DNA of 64,000 bases from Rhizobiales bacterium GAS188 (GTDB taxonomy: Bacteria > Pseudomonadota > Alphaproteobacteria > Rhizobiales > Beijerinckiaceae): positions 2,914,001-2,978,000 of the forward strand of contig FNSS01000001.1 in the NCBI GenBank assembly GCA_900104855.1, written 5' to 3'. Positions within the stretch are counted from its first letter, which is position 1, and the number at the start of each line of letters is the position of its first letter. The position numbers and the translations under genes are program-made. The notes under the pieces are model-generated. The model did not search any database. It was not told the DNA's origin and worked only from the letters and a program-made list of their open reading frames with translations. Shown here piece by piece: positions 1 to 64,000 of the stretch.

Positions 1-493
1 TTCCGGGACCGGCAACATGAAATTCGCGCTCAACGGCGCCATCACCATCGGCACGCTCGACGGCGCCAATGTGGAGATCCGCGAGCGGGTCGGCCCCGAC
101 AACATCATGATCTTCGGCCTGACGGCGCGTGAGGTCGACGCTCGCCGTAGCAGCGGCCCGCCGGCTCGCCAGACCATCGAGGAGACGCCGGAATTGAAGG
201 AGGTGCTCGACGCGGTGTCGGGTGGCGTCTTCTCGCCCGACGATCGCGGCCGCTACCACGCCATGGTGTCTGGCCTCTACGAGCATGACTGGTTCATGGT
301 GACGGCCGATTTCGCGGCCTATATGCGCACCCAGCGCAAGGTCGCGGCGCTGTGGCGCGACACGCCGCGACTCTGGCAGCGCAGCGCCGTGCTGAACACG
401 GCCAATGCGGGCTGGTTCACCTCCGATCGCGCCATCAGGCAATACGCCGAGGAGATCTGGAACGTGCCGGTGCTGCGCAAGAGCAAGGGCTAA
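1..493 (+). CDS. glgP: Glycogen phosphorylase, C-terminal part (cut by window edge)
   Basis: This is the C-terminal ~163 residues of a GT35 alpha-glucan phosphorylase, which releases glucose-1-phosphate from glycogen using pyridoxal phosphate. The first readable residues, SGTGNMKFALNGA followed by TIGTLDGAN, are the family's conserved block around the phosphate and PLP site. The reading frame is open to the left edge (first whole codon at base 2), so the gene begins outside the window; the methionine at 17 is internal. It ends with TAA at 491-493. It is the first gene of a glycogen cluster (glgX, glgA, glgB and malQ follow on the same strand), separated from glgX by a solute-binding protein gene. 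Family assignment is secure; the N-terminal two thirds cannot be assessed. Confidence 0.95.
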   Translation, partial: SGTGNMKFALNGAITIGTLDGANVEIRERVGPDNIMIFGLTAREVDARRSSGPPARQTIEETPELKEVLDAVSGGVFSPDDRGRYHAMVSGLYEHDWFMVTADFAAYMRTQRKVAALWRDTPRLWQRSAVLNTANAGWFTSDRAIRQYAEEIWNVPVLRKSKG

Positions 494-622
494 GTCGATA
501 CATAGCTGATACGTGGATCGTGGGGCGCCCATCCAGGATGACGATCGTCACTGGCCCGCCGATTGTGGCGTGATATCATTTTCATATTGCACTTGGCCTG
601 GCCTCCCTCAGGAAGGAGTCAA

Positions 623-1630
623 ATGGCGATCGACATCGGGAGACGGGAATTCATACTCGCGTTCGGCGGTGCTGCAGTTGTCTGGCCGCTCGCCGCACGC
701 GCGCAGCAGTCCAACCGGATGCGGCGGATGGGCGTGCTTGTGGGATATGCCGAGAGCGACTCCGATGCGCAGGCTCACATCGCGGCGTTGCGCGAGACGC
801 TCCAGAAACTGGGGTGGACGGCGGACCATAACATCCAGATCAACGAGAGGTGGGCTTCTGGGGATGTCGTCAAGATGCACGGTTACGCAGCGGAACTCGT
901 GCGCCTCAATCCGGATGTCATTGTCGGCGTCTCCGTTTCCGCCATTGTGGCGCTCCTCCATGAAACCCGAACAATTCCGATTGTGTTCACGCGAGTATCC
1001 GATCCGATCGGAAGCGGCCTGATCGAGACCCTGTCCCACCCTAACGGAAACGCGACAGGCTTCACCAATTTTGAAGCCTCGATGGGAGGCAAGTGGCTCG
1101 AATTGCTAAAAGAGATCGCCCCGGGCGTCAGGCGCGCAGCCATCGTTTTCAATCCCGAGACTGCGGCACGCGGTGGATCCTTTTATCTCGGCTCGTTCGA
1201 GGCTGCGGCGGCGTCGTTTGCAGTAACGCCGCTCGAGGCTCCTGTGCACCAGGTGGGCGAGATCGAAAGCGCCCTCAATGCATTGGCGTCCGAGCCGAAC
1301 GGCGGCGTTGTCGTGATGCCGGACGCCTTCACGCCGGTTCATCGCGAGTTGATCGTCGCATTGACGGCGCGCTATCGGCTTCCTGCCGTCTACCCATTCC
1401 GATACTTCGCAACAATCGGTGGGTTGATGTCCTATGGTGTCATTCTGATGGAGCAATTTCCACGCGCAGCCGCCTATGTCGACCGCATCCTCAGGGGCGA
1501 GAAGCCCGCCGATTTGCCGGTCCAGCAGCCGACCAAATTCGAGCTCGTCATCAATCTCAAAACGGCTAAAGCGCTCGGCCTGACCGTCCCCGAGTCACTC
1601 CTGCAGCGCTCGGACGAACTGATCGAATAA
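623..1630 (+). CDS. ABC transporter substrate-binding protein (PF04392 type), Tat-exported
   Basis: This gene encodes a periplasmic solute-binding protein of the ABC_sub_bind (DUF534) family, 335 residues. The ATG at 623 is chosen because AAGGAGT lies just upstream (613-619) and because it gives a clean export signal: twin arginines at residues 7-8 (GRREFI), a hydrophobic core and an ARA-Q cleavage site near residue 27. An upstream in-frame start at 563 would add 20 residues before the signal and is less likely. The C-terminal block ELVINLKTAKALGLTVPESLL is typical of the family, which is strongly amplified in Rhizobiales. No permease or ATPase gene is adjacent. It sits alone between glgP and glgX, so it looks like an insertion into the glycogen cluster; the ligand is unknown. 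Confidence 0.9.
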   Translation: MAIDIGRREFILAFGGAAVVWPLAARAQQSNRMRRMGVLVGYAESDSDAQAHIAALRETLQKLGWTADHNIQINERWASGDVVKMHGYAAELVRLNPDVIVGVSVSAIVALLHETRTIPIVFTRVSDPIGSGLIETLSHPNGNATGFTNFEASMGGKWLELLKEIAPGVRRAAIVFNPETAARGGSFYLGSFEAAAASFAVTPLEAPVHQVGEIESALNALASEPNGGVVVMPDAFTPVHRELIVALTARYRLPAVYPFRYFATIGGLMSYGVILMEQFPRAAAYVDRILRGEKPADLPVQQPTKFELVINLKTAKALGLTVPESLLQRSDELIE

Positions 1631-1831
1631 GAGGCCGCTGCGTGTCGGCTTGGGGTCAACTGGCGTCATTGGGTTCTGGGCGACGAATGCCCGGAATGGG
1701 TCGATCGTGGCCATTCGAGCGGGAACGCGCCCCGCCTCGCAACCCAGTTTCGTCGAGCCGCGAATGGCCTTAGGGTGCCGAGATGAGCAAGCTTCGAGGG
1801 CGGCCGGCAGCGGCCCGTGCCGAATGACACC

Positions 1832-3886
1832 ATGACTGCCCTCACTACGACCGCGGGCTCTCCCGAGCCCTCCTCACCCGAACCCTTGGGCGTCACGCTG
1901 GTCGAGGGCGGCGTCAATGTCGCGGTGTTCGCGCGCCATGCGTCCCACATCATCTTTTGCCTGTTCGACGAGAAGGGCGAGCGCGAGACGGCGCGGCTCA
2001 CTTTGCCGGGACGCAGCGGCGACGTGCATCACGGCTTCGTTCCCGGCATCGGCGCAGGAGCGCGCTATGGGTTGCGGGCCGATGGGCCCTTCGAGCCTGC
2101 AAAAGGGCATCGCTACGATCCGGCAAAGCTCCTGGTCGATCCTTACGCCAAGCTTCTCGACCGGCCCTTCCGCTATCTGCCGCAGCTCGCGGCGCCGCGC
2201 TCGGCCGCCATCGACACCGCGCCCTTCGTGCCGCGCGCCGTGGTGGTGCGAAGAGCCGGCACGCCCGCGGCCCGGCTGGCGCAGAAGGCTGCGCCCGGGC
2301 TGATCTACGAGGTCGCCGTCAAGGCCTTCAGCAAGCGCCATCCGGGCTTGCGCGTGCCGTTGCGCGGCACGGTTGCGGCGCTCGCCGAGGCGCCGGTCAT
2401 CGATCATCTCGTCAGGCTCGGCGTGACCCATGTCGAGCTGATGCCGGTCGCCGCCTGGATGGATGAGCGGCACCTGCCGCCGCTCGGCCTCGCCAATGCC
2501 TGGGGCTATAACCCGATCGTGTTCATGGCGCCCGATCCGCGCCTTGCGCCCGGCGGTCCCGAGGAGCTGCGCAACACCGTGGCGCGCCTGCACCAGGCCG
2601 GCATCGCGGTCATCCTCGACGTCGTCTACAATCACAGCGCCGAGAGCGACGCCGACGGCCCGACGGTCAGCCTGCGCGGCCTCGACAACGCCGTCTATTA
2701 CCGGCATTTCGCCGATGATCCGGGCCGGCTCGTCAACGACACGGCCTGCGGCAACACGCTCGCCTGCGACCGGGCGCCGGTGCTGCGCCTGATCACCGAT
2801 GCCATGCGCCATTGGGTGGAGGCGACCGGCATCGACGGTTTCCGTTTCGACCTCGCGACCGTGCTCGGCCGCGACGCGCAGGGCTACTCGCCGGAGGCGC
2901 CGCTGCTGTCGGCCATCCGCCAGGACCCGCTCCTGCGTGAGGTGCAGTTGATCGCCGAACCCTGGGATGTCGGAGAAGGGGGCTACCGGCTCGGTGAGTT
3001 CCCGACGCCCTTCCTCGAATGGAACGACAAATACCGTGACGATGTCCGTCGCTTCTGGCGCAACGATGCCGGCGCCGCAGGCGCGCTGGCGACGCGGCTC
3101 GCGGGTTCCTCCGATCTCTTCAAGGCGAGCTTCCGCCAGCCTTCCGCTTCGGTGAATTTCGTCGCCTGTCATGACGGCTTCGCGCTCGCCGACATCGTCG
3201 CCTATGAGCAGAAGCACAATGAACAGAATGGCGAAAACAACCGCGACGGCAACGGCGACAACCACTCCTGGAACAACGGCGTCGAGGGCGAAACCGGGGA
3301 TGCGGCCATCAAGGAGCGGCGCGCCCGCGACCGGCGGGCCCTGCTGGCGACGCTGTTCCTGTCCCGCGGCACGCCGATGCTGACGGCCGGCGACGAGCTC
3401 GGCCGCAGCCAGAAGGGCAACAACAACGCCTATTGCCAGGACAATGAGATCACCTGGATCGACTGGGCGACGGCCGATCGGTCGCTGGCGGATTTCGTCG
3501 CCGGCCTGATGCAGCTTCGGGCCGTCCATCCGGCCTTGCGGCAGGATAGCTTCTTCACCGGCAAGCCTCTCGTCGAGAGCGGGCTGCCGGACGTCGCATG
3601 GCTCGACCCCTCCGGCCGCACGCTGCGCGACGAGGATTGGGCGACGGCGGATATCTTCGGCATGGCAATTGATTGCCAGCAAGAGAACGGACCTGAGGAC
3701 CGCCTGTGCGTGGTCTTCAATCGCTCGGCAAAGGACGCGTCCTTCATTCTCCCGGATGCCGGACGGACGGGCTGGACCCGTGTCCTCGACAGCGCCGCCG
3801 GATCCTTCGACGGGCCGGGATCGGGGAACGGTGGCGAGGTTAAGGTCGCGCCGCGATCGGTGACGGTTTTCGCGCCGGCGGCCTAA
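1832..3886 (+). CDS. glgX: Glycogen debranching enzyme GlgX
   Basis: GlgX is a GH13 isoamylase-type enzyme that hydrolyses alpha-1,6 branches of phosphorylase-limit glycogen. An N-terminal CBM48-like segment (roughly residues 15-110) precedes the TIM barrel. The three catalytic acidic residues, numbered from a GTG start at 1817, are D345 in GFRFDLATVL, E381 in LIAEPWDVGEGGY and D453 in NFVACHDGF. Length is about 684-689 residues, normal for the family. The start is uncertain: ATG at 1832 is preferred over in-frame GTG at 1817, and neither has a clear Shine-Dalgarno sequence. It is followed by a composite palindromic repeat and then glgA on the same strand. A 602-residue open frame on the opposite strand is a GC-driven shadow. 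Confidence 0.95.
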   Translation: MTALTTTAGSPEPSSPEPLGVTLVEGGVNVAVFARHASHIIFCLFDEKGERETARLTLPGRSGDVHHGFVPGIGAGARYGLRADGPFEPAKGHRYDPAKLLVDPYAKLLDRPFRYLPQLAAPRSAAIDTAPFVPRAVVVRRAGTPAARLAQKAAPGLIYEVAVKAFSKRHPGLRVPLRGTVAALAEAPVIDHLVRLGVTHVELMPVAAWMDERHLPPLGLANAWGYNPIVFMAPDPRLAPGGPEELRNTVARLHQAGIAVILDVVYNHSAESDADGPTVSLRGLDNAVYYRHFADDPGRLVNDTACGNTLACDRAPVLRLITDAMRHWVEATGIDGFRFDLATVLGRDAQGYSPEAPLLSAIRQDPLLREVQLIAEPWDVGEGGYRLGEFPTPFLEWNDKYRDDVRRFWRNDAGAAGALATRLAGSSDLFKASFRQPSASVNFVACHDGFALADIVAYEQKHNEQNGENNRDGNGDNHSWNNGVEGETGDAAIKERRARDRRALLATLFLSRGTPMLTAGDELGRSQKGNNNAYCQDNEITWIDWATADRSLADFVAGLMQLRAVHPALRQDSFFTGKPLVESGLPDVAWLDPSGRTLRDEDWATADIFGMAIDCQQENGPEDRLCVVFNRSAKDASFILPDAGRTGWTRVLDSAAGSFDGPGSGNGGEVKVAPRSVTVFAPAA

Positions 3887-3904
3887 GGCGCGGATCGCGC
3901 TCTT

Positions 3905-4041
3905 CCCTCTCCCGCTCTTTCGCGGGAGAGGGTGCCGAGACGAAGTCGAGGCGGGTGAGGGACGCCGGTGAAGCGCTCAACCGTCCCTCATCCGCCCTCA
4001 CTGCGTTCGGGCACCTTCTCCCGCACAAGAGCGGGAGAAGG
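3905..4041. repeat. BIME-like composite palindrome (copy 1)
   Basis: Two imperfect hairpins lie head to head. The left one (3905-3932) has CTCTCCCGC pairing with GCGGGAGAG around a short loop; the right one (4014-4041) is the related CTTCTCCCGC..GCGGGAGAAG. Between them, GGTGCCGAGACGAAG and its inverted counterpart extend the symmetry. The same core recurs at six other intergenic loci in this window, which is the pattern of REP/BIME-type interspersed repeats. It lies directly after the glgX stop and could act as a processing or transcription-ending structure, although no T-tract follows. Confidence 0.75.
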
Positions 4042-4480
4042 AAAGTGGGCGCGTTGTCATCTTCGCTGAATGATAAACCCTTATCGTCGCAGGCAACGAG
4101 CTGGCCATAAGAGGAGCGCATCATCCGCCTCTCCGATCAGCGGCCGTGCTTAGGGATCGATGAGCAGCGTGTTCGGATTGCAGCGATGATCTCGCAAGGT
4201 GATGCGCCCGATACGGCGACCCGACTTCAATTCCGCCATCATTGTTCTGCAGAAGGTTTGGAGGTGCTTGAAGCGACCGCCAACCCGGCCGGCAGGAGCT
4301 TCGCCGCAGAGCTCGCCTCGCAAGAATTCGCCTACTCCACGCCAGGCCCGCAATGCGCCTGCGTGCTGATCGATTCCGGCTTTGGCACGAAAAGTGAATC
4401 TCTCTCGCCGTCGCGAGCGGAACCTCCGCGCGCCTTCAACCTTCGCCTGCCTGCATCACGTCGAATCAGTTCAGGTCGCC
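4042..4480. other. Intergenic region with no supportable gene (glgX-glgA)
   Basis: About 440 bases separate the repeat from the chosen glgA start. Short open frames exist on both strands (for example 4150-4353 on the minus strand, whose arginine-rich reading continues upstream without a plausible start), but none has a ribosome site, recognisable motif or convincing composition. The region may hold the glgA leader or promoter; no clear -35/-10 pair was recognised. Confidence 0.5.
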
Positions 4481-6031
4481 ATGCCAGAGACTGACGCGCA
4501 TTCCGAGCTGCCGGCCCGCCTGTGGGGCTTTCACCCGATCGGCGATGCGATGCACGATTCTGCCACGGTCACCGATCCTCTCGCGGTGATCCGGAAGCCG
4601 CGCCCGGAACCTGCCCGCCGAGTGCTGTTCGTCACGCCCGAGATCGCCGATTTCGTGAAGGTCGGGGGGCTCGGCGAAGTCTCCGCTGCCCTGCCGCGCA
4701 GCCTGCTCGCGAATTGCGACGTCCGGGTTCTGGTGCCCGGCTACCGCTCCGTGCTCAGGCGGCGCGACGAGATCGAGCTCCTCGGCACGCTGCCGGCGCT
4801 GGCGGGCATTCCGCAATGTGGTCTCGGGCGCATCGTCATGTCGGACGGGCTCGTGACTTATGTGGTGCTCTGCGACGAGCTCTATGACCGCGACGGCACA
4901 CCTTACAATGACAGGCATGGCGGCGACTTCCCCGATAACGACATCCGCTTCGCCAGGCTGTCGCTTGCCGCGGCCGATATCGCCGGCGGCCTGGGCGATC
5001 CGGATTGGACGCCCGATCTGATCCACGCCAATGACTGGCCGGCAGCGCTCGCGCCCGCCTATGCGCTGTGGCGCGGCGTCGGCAAGAGCTCGCTGCTCAC
5101 CGTTCACAACCTCGCCTATCAGGGCGTGTTCGACGCGCATCGCCGCGGTTTGCTCGGCATTCCGGATCACGCTTTCTCGATCCACGGCGCCGAGTTCTAC
5201 GGCAAGCTGTCCTTCCTGAAGGCCGGCATCTACTACGCCTCGCATGTCACGACGGTCAGCTCGACCTATGCGCATGAGATCACCAAGCAGGAGTTCGGCT
5301 GCGGCCTGCACGGGCTGCTCGCCGATCGTGCGCGGCAAGGCCGCCTTTCGGGCATCCTCAACGGCATCGACGAGAGCTGGGATCCGCGCGGGAGCACCGC
5401 CGCCCCGCGCCACCGTTTCGACGCCGTGGCCTGGAAGGGCCGCAATGCCGATCATGTGCGCGGCGCCTTCTCGCTCGCTTTGTCGCGCGGCCCACTCTTC
5501 GCGATCGTGTCGCGCCTCGTGCATCAAAAGGGGCTCGATCTCGCCATCGACGCTGCCGAGAGCATCGTCGACGGCGGCGGCCAGCTGGTCGCCACCGGCC
5601 AGGGCGAGCCGCGCTTCGAGGAGGCGATGCGCGATCTCGCCAGGCGCCATCCGGGCACGGTCGGCGTGCGCATCGGCTTCGACGACCAGGAAGCGCGACG
5701 CATGTTCGCGGCGAGCGATTTCCTGCTCATGCCGTCGCGTTTCGAACCTTGCGGCCTCAGCCAGATGTATGCGCAAAAATTCGGCTCCCTGCCCATCGCC
5801 TACAAGACGGGCGGGCTCGCCGACACCATCGAGGATGGGGTGACGGGGTTCTTGTTCAACAAGTTCAGCCATGACGGCCTCGCCTCAGCCATCAGGCGCG
5901 CCTTCGAGACACATGCGTCACAAATGGATCTGCGGCGCATGCGGCGCGTCGCGATGTCGCGGAAATTCGATTGGAAGCGCTCGGCCGCCCATTATCTCAG
6001 CCTCTATCGCCGCATGACGGCGGTCGCCTGA
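4481..6031 (+). CDS. glgA: Glycogen synthase GlgA
   Basis: GlgA is a GT5 ADP-glucose-dependent glycogen synthase of ~516 residues that elongates alpha-1,4-glucan chains. The N-terminal KVGGLGEV motif (K60, ADP-glucose binding) follows the Rossmann strand VLFVTPEIADF, and the C-terminal nucleotide-sugar motif EPCGLSQMYAQKFGSLPI carries the family's conserved glutamate near residue 422. Typical GlgA starts only a few residues before the VLFVTPE strand, so this protein has a ~45-residue N-terminal extension. ATG at 4481 is chosen; ATG 4550 is an alternative, and a frame open back to 4382 would add an unlikely arginine-rich tail. No glgC (ADP-glucose pyrophosphorylase) is visible in this window, although GlgA needs its product. 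Confidence 0.93.
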   Translation: MPETDAHSELPARLWGFHPIGDAMHDSATVTDPLAVIRKPRPEPARRVLFVTPEIADFVKVGGLGEVSAALPRSLLANCDVRVLVPGYRSVLRRRDEIELLGTLPALAGIPQCGLGRIVMSDGLVTYVVLCDELYDRDGTPYNDRHGGDFPDNDIRFARLSLAAADIAGGLGDPDWTPDLIHANDWPAALAPAYALWRGVGKSSLLTVHNLAYQGVFDAHRRGLLGIPDHAFSIHGAEFYGKLSFLKAGIYYASHVTTVSSTYAHEITKQEFGCGLHGLLADRARQGRLSGILNGIDESWDPRGSTAAPRHRFDAVAWKGRNADHVRGAFSLALSRGPLFAIVSRLVHQKGLDLAIDAAESIVDGGGQLVATGQGEPRFEEAMRDLARRHPGTVGVRIGFDDQEARRMFAASDFLLMPSRFEPCGLSQMYAQKFGSLPIAYKTGGLADTIEDGVTGFLFNKFSHDGLASAIRRAFETHASQMDLRRMRRVAMSRKFDWKRSAAHYLSLYRRMTAVA

Positions 6032-6054
6032 GGAGGCGACGGGTGCCGGTCCTT

Positions 6055-6246
6055 ACCTCGCCCCGCTCTTGCGGGGAGAGGTCGATCCCGAGCGCAGCGA
6101 GGGAGCGGGTGAGGGGCTGGGTGAGTAGGGTTAACGCCGTCTCACGCCCGCCGAGTTCTTCCCCCTCGCTTCACAGCTCGTCACCCGGAGGCCAATCACC
6201 CAGCCCCTCACCCCCGCCCTCCCCCCGCTAAGCGGCGGGGAGAGGG
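6055..6246. repeat. BIME-like composite palindrome (copy 2)
   Basis: The left hairpin at 6055-6082 has ACCTCGCCCCGC pairing with GCGGGGAGAGGT. It is followed by GATCCCGAGCGCAGCGAGGGAGCGGGTGAGGGGC-like sequence, the same 'tail' seen at other copies. The right half (6195-6246) is inverted and ends in a CCCTCCCCCCGC..GCGGGGAGAGGG hairpin. It fills most of the 334-base glgA-glgB gap (6032-6365), in which no gene was found. Confidence 0.75.
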
Positions 6247-6365
6247 AGCCGCGCCGCCGCCCGCCGCCGAAGCCGTCATCCTCCTGATAGGGTCCAAGAT
6301 TATGAGCGTGCGGAGACCTCCCCGGGCGGATTCGCCGATGCCGATTGGATTCGGAAGCCCGTTTG

Positions 6366-8642
6366 ATGAATGATGCGCGCATGACGCCACCTCTCGATGA
6401 CGCGGCCCTCGAGGCCCAGATGATCGAGGCCTTGGCTGAAGGCAGCCACCCCAATCCTTTTGCGCTGCTCGGACCGCATCCGGCGCCGGGCGGCCGCGTC
6501 ATCCGCGCTCTCCTGCCCGGCGCCATATCGGTGGATGTCGTGGCGCGGGGCGGCGGCCCGCTGCTGGCGCGATTGCGCAATCCGCGATCACCCGACCTCT
6601 TCGAAGGCGTGGTCGCCTCGGCGGAACCCTATCTCTTGCGCATCGAATGGCCGGACGCCATCGAGGTGACCGAAGATCCGTATTCCTTCGACCTGCTGCT
6701 CGGCGATCTCGACCTGCACCTCATCGGCGAAGGAAGCCATGCCGAGCTCGCCTCCTGCCTCGGCGCCGTGCCGATGCGGGTCGAAGGCGTCGACGGCGTG
6801 CGTTTCGCCGTCTGGGCCCCGAATGCGCATCGGGTCGCGGTGGTCGGCGACTTCAACTTCTGGGACGAAAGGCGCCATGCGATGCGCCTGCGTCACGCCT
6901 CTGGCATCTGGGAATTGTTCATCCCGCGCATCGGCACGGGCCAACGCTACAAATACGCGATCATCGGTCCGGATGGTGCGCCTCTGCCGCTGAAGGCCGA
7001 TCCGGTCGCAAGGCAGGCCGAAACTGCCCCGGCCACGGCCTCGATCATCGCCGATATCGAGGCCTTAGCCTGGGGCGACGCCGAATGGATGAGCTCGCGG
7101 GCGGCGCGCCACGACCCGCAAGCGCCGATCTCCATCTATGAGGTGCATCTCGCCTCCTGGCTGCGCCAGCCCGGCGAGGAGAGCGAAGCCATCAACGCAG
7201 CCACCAACGCAGCCAGTTGGGATGCGGCGATCGAACGCCTCATCCCCTATGTGGCCGATCTCGGCTTCACCCATATCGAGCTGATGCCCGTCGCCGAGCA
7301 CCCCTTCGGCGGCTCCTGGGGATATCAGCCGACCGGGCTGTTCGCGCCCAGCGCCCATTACGGCGCACCGGCCGATTTCGCGCGCTTCGTCGATGCCTGC
7401 CACGGCAAGGGTATCGGCGTCATCGTCGATTGGGTGCCGGCCCATTTCCCCTCAGATGCGCATGGGCTCGCGCGCTTCGACGGCACGGCGCTCTACGAGC
7501 ATCAGGATCCGCGCGAGGGCGTGCACAGGGATTGGGACACGCTGATCTATAATTTCGGCCGCAGCGAGGTGCGGGGTTTTCTCGCCGCCAGCGCCCTGCA
7601 CTGGCTCCGGACCTTCCATCTCGATGGGCTGCGCGTCGATGCCGTCGCCTCGATGCTCTATCGCAATTACAGCCGCGAGCCTGGCGAATGGATCCCCAAT
7701 ATCCATGGCGGGCCCGAGAACCTGGAGGCGGTCGCCTTCATCCGCCATGTCAATGTGATGGTGCATCAGCATTGCCCCGGCGCCATGATGATCGCCGAGG
7801 AATCGACCGCCTGGCCCCATGTGACGAAGCCGGTCGCGGAAGGCGGCCTCGGCTTCGACTACAAATGGAATATGGGCTGGATGCACGACACGCTGCGCTT
7901 CATGCGGCGCGATGCGGTGCATCGCCGCTGGCACCATGACGATATCGCCTTCGGCCTCGTCTACGCGTTCTCGGAGAATTTCGTGCTGCCTCTCTCGCAT
8001 GACGAGGTGGTGCACGGCAAAGGATCGCTGCTCGCCAAGATGCAGGGCGATGATTGGCAAAAGCTCGCTTCGCTGCGCGCCTATCTCGGCTTCATGTGGA
8101 CCCATCCTGGAAAGAAGCTGTTGTTCATGGGCGGCGAGTTCGGCCAATGGAGCGAATGGGACCATGACGGCGGCATCGAGCGGCATCTGCTCGCCTATGA
8201 GCGCCATCGCGGCCTGCAGCTTCTGGTCGGCGACCTCAACCGCGTCTATCGCGGCGAGGCGGCGCTGCATCAACTCGATGCGCAGCCCTCGGGCTTCCGC
8301 TGGCTGATCCGCGAGGATTACGACAATTCGATCTTCGCCTATCTGCGCCTGGGAACGGACCACGCCGGAGAAGACATGGCCGGAGACGACATGGCCAAAC
8401 CCATCCTCGTCATCTGCAACATGACGCCGGCGCCGCAGCAGGCCTATCGGGTCGGTGTGCCGATGGCGGGCGGCTGGCGCGAGCTCGTCAACAGCGATTC
8501 GGCCCTCTATGGCGGCAGCGATCTCGGCAATGCCGGCTTCGTCGCAAGCCAGCCGATCTCGAGCAATGGCGAGCCCCACTCCCTCGAGCTCGTCGTGCCG
8601 CCGCTCGCGACCCTGATCCTGCGCCATGAGGGCGAATTGTGA
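6366..8642 (+). CDS. glgB: 1,4-alpha-glucan branching enzyme GlgB
   Basis: GlgB cuts alpha-1,4 chains and re-attaches them as alpha-1,6 branches (GH13_9). The protein is 758 residues from ATG 6366; an in-frame TTG at 6345 and ATG at 6381 are alternatives. A duplicated N-terminal beta-sandwich (residues ~20-220, with FAVWAPNAHRVAVVGDFNFW marking CBM48) precedes the barrel. Catalytic residues are D425 (GLRVDAVASML), E478 (MMIAEESTAWP) and the transition-state aspartate D546 (LPLSHDEVVHGK). Length and motifs match full-length family members. Its stop codon overlaps the GTG start of malQ by four bases (GTGA), implying translational coupling. Confidence 0.97.
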   Translation: MNDARMTPPLDDAALEAQMIEALAEGSHPNPFALLGPHPAPGGRVIRALLPGAISVDVVARGGGPLLARLRNPRSPDLFEGVVASAEPYLLRIEWPDAIEVTEDPYSFDLLLGDLDLHLIGEGSHAELASCLGAVPMRVEGVDGVRFAVWAPNAHRVAVVGDFNFWDERRHAMRLRHASGIWELFIPRIGTGQRYKYAIIGPDGAPLPLKADPVARQAETAPATASIIADIEALAWGDAEWMSSRAARHDPQAPISIYEVHLASWLRQPGEESEAINAATNAASWDAAIERLIPYVADLGFTHIELMPVAEHPFGGSWGYQPTGLFAPSAHYGAPADFARFVDACHGKGIGVIVDWVPAHFPSDAHGLARFDGTALYEHQDPREGVHRDWDTLIYNFGRSEVRGFLAASALHWLRTFHLDGLRVDAVASMLYRNYSREPGEWIPNIHGGPENLEAVAFIRHVNVMVHQHCPGAMMIAEESTAWPHVTKPVAEGGLGFDYKWNMGWMHDTLRFMRRDAVHRRWHHDDIAFGLVYAFSENFVLPLSHDEVVHGKGSLLAKMQGDDWQKLASLRAYLGFMWTHPGKKLLFMGGEFGQWSEWDHDGGIERHLLAYERHRGLQLLVGDLNRVYRGEAALHQLDAQPSGFRWLIREDYDNSIFAYLRLGTDHAGEDMAGDDMAKPILVICNMTPAPQQAYRVGVPMAGGWRELVNSDSALYGGSDLGNAGFVASQPISSNGEPHSLELVVPPLATLILRHEGEL

Positions 8643-10765
8643 GCGATGAGGAGTTGCGCGAGCTCGCCGAGAAGGCAGGCCTCGCGCCCCATTGGCAGGA
8701 CCAGAAAGGCCTGGCGCACCAGGTCGCGCCGGAGACCCTGCGACGCCTGCTCGGCATTCTCGGCCTTCCTTGCGACAGCATCGGCGAGCTGCGCGATAGT
8801 TTCGCCCGTCTCGATGCACCAGCCGCGCATGGAGTGCCGACGAGCCTTTTCACGGCACGCCTCGGCGAGCCATTATGCCTTCCGGGCGGGAGGTCCGGCG
8901 CGCGTGCCAAGATCAGCTTCGAGGACGGCTCGCAACGGGAGCTTTCGCTCGCGGAGGGGTCTGCGGGCCAGGCGCTGCTGCCCGCGCTCGATCGGCCGGG
9001 CTATCACCGTGTCGAATGCGGCAGCCGGGAATTCACGGTCGCGGCGGCGCCCTCCCGCGCCTTCGCCATAGAGGATGTGGCGCCGGGCGAGCGCATCTTC
9101 GGGCTCGCCGCGCAGGTCTATTCGCTGCGCCGGACAGGCGATGGCGGGACGGGCGATCTCGGCGGCGCGGCCGCTTTGGCGGTCGCTGCCGGACGGCGCG
9201 GCGCCGATGCGCTGACGCTCAGCCCGCTGCACGCCCTGTTCACGGCTGACCCCACCCGCTTCAGCCCCTATTCGCCGTCGAGCCGGCTGTTCTACAATCC
9301 GCTGCACGCCGAGCCCGCCATGGTGCTCGGCGGCGAGCGCGTGCGCCAGGCCGTCGCCGAAGCCGGGCTGCACGACGAGTTGGCGCGCCTCGAGGCGCTC
9401 GAGCTCATCGACTGGCCGCAGGCGGCGAATGCCAAGATGGCGCTGTTCCGCGCCCTGTTCGATGATTTCGAACGCCGCGATCTCCAGGCTTCGCCCGAAG
9501 ATGGGCTCGCGGCCGATCTGCGGCGTTTCCGAACAGAGGGCGGTGACCTGCTCACGCAGCATGCGCGCTTCGAGGTGCTGCACGCGGCGCGCCTGCGCCA
9601 GGACCGCGCCGCCTGGAGCTGGCGCTCCTGGCCGACCGAATGGCGTGACCCGGCGAGCCCGGCGGTTGCTGCCTTCGCGGCCGCCCATGCGCGCGAGGTC
9701 GAGTTCCATATCTTCCTGCAATGGCTTACCGAGTGCTCGCTCGCCGCCGCCCAGCGTGCGGCGATTGGAGCGGGCATGCGCATCGGCCTCCTTTGCGACC
9801 TCGCCATCGGCATGGATGGCGGCGGTAGCCATGCCTGGACCCGGCAGAAGGACGTGCTGGTCGGGGCGAGCGTCGGGGCGCCGCCCGATTATTACAACGC
9901 CGACGGCCAGAATTGGGGGCTGACCACCTTCTCGCCGCACGCCCTGATCGCCGACGGCTTTGCGCCCTTCATCGCGACCTTGCGGGCTGCTCTGCGCCAT
10001 GTCGGCGGGCTGCGCATCGATCACGTCATGGGGCAGATGCGGCTCTGGCTCATCCCCGAGGGCGCCAAGGCCACCGAGGGCGCTTATATATCCTACCCGG
10101 TCGACGACCTGTTCCGGCTGATCGCGCTCGAATCCCTTCGCCATCGTGCCATCGTGATCGGCGAGGATCTCGGCACCTTGCCGCACGGCTTCCGCGAGCG
10201 CCTGGACCAGGAGGGCATTGCCGGCATGCAGGTGCTGCGCTTCGAGCGCGACCAGCAGGGTTTCTTCCGCGCGCCCGATAGCTGGCGGCCGGGCGCCGTC
10301 GCCATGACCTCGACCCATGACCTTGCGCCTACGGCCGGTTGGTGGGCCGGTCACGACATCGAAATCCGGGCGGCGCTAGGTGGCTTCGCCGATGAAGAGG
10401 AAATTGCGGCGGAACGCCTGCAGCGCAGCGAGGGCCGGAATTTCCTCTGGGGGGCCTTGCGACACGCCGAGGTCGCCTCCGGCGAGGAGCCGGCGCCAGC
10501 GACGACGGACCCGGTGGTGGACGCCGCGGCGCGCTATGCGGCGGTGACGCCTTGCCGCCTCGCCATCTTGCCGCTCGAGGACGTGCTCGGCGTGCTCGAC
10601 CAGCCGAACCTGCCCGGCACAGTCGACGAGCATCCGAATTGGCGCAGGCGCTTGCCGGGCGAAGCCGCCCGTCTCCTCGATGCGCCATGCGTCAGGCCGC
10701 GACTCGACGCCCTGCGCCAACGCGGCTCGAACGGGGAGCGGCCGCAGGCTGATTCGGGTGTCTAA
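8639..10765 (+). CDS. malQ: 4-alpha-glucanotransferase (amylomaltase)
   Basis: MalQ is a GH77 disproportionating enzyme that transfers maltodextrin segments between alpha-1,4-glucans, recycling the short oligosaccharides left by phosphorylase and debranching. The protein has 708 residues. The N-terminal ~140 residues form the extra domain found in bacterial MalQ, and the barrel carries D461 (GGLRIDHVMG), E509 (VIGEDLGTLP) and D561 (MTSTHDLAPTAGWW), the expected nucleophile, acid/base and stabiliser. FSPYSPSSRLFYNP is the usual substrate-site loop. It starts at GTG 8639, overlapping the glgB stop as GTGA, so it is probably co-translated with glgB. It closes the glycogen cluster. Confidence 0.95.
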   Translation: MSDEELRELAEKAGLAPHWQDQKGLAHQVAPETLRRLLGILGLPCDSIGELRDSFARLDAPAAHGVPTSLFTARLGEPLCLPGGRSGARAKISFEDGSQRELSLAEGSAGQALLPALDRPGYHRVECGSREFTVAAAPSRAFAIEDVAPGERIFGLAAQVYSLRRTGDGGTGDLGGAAALAVAAGRRGADALTLSPLHALFTADPTRFSPYSPSSRLFYNPLHAEPAMVLGGERVRQAVAEAGLHDELARLEALELIDWPQAANAKMALFRALFDDFERRDLQASPEDGLAADLRRFRTEGGDLLTQHARFEVLHAARLRQDRAAWSWRSWPTEWRDPASPAVAAFAAAHAREVEFHIFLQWLTECSLAAAQRAAIGAGMRIGLLCDLAIGMDGGGSHAWTRQKDVLVGASVGAPPDYYNADGQNWGLTTFSPHALIADGFAPFIATLRAALRHVGGLRIDHVMGQMRLWLIPEGAKATEGAYISYPVDDLFRLIALESLRHRAIVIGEDLGTLPHGFRERLDQEGIAGMQVLRFERDQQGFFRAPDSWRPGAVAMTSTHDLAPTAGWWAGHDIEIRAALGGFADEEEIAAERLQRSEGRNFLWGALRHAEVASGEEPAPATTDPVVDAAARYAAVTPCRLAILPLEDVLGVLDQPNLPGTVDEHPNWRRRLPGEAARLLDAPCVRPRLDALRQRGSNGERPQADSGV

Positions 10766-10894
10766 ACGCCCCAAACTCGGTTAAGAAGGCGGGCAAGCGC
10801 GTCGGAAGGTTGGCGGCATGGCCTGGTCGAAGCTTGCAGCCATGCGCCCCTCCGCCGAACGTGCCTTTATGCCGTGCCTCGGGAGGGCAATGCC

Positions 10895-13800
10895 ATGGCG
10901 GATTGGCTGAAGCGCAAACAGGAACGACCCGTGGCCCATATCGTCACGGGCAATCATCCGCCGGTGCATCTGGCGAGCGGTTTCGAGACCATCCTGTTCT
11001 CGCGCACCGATCCCGAAGATCTCGCCCGGCTCGACGCGCCGGGCCGAGCCGCCATCGCGAGCTCGGCGCTCTCCGCATTGGCGGCGCCGCGCGCCCGCGG
11101 CAAGGCCCATATCACGTTGCATGACGTCGCCACCGGCGACAGCGGGATGGACAAGCTCACGATCGTCGAGGCGATCAACGACAACATGCCGTTCCTGCTC
11201 GATTCCACGCTTGGCGAGGTCGCCGAGCAGGGATTCACGCTGCGCCTCGTCGCCCATCCGATCTTGAGCGTCGACCGCGACACGACCGGCGCCTTCGTCG
11301 AGCTTCGCGGCGAAGCGCATGGCCAGCTGCAGCCGGGCGAACGGCGCGAGAGCTTCATCCATCTGCATCTCGACCCGATCGAGGATGCGGCGGCGCGCGA
11401 GAGGCTGCTCGCGGGCCTCGAACGCGTGCATGCCGAGGTGCGCCGTGCCGTCTCGGATTTTCCCTCGATGCGGGCCCGCGTGTTTGAGGCGGTGCAGGCC
11501 GCCAAGATCGCCCCGCCGCCGCTCGCCGCCCAGGATGTGGCCGAGGGGATCGCGCTCATCGAATGGATGCTCGCCGATAATTTCACCTTCCTCGGCGTGC
11601 GCGAATACCGCTTCGTCGACGACGATCCGAATGGCGACCTGGTCGGCGCCAACGGGCTTGGACTGTTGCGCGACCCCGACCTCAGGGTGCTGCGCCAGGG
11701 CAGCGAGTTCGTCAATGTGACGCCGGAGGTGCGCGCTTTCCTCGCCGAGCCGACCCCCGTGATCGTCACCAAGGCCAATATCAAATCGCATGTGCATCGG
11801 CGCGTGCATATGGACTATGTCGGCCTCAAGCTCTTCTCCCAGGAAGGCCAGCCGCAAGGCGAGCTGCGCATCGTCGGGCTGTTCACCGCGAACGCCTATG
11901 ACAGCCCGGTCGCGGCCGTCCCCTATCTGCGGCGCAAGGCCGATGCGGTGCTGGCCCGCGCCGCGCTCGATCCCTCGAGCTATGCGGGACGGGCCCTGAA
12001 GAACGTGCTCGAGACCTATCCGCGCGACGAGCTGTTCCAGATCGATGTCGACACGCTCTATCAATTCGTCCTGGAGATCCTGATGCTGGCCGAGCGGCCG
12101 AGGATCCGGGCGCTGGCGCGCCGCGACCGCTTCAACCGTTTCGTCTCGATCCTGGTTTACATCTCCAAGGACCGCTACGATTCGACGATCCGCCAGAAGG
12201 TCGGCGCCTTCCTGGCCACCACCTATGCGGGGCGCCTCTCGGCCGCCTATCCGACCTATCCGGACGGCCCCTTGGCGCGCACCCATTTCATCGTCGGCCG
12301 CGATGTGGGCGAGACGCCCGACGTGCCCCGCGCCACGCTGGAAGCGGGCATCACCGCCATCGTGCGCAACTGGGTCGACGAATTGCGCAGCACCGCCATG
12401 GGGGCTGCGCCCGATCATCCAGCCGTCGCGGCGCTCGATCGTTATCTGGAGGCCTTCGGGCCGGCCTACCGCGCCGCCTATGGGGCGCCGATCGCGCTCA
12501 CCGACATCGCCATCATCGAAGGGCTGGGCGCTGATGGCGGACGCGCCGTGCGGCTTCAGCCTCAGGAGGGGGATGATCATTTCGCCTCCCTGAAGCTCTA
12601 TACGCGGGGCGCCGCGGTCTCGCTGTCGCAGCGCGTGCCGATCCTCGAGAATTTCGGCTTCGAGGTGATCGACGAAGCGAGCTTCACGGTCGCGCCCGCC
12701 AGCGCCAAGCCGGTCTTCATCCACGACATGACGGTGCGCCGCGCCGACGGCGCCGCGCTCGACGCGAGGGCGCTCGCACCACGCCTCGAAGAGGCGATGA
12801 TCGCGCTCGGCGACGGCGAAAGCGAGAGCGACAATTTCGACGCGCTGGTCACCGAGGCCGGGCTCGCCTGGCGCGACGTGGCGCTGATGCGGGCCTTGTC
12901 GCGCTATCTGCAGCAGGCGACCATCCGCTACACGCAAGACTATATGGCGCAGGCCTTGTCGCGCCAGCCGGCGATCGCGGCAGCGCTCGTCACCTTGTTC
13001 TATGCGCGCTTCAATCCCGATCTCGACGAGGGAAGCAGCAAGGAGGCCGTAGTCGCGACGCGCGCCCTGATCGCCGACAAGATGAAGGAGGTCACGAGCC
13101 TCGACGATGATCGCATCCTGACGCGCTTCCTCAATCTCGTCGACGCCATGGTGCGCACCAATTTCTTCCAGGGCACGGCCGACGGCAAGCGGCGCGAAGC
13201 CATGGCCTTCAAGTTTGAGAGCGGCAAGATCGACGGGCTGCCGCTGCCGCATCCGCTCTTCGAGATCTTCGTCTATTCGCCGCGCGTCGAGGCCGTGCAT
13301 CTGCGCTTCGGGCGCGTGGCGCGCGGCGGTATCCGCTGGTCCGACCGGCCGCAGGATTTCCGCACCGAGGTTCTCGGCCTCGTCAAGGCGCAGCAGGTGA
13401 AGAACGCCGTGATCGTGCCGGTCGGCGCGAAGGGCGGCTTCTTCCCGAAGAAGCTGCCGCCGCCCTCGCAGCGCGATGCCTGGCTCACCGAGGGCACGGA
13501 GAGCTACAAGCTCTTCATCTCGACCTTGCTGGACGTCACCGACAATATCGACGCGACCGGCATCGTGCATCCGCCGGCGACGTTGCGCCTCGACGCCGAC
13601 GATCCCTATCTGGTGGTGGCGGCCGACAAAGGCACCGCGACCTTCTCGGACACGGCGAATGCCATTTCCGTCGCCAGGCATCACTGGCTCGGCGATGCCT
13701 TCGCGTCGGGCGGCAGCCAGGGCTATGACCACAAGAAGATGGGGATCACGGCGCGCGGCGCCTGGGAGGCGGTGAAGCGCCATTTCCGCGAGATCGACAT

Positions 13801-15712
13801 CGATATCCAGGTGACGCCCTTCACGGTCAGCGGCGTCGGCGACATGTCGGGCGATGTGTTCGGCAACGGCATGCTGCTCTCGCCCGAGATCAGGCTGGTC
13901 GCAGCCTTCGACCATCGCGACATCTTCATCGATCCGGCGCCGGACGCTGCGCGCGCGCTCGCCGAGCGCCAACGTCTGTTCGATCTGCCGCGCTCGAGCT
14001 GGAAGGATTACGACACTTCGATCATCTCGGCGGGCGGCGGGGTGTTCTCGCGCTCGCTGAAGGCGATCCCGCTTTCGGCGGAGATGCGCCAGCTCCTCGA
14101 GATCGATGCGACGCAGGCGACGCCCTTCGAGGTGATGAGCGCCATCCTCAAGGCCCGCACCGATCTTCTCTGGTTCGGCGGCATCGGCACCTATATCCGC
14201 TCGGCGGCCGAGAGCGACGCCGAAGTCGGCGACCGCGCCAATGACACGATCCGGATCACCGGGGCGCAGGTCCGCGCCAAGGTGATCGGCGAAGGGGCCA
14301 ATCTCGGCGTCACCCAACGCGGCCGCATCGAAGCGGCGCGAGCGGGGGTGCGCCTCAACACCGACGCCATCGACAATTCGGCCGGCGTCAACACCTCCGA
14401 CGTCGAGGTGAACTTCAAGATCACGCTCGCGAGCGCCATTCGCGACAACCGGCTGACCATGGAGGAGCGCAACACGCTCCTGCCCGAGATGACCGAGGAT
14501 GTGGCGGCGCTGGTGCTGCGCAATAATTACCTGCAGACGCTGGCGCTGTCGCTCGCCGAGCGCCGTAGGGCCGAGGACGTCGCCTTCGCGCAGGGCTTCA
14601 TGCGCATGCTCGAGACGGAAGGGCGGCTCGATCGCGGCGTTGAATTCCTGCCCGGCGACGAGGCGCTCGAGGAACGCGCCAAGCGCGGCGACGGCCTGAC
14701 GCGGCCCGAGCTCTCGGTGCTGCTCGCCTATGCGAAATTATCGCTCGACGACCATATCCGCGCGAGCGACGTGCCGGACGATCCCTATTTCAACGGCGAG
14801 CTGACCCGCTATTTCCCGGCGGCGATGCGCGAACGTTTCGCCGGCGACATCGAGCAGCACCGGCTGCGGCGCGAGATCATCGCCACGCAATTGTCGAACG
14901 CCGTCATCAACCGGGCAGGCCCGACAGTGGCGGCACGGCTCGCCGGCGAGACCGGGCTCGATCCGGCCCTGATGACCCGCGCCTATGCGGCGGTACGCGA
15001 TTCCTTCGGCCTCCTCGATCTGAACACCGCCATCGACGCGCTCGACGGCAAGATCGGCGGCGAGGCGCAATTGGGGCTCTATCGCAGCATCCAGGACGTG
15101 GTGCTGTCGCAGCTCGCCTGGTTCATGCGCAACGCCAAGCTCGGCTCGGGCCAGCTGACCGAGACGGTCGCGAGCTTCAAGGCCGGCATCGCCGCGGTGC
15201 AGGCGAGCCTCGATCGCAGCCTGCGCCCGGCAGCCGCGAGCGCTCGCGCGGCACGCACCGAGGAGCTGATCAAGGCCGGCGCGCCCGAGCCCCTGGCGCG
15301 CGCCATCGCCGACCTCGCTTCGCTCTCGAGCGCGCCCGATATCGTGATGATCGCGCAAAAGAGCGGCAAGCCGATCGAGGCGGTGGCGGCGGCGCATTTC
15401 GGCACCGACGACATGCTGGGAATCGGCACGCTCTGCGCGGCCGCGGCCCAGATGCCGCTCGCCGATGCCTATGACCGCCTGGCGCGCGACCGCGCGGTCG
15501 CGACCATCGGGGCGGCGCATCGCGGCATCACCGCCAAGGTGGTGGCGCTGCATGCGGGCGACGATGAGCCCACGGGCGGGCTCGAGGCCTGGATGGCGGC
15601 CGATGCCAATGTGGAGCGGGCCCGCCAACGCCTCACGGCGCTCGGCGGCTCGACGGCCTCGATCGCCAGGCTCACGGTGGCGGCAGGCTTGCTGGACGAT
15701 CTGGCGAGGTAG
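10895..15712 (+). CDS. gdhB: NAD-specific glutamate dehydrogenase, large (GDH180) type
   Basis: This is a ~1605-residue catabolic NAD-dependent glutamate dehydrogenase of the Bac_GDH family, which converts glutamate to 2-oxoglutarate and ammonia. The start at ATG 10895 has GGGAGG eight bases upstream; a GTG at 10874 lies earlier in frame. An ACT-like regulatory N-terminal region leads to the catalytic domain, where GGIRWSDRPQDFRTEV and KNAVIVPVGAKGGF (about residues 808-850) are the dehydrogenase signature. GEGANLGVTQRGRIEAA (about residue 1130) is in the dinucleotide-binding part. Length is the usual ~1600. It faces the aldo/keto reductase gene tail to tail, with four bases between the stops. 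A 1178-residue open frame on the opposite strand is an artefact of codon bias. Confidence 0.95.
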   Translation: MADWLKRKQERPVAHIVTGNHPPVHLASGFETILFSRTDPEDLARLDAPGRAAIASSALSALAAPRARGKAHITLHDVATGDSGMDKLTIVEAINDNMPFLLDSTLGEVAEQGFTLRLVAHPILSVDRDTTGAFVELRGEAHGQLQPGERRESFIHLHLDPIEDAAARERLLAGLERVHAEVRRAVSDFPSMRARVFEAVQAAKIAPPPLAAQDVAEGIALIEWMLADNFTFLGVREYRFVDDDPNGDLVGANGLGLLRDPDLRVLRQGSEFVNVTPEVRAFLAEPTPVIVTKANIKSHVHRRVHMDYVGLKLFSQEGQPQGELRIVGLFTANAYDSPVAAVPYLRRKADAVLARAALDPSSYAGRALKNVLETYPRDELFQIDVDTLYQFVLEILMLAERPRIRALARRDRFNRFVSILVYISKDRYDSTIRQKVGAFLATTYAGRLSAAYPTYPDGPLARTHFIVGRDVGETPDVPRATLEAGITAIVRNWVDELRSTAMGAAPDHPAVAALDRYLEAFGPAYRAAYGAPIALTDIAIIEGLGADGGRAVRLQPQEGDDHFASLKLYTRGAAVSLSQRVPILENFGFEVIDEASFTVAPASAKPVFIHDMTVRRADGAALDARALAPRLEEAMIALGDGESESDNFDALVTEAGLAWRDVALMRALSRYLQQATIRYTQDYMAQALSRQPAIAAALVTLFYARFNPDLDEGSSKEAVVATRALIADKMKEVTSLDDDRILTRFLNLVDAMVRTNFFQGTADGKRREAMAFKFESGKIDGLPLPHPLFEIFVYSPRVEAVHLRFGRVARGGIRWSDRPQDFRTEVLGLVKAQQVKNAVIVPVGAKGGFFPKKLPPPSQRDAWLTEGTESYKLFISTLLDVTDNIDATGIVHPPATLRLDADDPYLVVAADKGTATFSDTANAISVARHHWLGDAFASGGSQGYDHKKMGITARGAWEAVKRHFREIDIDIQVTPFTVSGVGDMSGDVFGNGMLLSPEIRLVAAFDHRDIFIDPAPDAARALAERQRLFDLPRSSWKDYDTSIISAGGGVFSRSLKAIPLSAEMRQLLEIDATQATPFEVMSAILKARTDLLWFGGIGTYIRSAAESDAEVGDRANDTIRITGAQVRAKVIGEGANLGVTQRGRIEAARAGVRLNTDAIDNSAGVNTSDVEVNFKITLASAIRDNRLTMEERNTLLPEMTEDVAALVLRNNYLQTLALSLAERRRAEDVAFAQGFMRMLETEGRLDRGVEFLPGDEALEERAKRGDGLTRPELSVLLAYAKLSLDDHIRASDVPDDPYFNGELTRYFPAAMRERFAGDIEQHRLRREIIATQLSNAVINRAGPTVAARLAGETGLDPALMTRAYAAVRDSFGLLDLNTAIDALDGKIGGEAQLGLYRSIQDVVLSQLAWFMRNAKLGSGQLTETVASFKAGIAAVQASLDRSLRPAAASARAARTEELIKAGAPEPLARAIADLASLSSAPDIVMIAQKSGKPIEAVAAAHFGTDDMLGIGTLCAAAAQMPLADAYDRLARDRAVATIGAAHRGITAKVVALHAGDDEPTGGLEAWMAADANVERARQRLTALGGSTASIARLTVAAGLLDDLAR

Positions 15713-15716
15713 GCCT

Positions 15717-16730
15717 TCAGCCGGAGCTCCGGGTCGGGCGCCCTTCGATCGGATAGGCCGGATCGTTATAGCCCGGCGTCGAGGGGTGGCCGCTGACCAC
15801 CAGGCGATCGATCAGCGATTCATCCTTGGCCGTGAAGCGATAATCGAGCGCCTTGGGATAGTCCTCCCATTGCTCCTGGGTGCGCGGACCGGCGATCACC
15901 GAGGTGACGTGGCGGTTGTTCAACAGCCAGGCGACCGCGAAGGCACCCGTGGTGATGCCGCGCTCCTGCGCATGCTGCTTGATCTCCTGGGCGAGGCGCA
16001 GCGATTCCGAGCGCCATTCGCTCTGCATCATGCGGTGGTCGCGCCTTCCGGCCCGCGAATCTTCCGGAGGGGCGGCGTCCGGCAGGTATTTCCCCGTCAG
16101 CACGCCGCGCGCCAGCGGGCTGTAGGGCACGACGCCCAGGCCATAATAGGCGCAGGCCGGCAGATGCTCGGTCTCGGGCATGCGGTTCATGGCGTTGTAA
16201 TAGGGCTGGCTCACCACCGGGCGGTCGATGCCCATCTGGTCGCAGAGATTGCAGATCTCGGCCACTCGCCAGGAGCGGAAATTCGACAGCCCGAAATGCC
16301 GCACCTTGCCATGGCGGATCAGGTCCGCCATGGCGCGCACCGATTCAGGCAGCGGGGTCTCGAGGTCCTCTTTGTGGAAATAATAGATGTCGATGCAGTC
16401 GAGGCCGAGGCGGCGCAAGCTGCCTTCGACCGCGCGCATCATCCAATGGCGCGACAGGCCGGCATCGCCCTGGCGCGTGCCGATCTGATTGCCGAGCTTG
16501 GTGGCGACGATCCAATCGGCGCGGGTCGCCGCGATGGCCCGCCCCACGATCTCCTCCGAGCGCCCATCCGCATAGACATCGGCGGTGTCGATGAAGTTGA
16601 TGCCTTGCTCATGGGCTCTCGCGATGATGCGCCGCGCCGTCGCCTCATCGGTCTGCGCCCCAAACATCATCGTGCCGAGGCATAGGGGAGAGACCTTGAG
16701 GCCGCTGCGGCCGAGACGATGATAGTCCAT
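15717..16730 (-). CDS. Aldo/keto reductase
   Basis: This gene encodes a 337-residue NADPH-dependent aldo/keto reductase of the YghZ/Tas-like branch (TIM barrel). The catalytic tetrad is intact: D48 and Y53 in FIDTADVYADG, K78 in VATKLGNQ and H119 in IYYFHKED. The C-terminal NADP-binding part includes SVIAGPRTQEQWEDY. The start at 16730 is an ATG ten bases from the end of the parD gene upstream on the same strand, with only AGGGA as a weak ribosome site, so it may be read through from parD. The substrate cannot be inferred. Confidence 0.92.
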   Translation of the reverse strand: MDYHRLGRSGLKVSPLCLGTMMFGAQTDEATARRIIARAHEQGINFIDTADVYADGRSEEIVGRAIAATRADWIVATKLGNQIGTRQGDAGLSRHWMMRAVEGSLRRLGLDCIDIYYFHKEDLETPLPESVRAMADLIRHGKVRHFGLSNFRSWRVAEICNLCDQMGIDRPVVSQPYYNAMNRMPETEHLPACAYYGLGVVPYSPLARGVLTGKYLPDAAPPEDSRAGRRDHRMMQSEWRSESLRLAQEIKQHAQERGITTGAFAVAWLLNNRHVTSVIAGPRTQEQWEDYPKALDYRFTAKDESLIDRLVVSGHPSTPGYNDPAYPIEGRPTRSSG

Positions 16731-16731
16731 T

Positions 16732-17052
16732 TCAGTCCCTTACTGTTCGACCGCAATCAGGACGTGGCTGATAACAAGACGGTTCACTTGCCGCTTGCTC
16801 GGCGTATTTATCGCGAAGGCGACGAAACACCGACTCGGCATCGATCGGCGGGCCGCTGGCAACCCCTTCGTTCCAGAGCTTGCGCAGTTCCCCGATTTCC
16901 ATCTCATGCACCGTGCGGCGCATCTTCCACGCGCGTAGAGCTTCGCGCACCACTTCGCTTGTGGACGTGTATTCGCCCGTCTCGACAGCATCTTTCGGCA
17001 TGGCAACTATTTCAGGTGTGAGCGCCACGCTTACCTTTTGGACATTGGACAT
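16732..17052 (-). CDS. parD: ParD-family antitoxin (type II), apparently orphan
   Basis: This gene encodes a 106-residue ribbon-helix-helix antitoxin of the ParD/CC2985 type. The core VSVALTPEIVAMPKDAV, then GEYTSTSEVVREALRAWKMRR, is the DNA-binding and dimerisation fold, and the LWNEGVASGPPIDAESVFRRLRDKYAE tail is the usual toxin-wrapping region. ATG 17052 is preceded by AAGGAGG at ideal spacing. The last ~20 residues (after YAEQAA) do not look like ParD: the frame runs on through sequence that, shifted by one, reads as the start of ParE. A ParD gene normally stops there and overlaps parE, so this looks like a frameshifted end. No intact toxin gene follows; the aldo/keto reductase starts at once. 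Confidence 0.8.
   Translation of the reverse strand: MSNVQKVSVALTPEIVAMPKDAVETGEYTSTSEVVREALRAWKMRRTVHEMEIGELRKLWNEGVASGPPIDAESVFRRLRDKYAEQAASEPSCYQPRPDCGRTVRD
16740..16787 (-). pseudogene. parE: Vestige of a ParE toxin start (15 codons)
   Basis: In the frame shifted from parD, a GTG at 16787 opens MNRLVISHVLIAVEQ and stops at once with TAA. Many ParE toxins begin with a similar RLVIS..A..D/E strand and overlap the end of parD exactly here. The match is short (about eight meaningful residues), so this is a suggestion that the toxin was deleted leaving its first codons, not a firm identification. Confidence 0.4.
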
Positions 17053-17158
17053 GAAGAGTCCTCCTTGCCCCAATGGTAGCAAAATGGAAGCAGAGATAGA
17101 TTAGGAAAAGGGCGCTCGGCTCAGCTGCGCAAGATCAGATTTATTTGTGGGCATCGCC

Positions 17159-18748
17159 TCAATGTCTGAAGTGACGCACGCCGGTGAGCAGCATGGCGAT
17201 GCCGGCTTCGTCCGCGGCCGCGATCACCTCCTTGTCGCGCAGCGAGCCGCCCGGCTGGATCACCGCCGTCGCACCGGCCGCGATCGCGGCGAGCAACCCG
17301 TCGGCGAACGGGAAGAAGGCGTCCGAGGCAACCACCGCGCCCTTGGCGAGGCTTTGGGGCAGGCCCGCGGCTTTCGTGGCCGCTTCCGCCTTCCAGGCCG
17401 CCATGCGCGAGGCGTCGACCCGGCTCATCTGGCCGGCGCCGATGCCGACCGTGGCGCCGCCCTTGGCATAGATGATGGCGTTGGACTTGACGTGCTTGCC
17501 GACGAGCCAGGCGAATTTCAGGTCTTCGAGCTCGGCCTCGGTCGGCGCGCGACGCGTCACCGTCTTCAACTGCAGATCGGCGAGGCCGGCATCGTCGCGC
17601 GACTGCAGCAGGAAGCCGCCGGCGACAGTGCGCATCACGAGCCCCTTGGCGCCGGGATCGGGCAGGCCGCCGGTCAGCAGCAGGCGCAGATTCTTCTTCG
17701 CCGAGAAGACCGCGATCGCCTCGTCATCGGCCTCGGGCGCCACCACGACCTCGGTGAAGATGCCGGCGATCGCCTCGGCCGCAGCCCGGTCGAGCCGCCG
17801 ATTGACCGCGACGATGCCGCCAAAGGCCGAATCCGGATCGCAGCGCAGCGCCTGGCGATAGGCATCGACGAGGTCGGTTCCGACCGCGACGCCACAAGGA
17901 TTGGCATGCTTGACGATGACGCAGGCGGGCTTCGCCCGATCGAACTCGGCGACGCATTCGATGGCCGCATCCGTGTCGTTGATGTTGTTGTAGGAGAGTT
18001 CCTTGCCCTGCACCTGGCGCGCCGTGGCGACGCCGAAGCGCTTCTCGGCCAGACGATAAAAGGCCGCCCGCTGATGCGGATTTTCCCCATAGCGCAGCTC
18101 CTGGGCGAGAAGCCCGCCCAGCGCATAGGCCGGCGGCGCCTCGATCCCGGTCTCGCGCAGCAGCCAATTCGAGATCGCCGCATCATAGGCTGCGGTCCTG
18201 GCATAGGCCTTGGCGGCGAGGCGGCGACGCAAGGCGAGGCTGGTCGCGCCGCCATGCGCCTCCAATTCGGCGCCGAGCTCCGCGTAATCGGCCGGATCGA
18301 CGATGACCGCGACGTCATTGTGGTTCTTGGCGGCGCCGCGGATCATGGCGGGGCCCCCAATGTCGATATTCTCGACGCAATCGTCGAAAGCCGCACCTTT
18401 GGCGAGCGTCTGCTCGAAGGGGTAGAGGTTGACGACCAGGAGATCGATGGCGCCGATGCCATGGGCCAGCATGGCGGCTTCATGCTCGGGATTCTCGCGG
18501 ATGGCGAGCAGGCCGCCATGCACCTTCGGATGCAGCGTCTTGAGACGGCCATCCATCATTTCGGGAAAGCCGGTCAGCTCGGCGACGTCGATGACCTTGA
18601 GGCCCGCATCCTTCAGCGCCTTGGCGGTGCCGCCCGTCGAGACGAGCGACACGCCCCTCGCCTCGAGCTTGCGGGCGAGCTCGACGAGCCCCGTCTTGTC
18701 CGAAACCGAAAGGAGAGCCCGCGTGATGCGCCGAAAGTCGGTGGCCAT
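17159..18748 (-). CDS. purH: Bifunctional AICAR formyltransferase / IMP cyclohydrolase
   Basis: PurH catalyses the last two steps of IMP synthesis. The 529-residue protein starts at ATG 18748 ([18 protein letters not shown]); the open frame continues 55 codons further upstream, but that sequence is unlike the family. The N-terminal ~195 residues are the MGS-like cyclohydrolase domain ([27 protein letters not shown]). The rest is the formyltransferase, with its KHANPCG motif (catalytic K280-H281 region). It is downstream of the heparinase-family gene on the same strand with a ~125-base gap, an order common in Rhizobiales. All hallmark residues seen are present. Confidence 0.97.
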
Positions 18749-18872
18749 GAACCGATGATCCCTGATCGATGGTGTATTGGGTCCCCGGCCATGGACAGTG
18801 CCGCCATGACCAGGGACGCCTGGAAGACATGCGCCGATATCACGAACCTGCCGCAGGCGACAGAAGCCGCGT

Positions 18873-20645
18873 TCATCCGCGTTCGTCTTGCGGCACCTCG
18901 GAAGCAGGCGCATCCGCGGAAGCAGGCGGCGGGTTCGCCTCCTTGAGGCGCGTGAAGCGCCAGGCGATCTCGCGGCTGGTCGAGGATTGCGCCTCGATGA
19001 CGATCTGGCGAGCCCGACCGGCGCCGTCGGGGGCCGCGTAATAGATGCTGTCCTCGAGCGCGATCTTGTGGCCCGCCACCTCGAAGCGCCAGGAGGCCCC
19101 GCTCGGCAGATCGAGCGTCACAGTCGCATCCCCGGCATCGAGCCTCGCCTGGACGTTCGGATGCAAATGGAAGCGCAGCGCATAGGCCACGGCGCCGGCC
19201 GGCCGCCTCGGATCGGCATCGAGCAAGGCATCGAGCCCATGCAGGGTCGCGCCGTCCTTGCTCACGGCGAGGCCGCGCTCATGCAGCAGGCCGAAACGGC
19301 GTGCATAGCCCGAATGCATGGCGGTCAGCCGGGTTCCGGCCTCGTCCACCTCGCGCAGCAGCCTCGGCGCCGGCGGCTCCTCGACGATGGCCGCCCCCAA
19401 GGCGTTGCGGTTGCTGCGCGCCTCGAAATGACAGGACGAAGTGTCGGCGATGACCAATGTGGAATGCGCGGCCGTGTGGCGTGAAGCTTCGCGCGCCGCG
19501 GGCGAACCGGTCGCCGGCGCACCGCAATTGACGATCAGCCGCCAGGGCCCGTCCGATACTTCGAAGGCGAGCGTGCTGGCATGGGCGCTGCGCGAAAAGG
19601 CGAAGGGCGGCGGGCCGCCGACATCCATGAGCAGCGCGAGCGCGCCGCTCGTTGCCCGCTCGAATCCGGATTCGGGGGCGCTGACCGGCAGGGGCTCGGC
19701 CGACGCATGGTCGTAGCGAAAGACGATGGCGAGCGAATCGGCCGGCATATAGCCCATGCCGTGGAACAGGCCGAGCGTACCGTCGCCGAGGCGCAGCAGG
19801 CGCAACAGCGCCAGGCTGCGCGCGATCGTCGCCTGCAGCGGCTCGGGGGGAGCGAGATTCTTGGCGAGGAACAGATGGCGCAGCGGCAGGAGATCGAGCA
19901 GGAGCTCGACGAGCGTCCGGGGCGAGCGGCTGACATGGCCGCCATCCGGCAGGATGCAGCGCCTGATCTCGGTGAGCAGGGCGCGCAGCGACAGGCGCGT
20001 GAGCCCGGGTTTCGCGTCCGAGGAGAGCGCCAGCGCGCAGATGGCTATGGCGGGAAGGAAGCGGTCCTCGGCCGCGAAGCCGCCGCGCAGGCCGACCAGC
20101 AGATAGCGGCCATGCTGTCCGATGGCGCGCAGGAAACGCCGATAGAAGGCGAGATCCGCGCCTTCGAGCAGAAAGGGCGAGGCGCTGATCCAAGATATCA
20201 GCCGGCGTGCCGCGACTGGAGCCGCCCAAGCCGGATCGCCGTTATTCTTGCGCAGCCGGATGAACTCGCCGACCAGCGCCCGGGCATTGGCACGCGCCGT
20301 CGGGTTGTCGACCGCACGCAGATGACGCAGCCAGCCGAAGCCGTTGAGCATGCTCTCCCATTGCGGAGAGGGTGGCGCCATCTCGAAGGGCGAGCGCCCT
20401 TGGGCGTGCACGACCTTTCCGCCGAACACGAAGAAGCCCGCCAATATGTCCTCGGCGACCGTCGGGTCATGGGTGCGCGGATCGGGCGGCGCGATCAGAA
20501 GCCTTTTCGGCATCTGCAGCAGGGACAGCGAAAAGCCGGCCGGAATCGCGCGCAGGGCCGCGCCGGTGCGAACCAGGGCGCGGCCCAATGCCATCGCTCG
20601 CCACCGCGATCCAGCCACCACCGCTCCTTCACCCGAATCTCTCAA
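18873..20645 (-). CDS. Heparinase II/III family protein
   Basis: The 590-residue protein has an N-terminal alpha-helical toroid ([20 protein letters not shown], with [23 protein letters not shown] further on) and a C-terminal Hepar_II_III beta domain rich in beta-strand signatures ([18 protein letters not shown]). Members cleave acidic polysaccharides by elimination, but those next to purH in Rhizobiales are uncharacterised and may act on envelope polysaccharide. No signal peptide is evident at the N-terminus, although a moderately hydrophobic segment lies near residues 30-45. The start at 20645 could be later (ATG at residue 18). It faces the DUF1674 gene divergently across ~185 bases. Confidence 0.85.
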
Positions 20646-20831
20646 GACCTCCTATAGCCTGCCACGGGCTCAGCAGAAAATCGTCCCGGCCCGGCATCTA
20701 TTCGGGGGGAGCGGCGGGCCGTCGCCCACCTCGTGCTCGCCCGATGCTCGCCCTCGGAGGCTTGCCTTTGGCCCCTTGAGAGCACATGTGCTGGTGAGGG
20801 GCGCAGATGACGGCCCTGACGAGCCTGCGAG

Positions 20832-21167
20832 ATGACGATCTCAACCAGGACTTCTTCGATAATGACCACTCCTGCGGTTATGACCACTGCTGCGATCATG
20901 ACGACTCCTTCGATCGAGATCCCGGTTCCGACGGGAGCCGCATTGGCTGCCGATCCAGCGGCCCGCCAGGCGCAATCCCCGGACGGCGTCGCGCAGCGGC
21001 GCCGCGAGGCCGCTTCCCGGGCCGCCGCGGAAGCCGAGGCGAGGCGGGCGCAGATCGACGAGCGCGCCAAGCTGGCCGCCAAAGAGGGCGAACGCCTGGG
21101 GCGCGGCGGCCTCGATCCGGTCCGCTACGGCGATTGGGAAGTGAATGGGGTCACGACGGATTTCTAG
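20832..21167 (+). CDS. DUF1674 protein, SdhAF4-like succinate dehydrogenase assembly factor
   Basis: The C-terminal sequence GGLDPVRYGDWEVNGVTTDF is the diagnostic ending of the DUF1674 family, homologous to mitochondrial SDHAF4, which helps mature flavinylated SdhA. The open frame gives up to 111 residues. The true start is unclear because three further in-frame ATGs occur at exactly 18-base spacing (20862, 20880, 20898) in a tandem repeat encoding MTTPAV-MTTAAI-MTTPSI. A middle stretch rich in A, E, R and K (RRREAASRAAAEAEARRAQIDERAK) is helical. It stands alone, with no sdh genes nearby. Confidence 0.75.
   Translation: MTISTRTSSIMTTPAVMTTAAIMTTPSIEIPVPTGAALAADPAARQAQSPDGVAQRRREAASRAAAEAEARRAQIDERAKLAAKEGERLGRGGLDPVRYGDWEVNGVTTDF
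20862..20915 (+). repeat. 18-bp x3 tandem repeat carrying three start codons
   Basis: Three consecutive 18-base units each begin ATGAC(C/G)ACT and end in G(A/T)T(C/T) (20862-20879, 20880-20897, 20898-20915). They are in frame with the DUF1674 gene, so each supplies a possible initiator methionine and a six-residue repeat. Confidence 0.85.
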
Positions 21168-21178
21168 AACCGAAAGCC

Positions 21179-21213
21179 GGAATTTGGGGCTGGAATCTGG
21201 GCTGGTACTTGGG
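21179..21213 (+). repeat. Short degenerate tandem repeat in the DUF1674-Tim44 gap
   Basis: Three adjoining imperfect units of 10-13 bases (GGAATTTGGGGCT, GGAATCTGGGCT, GGTACTTGGG) lie just after the DUF1674 stop. No function is visible. The remaining bases up to the Tim44-domain gene contain no supportable gene. Confidence 0.5.
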
Positions 21214-21367
21214 AATGGCGACGGATCGGTCCAAATGAGGCCGCCTAGTTTCGGCAATTTGCGTTCGCCCTGTGACGATAAGGAGCGAGATCGCCTCAAT
21301 CCTCTTGTTTCTGCCCCAAATTCGTGGGCATGAGCATGGGGCGCGACCCTGAGAAGGCAAAGAGCCC

Positions 21368-22084
21368 ATGTTCGATTCCATCGACGCCACAACCGTCGTT
21401 TTCCTGGCGCTTGCCGTATTCGTGGTCCTGCGCCTGCGATCGGTGCTCGGGCAACGCCCGCAACGGGATGCGCCGCCGCGCAACCAGGCCGCCCCCGCAC
21501 CGCTGCGGCGCGACGCCGTCGGCCAGCCCGGTAATGTCATTCCGTTGGCGACGGCCGCCAATGATCGCGGCCCGAGTGGCGCGGACGCCGCCAATCCCGA
21601 TCGCTGGAAAGGCACCGCCGAGCCGGGCACGCCGCTCGCCGGCGCCCTCGACACGCTCGATGCGGTCACGCATGGCTTCGACCCCGCGATCTTCCTGGCG
21701 GGCGCACGTGGCGCCTACGAGATCACGGTGACCTCCTTTGCCAAGGGCGACAGCAAGCGGCTGCGCGATCTGCTCTCCCCCGAAGTGTTCGAGGGCTTCT
21801 CCAAGGCGATCGCCGACCGCGAGGCGCGCGGCGAGAAGGTGGAAATGACGCTCGTTTCGATCGACGATGCCAAGATCCTCGACGCGCAGGTCAAGGACAA
21901 TATGGCCCAAGTGACGGTGCGCTTCGCCTCGAAGCTGATTACGGCGACGCGCGACCGGGACGGCAAGGTGGTCGACGGCAACCCCGAAAAGGTGGCCGAT
22001 GTGACCGATGTGTGGACATTCGCGCGCGATACGCGCTCGCAGGACCCGAATTGGCAGCTCGTCGCGACCGAAACTAGCCATTAA
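21368..22084 (+). CDS. Tim44 domain-containing membrane protein
   Basis: The 238-residue protein has one N-terminal transmembrane segment (about residues 8-23, VVFLALAVFVVLRLRSVLG), a proline/alanine-rich linker and a C-terminal Tim44-like domain (GAYEITVTSFAKGDSKRLRDLLSPEVFEGFSKAI, ending in VWTFARDTRSQDPNWQLVAT). Alphaproteobacterial homologues (TimA) resemble the mitochondrial import component Tim44 and are inner-membrane anchored. It is followed 28 bases later by mltA and then smr on the same strand, a conserved alphaproteobacterial trio, so it likely belongs to an envelope-related operon. ATG 21368 is the natural start, directly before the TM segment. Confidence 0.92.
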   Translation: MFDSIDATTVVFLALAVFVVLRLRSVLGQRPQRDAPPRNQAAPAPLRRDAVGQPGNVIPLATAANDRGPSGADAANPDRWKGTAEPGTPLAGALDTLDAVTHGFDPAIFLAGARGAYEITVTSFAKGDSKRLRDLLSPEVFEGFSKAIADREARGEKVEMTLVSIDDAKILDAQVKDNMAQVTVRFASKLITATRDRDGKVVDGNPEKVADVTDVWTFARDTRSQDPNWQLVATETSH

Positions 22085-22112
22085 GGCCTGTTCGGCGCCG
22101 GCTGACGCGCAA

Positions 22113-23285
22113 ATGAGCCCGGCGGAGCGGCCGACGCCTCCTGAAGCAAGCCCGCCCCTCCCGGAACCGCGAGCGATCCCCGGCGCCCGTCTTCAGCCGC
22201 TGGGTTTCGAAACGCTTCCCGGCTGGGGCGCGGATGACCTTCTGGCGGCCTTCCGGGTATTCCGGACGGGTGCGGCGCATCTCCTCGAACGGGGCGCCGA
22301 GCTGCGGCCGGCCGGGGCACCCAACGCCCCCCTGCTCGCTACATGCCGGGCGGCCTTGGCCACCGAGCCGCGCTCGACGCAAGAGGCACGTGCCTTTTTC
22401 GAGGCCAATTTCGCGCCGGCGGAAATCCTCCCTCTCACGGAAATGCCCTTCTTCACCGGCTATTTCGAGCCGCTGGCCGAAGGTTCGATCGAAAGACGCC
22501 CGGGTTTCGAGGCCCCGATCCTGGCGCGCCCGGCCGATCTCGTCACTCTGCCCCAGGGCGACACGCTTCCCGACGCCGAGGGGCCGCTCACCAGCGCGAG
22601 GCGGGTCGCCGACAACCTCCTGCCCTATCCCGACCGGGCCGCGATCGAGGACGGCGCGCTGGCCGGCCAGGGGCTCGAGCTCGTCTGGCTAAAGGACCGT
22701 GTCGAGGTCTTCATCATCCAGGTGCAGGGCTCGGCGCGCGTCGGCCTTACCGACGGGCGCACGGTCCGGCTGCGCTATGCCGGGCGCAATGGCTGGCCCT
22801 ACACCTCGATCGGGCGCCTGCTCATTGAGCAAGGCGCGATCTCGGCCGGCGAGATGTCGCTCGAGGCGCTGACATCCTGGCTGCGCGACCATCCGGGCGA
22901 GGCGCAAGCCGTCATGCGGCGCAACCGCTCCTATGTGTTCTTCGCGATCGACGAGGCGCTCGGCAACGAGGATGGACCGATCGGCGGGGCCGGGCTGCCC
23001 CTGACGCCCGGCCGCTCCATGGCGATCGACCGCGGCATATGGTCCTACGGCCTGCCCTTCTTCATCGATCTCGAGAAGCCCCTGCCGGGTGGAGGGCCAG
23101 ATGGCAGACTTGGGCGCTGGCAGAGGCTGATGATCGCACAGGACACCGGCAGCGCCATCGTGGGTCCCGGGCGGGTCGATCTCTTCTTCGGCAGCGGGCC
23201 TGCGGCCGGGATGCTGGCCGGGCGCCAGCGCCATCATGGCCGCCTGTTCGTGCTCCAGCCGCGCGGCAGCGCGTCGACGCCATGA
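22113..23285 (+). CDS. mltA: Membrane-bound lytic murein transglycosylase A (MltA)
   Basis: MltA cleaves peptidoglycan to anhydro-muropeptides. The 390-residue protein shows the double-psi beta-barrel family blocks FFTGYFEPLAEGS, FIIQVQGSARV and the C-terminal 3D-domain signature AQDTGSAIVGPGRVDLFFG, whose aspartate is catalytic. From ATG 22113 the N-terminus (MSPAERPTPPEASPPLPEP) has no signal peptide or lipobox, and the frame back to 22008 adds no hydrophobic stretch either. That is odd for an envelope enzyme. Its stop overlaps the smr start as ATGA (23282-23285). Confidence 0.92.
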   Translation: MSPAERPTPPEASPPLPEPRAIPGARLQPLGFETLPGWGADDLLAAFRVFRTGAAHLLERGAELRPAGAPNAPLLATCRAALATEPRSTQEARAFFEANFAPAEILPLTEMPFFTGYFEPLAEGSIERRPGFEAPILARPADLVTLPQGDTLPDAEGPLTSARRVADNLLPYPDRAAIEDGALAGQGLELVWLKDRVEVFIIQVQGSARVGLTDGRTVRLRYAGRNGWPYTSIGRLLIEQGAISAGEMSLEALTSWLRDHPGEAQAVMRRNRSYVFFAIDEALGNEDGPIGGAGLPLTPGRSMAIDRGIWSYGLPFFIDLEKPLPGGGPDGRLGRWQRLMIAQDTGSAIVGPGRVDLFFGSGPAAGMLAGRQRHHGRLFVLQPRGSASTP

Positions 23286-23899
23286 ATACCAAAGGAACGA
23301 TGAGCACACCACGTCGCCCGCGCTGGCTCAGCGAGGATGACCTGCGCGTCTGGGCCGAGGTGGCGCGCACCGCCAAGCCGTTGCGCGGCAAGACGCTGCC
23401 TCTCGCCACGACGGCAAACAATGCCTCCGCGAGCGAAGAGGCGTCGCCCGCTGTCTCGGGCGCGTCGAATGCGAAAAGCCGGGCCAAAACCGGCCCCCAT
23501 CAGCGTCAGTCGCCGCAAGGCGAGCTGCCGGGCGCCCCGCCGCTCGCCGCTCTGGAGCGCCGCTTCGTGCAACGGCTGCGGCGGGGCACCGCAGCTCCGG
23601 GCGCGGTGATCGATCTGCACGGCCTGCGGCAGGACGAGGCGAGGCACCGTCTGTTCGCCTTCCTGCATCGCTGCCAGGCGGAAGGCGCCAAGGCCGCAAT
23701 CGTCATCACAGGCAAAGGCACGCGGGCGAACGCGCTCGCGGGCGAGCGTGGCGTGCTGCGCCGCGCCGTGCCGCTCTGGCTCGCCATGCCGGATCTGCGC
23801 ACCCTCGTCGTCGGATTTCAGGAAGCAGGCGCCGGTCTTGGGGGCGCAGGCGCGCTGATCGTGCGCATCAGGGCGAAGCGGAGCGAGCGCCACGGATAA
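23282..23899 (+). CDS. Smr/MutS2-domain protein
   Basis: The 205-residue protein has a C-terminal Smr domain: VIDLHGLRQDEARHRL, then IVITGKG and VLRRAVPLWL. The DLHG and TGKG motifs are those associated with nuclease activity on branched DNA or RNA in the family. The N-terminal half is a low-complexity basic region. The start at ATG 23282 overlaps the mltA stop (ATGA); ATG 23300, with AAAGGA upstream, is an equally possible start. The neighbourhood Tim44-mltA-smr is widespread in Alphaproteobacteria, usually beside hslVU and dnaQ, which are not adjacent here. Confidence 0.9.
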   Translation: MNTKGTMSTPRRPRWLSEDDLRVWAEVARTAKPLRGKTLPLATTANNASASEEASPAVSGASNAKSRAKTGPHQRQSPQGELPGAPPLAALERRFVQRLRRGTAAPGAVIDLHGLRQDEARHRLFAFLHRCQAEGAKAAIVITGKGTRANALAGERGVLRRAVPLWLAMPDLRTLVVGFQEAGAGLGGAGALIVRIRAKRSERHG

Positions 23900-24087
23900 A
23901 CGGCGCGGCTAAGGCTGGCCGCTTCGTGCCCATGCGCCGCAAAACTTGACCCCGCATGACCGCGAATGGCAGATGGCCACGCCGCCAGGCGGCTCCGCAG
24001 GCGATGTTCTTCTACTCCGACCTTCTTCCACCCCGACCTTCTTCCAACCCGCTCTTCTCTCATCCCGATCTCTCCACCAACGGACCG

Positions 24088-25092
24088 ATGATGACCGACC
24101 TTCGCTATGACGTTCTGGGTATCGGCAATGCGATTGTCGATGTGATCGCGCACACCGAGGATGATTTCCTCGTGGCGCATGAGCTCAACAAAGGTTCGAT
24201 GGCGCTCATCGACGAGACCCGCGCCGAGGCGCTCTATGCGGCGATGGGACCGGCCCAGATCATCTCGGGCGGTTGCGCCGGCAATACGGCGGCCGGCGTC
24301 GCGTCGCTCGGCGGCCGCGCCGCCTTCATCGGCAAGGTCAGGAACGACACGCTCGGCGATTTGTTCGCCCAGAATATCCGCGCTTTCGGCGTCGGATTTG
24401 CGACACTGGCGGCGACCGCCGGCCCGGCGACGGCGCGCTCCTTCATCATGGTCACACCCGACGGCGAGCGCACCATGAGCACTTATCTCGGCGCCTGCCA
24501 GGGGCTCGACCCCGCCGATGTGGATGAAGCGAGCGTGGCCGCAAGCGCTTATGTCTATCTCGAAGGCTATCTCTGGGATCCGCCGCTCGCCAAGGAGGCC
24601 TTCCGCAAGGCCGCCAAGATCGCCCATGCGGCCGGCCGGAAGGTCGCCTTGAGCCTCTCCGACGCCTTCTGCGTCGACCGTTATCGCGACGAGTTCATGG
24701 AGCTTTTGCGGTCACGGACGGTGGATGTGCTGTTCGCCAACGAGCATGAGCTGAAGAGCCTGTTCACCACCGAGGATTTCGACGCGGCAGTGGCGGCCAT
24801 CAGGGAAACCGGAGCGCTCGGCGTGATCACCCGCGGCGCCAAGGGCGCGATGACGGTGACGCGCGCCGAGACCCTGTCGGTGCCGGCTTTCCCGGTCGAA
24901 CGCCTCGTCGATACCACGGGGGCCGGCGACCTGTTCGCCTCAGGCTTCCTGTTCGGCCTGGCGAGCGGAGCATCCGGCACGGATTGCCTTCGCCTCGGCG
25001 CGCTCGCCGCCGCCGAGGTGATCTCGCATATCGGTGCCCGGCCCGAGCGCAGCCTGCGCGAGCTCGCTCAGCAGCAACAGCTCGTCGGCTGA
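24088..25092 (+). CDS. Adenosine kinase-like PfkB family carbohydrate kinase
   Basis: This is a ribokinase-fold enzyme of 334 residues. N-terminal VLGIGNAIVDVIAH and the GGCAGNTAAGVASLGG motif precede the C-terminal anion-hole and catalytic signature DTTGAGDLFASGFLFG (D275, catalytic base D281). Close Rhizobiales relatives are annotated adenosine kinase, which would phosphorylate adenosine to AMP; specificity for another nucleoside or sugar is not excluded. Tandem ATGs at 24088 and 24091 are the plausible starts; the frame extends upstream to 23956 through non-homologous sequence. It stands 188 bases after smr. Confidence 0.88.
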   Translation: MMTDLRYDVLGIGNAIVDVIAHTEDDFLVAHELNKGSMALIDETRAEALYAAMGPAQIISGGCAGNTAAGVASLGGRAAFIGKVRNDTLGDLFAQNIRAFGVGFATLAATAGPATARSFIMVTPDGERTMSTYLGACQGLDPADVDEASVAASAYVYLEGYLWDPPLAKEAFRKAAKIAHAAGRKVALSLSDAFCVDRYRDEFMELLRSRTVDVLFANEHELKSLFTTEDFDAAVAAIRETGALGVITRGAKGAMTVTRAETLSVPAFPVERLVDTTGAGDLFASGFLFGLASGASGTDCLRLGALAAAEVISHIGARPERSLRELAQQQQLVG

Positions 25093-25140
25093 CAGGAGCG
25101 CTGCCTTGCGCTCGCTGTTGATACAGGCGATTTACAGCGC

Positions 25141-25551
25141 ATGCCGTTGAGTTTTGCCGATGTGCGCGAGATGGCGCTGGCGCTGCCGGGCGTCGGCGAA
25201 GGCACGTCCTACGGCACGCCGGCCCTCAAGCTCGGCAAGAAGATGCTGGCCCGCCTGAAGGAGGATGGCGAGACGCTCGTCATCAAGCTCGGCTTCGATG
25301 AGCGCGACATGTTAATGGAGGCCGCGCCCGAGAGCTTCTTCATCACCGAGCATTACCGCGCTTATCCCTATGTGCTGGTGCGCCTAGCCCATGTGCACCC
25401 ACCGACCTTGCGGCGGCTGATCGAGCAGGCCTGGCGCGAGGCCGCGCCGAAGCGCCTCCTCCAGGCCTTCGAGGGGAGGGGCTCCGCCTCACCTAAAGCC
25501 GGCGCAGCGCCACTTCGACGATCTCGTGTTCGGCGCCCTTGCGCAGGATGA
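25141..25551 (+). CDS. MmcQ/YjbR family protein
   Basis: This is a small (136-residue) YjbR/CyaY-fold protein. [36 protein letters not shown] and the [28 protein letters not shown] helix are characteristic of the family, whose role is unresolved (a DNA-binding double-wing fold has been noted). The last ~25 residues ([23 protein letters not shown]) are not family-like: they are translated from sequence that antisense-overlaps the 3' end of coaA by 59 bases, suggesting loss of the original stop. No clear ribosome site was seen. Confidence 0.8.
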
Positions 25552-26458
25552 GGCCGGCGCGCTGGCGCGTCGGCAGGATATGGTCGCGCAGATTGGGGAG
25601 GTTGATGCCTCGCCAGAGACCCTCGGCGGTCTCGCGCGCCTCGTCCTCGCTCAGCTCCGCGTAGCGCCGGAAGAAGGAGCGCGGGTCGCGAAACGCCGTA
25701 TGGCGCAGCCGCATGAAGCGCTCCACGTACCAGCGATGCAGATCCCGCTCATCGGCATCGAGATAAATCGAGAAATCGAAATAATCCGAGACGAACGGGA
25801 TGGCCGAGCCTTCCTTCGGCAGGCGGATCGGCTCGAGCACGTTCAGCCCCTCGAGAATGAGGATATCGGGCCGGTCGACGACGGTCTCCTCACCCGGCAC
25901 CACGTCATAGACGAGATGCGAATAGACCGGGGCGCTCACCTTGCGCTTGCCCGCCTTCACCTCGCTGAGGAAACGCAAGAGCGCTGCCGTGTCGTAGCTT
26001 TCCGGGAAGCCCTTCTTGTTCATGATGCCGCGCGCAGTCAGCTCGGCATTGGGCAGAAGGAAGCCGTCCGTGGTGACGAGCTGCACCTTCGGCGTGTTCG
26101 GCCAGCGCGACAACAGCGTCGTCAGGATGCGCGCCGTCGTCGACTTGCCGACCGAGACCGACCCAGCAAGCCCGATGATGTAGGGCATCTTGCCGTCCTC
26201 GGCCATGAGGAAGCGCTGCGTCGCCTTGAACAGGCCTTGGGTCGCGGCGACATAGAGCGACAGCAGCCGCGACAGCGGCAGATAGATCGCTGCCACCTCC
26301 TCGAGCGAGATCGGATCGTTCAAGGATTGCAGCCTGACGAGATCCTCGAGTGAGAGCGTCAGGGGCGTGTCGGCGCGCAGCTTCGCCCATTCTTCGCGCG
26401 TGAAGACGCGATAGGGCGAGACGCCCCCCGCTGTGTAGCCACCGACCCGCTCATCCAT
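25493..26458 (-). CDS. coaA: Pantothenate kinase (type I)
   Basis: CoaA phosphorylates pantothenate, the first and regulatory step of coenzyme A synthesis. The 321-residue protein contains the P-loop [12 protein letters not shown] (K105), the [13 protein letters not shown] block and [26 protein letters not shown] near the pantothenate site. Length matches the type I (PRK-like) family. ATG 26458 opens [12 protein letters not shown]. It is the last gene of a - strand run starting at hisB, about 60 bases after hisE, an order frequent in Rhizobiales. Its tail overlaps the convergent YjbR gene. Confidence 0.96.
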
Positions 26459-26520
26459 GCGATGATCCTGTAATCTGGCCTAAAACCCTGTTCTCGCGGC
26501 GCAGTTCCTTCGAGGCGGCG

Positions 26521-26847
26521 TCAGCTATCGCCGCGTGCCGCTTTCTCGGCGAGGCCGGACTGGGCGCCGCGGCGCTGCAATTCGTCGAGCACATCTTGCA
26601 CCAAAACGCCGCGCGAGCGAAGCACCACGAGGAGATGGTAGAGCAGGTCGGCGCTTTCGCCGATCAAGGCGGCCTTGTCGTTTTCGACGGCCGCGATCAC
26701 CGTTTCGACGGCCTCCTCGCCGAGCTTCTTGGCGACCCGTGACGGACCCTTGGACAACAGCTTCGCGGTCCAGGAATCCTCCGGGCTCGCCGATGAACGC
26801 TCGGCGATCACGCGTTCGAGGTCCGCGAGCGTGAAACGGGATGCCAT
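26521..26847 (-). CDS. hisE: Phosphoribosyl-ATP pyrophosphatase
   Basis: HisE hydrolyses phosphoribosyl-ATP to phosphoribosyl-AMP, step 2 of histidine synthesis. The 108-residue all-alpha MazG-like protein shows [34 protein letters not shown], with the metal-binding EExxE..D pattern. ATG 26847 overlaps the hisF stop by one base (TGATG), so it is translationally coupled to hisF. The same frame is open upstream within hisF, but the family start is here. Confidence 0.96.
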
Positions 26848-27620
26848 CAATCCATCCTCACGGCGATCCCGGCCTGGCGCATGCGCTCCTTGGCCTGGCC
26901 GATGGTGAACTCGCCGAAATGAAAGATGGAGGCGGCCAAAACCGCGCTCGCATGGCCTTGCGTCACGCCTTCGACCAGATGGTCGAGCGTGCCGACGCCG
27001 CCCGAGGCGACGACCGGCACATGCACGCGATCGGCGATGGCGCGCGTGAGCGCAATGTCGTAGCCGGATTTGGAGCCGTCCCGGTCCATCGAGGTGAGCA
27101 GGATCTCGCCGGCGCCGAGCGAGACAACCTCTTCGGCAAAGGCAATGGCGTCGATGCCCGTCGGCTCGCGTCCGCCATGGGTGAAGATCTCCCAGCGCAG
27201 CGGGGCGCCGTTCGGCGAGACGCGCTTGGCGTCGATGGCGACCGTGATGCACTGGTCGCCGAATTTCTGAGCCGCCTCCTTGACGAAAGAGCGATTCTTC
27301 ACGGCCGCCGTGTTGATCGACACCTTGTCGGCCCCGGCCAGCAGGAGCGCCCTGATGTCCTCGGTCTTGCGCACGCCGCCGCCGACCGTGAGCGGCATGA
27401 AGCAGGCCTCGGCGGTGCGGCCCACGACATCGAGCAGGATGCCGCGCCCCTCATGGCTCGCCGTGATGTCGAGGAAGCACATTTCGTCGGCTCCGGCCGC
27501 GTCATAGGCCTTGGCGGCCTCCACCGGGTCGCCGGCATCGACGAGATCGACGAAGCGCACGCCTTTGACGACGCGCCCGTCCTTGACGTCGAGGCAGGGG
27601 ATGATGCGGGTCTTCAACAT
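26847..27620 (-). CDS. hisF: Imidazole glycerol phosphate synthase, cyclase subunit
   Basis: HisF is the (beta/alpha)8 cyclase partner of HisH; it uses ammonia from HisH to make imidazole glycerol phosphate and AICAR. The 257-residue protein has catalytic D11 ([16 protein letters not shown]) and D130 (TVAIDAKRV), with [10 protein letters not shown] and [11 protein letters not shown] phosphate-binding loops. AICAR made here feeds purH, located elsewhere in this window. A 207-base gap containing a long inverted repeat separates it from hisA upstream. Confidence 0.98.
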
Positions 27621-27721
27621 GATGCCCCGTTCGCATGCCGGACGGCGCCAGTCCAGCGCGAACTCAGTGGATTCGGGCGTGAAAGCGTCATTTTCGGGAT
27701 CGCGACTTGGGACTGCAAGCT

Positions 27722-27814
27722 GGACCGCCGGCTTCCAGCCGGCATCGTGCGGGCCGAGCCTCAGATCGTCAGCACCACGTCATGCCGCTGTTGCCGGCTG
27801 GAAGCCGGCGGTCC
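27722..27814. repeat. Perfect 23-bp inverted repeat between hisA and hisF
   Basis: Arms 27722-27744 and 27792-27814 are exact reverse complements built around CCGGCTTCCAGCCGG-type sequence, with a 47-base loop. Each arm contains its own shorter palindrome (GCCGGCTGGAAGCCGGC). It could form a strong hairpin within the his transcript or be a mobile repeat unit. No T-tract follows, so it is not a standard terminator. Confidence 0.85.
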
Positions 27815-27827
27815 AAATAGGCCGGGA

Positions 27828-28550
27828 TCACCGCAGCAGCGCCAGCGCCTCCCTGGCGTCGATGCGCCCGTCATAGAGGGCGCGCCCGACGATCGCGCCG
27901 CCGAGGCCGGCGCAATAGGGAGCGGCGAGGCGTTCGATATCGGCCATGGAGGCAAGCCCGCCTGATGCGATGACCGGGATGGCCACCGCTTGGGCCAGCG
28001 CCAGCGTCGATTCGAGATTGAGGCCGGACAGCATGCCGTCGCGGGCGATATCCGTGTAGATGACCGCGGCGACCCCGCTATCCTCGAAACGGCGCGCCAA
28101 GGTTGTGGCGGCGAGCTCGGATGTCTCGGCCCAGCCCTCGACCGCCACCCTCCCGTCGCGCGCATCGATGCCGACCGCCACCCGGTCCGGAAAGGCCTTG
28201 GCGGCGGCCCGCACGAAGCCCGGATCGCGCACGGCCGCGGTGCCCAGGATCACGCGTCGTACGCCGCGGCCGAGCCAGAATTCCACGGTCGGGAGGTCGC
28301 GGATGCCGCCGCCGAGCTGCATCGGCAGCGATACGGCGCGCAGAATGGCCTCGACCGCCGCGCCATTGGCCGGACGCCCCGCAAAGGCTCCGTCGAGATC
28401 GACGATATGCAGCCAGGCAAAGCCCGCTGCGGCGAAATCCGCGGCCTGCGCGGCCGGATCGTCGTTGAAGACCGTCGCCTGCGCCATGTCGCCCTGCCGC
28501 AGGCGGACGCAGCGGCCCTCCTTCAGGTCGATTGCCGGATACAGAATCAT
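27828..28550 (-). CDS. hisA: Phosphoribosyl-formimino-AICAR ribotide isomerase
   Basis: HisA is a (beta/alpha)8 isomerase acting between HisI/E and HisHF. The 240-residue protein has catalytic D8 ([16 protein letters not shown]) and D129 ([10 protein letters not shown]), with LGGGIRDL and IASGGLASM phosphate loops. ATG 28550 overlaps the hisH stop as ATGA, so the two are coupled. The frame is open further upstream within hisH but without homology. Confidence 0.98.
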
Positions 28551-29197
28551 GGTAGCCAGCGCAGGAAATTGGCGATCAGCGCGAGACCGAGCTTCTGGCT
28601 CTTCTCGGGATGGAATTGCGTGCCGGCCATATTGTGGCGCGCCACCATGGCGGTGACCGGGCCACCATGATCGGTCTCGGCGACGAGATCCGCCATGTTG
28701 GCGGCACGCAGATGGAAGGAGTGCACGAAATAGGCGTGCCATCCCTCATCCTGCGTCGGGATGCCGGCAAGAAGCGGGTGATCCCGATGCTGGTTCAGCG
28801 TGTTCCAGCCCATATGCGGGATCTTGAGCGAGGCATCACGCGGCTCGATGACCACCACATCGCCCGGGATCCAGCCGAGCCCCGGGACCGTCTCATATTC
28901 GAGACCGCGCTCGGCCATCAGCTGCATGCCGACGCAGATGCCGAGAAAAGGGGCGCCGCGCTTGAGCACCGCCTCGTCGAGCGCTTCGGTCATGCCCGTC
29001 ACCACGCGCAAGCCCCGCGCGCAATCGGCGAAGGCGCCGACGCCCGGCAGGACGACCCGATCGGCACGGCGCACCGCATCCGGATCCGCCGTCACCTCGA
29101 TCGCAGCCGCGAGCTTCGCCTCAGCGGCCGAGCGCTCGAAGGCCTTGCGGGCCGAATGCAGATTGCCGGAGCCGTAATCGACGATCGCGACCCTCAT
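28547..29197 (-). CDS. hisH: Imidazole glycerol phosphate synthase, glutaminase subunit
   Basis: HisH is a class I glutamine amidotransferase of 216 residues supplying ammonia to HisF. It has the nucleophile C88 in [11 protein letters not shown], plus the histidine and glutamate of the triad in the FHPEKS motif near the C-terminus; [12 protein letters not shown] forms the oxyanion strand region. Its ATG overlaps the stop of the DUF2628 gene (ATGA at 29194-29197), and its stop overlaps the hisA start, so DUF2628-hisH-hisA form a tightly coupled unit. Confidence 0.98.
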
Positions 29198-29682
29198 CGC
29201 CCGCGATACTCCGGGAACAGCCCGACCACCTCATCCGTGCCTTGGCGGCGGCCCGCCATAGGTCCGGGCGAGGCCGGCGGCGGCGCGGACGCTTCCTTGG
29301 GCAGCGGGGGGACGGCGCGATGGAAATAGATCTCCTCGGCCTCGATCCGGTCATGGGCAGCGACGATCCCGCCATCCAGATAGCCTCGACGCCTGAGCCC
29401 GAAGCGGCGCAGATTCGCGGCTTCGAGGCCGACCAGCAAAGCGAGCACGAGCTGCACCAGGAACTGCGTACCAGGCGAGACATGCAGGGCCCGGCCGATC
29501 CCGTACAAGGCGGCGCAGGCGACCAGAATAGCGAGTGCCGGGATCCATAGGCCGCGCCACAGGCACCAGAACACGCTGAGCAGGAAGGCGGAGACATGGA
29601 AGCCGTCGCGCACGAATTCGGCCCCCTCGAGAGCCTTTCCGGATCCGGCGAGCGCCGGCAGATGCACCGTGAAGAGCCGCAT
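29194..29682 (-). CDS. DUF2628 family membrane protein
   Basis: The 162-residue protein opens with MRLFTVHLP and has two to three hydrophobic segments ([23 protein letters not shown] and [15 protein letters not shown], roughly residues 35-85). A proline-rich cytosolic tail follows. The family is of unknown function and is regularly embedded between hisB and hisH in Rhizobiales. ATG 29682 is preceded by GAGAGG. It overlaps hisH by four bases, so it is co-transcribed with histidine genes, although no histidine role is known. Confidence 0.88.
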
Positions 29683-29693
29683 GTCGGATCCTC

Positions 29694-30281
29694 TCAAAGC
29701 GTGCCCTTGGTCGACGGCACGCGCCCAGCTTCACGCGGGTCGATGGCGACGGCATGGCGCAAGGCGCGTGCCAGGCCCTTGAACAGGGCCTCGGCGATAT
29801 GGTGGCTATTGGTTCCGCGCGCCGCCTCGGCATGCAGGGTGATCCGGGCATTGACGGCGAAGGCCTGGAACCATTCCCGCACCAGCTCCGTATCGAAGCT
29901 GCCGATCTTCGGCGCCGTGAAGGGCGCCTCGAACACCAAAAAGGGCCGGCCCGAGACGTCGACCGCGACCTCGGCCAAGGCCTCGTCCATCGGCAGGCGG
30001 ATATCGCCGTAGCGGTTGAGGCCCTTCTTGTCGCCGAGCGCCTTCAGGAAGGCCTCGCCCATGGCAATGCCCACATCCTCGACCGTGTGATGGTCGTCGA
30101 TATGGGTATCGCCCTTCGCCTTGACCGTGAGGTCGAACAGCGCATGGCGGGCGAATAATTCGAGCATATGGTCGAAAAAGCCCACGCCGGTGGCAATTTC
30201 GGCACGGCCGGAGCCATCGAGGCCGATTTCGACCTCGATCTTCGTCTCCGTCGTGGAGCGGCTGAGTTTGGCGCGGCGCAT
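29694..30281 (-). CDS. hisB: Imidazoleglycerol-phosphate dehydratase
   Basis: HisB dehydrates imidazole glycerol phosphate (step 7 of histidine synthesis) using two manganese ions. The 195-residue monofunctional protein shows the duplicated metal-binding motifs [15 protein letters not shown], then [15 protein letters not shown], and in the second half THHIAE (written [12 protein letters not shown] here). Length matches the plant/bacterial monofunctional type, with no phosphatase fusion. It is the first gene of the - strand his run. hslV, often adjacent in Rhizobiales, is absent. Confidence 0.98.
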
Positions 30282-30337
30282 CTTCGCGGTCCCGATGGGC
30301 GTTTCCAGGGTCTCTTAGCGGTCGCGGCCCGTCGCGA

Positions 30338-30949
30338 TCAAGCGAGCACGCCAAAGCTCGCGAGATCTGCGGCCAGCCCCTCGGCGTCGCGAAACTGTAC
30401 GGCGTTCATCCCGACGCGTCTCGCGCCCTCCACATTGGTGAGCGAATCATCGACGAAAAGGCTGCGCGAGGCCTCGACACCGTAACGTTCCAAGAACAGC
30501 CGGTAGATCGCCGCATCGGGCTTCAGCAGGCGCTCCCGGCCCGAGACGACGACACCGTCGAAATCGGCGAAGAAAGCGAATCGCTTAGCCGCCTGAAGAT
30601 ATTTCTCGTAGGAAAAATTGGTGATCGCGTAGATCGGAACTCCAGCGCGCTTCAAACGCGCCAGAAGCTGGAGGCTACCTTGAATCTCGCCCGCGATCGT
30701 CTCTTCCCAACGCTCGTCGAAGGCACGGATCTCTTGCGCCCATTCCGGGTTGCGCTCTGTCAAAAGGCCGACGGCATCGGCGAATGAGCGGCCGCGATCC
30801 TGTTCGAGATTCCAGGCCGGCGTGCAGATATTGGCGAGGAACCATTCCATGCGATCCTCGTCGGCGAAAATCTTGCGATAGAGATAGCGCGGGTTCCAAT
30901 CGAGCAGGACATTGCCGATATCGAAGACGACGGTATCGATCGCTCGCAT
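30338..30949 (-). CDS. HAD-family hydrolase (YihX-like phosphatase)
   Basis: This is a 203-residue haloacid dehalogenase-superfamily phosphatase, subfamily IA. Motif I FDIGNVLLDWNPRYLYRKIF (nucleophile D10), motif II in YAITNFS, the conserved lysine in GRERLLKPDAAIY and motif III SLFVDDSLTNVEGA are all present. The DxGNV...NPR..Y form resembles YihX sugar-phosphate phosphatases. ATG 30949 has GAGGTGA upstream; the open frame reaching 32305 is antisense to other genes and not real. Substrate is unknown. Confidence 0.92.
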   Translation of the reverse strand: MRAIDTVVFDIGNVLLDWNPRYLYRKIFADEDRMEWFLANICTPAWNLEQDRGRSFADAVGLLTERNPEWAQEIRAFDERWEETIAGEIQGSLQLLARLKRAGVPIYAITNFSYEKYLQAAKRFAFFADFDGVVVSGRERLLKPDAAIYRLFLERYGVEASRSLFVDDSLTNVEGARRVGMNAVQFRDAEGLAADLASFGVLA

Positions 30950-31147
30950 GTCACCTCGCTTGGTCCAAGCCCTGTCGGGTCGATGAAATCGGCGCCGCGG
31001 CCATGCGGGCGGCCGCTCGTATGTAGAGCGGGTGGTGGCATTTTGAAATGACTGGAAGACCGCCGCGGGCCCCGATCGGCGCTGGCGCGGCGCGGCAGCG
31101 TCGCTATGATCCACGCCTTCGCGGATATCGGCTTCAGGGAGACCGGC

Positions 31148-31711
31148 ATGGCTCAGGGCGGACAGATCAAGATTCTCGGCATTTGCGGCAGCTTGCGCCA
31201 CGCCTCCTTCAACAAGGCTGCCTTGCGCGAGGCGATCAAGCTCGCTCCCCAAGGCGTGACCATCGAGGAAGCCGACATCTCGCAGATCTCGCCCTATAAT
31301 GAGGATGTCTTCGCCAAGGGATTCCCGGCTCCGGTCGAGGCTTTGCGCCGGCAGATCGCCACGGCCGATGCGCTGCTCTTCGTCACGCCCGAATACAACT
31401 ACTCGATGCCGGGCGTGCTCAAGAACGCCATCGACTGGGCCTCGCGCCCGCCCAGCCAGCCTTTCGCCGGCAAGCCGGTGGCCATGATGGGAGCCAGCAT
31501 GGGCATGTTCGGCACGGGGCGGGCCCAATATCATCTGCGCCAGACTTGCGTCTTCCTCGACATGCACCCGATCAACAAGCCCGAAGTGATGATTCCAGCG
31601 GCCCAAACGAAGTTCGATGCCAACGGACAGCTCACGGACGAACCGACGCGCGGCTTCATCGCCGCCTTGCTGGTGGCGCTGCGCGATTGGGCGCTGAGGC
31701 TCAAAGGCTGA
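31148..31711 (+). CDS. NADPH-dependent FMN reductase
   Basis: This is a flavodoxin-like NAD(P)H:FMN/quinone reductase of 187 residues (ChrR/YieF group). FMN phosphate is expected to bind at GICGSLRHASFN, and the isoalloxazine loop is TPEYNYSMPGVLKNAIDWASRP. GKPVAMMGASMGMFGTGRAQYHLR is the typical C-terminal segment. ATG 31148 follows AGGGA; an upstream frame extension to 31106 is less likely. It is followed 12 bases later by the phosphoesterase gene, so the two may be co-transcribed. Confidence 0.92.
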   Translation: MAQGGQIKILGICGSLRHASFNKAALREAIKLAPQGVTIEEADISQISPYNEDVFAKGFPAPVEALRRQIATADALLFVTPEYNYSMPGVLKNAIDWASRPPSQPFAGKPVAMMGASMGMFGTGRAQYHLRQTCVFLDMHPINKPEVMIPAAQTKFDANGQLTDEPTRGFIAALLVALRDWALRLKG

Positions 31712-31723
31712 GGAAACCCGGCA

Positions 31724-32638
31724 TTGCCGACGCCTCGCATGTTTCGCCTTGCGCATCTCTCCGACCCGCATCTCGGGCCGCTGCCGCCCGTGCACTGGCG
31801 AGACCTGATGGGCAAGCGGCTGACCGGATATGCCAATTGGCGGCTGGGCCGCGGCGACGCCCAGGATATGGAGGTTCTCGCGGCCCTGATCGCCGATATC
31901 AAGGCGCAACATCCTGATCATATCGCGGTGACGGGTGATTTCGCCAATATCGGGCTGGCGTCGGAATTCGTGACAGCCCGGCGTTTCCTGGAGGGGCTGG
32001 GCTCGCCAGGCGAAGTCAGCGCCATCCCGGGAAATCACGACATCTATGTGTCCGGCTCGGCAGCGGCGCTCGCTCCTACCATCGGCCCCTGGATGGCGAG
32101 CGACGGCGAGAAGGCCTTGAGCTTTCCGTTCCTCAAGCGTCGTGGGCAGGTCGCCTTGATCGGGTTGTCGACGGGCGTGCCAACACCCGCCTTCATCGCC
32201 TCGGGGCGCCTTGGCGCCGCGCAGATCGGGCGCCTGGAGGAGCTGCTGGCGAGGCTCGCGGCCGAGAAGGCGATCCGCATCATCCTCATTCACCATCCGC
32301 CGCATTTGGGGGGCGCGACGCGGCTACGCCAATTGACCGACGGGGCGAGATTGCGCCGCGTCCTCGCGAGATATGGCTGCGAGGCGGTGCTGCACGGCCA
32401 TAATCACCGCGCCAGCCTGGCCTCGGTGCAGGGTCCGGCAGGCCCGATCCCGGTCATCGGGGCACCCTCGGCCTCCGCCCGCCCGGCCCGCCTCCACCGC
32501 CCCGGCTGGTGGCAGATCGAGATCGACGAAAGGGCTCCGCCGGAGACGGCCGTCAAGGCCCGCTTGCGCGGCTATGACCAGGCGGCTTCGGGTTTCGCCG
32601 AGCTCAACACCCATCTGGTTTCGGCCCCCCGCGCCTGA
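31724..32638 (+). CDS. Metallophosphoesterase (calcineurin-like)
   Basis: This is a 304-residue dinuclear metal phosphoesterase with the five classical blocks: LAHLSDPHLG (DxH), AVTGDFAN (GD), IPGNHDIY (GNHD), ILIHHPP (H) and LHGHNHRAS (GHxH). Its substrate may be a cyclic nucleotide, another phosphodiester or a lipid headgroup; this cannot be read from sequence. The start is TTG 31724, which has GAGGA at good spacing, or ATG 31739. It sits close behind the FMN reductase gene. Confidence 0.9.
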   Translation: MPTPRMFRLAHLSDPHLGPLPPVHWRDLMGKRLTGYANWRLGRGDAQDMEVLAALIADIKAQHPDHIAVTGDFANIGLASEFVTARRFLEGLGSPGEVSAIPGNHDIYVSGSAAALAPTIGPWMASDGEKALSFPFLKRRGQVALIGLSTGVPTPAFIASGRLGAAQIGRLEELLARLAAEKAIRIILIHHPPHLGGATRLRQLTDGARLRRVLARYGCEAVLHGHNHRASLASVQGPAGPIPVIGAPSASARPARLHRPGWWQIEIDERAPPETAVKARLRGYDQAASGFAELNTHLVSAPRA

Positions 32639-32814
32639 TTGGAACGCTCGAGGATATTGCGCTCGACGGACAATCGCGACACATGAGACGGATGGGCAAG
32701 CTTTCGCACCCCAACTCGCGCTGCGCGATGACGGCCGCCGGCGGCTGCGCACCTCGTACGGTCACGCATTCGCCTGCCGAGGGCCGTCGCAACATTGGCT
32801 CGAGGTAAGCGCGC

Positions 32815-35022
32815 ATGATGCGCCAATACGAGCTCGTCGATCGGGTCCGGAGGTATAATCCCGATACCGACGAGGCCTTGCTGAACCGTGCCTATGTCTA
32901 TGCGATGAAGGCGCATGGAGCGCAGAAGCGTGCCTCAGGCGATCCTTATTTCTCGCATCCGCTCGAAGTCGCCGCGATCCTCACCGAGCTGCATCTCGAC
33001 GATTCGACGATCGTCGCCGCGATGCTGCACGACACGATCGAGGACACGGCGGCGACGCGCGAGGAGATCGACCAGCTCTTCGGACATGAGATCGGGGCCC
33101 TGGTCGAGGGGCTGACCAAGCTCAAACGGCTCGATCTCGTCTCGAAGCGGGCAGCGCAAGCGGAGAATCTGCGCAAGCTCCTGCTCGCGATCGCCGAAGA
33201 CGTGCGCGTCCTGCTGGTGAAGCTCGCCGATCGCCTGCACAATATGCGCACCTTGCATTTCGTGCCCGCCGACAAGCGCGGCCGGATCGCCCAGGAGACG
33301 CTCGATATCTACGCGCCGCTCGCCGGCCGCATGGGCATGCAGGACATGCGCGACGAGCTCGAGGAGCTGGCCTTCAAGGAGCTGATGCCCGAAGCGCATG
33401 ACACGATCGTCCAGCGCCTGTCGGATATCTCCGGGCGCAGCGAGGCCGCGATCTCGGAGATCGAGTCGGATTTGCACCAGATCATGGAAAAAAATGGCAT
33501 CGACGCCGCCGTGAAGGGGCGCCGCAAGAAGCCCTATTCGGTCTGGCGCAAGATGAACGCCAAGTCGATCGCGCTCGAGCAGCTTTCCGACATCTTCGGC
33601 TTTCGGGTCATCGTCGAGGATACGCAGACCTGCTACCGGGCGCTCGGCGTCGTCCATACGCGCTGGCCGATGGTGCCTGGCCGCTTCAAGGACTACATCT
33701 CGGTCCCCAAGCAGAATGATTACCGCTCACTTCACACCACCATCGTCGGGCCGGCGCGCCAGCGGGTCGAGCTGCAGATCCGCACCGAGAACATGCACAA
33801 GATCGCCGAGCTCGGCATCGCGGCGCATGCGCTCTACAAGGATGGGCTGTCGCCGGACAAGAAGCGGCTGGAGGCGGAGAGCAACGCCTTCGCCTGGCTG
33901 CGCCGCACCATCGCCAACCTGGCGGAAGGCGATCCCGAAGAGTTCCTCGAGAACACCAAGCTCGAATTGTTCCATGATCAGGTGTTCTGCTTCACGCCAA
34001 AGGGGCGGCTGATCGCCCTGCCGCGCGGCGCGACCCCGATCGATTTCGCCTATGCGGTGCATACCGAGCTCGGCAACGGCATGGTGGGCTGCAAGATCAA
34101 TGGCCGCCTCGCCCCGCTCGTCTCCGAGCTGCGCAATGGCGATGAGGTCGAGGTGCTCTCGACCGAGAACCAGGCGCCGCCCGCGGCCTGGGAATCGCTC
34201 GTCGTCACCGGCAAGGCGCGCGCCGCGATCAGGCGCGCCACGCGCATCGCGGTGCGCCGCCAATATGGGGGGCTGGGGCGCCAGCTCGTCGAGCGCGCCT
34301 TCCAGAAGGCCGGACGCGCCTATAGCGACGACAATCTGAAGGCTGCCCTGCCGCGCCTCGCCCGCGCCTCGGTCGAGGATGTGCTGGCCGCGGTCGGACG
34401 CGGCGAGATGGCCTCGGGCGATGTGCTGCGTGCGCTTTATCCGGATTACCAGGTCGAGCGGGCCCAAATCGTTTCCGAGCCGCCTCCGAAGGATCCCGGC
34501 TGGTTCGCATTTCCGAAGTCGCTCGGCCTGATCTTCAAGCCCGCGGCCGCCTCCAACAAGGCGCAGCCTCCCTCGGACGTGCCGATCATCGGCCTCGACG
34601 CCAATCTGCCGGTACGCTTCGCCGATGGCGGCGCCGTGCCGGGCGACCGCATCGTCGGCATCCTGACGCCCGGAGAGGGCGTGACCGTGCACCGCATCGA
34701 CTCACCCGAGCTCGCCCGCTTCGAGAATGCACTCGATGGCTGGTTCGACGTGCGTTGGAACGTCGACGGCAAGAATGCCCGGCGCTTCCCGGCCCGCATC
34801 AGCGTCATCGCCATCAACGAGCCGGGCTCGCTCGCTCAAGTTGCGGCCGTCGTCGCCGAGCATGACGGCAATATCGAGAACATCACCATGACGAGGCGGA
34901 CCGATGATTTCGTCGAGATGACGATCGATATCTCGGTATGGGATCTCAAGCATCTGACGGCCATCCTGGCGCAACTGCGCCGCAAGCCGGTCGTCAACAG
35001 CGCCGAACGCGCCCACGGGTAG
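32815..35022 (+). CDS. rsh: RelA/SpoT homologue, bifunctional (p)ppGpp synthetase/hydrolase
   Basis: Rsh sets the alarmone level in the stringent response. The 735-residue protein has an N-terminal HD hydrolase domain with H48 (YFSHPLEVA) and H72-D73 (MLHDTIED). The synthetase domain follows (GRRKKPYSVWRKM, then YRSLHTTIVGP around residue 303). Next come a TGS domain (about 385-445, VFCFTPKGRLIALPRGATPIDFAYAVHT) and a C-terminal ACT domain (about 655-730). Both catalytic halves look intact, so it is likely bifunctional, as for the single Rsh of most Alphaproteobacteria. The rpoZ gene that often precedes rsh is not present upstream. Confidence 0.96.
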   Translation: MMRQYELVDRVRRYNPDTDEALLNRAYVYAMKAHGAQKRASGDPYFSHPLEVAAILTELHLDDSTIVAAMLHDTIEDTAATREEIDQLFGHEIGALVEGLTKLKRLDLVSKRAAQAENLRKLLLAIAEDVRVLLVKLADRLHNMRTLHFVPADKRGRIAQETLDIYAPLAGRMGMQDMRDELEELAFKELMPEAHDTIVQRLSDISGRSEAAISEIESDLHQIMEKNGIDAAVKGRRKKPYSVWRKMNAKSIALEQLSDIFGFRVIVEDTQTCYRALGVVHTRWPMVPGRFKDYISVPKQNDYRSLHTTIVGPARQRVELQIRTENMHKIAELGIAAHALYKDGLSPDKKRLEAESNAFAWLRRTIANLAEGDPEEFLENTKLELFHDQVFCFTPKGRLIALPRGATPIDFAYAVHTELGNGMVGCKINGRLAPLVSELRNGDEVEVLSTENQAPPAAWESLVVTGKARAAIRRATRIAVRRQYGGLGRQLVERAFQKAGRAYSDDNLKAALPRLARASVEDVLAAVGRGEMASGDVLRALYPDYQVERAQIVSEPPPKDPGWFAFPKSLGLIFKPAAASNKAQPPSDVPIIGLDANLPVRFADGGAVPGDRIVGILTPGEGVTVHRIDSPELARFENALDGWFDVRWNVDGKNARRFPARISVIAINEPGSLAQVAAVVAEHDGNIENITMTRRTDDFVEMTIDISVWDLKHLTAILAQLRRKPVVNSAERAHG

Positions 35023-35053
35023 GGCTCCCCTTGGGACCGCGGGCGTCTGAGCT

Positions 35054-35222
35054 TGTGAGTTTTTGAAACTGTGGGAAAAACTTGCCGAGACCCGCCTGTT
35101 TTGCTGTGAGTAAATAACGAAAATGGTCGGAAAAGGCCTTCAAGAATTTGCTCTGTCGATGCCGGCCCCGTTCTCCGCGACGTTCTGGACACCGCCCTTC
35201 CTCATCATTTCAAAAACTCACA
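35054..35222. repeat. MITE-like unit with 15-bp terminal inverted repeats
   Basis: TGTGAGTTTTTGAAA (35054-35068) and its exact complement TTTCAAAAACTCACA (35208-35222) bound a 139-base interior with no coding potential. The interior repeats part of the end motif (CTGTGAGTAAATAA near 35105). Size, perfect ends and local drop in GC resemble a non-autonomous miniature element, but no clear target-site duplication was seen and no second copy lies in this window. A long-range regulatory hairpin is an alternative. Confidence 0.5.
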
Positions 35223-35273
35223 GCCTCTCTCGCCCGCCCCTGCGAACGGCGAGGCCTCCACGCCGGGAAGGAA

Positions 35274-35298
35274 GGGCGACCGAGACGGTCGCGGTCCC
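35274..35298 (+). repeat. Dispersed palindrome CGACCGAGACGGTCG, copy 1
   Basis: The inverted repeat CGACCG-AGA-CGGTCG is embedded in a longer conserved string that begins with a CGGGAAGGAAGGG-like purine run and ends GCGGTCCC. Near-identical copies occur at 40900-40924 and, inverted, at 63935-63959. Confidence 0.8.
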
Positions 35299-35433
35299 AG
35301 GGCCGCGGAACCAAGCCGACGCCCGGGCGTTTGATGACGCGTCGGAAAGGCTGATCATGCACCAACCCATCATCGCCACACAGGCTGTGGTTACTGTCCT
35401 CTGCGCCAGACCATACTGCCTGCGGTCATCGTC

Positions 35434-35928
35434 ATGACGCTGCATGTCTTCTCGCCCGCTCCGGCGGCGCCGCACGCCGCCCGCCTGGTCCTCGACATCT
35501 TTCGCAGGCTTGCCGCATTTCGCGAGGATTATGACGAAGCGGTCCTGCATGGCCTCGCCGCCATGCTGCGCCGCCATATGCCGGAGGGCGCGGCCGATAA
35601 GGTGACGTCCGATGCGCTCGTCATGGACAATGAGATCCGCTTTCGCCTGCCCGCCGGGCTGGCGATGCAGCCGCAGGGCGAATTCAGGGCGACCCACGAG
35701 GAAGCCGCGCTGCTCTCATTGGTCCGCCATGCCGACGACGCCGACGATCGTCTCGCGGTCGAGGCGGCGGAGCGCCTCGGCATCGTCTATCATCGCGTCT
35801 TGCGGAACTGCGCGAGGATGCTGGCGCGCAGCCTGAGGCAAGGAGGCGTCGAGACAGAATGGGAAGCTGCGCCGGCGGCGATGCGACGGGCGCCACGCGC
35901 TCCACCTCGCGCCGATATGTGTCGTTGA
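35434..35928 (+). CDS. Hypothetical protein upstream of antiporter
   Basis: The 164-residue predicted protein is not recognised. It is largely alpha-helical in appearance (LVLDIFRRLAAFREDYDEAVLHGLAAMLRRHM, then HEEAALLSLVRHADDADDRLAVEAAERLGIVYHRVLRNCARML), with no membrane segment or cysteine motif. Its end overlaps the antiporter reading frame by 70 bases if the antiporter starts at 35859. That is more overlap than usual, so either the antiporter starts later (GTG 35919) or this ORF ends beyond its real function. No ribosome site is evident. It may not be a real gene. Confidence 0.5.
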   Translation: MTLHVFSPAPAAPHAARLVLDIFRRLAAFREDYDEAVLHGLAAMLRRHMPEGAADKVTSDALVMDNEIRFRLPAGLAMQPQGEFRATHEEAALLSLVRHADDADDRLAVEAAERLGIVYHRVLRNCARMLARSLRQGGVETEWEAAPAAMRRAPRAPPRADMCR

Positions 35929-38120
35929 GGGAAGCGGCCAAGCTTCTTGTCGGGGCGCTGGCGGCCACGTTGGCGCTCGCCTTGCCGGCGTTCGCCGCCA
36001 ACGCGGCGGCGGCGCCGTCGGATGCCGTGTTCGTGGCGCAGATCGTCGTCCTCTTGATCTGCGGCAGGGCGCTCGGCGAATTGATGCAGCGCGTCGGACA
36101 GCCGGCGATCGTCGGCCAATTGCTCGCCGGCATCGTGGTCGGCGCCTCGGTGCTGGGGGCGGCCTTCCCGCACGCCCAGGTCGTGTTGTTTCCGAACAAT
36201 CCTGCGCAACGCGGCATGATCGACGGTGTCGGCCAGCTCGGCGTGCTGATGCTGCTTCTGCTCACCGGCATGGAGACTGATCTCGAGCTCGTCTCCAAGG
36301 TCAAGCGCGCGGCGGCGAGCGTATCCCTCACGGGCATCGTGGTGCCCTTCGCCTGCGGCTTCCTGGCGGGTGAGTTCCTGCTGCCCGACAGCCTTCTGCC
36401 GTCGCCCGAGCGCCGCCTGGTGACGGCGCTCTTCCTCGGCACCGCACTCGCGATCTCCTCCATCAAGATCGTCGCCATGGTGGTGCGCGAGATGAACTTC
36501 ATGCGCCGCGACCTCGGCCAGGTGATCGTCGCCTCGGCCATCATCGATGATTCGATCGGCTGGATCGTCATCGCCATCACCTTCAGCCTCGCCACGCGCG
36601 GCACGGTCGACGCGGCCTCCCTGACGAGGAGCATCGGCGGAACGGCTCTCTTCCTGTTCGGCAGCCTGACCATCGGCCGGCCGATCGTGCATGGCCTGAT
36701 CCGTTGGGCGAATGACAGCCTGGTGAGCGAGCTGCCGGTGATCACCGTCATCCTGGTGATCATGGGCGCGATGGCGCTGATGACGCATCTGATCGGCGTG
36801 CACACCGTGCTCGGCGCCTTCGTGGCCGGAGTGCTGATCGGGGAGTCGCCAATCCTGACGCGCCATATCGAGGGTGAGCTGCGCGGCCTGATCACGGCCC
36901 TGTTCATGCCGATCTTCTTCGCGCTCGCGGGCCTCAACACCGACATCACCATCCTGCGCGACCCGCATCTGCTTCTCCTGACGCTCGGGCTGATCCTGAT
37001 CGCCAGCATCGGCAAATTCGCCGGCGCCTTCCTGGGCGGCAAGCTGGGCGGGCTGACACGGCGCGAATCGCTGGCGCTCGGCATCGCCATGAATGCGCGC
37101 GGCTCGACCGAGGTGATCATCGCCTCGGTCGGCCTGTCGATCGGCGCGCTCAACCCCGATCTCTACACGATGATCGTCGCCATGGCGGTCGTGACCACCA
37201 TGGTGATGCCCCCGACCTTGCGTTGGGCGCTGGCCCGGTTGCCGATCCGCGAGGCGGAGAAGCAGCGCCTCGAACGCGAGGAGTTCGAGGCCAAGGGTTT
37301 CGTCGCCAATTTCGAGCGCATCCTGCTCACGGTCGACGACAGCCCGGATGGGCAGCTCGCCTCGCGTCTCGCCGGCCTCCTCGCCGGGCCGCGCGGCCTG
37401 CCCATGACCACCCTGCAGGTCGGCCCGCCAGCGCCGCCGGAACCACAGCTCGAGCGGGTGGCCGCTGGCGCCCCGCTCTTGCTAGGGACGGCCCCTGCGG
37501 CGCGCAGCGTGGCGCCGCCTCCAGATCAGGCGGTCGCGAGGGAGGCCCGCAAGGGTTATGATCTCTTGATGATCGGCATCAATCCGGTGCGTGCCGAAGC
37601 GGGCGGCTTTGCCGCTAAGATCGCTGAGATGGCGCATCGTTTCGAGGGTGCGATCGGCGTCGTGGCGGCCCGCGGGCCGTTGCGCGAGCGCCCGCTGCGC
37701 TCGGGCCTCACGATCCTCGTCCCCGTCAATGGGACGAATGTGTCGCGCCGCGCCGCCGAATTCGCCTTCGCGCTGGCCAGGATCGAGAACGCGACCGCAA
37801 CCGTCGTCTATGTGGCCCCGGCGGCGGATGCGGCGGGCGGAAGCGGCCGGCTTGGCCGCTCGCTGCTGTCGCGACGCCATGAAGACGCGATCTTGAAGGA
37901 CATGACGGACCTCGCGGACCAGTATGGCGCAGCCATCAGGACCGTGGTGCGCGTCGCGGGCGCGGCCGACATCGCGATCTTGCGGCAGGCGCGGCGGGCC
38001 GGCCAGACATTGATCGTGCTGGGGGTCACGAAGCGGCCAGGCAACACGCTGATCTTCGGCACGCTCGCCAATGCGCTGCTCGAACGCGCCGAGCAATCGA
38101 TCCTGTTCCTGGCAAGCTAG
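35859..38120 (+). CDS. CPA2-family cation:proton antiporter with C-terminal USP-like region
   Basis: This is a 753-residue inner-membrane protein. After a signal-like segment (LLVGALAATLALALPAFA, about residues 29-46) come roughly twelve transmembrane helices of the Na+/H+ exchanger fold (VGQPAIVGQLLAGIVVG, LGVLMLLLLTGMETDLEL, HTVLGAFVAGVLIGESPILTR, up to about residue 455). The cytosolic C-terminus (about 480-753) contains a tandem of universal-stress-like folds (ILLTVDDSPDGQLASRLAGLL; LTILVPVNGTNVSRRAAEFAFALAR). AAGGAGG lies 12 bases before ATG 35859; GTG 35919 would give a shorter signal. The next gene is a sensor kinase, ten bases away, so the pair probably forms an operon. The transported ion is unknown. 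Confidence 0.88.
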   Translation: MGSCAGGDATGATRSTSRRYVSLREAAKLLVGALAATLALALPAFAANAAAAPSDAVFVAQIVVLLICGRALGELMQRVGQPAIVGQLLAGIVVGASVLGAAFPHAQVVLFPNNPAQRGMIDGVGQLGVLMLLLLTGMETDLELVSKVKRAAASVSLTGIVVPFACGFLAGEFLLPDSLLPSPERRLVTALFLGTALAISSIKIVAMVVREMNFMRRDLGQVIVASAIIDDSIGWIVIAITFSLATRGTVDAASLTRSIGGTALFLFGSLTIGRPIVHGLIRWANDSLVSELPVITVILVIMGAMALMTHLIGVHTVLGAFVAGVLIGESPILTRHIEGELRGLITALFMPIFFALAGLNTDITILRDPHLLLLTLGLILIASIGKFAGAFLGGKLGGLTRRESLALGIAMNARGSTEVIIASVGLSIGALNPDLYTMIVAMAVVTTMVMPPTLRWALARLPIREAEKQRLEREEFEAKGFVANFERILLTVDDSPDGQLASRLAGLLAGPRGLPMTTLQVGPPAPPEPQLERVAAGAPLLLGTAPAARSVAPPPDQAVAREARKGYDLLMIGINPVRAEAGGFAAKIAEMAHRFEGAIGVVAARGPLRERPLRSGLTILVPVNGTNVSRRAAEFAFALARIENATATVVYVAPAADAAGGSGRLGRSLLSRRHEDAILKDMTDLADQYGAAIRTVVRVAGAADIAILRQARRAGQTLIVLGVTKRPGNTLIFGTLANALLERAEQSILFLAS

Positions 38121-38130
38121 GAGTGCCGAG

Positions 38131-40092
38131 ATGATCTCAGAGCCTCCGCCTGGCCCAAGCGACGTCGTCACCGAGCCGGGCTCGGATACGAGAGCGAGCC
38201 TTGAGGCAGCGGATCTAGGGACGGCGGATCTTGGGGCGGCAGCGCAACGCATCGAGCATCTCGAGCGGGAGCTGATGCGGGCTCGCGAAGAACTCGAGCG
38301 GACGGTCCGGGATCTCCAGGCCCTCGAGGCGGCGAACAAGGAGCAACTGCGCGTCGCCGAGACGGCGCTCGCCGAAAGCGAGCGAAATTATCGCATCCTG
38401 TTCGAGCAGGCGGCGGTCGGCATCGAGCGGGCGACGCTCGACGGACGTCTCATCGCCGTCAACGACCAGCTTTGCGTCATGCTGGGCTATTCGCGCGACG
38501 AACTGCTCAAGAAGACCTTCATCGACATCACCGAGCCCGCCGATCTGCCGCGGGAGCGGCGGCGCCACAAACGCCTCTACACCGGCAAGGTCGATCATTA
38601 CGTCTTCGAGAAGCGCTTTCTGCGCCGCAACGGCACTCGCCTCTGGGCCCGCGTGACGTCTTCGCTCGCCCGCGACGACAGCGGTGCCGTCCTCTACCGA
38701 ATGTCGATCATCGAGGATATTTCGGAGCGTCGCCGCACCCAGCAGGCCTTGCGTGACAGCGAGGCGCGCTACCGCGCCACCTTCGATCAGGCGGCGGTCG
38801 GCATCGCCCATGTGGGGCTCGACGGCAGGTGGCTCGCGGTCAATGACCGGATGTGCGCCATCACCGGCTATTCGCGCGAGGAGCTGCTGCGCAGCCGCTT
38901 TCAGGACATCACCCATCCCGGCGATCTCGACAAAAATCTCGCCGCCATGGCGGGGATCGTCTCGGGCGAGAGCGACACGCTCTCGCTCGAGAAACGCTAT
39001 GTGCGCAAGGACGGCGCAGTCGTCTGGATCAGCCTGACGGCGGCCCTGGTGCGCAAGGATGACGGCGCGCCTGCCTATCTGATCTCGGTCGTCGAGGACG
39101 TCACCGAGGATCTGGGCGCCGCCCTCTCGAATGCCTATCTCGCCGCGATCGTGCGCAGCTCGCAAGATGCCATCTTCAGCTTCGACCATGACGGCATCAT
39201 CGGCAGCTGGAACAGCGGCGCCGAGCGGCTCTTCGGCTATTACGCCGAGGAGATCATCGGACAGAGCCAGGCCGTGCTGGTGCCGGCGCACAGGATCAAG
39301 GAAGGGCTCGAGGCCGTGGAGCGGCTGGCGGGCGGGGAGGCCCTCATCTCCATGGAGAGCGAGCGCAAGCGCAAGGACGGCTCGATCTTCCCCTGCCTGA
39401 TCACCAAGAGCCCGGTCCATGACGCTGGCGGCAAGCTCCTCGGATTCTCCTCGACCATCCGCGACATCACCGAGCGTCGGCAATGGGAGGAACGCCAGCG
39501 GCTGATGGCGCGCGAGCTCGTGCATCGCGTCAAGAATTCCTTCGCGGTGATCCAGTCGATCGTGCGCCAGACGCAGCGATCCACTCCCGATCCCGAAGCC
39601 TTCGCGCAGGCCTTCAGCGGGCGCCTCTCCGCGATGGCTGCATCCCATGATCTCCTGACGGACCGCCATTGGGAAGGAGCGGGGCTGCGCGATCTGGTGT
39701 CGAGCCAGCTCGCCCCCTTCGCGGCGGGCGGGGAAAAGCGAGTGCGCACCGAGGGCCCGGAAGTGGTGCTGGACACCTCGCTTGCCGTGCCGCTCGGCCT
39801 TGCCCTGCACGAGCTCGCGACCAACGCCACGAAATATGGATCGCTGTCGCGGCCAGGCGGCGTCGTCGACCTCTCCTGGAGCGTGAGCCTCCGGGATGGG
39901 GCAGAGCAGCTATCGCTGACCTGGCGCGAGATCGGCGGCCCGACCGTGACGGGCCCCTGGCGGCGCGGCTTCGGCTCGAGCCTGATCGAGCGCGGCCTGC
40001 CGGATGCCCGCATCGAGCGGCACTTCGAGCCCGATGGCCTGATCTGCCGTATCGAGCTGCCGACGAGCGGGGTGCGCGCGGATCAGGATTGA
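38131..40092 (+). CDS. PAS-domain HWE-family sensor histidine kinase
   Basis: This is a 653-residue soluble sensor kinase. A short coiled coil (RIEHLERELMRAREELERTVRDLQ) is followed by three PAS/PAC units (about residues 90-205, 215-330 and 345-455), each with the NYRILFEQAA/YRATFDQAAVG/AIFSFDHDG type opening. The kinase core is HWE type: ARELVHRVKNSFAVIQSIV (phosphoacceptor H465), the DRHWEGAGL signature with the eponymous W-E, and ALHELATNATKYGSLS in the ATP lid. ATG 38131 follows TAGGAG. No transmembrane segment and no adjacent response regulator are present. Its place directly behind the antiporter suggests they share a stimulus, but this is inference. Confidence 0.93.
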   Translation: MISEPPPGPSDVVTEPGSDTRASLEAADLGTADLGAAAQRIEHLERELMRAREELERTVRDLQALEAANKEQLRVAETALAESERNYRILFEQAAVGIERATLDGRLIAVNDQLCVMLGYSRDELLKKTFIDITEPADLPRERRRHKRLYTGKVDHYVFEKRFLRRNGTRLWARVTSSLARDDSGAVLYRMSIIEDISERRRTQQALRDSEARYRATFDQAAVGIAHVGLDGRWLAVNDRMCAITGYSREELLRSRFQDITHPGDLDKNLAAMAGIVSGESDTLSLEKRYVRKDGAVVWISLTAALVRKDDGAPAYLISVVEDVTEDLGAALSNAYLAAIVRSSQDAIFSFDHDGIIGSWNSGAERLFGYYAEEIIGQSQAVLVPAHRIKEGLEAVERLAGGEALISMESERKRKDGSIFPCLITKSPVHDAGGKLLGFSSTIRDITERRQWEERQRLMARELVHRVKNSFAVIQSIVRQTQRSTPDPEAFAQAFSGRLSAMAASHDLLTDRHWEGAGLRDLVSSQLAPFAAGGEKRVRTEGPEVVLDTSLAVPLGLALHELATNATKYGSLSRPGGVVDLSWSVSLRDGAEQLSLTWREIGGPTVTGPWRRGFGSSLIERGLPDARIERHFEPDGLICRIELPTSGVRADQD

Positions 40093-40441
40093 CGCGTCTG
40101 CCGGTCCCTCGATGCGAAGCCTGTCCTCGCGGCGAACCGGGAGGTAATCCTTCGTTCCTGATTCCTTGCTTGATTTTGCCGTATTGTCTTCCCACGAAAT
40201 GGTGGCCGCTTCGCTCGAAAATGCTCTCGGTGCGAGGCGTGCGAGACCCGAAGGGAGGCAGAAGAAGCCGGGGCGCGAACGCCGAATAAAGCCGCGCTCG
40301 GAACAAACCAGCGTCGCAAGCGTTCCATCAACGCGCCCCACTTGTCGACGACATCTATCGGCAAGTCGCCTTCATGGCAGTGCTGCATGCGGGCGAAAGG
40401 GCGCGAACACATGGTTCGGCCACATATCAGGGAGTACAGCA

Positions 40442-40582
40442 ATGGCCTTGATGTTGCTCGCCATTCTCCTCGCCCCCTTGCCCGTGATGCTGGTCATGGC
40501 CGGCAAAGGGCTCCTGTCGCATCATGAGGCGGCCCCGATCGTGCGCCGGGAAGTGCTGCGTCCGACAAGGCGTCACGCCTGA
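40442..40582 (+). CDS. Possible 46-residue membrane microprotein
   Basis: ATG 40442 is preceded by AGGGAG at suitable spacing and opens MALMLLAILLAPLPVMLVMAG, one strong hydrophobic helix, followed by a short basic tail (RREVLRPTRRHA). The composition is that of a single-pass small protein. There is no homology to call on and no partner gene; it remains a candidate only. Confidence 0.35.
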   Translation: MALMLLAILLAPLPVMLVMAGKGLLSHHEAAPIVRREVLRPTRRHA

Positions 40583-40899
40583 CGCCAAGCCGCGATGCTT
40601 GGTGCTTGAGCCCCGTCCCGCCGATCGCCCCGCGGTTCGATCTTCGCTCGCGCTGGGCGCGCTCCCTTTCCGCTCTGGCGAGACCTTTGCATAACGCATG
40701 ACGCCCGGTCATCCGGATGCGGCGCGGGGTGAAATGATGCGCCGCAGAACCTGGGATCCATCCCGCGACAACTGATTATCGATCCCGTGCCTGCACCGCA
40801 TCACTGCGTGCTGCGCTGCGCACCGGATGACCCCTATGCGGCAAAGTCTCGCCGCGGACGCCTCGCCCGTTCCGAGGAGGCCGGCGGCACCGGAAAGAG

Positions 40900-40924
40900 G
40901 GGCGACCGAGACGGTCGCGATCCC
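40900..40924 (+). repeat. Dispersed palindrome CGACCGAGACGGTCG, copy 2
   Basis: This copy has the same 15-base palindrome and flanks as the copy at 35274 (GGG before, GCGATCCC after, against GCGGTCCC in the others), in the same orientation and again in a long intergenic region. Confidence 0.8.
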
Positions 40925-41058
40925 AATGTAGGCTTCGTGGCGCCGCCGAGGTTTGATCTCACTGGCAGATGCGGTATCCACGAGGCGGCGATAGCTCGTC
41001 GTCACGATGAGCGTAGCCTTGCAGCACAGCCTTGCAGCGTAGCCTTGGAACTCCATTC

Positions 41059-42573
41059 ATGCCCGATAACTCGTCCTTCCCGAAGCCGTTGCCGCAGCTC
41101 TCGCCGAACACCTACGAGTTCGAGTCGCTGCCGATGGTGAAGCCGACCGGCTTTAGGGAATACGATGCGCGCTGGCTGTTCGAGAAGGAGATCAACCTGA
41201 TGGGGGTCGAGGCGCTCGGCATGGGCCTCGGCACTCTGATCCATGAGATGGGCGTTAGACCTGAGATCGTCACCGGGCATGATTACCGCGCCTATTCGTC
41301 CTCCATCAAATATGCGCTGATCAGCGGCATGATGGCGGCCGGGCTGAAGGTGAAGGATATTGGTCTCGCCCTGTCGCCGACCGCCTATTTCGCGCAATTT
41401 GCGCTCGATTGCCCCTGCGTCGCGATGGTGACGGCGTCCCATAACGATAATGGCTGGACCGGCCTGAAGATGGGCGCCCAGCGGCCGCTCACCTTCGGCC
41501 CCGACGAGATGGGACGCCTCAGGGATATCGTGCTCGGCGCCAGGTTCGACCTCAAGGGGGGCGGTTCTTACGAATTCGTCGCCGACTTTCCCAAGCGCTA
41601 TATGGCCGATCTGACCGACCGCCCCAAGATCACGCGCAAGCTCAAAGTGGTCGCGGCCTGCGGCAACGGCACGGCCGGCGCCTTCGCGCCGCAAGTGCTC
41701 AGGGCGATCGGCTGCGAGGTCGTCGAGATGGACACCAAGCTCGACTACAACTTCCCGAATTACAACCCCAATCCCGAAGACCTGAAGATGCTGCACGCGC
41801 TCGCCGACAAGGTGCGCGCCGAGAAGGCGGATGTGGGGCTCGGCTTCGACGGCGACGGTGATCGCTGCGGCGTCGTCGACAATGAGGGCAACGAGATTTT
41901 TGCCGACAAGATCGGCGTGATGCTAGCGCGCGACCTGTCGAAATTGCATCCGAACTCGACCTTCGTGGTCGATGTGAAATCGACCGGGCTGTTCGCCACC
42001 GATCCCGAGCTCAAATCGCGCGGCGTCAAGACAGATTATTGGAAGACCGGGCATTCCTATATCAAGCGGCGGGTCAACGAGCTGAAGGCGCTCGCCGGCT
42101 TCGAGAAATCGGGCCATTTCTTCTTCAACGCGCCGGTCGGCCGAGGTTATGACGACGGCATCCTGACCGGCATCCATGTGGTCGAGATGCTCGACCGCAA
42201 TCCCGGGAAGTCGATGGCGGATCTGTATCGGGCGCTGCCCAAGACCTGGGGCTCGCCGACCATGTCGCCCTATTGTGCGGACGAGATCAAATACCAGGTG
42301 GTGGAGCGCGTCGTGAAGCGCTTCGAGACCATGCACCAGAAGGGCGAGAAGGTGGCGGGCGAGCCGATCCTCGACCTCGTCACCGTCAATGGCGTGCGGG
42401 TGACGGCGGAGGACGGCACCTGGGGCCTGGTGCGCGCCTCCTCCAACAAGCCCGAGCTCGTCGTCGTGGTCGAAAGCCCGGTGTCGGAAACGCGCATGCG
42501 CGAGATGTTCGCGGCAGTCGACGGCGTGCTGCGCGAGAACCCCGAAGTCGGGAAGTATAATCAGACGATTTGA
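41059..42573 (+). CDS. Phosphomannomutase/phosphoglucomutase
   Basis: This alpha-D-phosphohexomutase of 504 residues interconverts hexose 1- and 6-phosphates, linking sugar phosphate pools to nucleotide sugars for envelope polysaccharide. The active-site phosphoserine is S127 in VTASHNDNGWTGLK, the magnesium loop is DGDGDR (D264, D266, D268), and the sugar-specificity and phosphate loops (EKSGHFFFNAP; RASSNKPELVVVVE) are present. ATG 41059 is chosen as the first methionine of the conserved region; no strong ribosome site is visible. Whether it prefers mannose or glucose cannot be told. It stands alone, followed by a BIME-type repeat. Confidence 0.93.
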   Translation: MPDNSSFPKPLPQLSPNTYEFESLPMVKPTGFREYDARWLFEKEINLMGVEALGMGLGTLIHEMGVRPEIVTGHDYRAYSSSIKYALISGMMAAGLKVKDIGLALSPTAYFAQFALDCPCVAMVTASHNDNGWTGLKMGAQRPLTFGPDEMGRLRDIVLGARFDLKGGGSYEFVADFPKRYMADLTDRPKITRKLKVVAACGNGTAGAFAPQVLRAIGCEVVEMDTKLDYNFPNYNPNPEDLKMLHALADKVRAEKADVGLGFDGDGDRCGVVDNEGNEIFADKIGVMLARDLSKLHPNSTFVVDVKSTGLFATDPELKSRGVKTDYWKTGHSYIKRRVNELKALAGFEKSGHFFFNAPVGRGYDDGILTGIHVVEMLDRNPGKSMADLYRALPKTWGSPTMSPYCADEIKYQVVERVVKRFETMHQKGEKVAGEPILDLVTVNGVRVTAEDGTWGLVRASSNKPELVVVVESPVSETRMREMFAAVDGVLRENPEVGKYNQTI

Positions 42574-42588
42574 GCGTCGCCGGCGCCC

Positions 42589-42772
42589 ACCTCTCCCCTT
42601 GTGGGAGAGGTCGGAGCCGGAGCGAAGCGAGGGCTCCGGGTGAGGGGGGCAGCGCGGGCTTTCGTGGAAATCCATCACCTCGGCGTGGCTCGGCTTTCGC
42701 AGGTCGGACCTGCCCCCCTCACCCGATCCTCGCCTGGGGGCTCGGATCGACCTCTCCCACAAGGGGAGAGGT
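42589..42772. repeat. BIME-like composite palindrome (copy 3)
   Basis: The left hairpin 42589-42611 (CTCTCCCCTTGTGGGAGAG) and right hairpin 42750-42772 are reverse complements of each other. Each carries an inward tail ending GGGTGAGGGGG: the left tail is of the CCGGAGCGAAGCGAGGGCTCCGG subtype, the right tail of the GATCCGAGC..AGGCGAGGATC subtype. A ~60-base unique spacer lies between. It fills most of the gap between the mutase gene and the convergent solute-binding protein gene. Confidence 0.85.
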
Positions 42773-42810
42773 GAGGGCGGCGCCTTTCCCCTCACCTGCT
42801 CGCAGCGCCG

Positions 42811-44406
42811 CTAACTCGTCTTCCTCACGTTCCAGAACAGCGGGAACGGCGCCTTGACGATGCCCTCGATCGTGGTGCGGCGGGCGATCGGCTGCAGCCA
42901 TTGGCCGAGCGGGTAATAGGGCGCTTCGTCCCACACGGCGAGCTGGATCTCTTCGGCGATCTTCTTCTGCGACACGAGGTCCGGCGCGTCGAACCAGGCG
43001 CTGCGCAGCTCCTCCATCCTCGGGCTCGAGAACCAGCCGAACCAGCCCTTCTCGCCGGTGCCCATGATCGGATAATGCGCGCCGGGATCGACGAGGTTGA
43101 GGCCCTCCCAGCCGGTACAGAAGGCGCTCCAGCCACCCTTGTCGATCGTGTCCTTGTTGCCGCGCCGCTGGATCATCGTGCCCCAATCCATGCTCTGCAG
43201 ATCGACGTTCAGGCCGAGCTTTGAGAGGAGATCGGCGCCGATCAGGCATTCGGCGTTGAGCACCGGATAGTCGGACGGGGTGATGAACACGATCTTCTCA
43301 CCCTTATAGCCGCTCTCGGCGACCAGCCGCTTTGCCAGAGCGAGATCGCGGGGACCCGTCAGGGTCTCGAGCCCCGCTGCGTTTGCGAGCGGGGAGCCCG
43401 GCGTGAAGACCCCGACGCCGATGCGCGTGAGCTCGGGGTCGCCGCCCATCGCGGCATTCATGAAGTCCGCCTGGTTGATCGCGGGCAGGATGGCGCGGCG
43501 CAGCTTCACATTGTCGAATGGCGGATGCAGCATGTTGAAGCGCATCACGCCGACGACGCCAATCTCATCGAGCTGTTCGACCACGACATTGCGGGCCTTG
43601 CGCAACAAGGGAAGCAGGTCGACGGTCGGGCTCTGCCACCAATCTTCCTCGCCCGACTGGATGGCGGCCGACGAAGTGGCGGCGTCGGTGATGACATTCC
43701 ATTCGATGCGCTCGAAATAGGCCGGCTTGCCGCCGGCGACGAAGTCCGGCGTCTCCTCGCGCGGCACATAGTCCGCGAAGCGCCGGAACGTCGCCAGCGC
43801 GCCGGGAACCCATTCGCCACGATTGAATGCGTAGGGGCCGGAGCCGACATATTCGTCGATCTGCTTGTAGGGATCGGTCCTGGCGATCCGCTCCGGCATG
43901 ATGAAGCAGACATTGGCGGTCGGCTTGCCGAGGCCATGGGCCAGGAGCGGGAAGGGCTTCTTCAGGCGCAGGACGAATTCGCGGTCATCCGTCGCGGTCA
44001 TCTCGTTGAGCGAGGCTTCGAGGCGCTGGCCAAAGCCGTCGCGCTTCATCCAGCGCTGGATCGAGGCCAGGCAATCGGCGGCGCGCACCTTGGTGCCGTC
44101 ATGGAACTTCAGCCCTTCGCGCAGGCGGAAGCGCCAGGTCAGGCCGTTATCGGCGATCTCGTGCCCCTCGCACATCTGAGGCCTGGGGCTGAGCTTCGCG
44201 TCCCAGCCGTACAGCGTGTCCCAGATCATGTAGCCGAAATTGCGCGCGACCGTAGTGGTGGACCAGATCGGATCCGGGTTCTGCAGATTGCCTTCGGGGA
44301 TGAATTTCAGCGTCTTCCCGGCCGCCTGCGCGATCGCCGGCCGCGGCAGAACGGACGCCGAGAGCGTCGTGGCGGCAGCGCCCGCCAAGAATGCGCGTCG
44401 CCTCAT
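42811..44406 (-). CDS. ABC transporter substrate-binding protein, peptide/nickel type (SBP_bac_5)
   Basis: This is a 531-residue periplasmic binding protein of the DppA/OppA family. A Tat signal is evident (MRRRAFLAGAAATTLSASVLP, cleavage near AIA-Q at residue 27), then FGYMIWDTLYGWDAKLSPRPQMCEGHEI and LTWRFRLREGLKFHDGTKVRAADC, the family hallmark. No permease or ATPase genes are next to it, so its transporter is elsewhere. It lies between a BIME repeat and dnaQ, on the - strand with dnaQ but ~150 bases downstream of it. The ligand (di/oligopeptide or other) is unknown. Confidence 0.93.
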   Translation of the reverse strand: MRRRAFLAGAAATTLSASVLPRPAIAQAAGKTLKFIPEGNLQNPDPIWSTTTVARNFGYMIWDTLYGWDAKLSPRPQMCEGHEIADNGLTWRFRLREGLKFHDGTKVRAADCLASIQRWMKRDGFGQRLEASLNEMTATDDREFVLRLKKPFPLLAHGLGKPTANVCFIMPERIARTDPYKQIDEYVGSGPYAFNRGEWVPGALATFRRFADYVPREETPDFVAGGKPAYFERIEWNVITDAATSSAAIQSGEEDWWQSPTVDLLPLLRKARNVVVEQLDEIGVVGVMRFNMLHPPFDNVKLRRAILPAINQADFMNAAMGGDPELTRIGVGVFTPGSPLANAAGLETLTGPRDLALAKRLVAESGYKGEKIVFITPSDYPVLNAECLIGADLLSKLGLNVDLQSMDWGTMIQRRGNKDTIDKGGWSAFCTGWEGLNLVDPGAHYPIMGTGEKGWFGWFSSPRMEELRSAWFDAPDLVSQKKIAEEIQLAVWDEAPYYPLGQWLQPIARRTTIEGIVKAPFPLFWNVRKTS

Positions 44407-44560
44407 TCCGTGCCTCCCTCGACCGTGATGTCTTCGGATGGAGTGCAGCGAGATTGACTATGGCGCCGGGCCGGGAAAAGGCAAAAACACGATCTTGTGC
44501 ACGAATAGGGTCGGGCGCGCCCACCTCCCCCGCGCTTGCGGAGACGTCTGCGCCTCGCCC

Positions 44561-45292
44561 TCAGGCTCCGGGCGCGGCGCTCGTCGCGGTTGGCGGAGGC
44601 TCGAAATAGTCGCGCCAGATCGCCTTTTCGCCGAGGGTCGCCACGAAGGCCGCGTGGCTCGCGCGCTGCTCATCGGTCAGCGGCGAGGCGAGCTCGATCG
44701 GTCGCGGCAACGCCTTCTGTCCGGTCGCTTGCAGGGACGCGCCTGGCACAAAATCAGCCGTCTCGAGCGCAAGCCCGGTCTGCCTTCCGCCCGTCAGCTC
44801 GATATAGACCTCGGCCAGGAGCTCGGCATCGAGCAGGGCGCCGTGCTTGACCCGGTTCGAATTGTCGATGCCGTAGCGGGCGCAGAGCGCATCGAGGCTG
44901 TTTTGGGCGCCCGGATGCTTGCGTCGCGCCAGAGAGAGGGTGTCGACCACCCGCTCCATGCGCAGGAGCGCATGCCCGGTGCGTTTGAGCTCGGCATTCA
45001 GGAAGCCGATATCGAAGCTCGCATTGTGGATGACGAGCATCGCATCGCCGACAAACTCGATGAACTCGCCGACACGTTCGGCGAAACGCGGCTTGTCGGC
45101 GAGGAAAGCATCGCCCAAGCCGTGCACTTGCTCGGCCTCAGGCGACATCGGACGCTCGGGGTTGAGATAGACATGGAAGCTGCGGCTCGTCGGGAAGCGA
45201 TTGACGAGCTCGACGCCGGCGATCTCGACGACCCGATCGCCATTCACGGGATCGAGGCCCGTGGTTTCGGTGTCCAAGACGATTTCACGCAT
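44561..45292 (-). CDS. dnaQ: DNA polymerase III epsilon subunit (3'-5' proofreading exonuclease)
   Basis: DnaQ proofreads replication. The 243-residue protein starts with Exo I motif IVLDTETTGLD (D7, E9), then Exo II IHNASFDIGFLN and Exo III HGALLDAELLAEVY, all catalytic acids present (DEDDh type). ATG 45292 (MREIVLD) is the family start, but it is the last of three tandem 19-base copies of the start region (ATGs at 45292, 45311, 45330); a GTG at 45307 would add five residues. It is downstream of coaE on the same strand, the classic alphaproteobacterial order near the origin. Confidence 0.96.
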   Translation of the reverse strand: MREIVLDTETTGLDPVNGDRVVEIAGVELVNRFPTSRSFHVYLNPERPMSPEAEQVHGLGDAFLADKPRFAERVGEFIEFVGDAMLVIHNASFDIGFLNAELKRTGHALLRMERVVDTLSLARRKHPGAQNSLDALCARYGIDNSNRVKHGALLDAELLAEVYIELTGGRQTGLALETADFVPGASLQATGQKALPRPIELASPLTDEQRASHAAFVATLGEKAIWRDYFEPPPTATSAAPGA

Positions 45293-45339
45293 GTTTGTCG
45301 ATTTCACGCATGTTGGACGATCTCACGCATATGGCTTGC
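45283..45339 (-). repeat. 19-bp tandem triplication of the dnaQ start region
   Basis: Units 45283-45301, 45302-45320 and 45321-45339 follow each other at an exact 19-base period; the first two differ at 2 of 19 bases, and the third keeps 9 of the first 10. Read on the - strand, each gives ATGCGTGA(A/G)ATCG. Only the inner copy continues into DnaQ; the outer two open eight-codon frames ending TGA just inside the next copy. Confidence 0.85.
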
Positions 45340-45492
45340 CTTCGATCCTGCCTCGGGTCTTGCCCGTCATCATGGCCGGCAAGGACGCGCCGAGAGCCGC
45401 ACCCAGCTTGGGTCTACAGCGCTTACGGTCGCGATTGAATCGGCAAGGCGGCAGGTCGCGGGACTTGACCCCAGTTTTCGTCGCTGTTCCCG

Positions 45493-46107
45493 TCACCCGG
45501 GCTGACGAGTCGGTCGGCCGGCCAATGCCCGGACGACGGATTGGACCTGGCGACGCGCCGCCGAATGGCTTCGCGAGGTGTCGATGACGAAATGGGCGCG
45601 GTTGCGCTTCTCGGCATCGGGCATCTGGCGGCGCAGGATGGCGTCGAACCGCTCCTGCGTCATGCCGGGACGCGCGAGCACCCGCTGGCGCTGGGCGGCG
45701 GCCGGCGCGCTGACCACGACGACGGCGTCGCAACGCGCCTCACCGCCAGTCTCGAACAGCAACGGAATATCGAGCACAGCGATCTGCGCCCCGGCGGCGC
45801 CGATGCTGTCGAGGAAGCTGCGCTCTTGCAAGCGCACCAGGGGATGCACGATGGCTTCGAGCCGACGAATCGCCGATTGGTCGGCGAGCACGAGATGCGC
45901 GAGCCGTTCGCGATCGACGGTGCCGTCGCACACCGTTCCGGGGAATGCCTGCTCAATCAACGGCGCGGCTTCGGCCGAGTAGAGCCGCGCCACCACTTGG
46001 TCGGCATCGAAGACCGGCACGCCGAGGCGGCGGAAATTCTCGGCCGCCGTGGTCTTGCCCATGCCGATCGAGCCGGTCAGTCCGAGGATGAAGGGCCTGG
46101 AGCGCAT
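45493..46107 (-). CDS. coaE: Dephospho-CoA kinase
   Basis: CoaE phosphorylates dephospho-CoA, the last step of coenzyme A synthesis. The 204-residue P-loop kinase has [12 protein letters not shown] at the N-terminus, [12 protein letters not shown] and [12 protein letters not shown], the family blocks, then [33 protein letters not shown] in the lid region. It lies seven bases downstream of aroE on the same strand, in the origin-proximal series dnaQ-coaE-aroE-maf. The first pathway enzyme, CoaA, is encoded in the same window at 25.5 kb. Confidence 0.97.
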
Positions 46108-46113
46108 GGTGGC

Positions 46114-46953
46114 TCAACTATGCCCGGTCGCGATGTCGGCGGCCACTCGGCGATAGAGCGCCTCGGTCACCAGCGGACGCCGGCCGAACCAATGCTCGAA
46201 GCCCGGGACGGCCTGATGGAGCAGCATGCCGAGGCCCCCGACCGTTTTGCGTCCCATGCGACGCGCCTCCCGCAAAAGCGGCGTTTCGAGCGGAACATAG
46301 ACGATATCCGTGACGAGCGCGTCGGCTTTGAGGCGGTCGATCTCGAAACCATGATCGGGCTGCCCGACCATGCCGAGCGACGTGGTGTTGATGAGGAGAT
46401 CGATGTCGGGGAGCATCTCCGGCAAGCGGTCGAGCGTCATGATCTCGATGCGGCGCGCTTGACCCGCCACGAGCGCTGCCGCCCGCTCGAGCGTGCGGTT
46501 GGCGATCAGGATGCGCTCGACGCCGCAGCTCGAGAGGGCAGCCAGGATGGCTCGCGTCGATCCGCCGGCGCCGAGGATCAGGGCGGTTCGGGTGGAAGCG
46601 CGCCAGCCCGGGGCCTCATGATCGAGATTGGCGAGAAAGCCGTGCACATCGGTGTTGTCGCCATGCAGGCGGCCGCGCTCGTCGAGCCAGATCGTGTTGA
46701 CGGCCTCGAGAGCGCGGGCAAGCTCCGTCGTCTCATCCACGAGACGGAAGGCGGCTTCCTTATGCGGCAAGGTGACGTTGCAGCCGACATAGCCATGCGC
46801 TGCGAGCCCGCGAAGGAAGCCTGCAAGCTCCGCCGCAACGACATGGCGGCGCTCATAGACACCGGCAATGCCGAGCTCCGTGAGCCAGAAGCCGTGCACG
46901 AGAGGCGATCGCGAGTGCGCGATCGGATCGCCGATGACGCAGGCCCGCTTCAC
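46114..46953 (-). CDS. aroE: Shikimate dehydrogenase
   Basis: AroE reduces 3-dehydroshikimate with NADPH in aromatic amino acid synthesis. The 279-residue protein has IGDPIAHSRSPLVHGFWL (shikimate-binding serines), NVTLPHKEAAFRLVDE (catalytic lysine), the NADP loop LILGAGGSTRAILAAL and the NRT phosphate motif. It starts at GTG 46953. The downstream gene coaE follows after seven bases. Confidence 0.97.
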   Translation of the reverse strand: MKRACVIGDPIAHSRSPLVHGFWLTELGIAGVYERRHVVAAELAGFLRGLAAHGYVGCNVTLPHKEAAFRLVDETTELARALEAVNTIWLDERGRLHGDNTDVHGFLANLDHEAPGWRASTRTALILGAGGSTRAILAALSSCGVERILIANRTLERAAALVAGQARRIEIMTLDRLPEMLPDIDLLINTTSLGMVGQPDHGFEIDRLKADALVTDIVYVPLETPLLREARRMGRKTVGGLGMLLHQAVPGFEHWFGRRPLVTEALYRRVAADIATGHS

Positions 46954-46987
46954 GGCGCGGCCTTCCGATGGAGATGCGGTCGAGGCG

Positions 46988-47629
46988 TCACAACTGCATG
47001 AGCCCGGCGGAGCGCAGATAGCGCAGGAGGCCGGTCAACGGCAGGCCCAATATGGTTGCGTGATCACCCTCGACGCGCTCGAACAGCAGCCGCCCGATAC
47101 TCTCGATCCGATAGGCGCCGACGCTCGCCAGCACCTCTTCTCCGGCTGCATCGAGATAGGTCTTGATCTCCGCATCGGTGAGCGTCCGCATGGTCAGCTC
47201 GGCAGTCTCGACGGCCTCGAACAGGATTGTGCCGTCGCGCGCCACCGCACAGGCGCTGACCAGAAGATGCGTCTGCCCGGCGAGCAGGCGCAATCGCTCC
47301 GCGGCCGCAGCGAGATCGGCGGATTTCGCGAGCGGCCGGTCGTTGAAGGTGAGGATCTGGTCGCCGCCGAGCACATAGCGCCCGCGGGCCTGTGCGGAAA
47401 CGGCGCAGGCCTTCGCGGCCGCGAGACGGCGCGCCAAGGCACAAGCGGCGGCGCCGCGCGAGAGCTCCTGCGCCTCGATGGCGCGTTCATCGAGATCGGC
47501 CGGCATCAGCTCGGCCAAGATGCCGAAAGCCGAGAGCAGAGCGCGCCTCGCCTCACTGCGCGAAGCGAGGATGAGCGGCTTCTCGCCAGCCCAGATTTGG
47601 CCTTCTTGAATTTTGCCCTGCGAGGCCAT
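46988..47629 (-). CDS. maf: Maf-like nucleoside triphosphate pyrophosphatase
   Basis: Maf proteins hydrolyse non-canonical or canonical nucleotides to monophosphates. The 213-residue sequence shows LILASRSEARRALLSAFGI, the catalytic LGGDQILTFNDR (D in GGDQ) and GAYRIESIGRLLFERVEGDHATILGLPLTGLL. The ILASRSxxR..LL form with FND is the alphaproteobacterial second Maf type. Its ATG lies one base from the end of ppsR upstream, so the two are co-translated or nearly so. It is part of the conserved segment to the left of the origin. Confidence 0.95.
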   Translation of the reverse strand: MASQGKIQEGQIWAGEKPLILASRSEARRALLSAFGILAELMPADLDERAIEAQELSRGAAACALARRLAAAKACAVSAQARGRYVLGGDQILTFNDRPLAKSADLAAAAERLRLLAGQTHLLVSACAVARDGTILFEAVETAELTMRTLTDAEIKTYLDAAGEEVLASVGAYRIESIGRLLFERVEGDHATILGLPLTGLLRYLRSAGLMQL

Positions 47630-47630
47630 T

Positions 47631-48461
47631 TTATTCGACGATGAATTTGAGCCGATGAGCCCGGTAGAAATCGATGATGGTTGCGGCGGTCTCCTCGATG
47701 GAGCGGCGCGTCACATCGATGACGGGCCAGGAATGCCGGGCGCAGAGCCGCCGCGAGGCCGCGATCTCCTCGGCGACCGCATCGCGATCCACATAGGACG
47801 TGTCGCTCGCCGCATTGAGCGACAAGAGCCGGTTCTGGCGGATCTGCACGATACGCTCGGGCGTGGCGACGAGGCCGACCACGAGGGCGCGCCTGGCATT
47901 CTCGATGCCGTTGGGCGGTGGGATTCCAGGGACCAGCGGGATATTGGCGGTCTTGATGCCGCGATTGGCGAGATAGATGCTGGTCGGCGTTTTCGATGTC
48001 CGGCTGACGCCGACCAGGATGACATCGGCCGAGTCGAAATCCTCCGGCAAATGGCCGTCATCATGCATCATCGTGTAGTTGAGGGCGTCGATGCGCTTGA
48101 AATAGTCGGCGTTCAGCACATGCTGGGCTCCGGCACGCGGCGTCGTTTCCGTGCCGAGATAGGCGCCGAACAGGTCCGAGACCGGCTTGAGGACCGAGAA
48201 GGACGGGCAGCCGAACTGCCGGCAATCCTCCTCGAGCTTTGCCGATAGTTCGGTATCGACCAGGGTGTAGAGCACGATTCCGGGCTCGCGCTCGATCTCG
48301 CCGAGCACCCGGCCAAGCTGATCGCTGGTGCGCACCAGCGGATAGACATGCTCGATGGCCGAGACGCCCGGATAGAGGGCGGAGGCCGCGCGGCTCAAGG
48401 CGATCAGCGTCTCGCCCGTCGCATCCGAGACGAGATGCAAATGGAAATAGCTGCGGCTCAT
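47631..48461 (-). CDS. ppsR: Pyruvate,phosphate dikinase / PEP synthase regulatory protein (DUF299, RP001 homologue)
   Basis: This is a bifunctional serine/threonine kinase and phosphorylase of the DUF299 family that switches PPDK or PEP synthase off and on. The 276-residue protein starts [19 protein letters not shown] at ATG 48461 (a longer frame to 48650 lacks homology) and carries the P-loop-like [18 protein letters not shown]. Its homologue is the RP001 gene that flanks the replication origin opposite hemE in Caulobacter and Rickettsia. Here too it is divergent from hemE across 411 bases. The target enzyme gene is not in this window. Confidence 0.95.
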
Positions 48462-48498
48462 TCGGGCCGCCGCAAGGGCGCCGGGAGTCCCGACAGGC

Positions 48499-48507
48499 TG
48501 TGGATTG
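48499..48507 (-). promoter_or_regulatory. DnaA-box-like site 1
   Basis: Read on the - strand it is CAATCCACA, two mismatches from TTATCCACA but keeping the TCCACA core. Confidence 0.4.
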
Positions 48508-48649
48508 CTGTGCGCAATTGAGGATCGGAGCCGAGCATGGCGTCTTCCCTTGCATGGCGGGCGAAACTCTTCAACAGGATCGCGGCGAGCGCCGTCTTTG
48601 CGGCGCCGTGCGGGAGTTCGGCGAAGTGCCACGGCCTCTGTGCGTCGCA

Positions 48650-48658
48650 TGTCGATAA
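48650..48658 (-). promoter_or_regulatory. DnaA-box-like site 2
   Basis: Read on the - strand it is TTATCGACA, one mismatch from the TTATCCACA consensus; the best candidate in the gap. Confidence 0.5.
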
Positions 48659-48759
48659 CTTCGCCGTACTTGTCTTTATCACCTTGTTATTGAAAGGTTT
48701 TCAGAGGGTGCGCAACACGACGGGCTGCGCTGCGCGTTGAGCGAGTGAACCGCATAGTC

Positions 48760-48768
48760 GGTGCATAA
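48760..48768 (-). promoter_or_regulatory. DnaA-box-like site 3
   Basis: Read on the - strand it is TTATGCACC, two mismatches from the consensus, next to the AT-rich stretch. Confidence 0.35.
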
Positions 48769-48872
48769 GCGATGGAGTGCGCTTCTCACCGGTTTTTGCC
48801 CCCTAACAATAAAAACAAAAGGGAATCAGACTTGATTTGATTCTTGAAGGAGCATGGCGCATTGACCTCGTC

Positions 48873-49928
48873 ATGCCTCCGATAAAGCCGATGCTTACCG
48901 TGCTCGATGGGATGAGGGTCGAGCCGCCGCCGATCTGGCTGATGCGCCAGGCGGGCCGCTTCCTCCCCGAATACCGGGCGCTGCGGGCGAAGGCCGGAAG
49001 CTTCATGGAATTCGCCTATGATCCGGCGCTCGCCTGCGAGGCGACGCTGCAGCCGATTCGCCGTTTTGGCTTCGATGCGGCGATCCTGTTCTCGGACATC
49101 CTGGTGGTGCCCGATGCATTGGGTTGCAAGGTGAGCTTCGCTGAAGGCGAGGGACCGCGTCTCGAGCCGATCAGCGACGCGAAGGGGCTTTCTCGTGTGG
49201 CGGAGGAGGTCGATCTCCAAAGGCTTTCGCCGGTCTTCGAGACGATCTCGCGGGTCAAGCGGGACTTGCCGGACGCCTGCACGATGCTCGGCTTTTGCGG
49301 TGCTCCCTGGACGGTCGCGAGCTATATGATCGCCGGACGCGGGACCCCCGATCTCGCTCCGTCGCGGCTCTTCGCCTATCGCTATCCACAGGCCTTCACG
49401 GAGCTGATCGACCGGCTGGTGAAGGCTTCGATCGCGTATCTCGTGCGCCAGCTCGAGGCGGGCGTCGAGGCCGTGCAGATCTTCGAGAGCTTCGCCGCTG
49501 CCATACCGAGGCCTTTCCTCGAGCCGTGGTCATGGACGCCGATCCGGCGCATCGTCGACGGGGTGCGGGCGAAAGTGCCGGGGGCGCGCGTGATCGTGTT
49601 CATCAAGGGTGGGAGCGGCACGCCGGCCGAGGTCGCCGAGGCGACGCGAGCCGATGCGCTCGGCATCGACTGGACGATCGATCCGCTTGATGCCGCAAGA
49701 GGCGGGTCACCGGTGGCGCTGCAGGGCAATCTCGATCCTTTGGCGCTGGCCGCGGGTGGAGAGGCGCTGGAGCGTGGGGTCGAGCAGGTCTTGGCGGGCT
49801 TTGCCAAGGTGCCCCATATTTTCAACCTCGGCCATGGCATCATTCCCGAGACGCCGGTTGAAAATGTCGAGCGCCTTATGAGGTTGGTGCGGAACGGTAA
49901 ATATTATTCACGTAAGAGCGGAACATGA
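48873..49928 (+). CDS. hemE: Uroporphyrinogen decarboxylase
   Basis: HemE decarboxylates uroporphyrinogen III to coproporphyrinogen III. The 351-residue protein carries the substrate-binding WLMRQAGRFLPEYR block (residues 22-35), DAAILFSDILVVPDALG and the C-terminal LGHGIIPETPVENV motif. ATG 48873 gives the family length. A strong GAAGGAG (48846-48852) lies ~20 bases upstream, too far for normal use, and an out-of-frame ATG at 48854 opens a four-codon frame, so the true start or mode of initiation is uncertain. hemE forms the right boundary of the predicted origin and overlaps hemJ by four bases. Confidence 0.95.
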   Translation: MPPIKPMLTVLDGMRVEPPPIWLMRQAGRFLPEYRALRAKAGSFMEFAYDPALACEATLQPIRRFGFDAAILFSDILVVPDALGCKVSFAEGEGPRLEPISDAKGLSRVAEEVDLQRLSPVFETISRVKRDLPDACTMLGFCGAPWTVASYMIAGRGTPDLAPSRLFAYRYPQAFTELIDRLVKASIAYLVRQLEAGVEAVQIFESFAAAIPRPFLEPWSWTPIRRIVDGVRAKVPGARVIVFIKGGSGTPAEVAEATRADALGIDWTIDPLDAARGGSPVALQGNLDPLALAAGGEALERGVEQVLAGFAKVPHIFNLGHGIIPETPVENVERLMRLVRNGKYYSRKSGT

Positions 49929-50353
49929 TGACGTATAATGTCGTTAAATCGCTGCATATTATCAGCATTATTGCCTGGATGGCTGGGCTTTTATACTTGC
50001 CACGATTGTTCGTCTACCATTCGCAATTGTCGGCAGGCTCGGATGCGCGGAGCACCTTCGAGACGATGGAGCGACGGCTGTTGAAGGCGATCATGCTGCC
50101 GGCGATGCTGGCAAGCTGGGCCTTCGGGATCTGGCTCGCGACGCTGCTCGGAGCCTGGGCGCAAGGCTGGCTGAATGCGAAGCTGCTGCTCGTGCTCATC
50201 CTGTCGGGCATGCATGGTTTCCTGGCGCGCGAGGCGCGGCGCCTGGCGCAAGGTGGTCAGCCGCGGCCGACGAAATTCTATCGCATGATCAATGAGGTGC
50301 CGACCCTGATCCTGATCGGGGCGGTCTTCCTGGTGGTGCTGAAGCCGTTCTAA
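49925..50353 (+). CDS. hemJ: Protoporphyrinogen IX oxidase HemJ
   Basis: HemJ is the membrane-bound protoporphyrinogen oxidase used by most Alphaproteobacteria lacking HemG/HemY. The 142-residue protein has four predicted membrane helices and the conserved N-terminal LHIISIIAWMAGLLYLPRLFVYH, with H11 the likely haem/proton ligand, and GWLNAKLLLVLILSGMHG plus MINEVPTLILIGAVFLVV. Its ATG overlaps the hemE stop (ATGA 49925-49928), so two haem enzymes are translationally coupled. Confidence 0.95.
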   Translation: MMTYNVVKSLHIISIIAWMAGLLYLPRLFVYHSQLSAGSDARSTFETMERRLLKAIMLPAMLASWAFGIWLATLLGAWAQGWLNAKLLLVLILSGMHGFLAREARRLAQGGQPRPTKFYRMINEVPTLILIGAVFLVVLKPF

Positions 50354-50371
50354 GGGTTGTGGCGCTCCCTT

Positions 50372-50394
50372 ACCTCTCCCCTTGTGGGAGAGGT
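50372..50394. repeat. BIME-like palindrome, single hairpin (copy 4)
   Basis: One CTCTCCCCTTGTGGGAGAG hairpin lies 18 bases after the hemJ stop, without a partner half. It may end or trim the hem transcript; no T-tract follows. Confidence 0.75.
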
Positions 50395-50680
50395 GGGGGC
50401 TCGCCAAGCGGAACCGTTTTACGGTCGAACTGGCGTTGCCGCGGAGTGGAAAATTCGCCGGGCGGCGTTTTGAAGAGTGAAACCTGCTCCTTGTGCAATG
50501 CAAGAAAAGTCGCTATGTAGGAATGGCGCGGTCGGTTCTTCGGCCGTGTTTCTCATCGACTGTTGGAGTTCGGCGGCCCCGCGCCGCATCAGCCTAGAGG
50601 CTCCTGAACTCCAATACGTGCGATCTTCCCGGATCCATTCCCGCTTGCGTCACGTGAACGCGGCGTCCAAGGTCTAAGCA
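50395..50680 (+). other. rho leader region, no gene seen
   Basis: About 290 bases precede rho with no supportable coding sequence. rho mRNAs often have long autoregulated leaders in proteobacteria, so this stretch may be an attenuating leader; that is inference from position only. Confidence 0.4.
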
Positions 50681-51946
50681 ATGGCGGAAATCAAACTTCA
50701 TGATTTGAAGGGCAAAAGCCCTACAGAGCTCTTGGCATTTGCCGAAGAGCTCAAAGTTGAAAATGCAAATTCCATGCGGAAGCAGGAATTGTTATTTGCG
50801 ATTCTCAAACAACAAGCGGCCAATCAGGTCGAAATTATTGGCGAAGGCGTCGTCGAGGTGCTGCAGGACGGCTTCGGATTCCTGCGCTCGCCGGAAGCGA
50901 ATTATCTCGCGGGACCAGACGACATCTATGTCTCGCCGTCGCAGATCAGGCGGTTCGGCCTGAGGACGGGCGACACCGTCGAAGGTATGATTCGCAGCCC
51001 GAAGGAGGGCGAGCGTTATTTCGCCCTGCTGAAGGTTAATTCGATCAACTTCGAGGACCCCGAGAAGGTGCGCCACAAGGTGCATTTCGACAATCTGACG
51101 CCGCTCTATCCGGATAAGAGGCTGCGGCTCGAGATCGAGGATCCGACCAAGAAGGATTTTTCGGCGCGCGTCATCGATATCGTGTCGCCGATCGGCAAGG
51201 GGCAGCGCGCCCTGATCGTCTCGCCGCCGCGCACCGGCAAGACGGTGCTGCTGCAGAACATCGCCCAATCCATCACCAGCAATCATCCGGAGAGCTATCT
51301 GATCGTGCTGCTCATCGATGAGCGGCCCGAGGAAGTGACCGATATGCAGCGCTCGGTGCGCGGCGAGGTCGTGTCCTCGACCTTCGATGAGCCGGCTTCG
51401 CGCCATGTCCAGGTTGCAGAGATGGTGATCGAAAAGGCGAAGCGCTTGGTCGAGCACGGGCGGGACGTGGTGATCCTGCTCGATTCGATCACGCGCCTCG
51501 GGCGAGCCTACAACACCGTGGTGCCGTCTTCGGGCAAGGTGCTGACGGGCGGCGTCGACGCCAATGCGTTGCAGCGGCCGAAGCGCTTCTTCGGTGCGGC
51601 GCGCAATATCGAGGAGGGCGGCTCGCTGACGATCATCGCGACCGCGTTGATCGATACCGGCAGCCGCATGGACGAGGTGATCTTCGAAGAGTTCAAGGGA
51701 ACCGGCAATTCGGAAATCATCCTTGACCGCAAGGTTTCGGACAAGCGGACCTTCCCGGCGCTCGACATCACCCGGTCGGGAACGCGCAAGGAAGAGCTGC
51801 TGGTGCCGCCCGAAGTGCTCAAGAAGATGTATGTGCTGCGTCGGATCCTTAACCCGATGGGAACGGTCGATGCGATCGAGTTCCTGCTGGACAAGCTGCG
51901 CCAGACGAAGACCAATGCGGACTTCTTCGAGTCGATGAACACTTAA
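50681..51946 (+). CDS. rho: Transcription termination factor Rho
   Basis: Rho is the hexameric RNA-dependent ATPase/helicase that terminates transcription. The 421-residue protein has an N-terminal Rho_N helix bundle ([19 protein letters not shown]), an RNA-binding cold-shock-like domain ([37 protein letters not shown]), the Walker A loop [11 protein letters not shown] (K187), Walker [17 protein letters not shown] and the Q/R-loop region. The length is the typical ~420. The first ~50 codons are visibly more AT-rich than neighbouring genes. Its place beside hemE-hemJ to the right of the origin is conserved in Alphaproteobacteria. Confidence 0.98.
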
Positions 51947-51953
51947 GGCATCG

Positions 51954-51978
51954 CGGCCGCGAGGGGGCGGCCGAATTT
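51954..51978 (+). terminator. Possible rho 3' hairpin
   Basis: A seven-base GC stem (CGGCCGC at 51954-51960 with GCGGCCG at 51967-51973) and a six-base loop are followed by AATTT, starting eight bases after the rho stop. The T-tract is poor, so this is a weak intrinsic terminator at best. Confidence 0.3.
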
Positions 51979-51997
51979 GCCTGGTGGGGGTTTGACC

Positions 51998-52297
51998 TTG
52001 TCCGAAGGGCCGGAGCGATGCGCATTATGCGGGCGCTTGATCCCGGCGCATGCACGGGCGAGCCGGCATCATCTCGTGCCGAAATCGGAGGGCGGGGCCC
52101 GGTTCGGCACTGTGCGGCTGCATCAGATCTGCCACAGCGCGATCCACGCTCGATTCAAGGAGAACGAGATCGGGGGCAAACTGAGCCGCATCGAGGATTT
52201 GCGTGCGGATCCCGAATTGGCAGGATTTCTGCGATGGATTCGCGACAAGCCGGACGATTTCCACGCCCCCACCTATCCGATGCGGAAATTGCGCTAG
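51998..52297 (+). CDS. Small HNH-type nuclease-like protein
   Basis: This is a 99-residue protein with an HNH/zinc-finger core: CALCGRLIP (CxxC), then RHHLVPKSEGGARFGTVRLHQICHSAIHARF, i.e. paired histidines, H-x-x-C-H and a following IH, the metal-binding betabetaalpha pattern. The tail LRWIRDKPDDFHAPTYPMRKLR is basic. The start is uncertain: TTG 51998 follows a GGTGGGGG run; TTG 51992 and 51977 are upstream options. It stands alone between rho and a BIME repeat, ahead of mnmE. No methyltransferase or restriction partner is present, so its role is unknown. Confidence 0.8.
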   Translation: MSEGPERCALCGRLIPAHARASRHHLVPKSEGGARFGTVRLHQICHSAIHARFKENEIGGKLSRIEDLRADPELAGFLRWIRDKPDDFHAPTYPMRKLR

Positions 52298-52318
52298 CGT
52301 TGAGCCTCGGCGGCTCCC

Positions 52319-52522
52319 ACCTCTCCCCTTGTGGGAGAGGTCGGCTTCGAAGAGCGAAGCGATGAGAAGCCGAGTGAGGGGGGGGGCAGCGCCGACTCCC
52401 GAAGGGCTCGCTATCTTTGGACCGGAAAGACCACGTTTGTCCGGCTTGCGAAGCAGGATCTGCCCCCCTCACCCGATCCTCGCCTGGCGGCTCGGATCGA
52501 CCTCTCCCGCAAGGGGAGAGGT
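52319..52522. repeat. BIME-like composite palindrome (copy 5)
   Basis: The left hairpin is 52319-52341 and the right, inverted, 52500-52522. The left tail is a third subtype (CGGCTTCGAAGAGCGAAGCG...GAGTGAGGGGGG); the right tail is the GATCCGAGCC..AGGCGAGGATC subtype. The right end, GGGGAGAGGTGAG, lies only ~9 bases before the mnmE ATG and so provides its purine-rich ribosome site. Confidence 0.85.
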
Positions 52523-52534
52523 GAGCGCGGCGCT

Positions 52535-53848
52535 ATGAGCGACACCATCTTCGCGCTGTCTTCGGGGCAGGGGCGAGCCGGTATTGCGGTGATTCGCATG
52601 AGCGGCCCCGGCGTGAGGGTTGCATTCCAGCATCTGTGCGGAAAAGTGCCGGAGCCACGCAAGGCGAGGCTGATGGCGGTCAAGGATCCGCAGGACGGGT
52701 CGTTGATCGATAGGGGGATCTGCCTGTTCTTCGCCGGGCCGCGCAGTTTCACCGGAGAGGATATGGGGGAGTTCCAGCTCCATGGCGGACGTGCCGTGGT
52801 TGCCGGATTGTTGGCTGCTCTCGGCAAGCTGCCGGGATTTCGGCCCGCAGACGCCGGCGAATTCACACGGCGAGCCTTCGTCAATGGCCGCCTCGATCTC
52901 GTCGAGGTTGAGGCCTTGGGGGATGTCATCAACGCCGAGACGAAGGGCCAGCTGAAGCTGGCGCAGCGCCTGGCGGGCGGCGACCTGTCGCGGCGCATCC
53001 AGGCCTGGCGCGACGAGCTCGTCTCGGCGATGGCGCTCGTCGAAGCCTTGATCGATTTCTCGGATGAAGCGGATGTGGACGAGGATACGGATGCGCCGGT
53101 GACTCGGCGGGCCGAGGCCGTTCTGCGCGATATCGAGCAGGTTTTGGACGATCAGGGGCGCGGCGAGCGCTTGCGGGACGGGGTGGGGGTGGTGATCGCC
53201 GGGCCACCCAATGCCGGGAAGTCGACCTTGTTGAATCTGCTGTCGCGACGGGAGGCGGCGATCGTGTCGCCGATCGCCGGGACGACGCGAGACGTGATCG
53301 AGGTGCAGCTTGATCTCGCGGGCGTTCCGGTAAGCTTGGCCGACACGGCGGGATTACGGGAGGGTGGCGATTCGATCGAGAGCATCGGTGTCGAGCGCGC
53401 CCGCGCCCGCATCGCGGGAAGCGACCTCGTGCTTTGGCTCGAGCCGGCGGGCGAAGTTGCGGTGCAGGCGCCTTTTCCAGGCGTAGCGGTCATCCGGGTG
53501 GCGACGAAGGCCGATCTTGCCAAGGACGCTTTGCCGCCGGATGGCATCAGCGTCAGCGCGGTGACGGGTTTTGGCATCGAGGAGCTGGTGAGGGTCTTGA
53601 CGGAGCGCGTGCGCGACCTTGCCGGTGCCAATGAGAGCGTGCTGATCACACATGCGAGGCAAAGGTCCGGGCTGAGCGCTTGTGCCAAGGAATTGCGCGG
53701 ATTGCTGGCCCAGGGGTCGGGCGAGGGTGCGGAGCTGCGGGCGGAGCGGTTGCGTTTGGCGATCCGGGCGCTGGAACGCTTGAGCGGCCGGGTGGATGTC
53801 GAGGATGTGCTGGGGGAGATCTTTGCGAGCTTCTGCGTCGGGAAGTGA
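52535..53848 (+). CDS. mnmE: tRNA modification GTPase MnmE
   Basis: MnmE, with MnmG, adds carboxymethylaminomethyl groups to U34 of certain tRNAs. The 437-residue protein has the N-terminal tetrahydrofolate-binding domain (DTIFALSSGQGRAGIAVIRMSGPG), a helical domain interrupted by the G domain (P-loop AGPPNAGKSTLLN, K229; DTAGLREGGD switch) and the C-terminal CVGK ending essential for activity. ATG 52535 is the family start; the frame open back to 52331 reads through the repeat. The stop is followed immediately by a parS site. The partner gene mnmG is 374 bases downstream. Confidence 0.97.
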   Translation: MSDTIFALSSGQGRAGIAVIRMSGPGVRVAFQHLCGKVPEPRKARLMAVKDPQDGSLIDRGICLFFAGPRSFTGEDMGEFQLHGGRAVVAGLLAALGKLPGFRPADAGEFTRRAFVNGRLDLVEVEALGDVINAETKGQLKLAQRLAGGDLSRRIQAWRDELVSAMALVEALIDFSDEADVDEDTDAPVTRRAEAVLRDIEQVLDDQGRGERLRDGVGVVIAGPPNAGKSTLLNLLSRREAAIVSPIAGTTRDVIEVQLDLAGVPVSLADTAGLREGGDSIESIGVERARARIAGSDLVLWLEPAGEVAVQAPFPGVAVIRVATKADLAKDALPPDGISVSAVTGFGIEELVRVLTERVRDLAGANESVLITHARQRSGLSACAKELRGLLAQGSGEGAELRAERLRLAIRALERLSGRVDVEDVLGEIFASFCVGK

Positions 53849-53864
53849 TGTTTCACGTGAAACA
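53849..53864. promoter_or_regulatory. parS: parS centromere site 1
   Basis: TGTTTCACGTGAAACA is a perfect 16-base palindrome identical to the parS consensus bound by ParB. It begins one base after the mnmE stop codon, about 5 kb from the predicted origin. Confidence 0.95.
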
Positions 53865-53891
53865 TCGGTTGGTCAAAAGGGCGCCGAGCTC

Positions 53892-54091
53892 ACCTCTCCC
53901 CTTGTGGGAGAGGTCGATCCGAGCCGCCAGGCGAGGATCGGGTGAGGGGGGCAGCAGCTGCTTCGGAAGCCGGGGCAAGGCCGCCATTCTGCGTGCCAGG
54001 GTCAGCGCGGGTCTTGGAAAGCTGGCGCTGCCCCCCTCACCCGGAGCCCTCGCTTCGCTCCGGCTCCGACCTCTCCCACAAGGGGAGAGGT
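53892..54091. repeat. BIME-like composite palindrome (copy 6)
   Basis: Left hairpin 53892-53914 and inverted right hairpin 54069-54091. Subtypes are swapped relative to copy 3: the GATCCGAGCC tail is on the left and the CCGGAGCGAAGCGAGGGCTCCGG tail on the right. It occupies most of the mnmE-mnmG gap (53849-54222), which has no gene. Confidence 0.85.
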
Positions 54092-54222
54092 GGGCGCTGG
54101 TGCTGGAGATGTTGGAGCAAGCTTCAACCAACTATTCGCCAACATTTGGCTTGCGACGCAAGAATCGAGCGGGACTGCCCCTTGTCTCTTGAACGCCGCC
54201 GCGGCCATGCTTAGGACAGGGA

Positions 54223-56097
54223 ATGACGAGCTTTGATGTGATCGTGATCGGCGGCGGGCACGCCGGGACCGAAGCTGCGGCAGCTTCGGCCCGGATGGGT
54301 GCGCGTACGCTGTTGCTGACCTTGCGGCGCGAAGCGCTGGGCGAGATGTCATGCAATCCGGCGATCGGCGGCATCGGTAAAGGTCACCTTGTCCGCGAGG
54401 TCGACGCCTTCGACGGCGTGATGGCGCGCGCCGCCGATCTCGCAGGCATCCAATTTCGGGTCCTCAATCGGCGCAAGGGTGCGGCCGTCAGAGGGCCGCG
54501 GGCCCAATGCGATCGTGCGCTCTACCGGCAGGCCGTGCAGCGCCTGCTCGCCAAGACCGACGGCTTGGCGATCGAGGAGGGCGAGGCGGCGGATCTCGAT
54601 ATTGTCGAGGGCGAGGTGCAGGCCGTGATAACGACCGATGGGCGGCGTTTTGCCTGCGGCGCGGTGGTGGTTACCACCGGCACGTTTTTGCGCGGGCTCA
54701 TCCATATCGGGCCGGTCAAGATTGCGGCCGGTCGGATCGGGGAGGCGCCTTCGGTTGGGCTGGCGAAGCGCTTCGCGAGCCTCGACCTGCCGCTCGGGCG
54801 CCTGAAGACCGGAACACCGCCGCGCCTGGACGGACGTTCCATCGATTTCGAGGGGCTCGATGCGCAATTGGGGGACGAAGCCCCGGAAATGTTTTCGGTG
54901 GACTCGCCTGGGCCGGTCAATCGGCAAGTGCCTTGCCATGTGACCCGCACGACGGCCGCTACACATCAGGTAATCCGGGACAACATTGCGCAAGCTCCTG
55001 TATTCTCAGGCGATATCGCCGGGCGGGGGCCGCGCTATTGCCCGTCGATCGAAGACAAGGTGGTCCGCTTCCCGGACCGGGAGAGCCACCAGATCTTCCT
55101 TGAGCCCGAAGGGCTCGGCACCCATTGGGTTTACCCGAACGGGATTTCCTCATCGCTTCCCGAGGAGGTCCAGCGGCAGTTCCTGGCGACGATCCCGGGC
55201 CTCGAGACTGCCCGGATGCTGCGGCCCGCTTATGCGATCGAGTACGACTATATCGATCCGCGCGCATTGCGGCCGAGCTTGGAGGCGAAGGCGGTGCGAG
55301 GACTGTTCCTGGCAGGACAGATCAACGGCACCACCGGTTATGAGGAGGCCGCCGGCCAAGGGCTTCTCGCCGGGATCAATGCGGCGCGCCGCGCGGCGGG
55401 CGGGGAGGGCGTGATCATCGCGCGCAGCGAGGCCTTCATCGGCGTGATGGTCGATGATCTGGTCACCAAGGGAGTGACCGAGCCTTATCGGATGTTCACC
55501 TCGCGCTCCGAATATCGGTTGAGTTTGCGCGTCGATAATGCGGATGAGCGGCTGACCGGGCGAGCGATCGAGCTCGGCTGCGTGCGGCCTGCGCGCGTCG
55601 CAACGCACGCAGCACGCATGGCCAAGCTCGGAGACTGGCGGGCGCGGCTGCAGAATCTCGCCGTCACGCCGAGCGCGGCGGCGCGCAGCGGTGTGGCGTT
55701 GAATGCGGACGGCGTGCGGCGCTCGGCCTTCGAGCTCCTATCCTATCCGGGCATTGATCTCTCCATGCTGCGACGGATCTGGCCGGAAGTCGCCGAAATC
55801 GACACAGCTCTCGGCGAGCGTCTGGTCACGGATGCGCGGTACGCGGTGTATCTCGACCGGCAAAGGGAAGATATCGCGAGCTTCGAGCAGGAGGAGGGGC
55901 GCCGCTTGCCCCCGGGTCTCGTATTCGACGCAATGCCGGGCCTTTCCAATGAGTTGCGGCAGAAATTGGCGCAGATCCGCCCCGAAACATTGGGTCAGGC
56001 GAGCCGAATCGAGGGCATGACGCCTGCGGGTCTTGCCATCCTGGCATTGAACAGCCGGGCCGCCGAGGCGGCGAGGGCTCCGCAGCAGAGCCTATGA
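54223..56097 (+). CDS. mnmG: tRNA uridine-5-carboxymethylaminomethyl modification enzyme MnmG
   Basis: MnmG (GidA) is the FAD-dependent partner of MnmE. The 624-residue protein has the dinucleotide loop [12 protein letters not shown] at the N-terminus, [48 protein letters not shown] (with the conserved cysteine) and [21 protein letters not shown], all diagnostic. The C-terminal helical domain ([30 protein letters not shown]) is intact. Its stop overlaps the rsmG start as ATGA (56094-56097). Confidence 0.98.
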
Positions 56098-56804
56098 TGG
56101 CGCGCAGTGGGGTGGAGAGAGGGGCAGCGCAAGGGGCGGCCTTCATCGACGCGCTGCAACAGGACCGCGAGCGCGCCATTGCGGCTCTCGATGTTTCACG
56201 TGAAACAATCGCGCGCCTCGATCTCTATGTGGGTCTTCTCCTCAAATGGCAGAAGGCCATCAACCTCGTCGCGCCCTCGACCCTGCCTGCCATCTGGACC
56301 CGTCATATTCTCGACAGTGCGCAAATCGCCGATCTCGGCGCCGAGCACCGGTTGTGGGCCGATCTTGGCGCTGGCGCGGGATTTCCCGGCATGGTCATCG
56401 CGCTTATGCAGCAATCCCGGCATCCCGATTGCACCGTCCATCTCGTCGAAAGCGACCGACGCAAGGCGAGTTTCCTCATGGAGGCCGTCCGAATCAGCGG
56501 CGCGCCGGCGATCGTCCATGCCGACCGCATCGAGACTGTGGCGGCCTCACTGGCAGGCCGCGTCACGGCCGTCACGGCCCGGGCTCTCGCCCCCTTGCCG
56601 AAACTGCTCGAACTCGCCGAACCCCTGTTGACAAGTGGCGCGGACGGTTTCTTTCCCAAGGGGCAGGCGTTAGACTCGGAAATCGAGCAAGCCTTGACGC
56701 TCTTCAGATTCGACATGCGGCTGGTGCCAAGCCGGACCGAGACGAGCGCCAAGATCGCCGTCATTCGGGCATTCAGGCGCCGCGAAGCGTCGCTCGACAG
56801 GTAA
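56094..56804 (+). CDS. rsmG: 16S rRNA (guanine527-N7)-methyltransferase RsmG
   Basis: RsmG (GidB) methylates G527 of 16S rRNA. The 236-residue protein has [31 protein letters not shown] and the SAM-binding [18 protein letters not shown], the family signature. A perfect parS site is embedded in the coding sequence and read as DVSRETI (residues ~33-39). The start overlaps mnmG (ATGA); parA begins four bases after its stop. Confidence 0.97.
56192..56207. promoter_or_regulatory. parS: parS centromere site 2 (inside rsmG)
   Basis: This is a second perfect TGTTTCACGTGAAACA, 2.3 kb from the first and 0.6 kb upstream of parA. It is within codons of rsmG, so both the centromere and the protein sequence are under selection here. 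Confidence 0.95.
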
Positions 56805-56807
56805 GGG

Positions 56808-57650
56808 ATGATGACGATGAGCCTCGAAGGCACGCGCCCGCCGCGCATTCTGACAGTCGCCAACCAGAAGGGCGGTGTCGGCAAGACGACCACGGCAATC
56901 AATTTGGGCACGGCGCTTGCGGCTATCGGCGAGGAAGTCCTGCTTGTCGATCTCGATCCGCAAGGCAATGCGTCGACAGGGCTCGGGATCGACCATAAGA
57001 GCCGCGAGGTCTCGACCGCGGATGTCCTGACCGGACGCGCCACGATGCGTGAAGCGATCATCGACACCAGCGTTCCGCGCCTTGCACTTGCGCCGTCGAC
57101 GCTCGATCTCCTGGGCGTGGAGCTCGAAATCGCTGGGGATCATGAGCGCGCCGTGCGGCTCAAGAAAGCCTTGCAGGCGCTGGGCGATGGTCGCCCGCAA
57201 CGCAGCCTCAGCTATATCCTGATCGATTGCCCGCCTTCGCTCAATCTTCTCACCATCAACGCGCTCACCGCGGCGAATGCCGTCGTGGTGCCGCTGCAGT
57301 GCGAATTCTTTGCGCTGGAAGGCTTGAGCCAATTGCTGCGCACGGTCGAGCAGGTCCGCCAGAGCCTCAATCCGGAGCTGGTGATCCAAGGGATCGTGCT
57401 CACCATGTACGATCCCCGCAACAAGCTCTCCGGTCAGGTCGTGGCCGATGTGCGCGAATTCATGGGGTCAAAGGTCTATGAGACGGTGATCCCGCGCAAT
57501 GTGCGGCTGTCGGAAGCCCCATCCTACGGCAAGCCGGCACTGCTCTACGATCTCAAATGCTCCGGCAGCCAGGCCTATCTCAAACTCGCCTCCGAGCTGA
57601 TCCAGCGCGAGCGCGCCGATCATGCTCGCGATTTCGCGGTGCTGTCGTGA
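56808..57650 (+). CDS. parA: Chromosome partitioning ATPase ParA
   Basis: ParA is the deviant Walker ATPase that, with ParB-parS, segregates new origins. The 280-residue protein has TVANQKGGVGKTTTAINLGTALA (signature K21, P-loop K26), VLLVDLDPQGNASTGLG (Walker A') and YILIDCPPSLNLLTINAL (Walker B). Starts at 56808, 56811 or 56817 are all methionines in frame. It lies four bases after rsmG, and parB follows after ~80 bases with a half BIME between them. Confidence 0.97.
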   Translation: MMTMSLEGTRPPRILTVANQKGGVGKTTTAINLGTALAAIGEEVLLVDLDPQGNASTGLGIDHKSREVSTADVLTGRATMREAIIDTSVPRLALAPSTLDLLGVELEIAGDHERAVRLKKALQALGDGRPQRSLSYILIDCPPSLNLLTINALTAANAVVVPLQCEFFALEGLSQLLRTVEQVRQSLNPELVIQGIVLTMYDPRNKLSGQVVADVREFMGSKVYETVIPRNVRLSEAPSYGKPALLYDLKCSGSQAYLKLASELIQRERADHARDFAVLS

Positions 57651-57677
57651 CGGAGCTGGGCTCAACCGGTTGGCCTT

Positions 57678-57700
57678 GTCTCTCCCCTTGTGGGAGAGGT
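57678..57700. repeat. BIME-like palindrome, single hairpin (copy 7)
   Basis: One CTCTCCCCTTGTGGGAGAG hairpin sits in the 82-base gap between parA and parB, with no partner half. It could fold in the parAB transcript and set the ParA:ParB ratio, though nothing in the sequence proves this. Confidence 0.75.
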
Positions 57701-57732
57701 GGGCGCCGCCGCTCAAGAAAACGTGGTGAGAC

Positions 57733-58623
57733 ATGATGGCTGAAGACGCGCAACGCTCGAGACTCGGACGCGGCCTTGCCGCGCTGATCGGCGACGTCAC
57801 GGCCGATACGGCTCCGGCGCGGCCGGATGCCGCGGGGCCGCGACGCGCTCCTGTCGAGATGCTGCGGCCAAATCCCCGCAATCCGCGGCGCAGCTTCGAC
57901 GATACCGAGCTCGACGAACTCGCGAGCTCGATCCGCAGCAAGGGGTTGATCCAGCCGATCGTGGTACGCCGCGTGCCGGGACAGGTGTCGCAATTCGAGA
58001 TCATCGCCGGCGAGCGCCGCTGGCGCGCCGCGCAAAGGGCAGGCCTTACCGACGTGCCGATCGTCGTCGTCGAGGCCGATGACCGTACATCGCTAGAATT
58101 CGCGATCATCGAGAATGTCCAAAGGGCCGATCTCAACCCAATAGAAGAGGCAATCGGTTATCAAAACCTGATCGGCGAGTTCACCTATACGCAAGCGGAC
58201 TTGGCGGAATCGGTTGGAAAGAGCCGCAGCCATATCACCAATACGCTCAGATTGCTGAAGCTGCCGGAGGATGTCCAAGCTCTGCTCAGCGATGGCAGCC
58301 TTTCGGCCGGCCATGGTCGGGCCTTGCTGGCCGTTGCGGATCCCTCGAGCGTCGCCAAACGGGTGGTGAGCAACGGCCTCAGCGTCCGTGAGGCCGAGGA
58401 AATCGCCCAGCGCGAGGCGCGCAAAGAACGGCCAGCGCCGGCGCGGCCGCCCGAAGCCGATGAGCCCGATGGCCGCGCCGACATCGCGGCGCTCGAGAAG
58501 GCGCTCGAAAGCTATCTCGGCTTGCCGGTCGCCATCCGGCACGGCGCGCAGGGCGGCGAGCTGCGCATCCGCTACCGCACTGTCGAGCAGCTCGACGGGA
58601 TCTGCAAAAGCCTGACGGGGTGA
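57733..58623 (+). CDS. parB: Chromosome partitioning protein ParB
   Basis: ParB binds parS, spreads as a CTP-dependent clamp and recruits ParA. The 296-residue protein has an N-terminal ParA-contact segment (RLGRGLAALIGD), the CTPase/ParB_N domain with IAGERRWRAAQRAG (GERR motif) and EFAIIENVQRADLNPIEEA, the helix-turn-helix region TQADLAESVGKSRSHITNTLRLLKLP and a C-terminal dimerisation domain (ALEKALESYLGLPVAIRHG). Two parS targets are present within 4 kb. It is convergent with holA. Confidence 0.97.
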   Translation: MMAEDAQRSRLGRGLAALIGDVTADTAPARPDAAGPRRAPVEMLRPNPRNPRRSFDDTELDELASSIRSKGLIQPIVVRRVPGQVSQFEIIAGERRWRAAQRAGLTDVPIVVVEADDRTSLEFAIIENVQRADLNPIEEAIGYQNLIGEFTYTQADLAESVGKSRSHITNTLRLLKLPEDVQALLSDGSLSAGHGRALLAVADPSSVAKRVVSNGLSVREAEEIAQREARKERPAPARPPEADEPDGRADIAALEKALESYLGLPVAIRHGAQGGELRIRYRTVEQLDGICKSLTG

Positions 58624-58692
58624 GGCGATCCACGATCGCGTGTAGCCGGCTTATGTATTTCATTTGCCGGGTATCTTAACGACCCCTTCTCC

Positions 58693-58818
58693 GTCATGGC
58701 CGGGCGTCGGCCCGGCCATCCACGCCTTCCTCGGAACGGCGTCTCGTGAAGCCGCGAAACAGCGCTCGGCGGTCAAGGAAAGCAAGACGTGGATGGCCGG
58801 GACAAGCCCGGCCATGAC
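58693..58818. repeat. Paired palindromic repeat in the parB-holA gap
   Basis: Arms 58693-58724 and 58788-58818 are near-perfect reverse complements and each is itself a hairpin (ATGGCCGGGC facing GCCCGGCCAT). A 63-base spacer separates them. The organisation is analogous to the BIME family but with an unrelated core. It lies between convergent genes, where it could act as a bidirectional transcription-ending structure. Confidence 0.8.
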
Positions 58819-58854
58819 GAAGGAACGCACCGCCCGATATCGCGAGTCGACGCC

Positions 58855-59886
58855 CTATCGCGAAGCCGAATGCGGGCGGGCGTGGCGGGCGATGCGCCAG
58901 AACGCCATGCGGGCCACCGATTCGGCCGACAGCGCCGAGCGACGAATGCGCCGGATCGCCGCATTGAGATCGGCCAGTGCGCCATCGAGCGCCGAGGCGT
59001 TCCAAATCCCGAGCTGGCGTGTGACCAGCCCTTCACGCCTCCAGAAGAGGCGCATATCTCTCGCGGCCTGGGCGAGCGGCGCGCCGCTATCGATGGAACT
59101 CCTCGCCTCGGAGAGCGCGAAGGCGTGGCGCAATGCCGCCCCGAGCAGCGGGTCGGCGCCGAGCCTTTCGGCGAAGGCCCGCGACAATTCCTGATCGAGC
59201 GCCGCGTAATCACCGCCAAAGGCCGCGTCGATCACACCGTTGATCGCGACCGCATTGGCGTCGACGATGATGGTCGCAATATCCTCGCTGGTGATCGTCT
59301 TCTCGCCCGCCTTATAGAGAACGAGCTTGTCGATCTCGGCCCGCGACTGACGCCGGTCCTCGCCCAGAGCCCCGATCAGATCGCGCTTGGCGCCGGCCTC
59401 GATCGCAAGGCCGGCTTCGCGCAGGATGTCGTCGACGAGCTGGGCGTTCTCGCGCGGCCCTCCGGCATAGCAGGCGAGGGCCGCCGCCCGGGGCGACTGT
59501 TCGCACAGGCTGCGCAAGGCCGATTGCTTGGCGAGGTCGCCCGCCTGGATCACCACCAGGTTCTCGGATGTCGGACCCTGCAGCAACAGCTTCACGCTGC
59601 GATCGATCGGCTTGTCGAGCCCGTTGACCCAGATCGCCTTGCGGGTCCCGAACAGTGCGATGCTGCCTGCCTCCTCGATGAGACGTTCGGGGCTCGAGGC
59701 CAGCTGGTCGCCGCCGATGCGCACCAGCTGGAAGGGATCGTTCAGATCGGGAACGGCGGCCGCAAGCAGCGTCCGACAACGCTCGTCGACGAGGCCCGCA
59801 TCAGGACCGAAGACCAGGATGACTTCGATCCCTTTGGGCGGCCGCCGAACAAAGCCTTCCGTTTCAGAGGGTTTGACGGCGACCAT
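58855..59886 (-). CDS. holA: DNA polymerase III delta subunit
   Basis: HolA opens the sliding clamp within the clamp loader. The 343-residue protein has VILVFGPDAGLVDERCRTL at the N-terminus, LIEEAGSIALFGTRKAIWVN, LPL-type LVVIQAGDLAKQSALRSLCEQSPRAAALACYAG and a C-terminal helical collar domain. Length is typical. It follows lptE and leuS on the same strand (leuS-lptE-holA), an order conserved across proteobacteria. Start ATG 59886 is 51 bases from the lptE stop. Confidence 0.93.
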   Translation of the reverse strand: MVAVKPSETEGFVRRPPKGIEVILVFGPDAGLVDERCRTLLAAAVPDLNDPFQLVRIGGDQLASSPERLIEEAGSIALFGTRKAIWVNGLDKPIDRSVKLLLQGPTSENLVVIQAGDLAKQSALRSLCEQSPRAAALACYAGGPRENAQLVDDILREAGLAIEAGAKRDLIGALGEDRRQSRAEIDKLVLYKAGEKTITSEDIATIIVDANAVAINGVIDAAFGGDYAALDQELSRAFAERLGADPLLGAALRHAFALSEARSSIDSGAPLAQAARDMRLFWRREGLVTRQLGIWNASALDGALADLNAAIRRIRRSALSAESVARMAFWRIARHARPHSASR

Positions 59887-59937
59887 GTCTGTCTCGAACC
59901 AGATCTGTCTCGAAAGTCTATCTCACTCGGGTCTTTC

Positions 59938-60489
59938 TCACCTCTGATCGAGGAGGGCGATGCCGATGCGCGTGCGGATCTGGTCTGCAAGCACACCCGC
60001 CGCGCGGATCTCCGCATCGCGGGCGGCCCGGACATTGGCGAAGCGCTGTTGCGAGCGGTCATAGGAGGCCGTCGAGCTGGCGCTGCCCTTGGCGACCTCT
60101 TTGTCGGAGCCGAGCTCGGCCAGGCGATAATCTGCGGTCAGCGTGATGGAAGCTGCGTCGGAGGTGAGTGTGTGCAGGTTCACGATCAAGCCGCCGATCG
60201 TCTCCTTCGTGGTCACGGTCAGCCGGTATCTGGGCGGCGGCCGGTTGCCGCTGCCGTCAGTCTCGAATTTGAGCTCCTCGGCGAGGTAATGGCCGACGCG
60301 GTCCGGAATCGGCGCGACCTCGACCTGCGCCAATTGGGCGTTCACGCCGTTCGGCCCGTAGAGCGGGTGGATGCAGCCCGACACTGTCAGCATCAGCAGG
60401 CTGGCGAGCGCCGGACCGGCAAGACCTATGCGAGAGGAGAGCCCGAAGCGAGAGGAGAGACCGAAGCGAAACCGATCAAATGACGACAT
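59938..60489 (-). CDS. lptE: LPS assembly lipoprotein LptE
   Basis: LptE plugs the LptD barrel and helps deliver lipopolysaccharide to the outer leaflet. The 183-residue precursor has a lipobox LTVSGC (lipidated C39) after a hydrophobic segment, then HPLYGP, a family mark, and ELKFETD...[10 protein letters not shown] beta-strand pattern. The start overlaps the 3' end of leuS by 14 bases. The N-terminal region is unusually long because of a tandem [12 protein letters not shown] duplication from an 18-base DNA repeat (60430-60465). Confidence 0.92.
60430..60465 (-). repeat. 18-bp tandem duplication in the lptE signal peptide
   Basis: Units 60430-60447 and 60448-60465 differ at a single base (GCGAGAGGAGAG C/A CCGAA). 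They encode the in-frame repeat [12 protein letters not shown] in the n-region of the lipoprotein signal. Confidence 0.85.
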
Positions 60490-63115
60490 TGACGATCCTT
60501 CCGGGCACCAGGATGAATTTGCGCAAGGCGCGGCCTTCCATGGCCCGCTGCACCGCATCGAGCGACAGGACGGCGGCTTCGATCTCGGCTCCGTCGGCCT
60601 CGCGCGGCACGGTGACATCGGCGCGTCGCCTGCCGTTGACCTGAACCGGCAAGGTGATCGTCGCCTCGGTGAGGAGCTCGCGCTCCAGCTTCGGCCAGGG
60701 CGCATGCGCCACGAGCCCTTGCGCGCCCAAGGCCTCCCAGCATTCCTCGGCGAGGTGAGGCGCCATCGGGGCGGTGATCAGGACCAGGATATGCATCGCC
60801 TCCGACAAGGCCTCGGCGATATCGGGCTGCGCGGCCTCGACCTCGTCGAGCTCGGACATCGCGGCCTGCAGCGCATTGGCGAGCTCGCGGATATGGGCGA
60901 TGCAGACATTGAAGCGGATGTTCTCGATGTCGGTCTCGACTTGCGCCAGGGCTCGATGCGCGGCCTTGCGGATCGCCAAAGCTGCCGGAGAGACGGATGC
61001 GGGCGCGCCATTCGACGGCCAAGTCCGATCGCCGATCACCGATTTCGCGTCGCCGACAAGGCGCCACAGGCGCTGCACGAAGCGCGCCGCGCCCTGCACC
61101 CCGTCCTCGCTCCAGATCACATCGCGTTCGGGGGGCGAATCCGACAGCATGAACCAGCGCGCCGTGTCGGCCCCGTAGGTGTCGATGATGTCGTCCGGAT
61201 CGACGGTGTTGCGCTTCGACTTCGACATCTTCTCGATGCTGCCGATGCCGACCGGCTCGCCCGTCGCCGCATTGACGGCGCGCCGCACGCCGCCCTCGTT
61301 TGAGATCGTCACTTCGGCCGGGCTCAGCCAGGACCCGTCATCCGCCCGATAGGTCTCATGCACCACCATGCCTTGGGTGAAGAGGCCGGCGAAAGGCTCC
61401 TCGATGTCGACATGACCGGTCTTGCTCATCGCCCGCATGAAGAAGCGCGAATAGAGCAGATGCAGGATCGCATGCTCGACGCCGCCGATATATTGGTTGA
61501 CCGGCATCCATTTCATCGCGGCCTTGCTGGCCGGCGCGTCGACCCAAGGATCGGTGAAGCGCACGAAATACCAGGAGGAATCGACGAAGGTGTCCATTGT
61601 GTCGGTTTCGCGCCGCGCGCCCTTGCCGCAGCGCGGGCAATCGACATGCTTCCAGCTCGGATGCCGATCGAGCGGGTTTCCGGGTCGGTCGAAACTGACG
61701 TCGTCGGGCAAGCGCACCGGGAGGTCCTCGACCGGGACCGGCACGACGCCGCAAGCCTCGCAATGGATGATCGGAATCGGACAACCCCAATAGCGCTGGC
61801 GCGAGATGAGCCAGTCGCGCAGGCGGAAATTCACCTTGCGGGCCGCGATCGGCCGGCCGTCGCGGCTCTCCGCCTCGAGGCGGCGCGCCACCTCCTCCTT
61901 CGCCTGCGGCACCGTCATGCCGTCGAGGAAGCGCGAATTGATGATCACGCCATCGTCGAGGTATGCGGTGTCGCCGATCACGAAGGTCGCGGGGTCGACG
62001 CCCGGCGGGCAGACCACCGGCGTTGCGTCGAGCCCGACGCTGCGTACGAAATCGAGGTCGCGCTGGTCATGGGCCGGACAGCCGAAGATGGCGCCCGTGC
62101 CGTAATCCATGAGCACGAAATTGGCGACGAAGACCGGCAGCTTCCAGCGAGCGTCGAAGGGATGGATCGCCTTGATGCCGGTATCGTAGCCCTTCTTCTC
62201 GGCGCGCTCGATCGCCTCTTGCGCGGTGCCGAGCTTGCGGCACTCCTCGATGAAGGCCGCGAGCTTCGGATCAAGGCTCGCAGCTTTCACGGCAAGCGGG
62301 TGATCGGGTGATACCGCGACGAATTTCGCGCCGAACAGAGTGTCCGCCCGGGTGGTGTAGATCTCGGCCTCGGTCGGTCCGCCCTGAACCGTCGCCGGAT
62401 CGAGGAAGAAGCGGACCGTCAGGCCTTCGGAGCGCCCGATCCAGTTGCGCTGCATCAGGCGTACTTTGTCCGGCCAGCGGTCGAGCCCGTCCAGCGCCTT
62501 CAGCAGATCTTCCGCATAAGCGGACACCTTGAAGAACCATTGGGTCAGCTCGCGCTGCTCGACCGGCGCGCCGGATCGCCAGCCGCGCCCATCCACCACC
62601 TGCTCATTGGCGAGAACGGTCTGGTCGACCGGATCCCAATTCACCTTCGCGGTCTTGCGATCGACGAGACCGGCGCTGAGGAAGTCGACGAACAGGCGCT
62701 GCTGCTGCTTGTAATATTCGGGGTCGCAAGTCGCGATCTCGCGGCTCCAGTCGAGCGATAGCCCCATCGATTGCAGCTGGGCGCGCATCGCCGCGATATT
62801 GGCGTAGGTCCACTCCTTCGGGTGAACCTTGCGCTCCATGGCGGCGTTCTCGGCCGGCAGGCCGAAGGCATCCCAACCCATCGGATGCAGGACATTGAAG
62901 CCCCTGGCGCGCCGGTAGCGGGCGACGACGTCGCCCATCGCGTAGTTGCGCACATGGCCCATATGGATGCGCCCTGACGGGTAGGGGAACATCTCGAGCA
63001 CATAATAAGTCGGGCGCGCATCATCGTTCTTCGTCTCGAAGACGCGCTCGTTCTTCCAGACGGCTTGCCATTTCCGCTCGGATTCGCGGGTATTATAACG
63101 CTCGGACATCGACAT
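60476..63115 (-). CDS. leuS: Leucyl-tRNA synthetase
   Basis: LeuS is a class Ia aminoacyl-tRNA synthetase of 879 residues. It has the HIGH-box variant HMGH ([20 protein letters not shown], near residue 51), the CP1 editing domain ([21 protein letters not shown]), zinc-type cysteine pairs ([16 protein letters not shown]) and [13 protein letters not shown] near residue 630. The C-terminal domain closes with [16 protein letters not shown]. Start ATG 63115 or 63109. It is the first gene of leuS-lptE-holA and is complete. Confidence 0.98.
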
Positions 63116-63259
63116 GAAGCAGTCCCTTACCGCGGCCGACTTAGGCTACGTTGGGCGCCGGGGTCAACATGAAGCGCGCCTCTTCGGGCGATGGCTGGAC
63201 GAAAAGCCGCCATTGTGGCGCCGCCGCCGCTTTCCCCGCGCAAACAGCGAGGCGCTGCC

Positions 63260-63694
63260 TTACCGCAACCTGCCGATGATGGCCCGCAAATAGCGGCTCA
63301 GCTCGGCTCGATCCCGAGCGCTCAGATCGGTGAGCAGCATCTCCAAACGCTGTTCGGCCGAGACCGCGATCGTCCGGTAAAGCTGCAAGCCTTTCTGGGT
63401 CAAGGTGCCGACCATCCGCCGCTTATCGGCGGGATCGAGGCGGCGCTCGAGCCGTCCGTGCCTCGCCAGCCTGCGCAGCGCCCGGCTCGCCGTCATCACG
63501 TCGACGCCGCTCGCCTCGGCGACGTCGATATTGGCGAGCCCAGACTTCGAGGCGAGCACCATCATGCAGCGCCATTCGGCGAGAGTGAGGTCATGTTTGC
63601 GCCCGAGCGTGTCGGCGAAAGGGCGAGCCATCAGGTTCGCCGCAAGCAGCAAAAGGAAGGCCGGCGTGTCGGTGAGATCTAACCCCTTTGCCAT
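63260..63694 (-). CDS. MarR-family transcriptional regulator
   Basis: This is a 144-residue winged-helix regulator. DLTLAEWRCMMVLASKSGLANIDVAEASGVDVMTASRALRRLARHGRLERRLDPADKRRMVGTLTQKG contains the recognition helix and the wing DxxDKR motif, which is diagnostic. ATG 63694 has AAAGGA just upstream; a longer frame to 63787 is less likely. It is on the same strand as leuS, 144 bases upstream, with no obvious target gene. Ligand and regulon are unknown. Confidence 0.92.
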   Translation of the reverse strand: MAKGLDLTDTPAFLLLLAANLMARPFADTLGRKHDLTLAEWRCMMVLASKSGLANIDVAEASGVDVMTASRALRRLARHGRLERRLDPADKRRMVGTLTQKGLQLYRTIAVSAEQRLEMLLTDLSARDRAELSRYLRAIIGRLR

Positions 63695-64000
63695 GCTGTT
63701 CCTTTGCCTGAGCAGGCGCCGAGCGACAGAACCCGCCCCCACCGGCGAAAGGCTCGAGGATGAATAGGATGCGGCCATTGGGCCCATATAGGCATGATTC
63801 CGCGAGCCGCCACTCCCGTGGTGCTCACGAATTCACGATCCTTTGCCGGCTCCGTGCGGCGGGATTGGTGGATCCTTGCGAAATCTCGTTTCAATGCAAA
63901 GATATACGCCCACGGCCGATTTGGTGCCAGCTCCGGGACCGCGACCGTCTCGGTCGCCCTTCTTCCCGGCGGCGCTCCGGTCCGGTCGTCTCAAGAGCAG
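63695..64000. other. Right-end noncoding stretch
   Basis: This is the sequence upstream of the MarR gene to the window edge, with no supportable gene. It holds the third copy of the CGACCGAGACGGTCG repeat and probably the marR promoter. Confidence 0.4.
63935..63959 (-). repeat. Dispersed palindrome CGACCGAGACGGTCG, copy 3
   Basis: This is the inverted copy. On the - strand the palindrome is again preceded by CCGGGAAGAAGGG-like sequence and followed by GCGGTCCC, matching copy 1 best. Confidence 0.8.

Follow-up and report, generated by a model that had tools for sequence, protein, structure and literature searches.

The 411-base gap between the divergent genes ppsR and hemE is very probably the single replication origin of the 8.2 Mb chromosome of Rhizobiales bacterium GAS188, and an origin of the Caulobacter Cori type. 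The stretch analysed here (the window) comprises 64,000 nucleotides and corresponds to bases 2914001-2978000 of contig C1 (8,203,471 bases), in a genome of 9.09 Mb in three contigs; the gap, at window positions 48462-48872, is C1:2962462-2962872. An earlier note on this DNA had predicted an origin in this place, and the prediction is supported by the polarity of a KOPS-like octamer, by k-mer asymmetry and by boxes that are kept within the genus. If so, a large chromosome (8.2 Mb) has its origin placed, in a genome that carries three initiator genes. A whole-genome search finds the gap sequence to be single-copy, and a second origin copy was rejected on this ground. The features to which we refer are as follows.

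47631..48461, minus strand: ppsR (RP001/COG1806 homologue), left flank (Pfam PF03618, E 1.1e-87; NCBIfam NF003742)
48462..48872, no strand: predicted chromosomal origin, Cori-type ppsR-hemE gap (divergent flanks conserved, length in the range of relatives, boxes, strand-asymmetry axis)
48499-48507, minus strand: DnaA-box-like 9-mer 1, CAATCCACA (2 mismatches to TTATCCACA; 7/9 positions invariant in three genus genomes)
48571..48577, plus strand: TCAACAG element (present in 58/90 distinct gaps, against 1.9 in shuffles)
48650-48658, minus strand: DnaA-box-like 9-mer 2, TTATCGACA (1 mismatch to TTATCCACA; 8/9 invariant in three genus genomes)
48676..48690, plus strand: loose CtrA site TTATCACCTTGTTAT, 197 bases before hemE (also fits the IHF pattern WATCAN5WTR from 48677)
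48687..48701, plus strand: overlapping loose CtrA site TTATTGAAAGGTTTT, 186 bases before hemE (half-sites 11 bases apart)
48760-48768, minus strand: DnaA-box-like 9-mer 3, TTATGCACC (2 mismatches to TTATCCACA; 8/9 invariant in three genus genomes)
48785..48847, no strand: AT-rich strip beside hemE, candidate unwinding region (AT 62%; partly conserved in the genus; two GANTC sites, at 48823 and 48839)
48873..49928, plus strand: hemE, right flank (Pfam PF01208, E 9.3e-107; TIGR01464)
53849..53864, no strand: parS 1, TGTTTCACGTGAAACA (exact 16-mer)
56192..56207, no strand: parS 2, TGTTTCACGTGAAACA (exact 16-mer)
56808..57650, plus strand: parA (Pfam AAA_31, CbiA)
57733..58623, plus strand: parB (Pfam HTH_ParB, ParB_N, ParB_C)

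The divergent flanks and the switch of gene direction, both read from the sequence in the earlier note, are borne out by the ORFs and by Pfam, and for ppsR and hemE by NCBIfam as well. According to Pfam, the minus strand to the left of the gap carries coaE-aroE-maf-ppsR, and the plus strand to its right carries hemE-hemJ(UPF0093)-rho-ORF-mnmG-ORF-parA-parB, in which the two unnamed ORFs (52331-53848 and 56094-56804) sit at what we take to be the usual positions of mnmE and rsmG. The start of hemE is uncertain, because a three-codon ORF (ATG GCG CAT TGA, 48854-48865) in a frame other than that of hemE (48873) directly follows a GGAG stretch. Local GC skew is high (0.04-0.16 in 2 kb windows) at 46000-56000, over and to the right of the gap. 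The partition system that had been noted nearby is indeed there: Pfam identifies parA and parB, both parS sites are exact, and at up to one mismatch the genome holds exactly these two sites, 5.0 and 7.3 kb to the right of the gap, with none for a reversed-pattern control.

We compared the gap with its counterparts in relatives. Searches with hemE gave 80 loci from named genome contigs (the best hemE matches, e.g. Microvirga and Chelatococcus) and 29 from family genomes (60 genomes searched, the 30 best loci minus the window genome's own). Out of the 109 loci we kept the 96 in which a divergent ppsR lies less than 1.5 kb from hemE, making 97 gaps with that of the window; with the gap of the congeneric genome G002 (L217) there are 98 entries and 90 distinct gap sequences. 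The other 13 loci were dropped for want of a ppsR match, and some of them end close by. Six of the dropped loci (L132, L141, L144, L179, L182 and L183) are from Methylocystis, Methylosinus and Methylocystaceae and have 6-10 kb of upstream sequence; the origin neighbourhood may be rearranged in these loci. Gap length is 354-679 bases in 96 of the 97 gaps and 1114 in the remaining one. In the 90 distinct gaps there are 110 DnaA boxes at up to one mismatch, against 5 in shuffles, and the cores lie on one strand (TGTGGA 184 times against 10 in shuffles, TCCACA 19 against 6). GANTC is likewise abundant (530 against 209). The TCAACAG element has a single orientation and lies 91-131 bases from ppsR in 41 of the 58 gaps that contain it; it might be a weak DnaA box of opposite direction or a leader element of ppsR.

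The three DnaA-box-like 9-mers of the window's gap that had been reported in one orientation are confirmed, all on the minus strand. None is perfect and two of the three have 2 mismatches. When the gap is dinucleotide-shuffled 2000 times, 1.6% of the shuffles hold at least three boxes at up to 2 mismatches, so that the count is modestly above chance for the gap alone. The 9-mers are convincing because their positions are conserved in the genus. We compared the window with the congeneric genomes G001 (gap sequence the same as L107) and G002 (the same as L108), whose gaps are 53% and 58% identical to the window's; the remaining congeneric genome in the set, G003, gave no hemE match. Across the three genomes, 23 of the 27 bases of the 9-mers are invariant, against 176 of the 411 bases of the whole gap, and equal invariance is reached by 1% of 20000 random triples of 9-mers. 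Loss of the boxes in close relatives, named beforehand as a finding that would speak against the origin, was thus not seen in these two congeneric genomes, in which the box places are kept; the 9-mers there are no nearer to the consensus than in the window's genome. The AT-rich stretch beside hemE stood up as well: AT is 62% at 48785-48847 and 58% at 48640-48705, against 42% for the gap and 34% for the window. Over the whole genome TTATCCACA is scarce, with 13 occurrences against 35 for a reversed control. Two perfect DnaA boxes lie 517 bases apart on one strand at C1:615803-616328, far from the dnaA genes; we read the sequence of this pair as a candidate origin and rejected it, with nothing origin-like visible.

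We placed the gap on the replication axis from a sample of 100 evenly spaced 20 kb tiles of C1, with extra tiles near the gap and its antipode. The KOPS-like octamer GGGNAGGG has forward:reverse counts of 105:53 on the arm 2.962-7.064 Mb and 42:104 on the other (100 tiles). In a step fit to its polarity, which none of 200 permutations equalled, the origin falls at 2.55-2.64 Mb (bootstrap interval 2.38-3.21 Mb) and the terminus at 6.98-7.06 Mb (bootstrap interval 6.57-7.39 Mb). The polarity flips at 7.03 Mb, with counts of 44:9 in ten fetched tiles (6,808,823-7,032,890), 3:45 in the next eleven and 7:14 in the following seven. This point is almost opposite the gap on the 8.20 Mb chromosome, with arms of 4.069 and 4.135 Mb (49.6/50.4%). 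A dif-like 28-mer at 7,031,503 has 14/22 of the E. coli dif arm matches and 7/11 arm pairs. It is a dif candidate only, because other strings in the same four tiles match the arms equally (14-15 matches, with fewer arm pairs). A strict dif pattern (up to 2 mismatches) had no match, and a search of the sampled tiles for the E. coli dif 28-mer at 19/28 matches or more gave two strings, neither near 7.03 Mb.

A symmetric axis scan over all k-mers (k=6, 7 and 8, both statistics) is best at the tile that holds the gap. Shuffled tile orders equal or beat this peak in 19 and 22 of 300 cases (k=6 and 7), so the height of the peak is marginal and its place informative. If the terminus is kept fixed and the arms may differ in length, the top-scoring origins are scattered over 0.5-5.4 Mb, and the gap tile is outside the eight best listed. 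GC skew, which had been proposed as a check, is faint (arm means +0.0096 and -0.0028), and its outcome was divided. By eye, the cumulative curve has its minimum at 2.64-2.80 Mb and its maximum at 6.8-7.1 Mb; a two-arm step fit speaks against the prediction, with its origin at 4.03-4.11 Mb (bootstrap interval 2.55-4.44 Mb) and none of 200 permutations equalling it. The KOPS-like polarity and the k-mer asymmetry place the origin-terminus axis at the gap or close to it. To within a few hundred kb on the side of the origin, the gap lies at the strand-asymmetry origin, with the terminus opposite; the GC-skew step fit disagrees. Composition alone narrows the origin at best to a few to several hundred kb around the gap; for its exact place we rely on synteny, motifs and parS. 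Within these limits, the axis comes directly from the computation, as do the position, conservation and motif content of the gap.

The genome has three full-length, intact dnaA genes, at C1:2.281 Mb, C1:4.443 Mb and C3:96 kb, of which the nearest on C1 is 0.68 Mb from the gap. The gene and some 0.6-0.75 kb of upstream DNA are 92-96% identical between the copies and the flanks beyond differ, so that promoter and gene are triplicated together; dN/dS between the copies is 0.06-0.12, which would fit purifying selection. Their Walker A region reads AAVGLGKT; that a Walker A search pattern, too strict for it, matched none of the three carries no weight. By eye, the 2.28 Mb copy follows an apparent rpsT end and the 4.44 Mb copy lies with an rpsT remnant, rpsT being presumably the usual neighbour of dnaA. 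The third copy shares its contig with a RepC gene; C2 and C3 have one RepC match each and C1 has none, and C2 and C3 therefore look like repABC replicons. Among 99 family genomes, three dnaA matches occur only in the window's genome, G010 has two fragments and the rest have one; G003, of the same genus, has two different matches that are partial and overlapping. Of 72,556 plasmid records, 34 have a dnaA match, several of them of chromosome size. The genome of 9.09 Mb compares with 4.7-4.9 Mb for three drafts of the same genus.

These dnaA genes offer another place for the origin: the only origin, or a second one, could adjoin the copy at 2.28 Mb or that at 4.44 Mb, and the hemE gap would then be a relic or just a promoter region. 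We consider this improbable. The dnaA promoters do contain better DnaA boxes than the gap, one perfect and one with a single mismatch; such boxes are usual in dnaA promoters, where they serve autoregulation. An arrangement of this kind has been proposed for Ochrobactrum anthropi, and passages of PMC4403523 put forward putative double origins at dnaA and hemE. The GC-skew step fit favours 4.03-4.11 Mb, and with the terminus fixed (k=6) the tiles at 4.43 and 2.21 Mb score 1.81 and 1.67, where the best scores 2.09. In the symmetric scan at k=6, however, 2.21-2.30 Mb reaches 1.23-1.25 and 0.33 Mb, the axis of 4.43 Mb, reaches 1.15, against 1.81 for the gap; with the terminus at 7.03 Mb, origins beside dnaA would divide the chromosome into about 58/42% or 32/68%, and parS and parAB are located at the gap.

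Less probable still is an origin elsewhere within a few hundred kb, with the motifs of the gap regulating ppsR and hemE only. A held-out mapping of local k-mer changepoints has its minimum at 2.755 Mb (k=5 to 8), and the interval of the KOPS fit likewise admits a nearby origin. We judge the local changepoint to be dominated by gene direction; it is therefore unusable for exact placing, and still counts against exactness. Against such an origin, DnaA cores, CtrA boxes and GANTC are all concentrated in the ppsR-hemE gap across relatives, and the Caulobacter homologue of the gap is a mapped origin, as a section of PMC1914354 describes.

We thus favour the ppsR-hemE gap as the origin, and its working may be pictured by analogy with the Caulobacter model. 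DnaA would bind and assemble on the short one-orientation array of weak boxes, open the AT-rich strip adjoining hemE and so initiate replication. We further infer bidirectional forks, which would depart both ways, in each case co-directionally with the flanking genes, and converge near 7.03 Mb, and capture by ParB, with the neighbouring parABS system segregating the copies.

CtrA boxes, which the earlier note had not seen in the gap, call for a distinction. The observation stands for TTAA-N7-TTAA, which is absent from the gap at up to one mismatch, but not for looser sites: two overlapping TTWW-N7-TTWW sites start at 48676 and 48687 and together read TTAT-N7-TTAT-N7-TTTT (48676-48701), and the whole window has 3 such sites on both strands. 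At least two loose sites occur in 0.2% of 5000 mononucleotide shuffles; the sites carry two or three substitutions, where a published rule allowed one. They align under the position of the perfect TTAA-N7-TTAA in relatives. The other two gaps of the genus have no TTWW-N7-TTWW site on the hemE-direction (plus) strand. The IHF pattern has its one match in the gap where 3.5% of shuffles would have one; that the CtrA and IHF patterns overlap as a common trait was rejected, with 1 of 90 gaps, the window's own, showing it. Repression by CtrA at the two loose sites is possible, and would probably be weaker than in relatives with perfect boxes. The genome encodes a CtrA orthologue (81% to a receiver-domain query), whose ORF continues through a C-terminal half of full length, and the 3369 bases of the ctrA neighbourhood have no CtrA box at up to one mismatch. 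Over the sampled part of the genome TTAA-N7-TTAA has 8 occurrences, where spacers 5, 6, 8 and 9 have 1-2; as the AATT-N7-AATT control reaches 5, this enrichment is no more than suggestive.

In relatives, the perfect TTAA-N7-TTAA is present in 68 of the 97 gaps, against 0.78 in dinucleotide shuffles, and in 20 of 24 gaps of family genomes outside the window's genus. The distinct gaps hold 92 perfect boxes in 39,260 bases (62 of 90 gaps), and the flanks of 61 loci hold 1 in 1,237,945 bases; being mostly coding, these flanks differ from a matched intergenic control, so that the shuffles and other spacers are the fairer controls. Spacers 3 to 12 other than 7 give 0 to 35 matches in the gaps (35 for spacer 3, 19 for spacer 6). 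About 190 or 130 bases before hemE lie 61 of the 92 perfect boxes. The box is found in 30 of 35 Microvirga-named gaps, a large share of the set, and in 32 of 52 other gaps outside the window's genus, among which gaps without a genus name are counted, or 62 of 87 in all, whereas the window's genus has it in 0 of 3 distinct gaps. As a sequence motif, the perfect CtrA box is thus strongly concentrated at the presumed origin gaps of relatives, despite a 2015 review (PMC4468827), a passage of which limits CtrA sites to the origins of Caulobacter species and possibly Rickettsia and reports none in most others. Predicted CtrA sites at the origins of Wolbachia and others have already been published, next to some predicted origins without them, in parts of PMC1914354, and a section of PMC7200025 reports from ChIP that CtrA binds close to the Hyphomonas origin. 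The accessible parts of the open-access literature yielded no report of CtrA boxes at origins of the window's family. The comparative set makes gain or loss of a regulator at origins testable among close relatives.

The genus differs at dnaA, too. All five promoters examined (three of the window's genome, that of G001 and one of G003, with G002 and the second of G003 left out) carry a perfect CtrA box, TTAATTTYCGDTTAA, about 500 bases before the start, followed after 13-15 bases by a one-mismatch DnaA box, (A/C)TATCCACA. For comparison, 18 dnaA promoters from outside the genus were picked out of 96 genomes. A perfect CtrA box occurs in 2 of them, at a different place, and a one-mismatch box lies 500-600 bases before the fetched end (the estimated start) in 7; the genus site may therefore be an old one that was strengthened. 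A tentative scenario, which we regard as possible rather than likely, is that CtrA control of the origin is widespread in relatives and in this genus moved from the gap to the dnaA promoter. The perfect origin box would have decayed to weak sites or to none, a perfect CtrA box beside a DnaA box would have arisen or strengthened in the dnaA promoter, and initiation would be timed through initiator supply instead of by blocking the origin. The scenario would fit the data of the genus, which comprise three gaps and three promoter genomes and perhaps one evolutionary event each. In the window's genome the promoter and gene exist in triplicate, with one copy on a repABC-like replicon. The kind of origin is already known; the shift of CtrA from origin to dnaA is the new and unproven part.

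Of the known systems, Cori of Caulobacter crescentus holds a dual CtrA/IHF site, and likewise one site in the window fits both patterns; the DnaA sites of the gap, however, differ from the G and W boxes of Cori. Parts of PMC1914354 and PMC4468827 describe for Cori the same hemE-COG1806 flanks, an AT-rich strip and weak DnaA sites, and the weak G and W boxes described in PMC4468827 are of a kind with the window's weak boxes. Cori has five CtrA sites according to PMC1914354, in contrast to the window's gap with no perfect box. The predicted origins of Rickettsia and Wolbachia, as treated in part of the same paper (PMC1914354), share the hemE flank, a length of about 400 bases, DnaA boxes and CtrA sites of the loose TTWW type, but their AT content is much higher, at about 70-83%, and that of Wolbachia has a different second flank. 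The gap also resembles the ppsR-hemE gaps of relatives (family genomes and others such as Microvirga and Chelatococcus), which agree in position, length, one-strand DnaA boxes, TCAACAG and GANTC, and from which the gaps of the window's genus are set apart by the perfect TTAA-N7-TTAA that most of those relatives carry.
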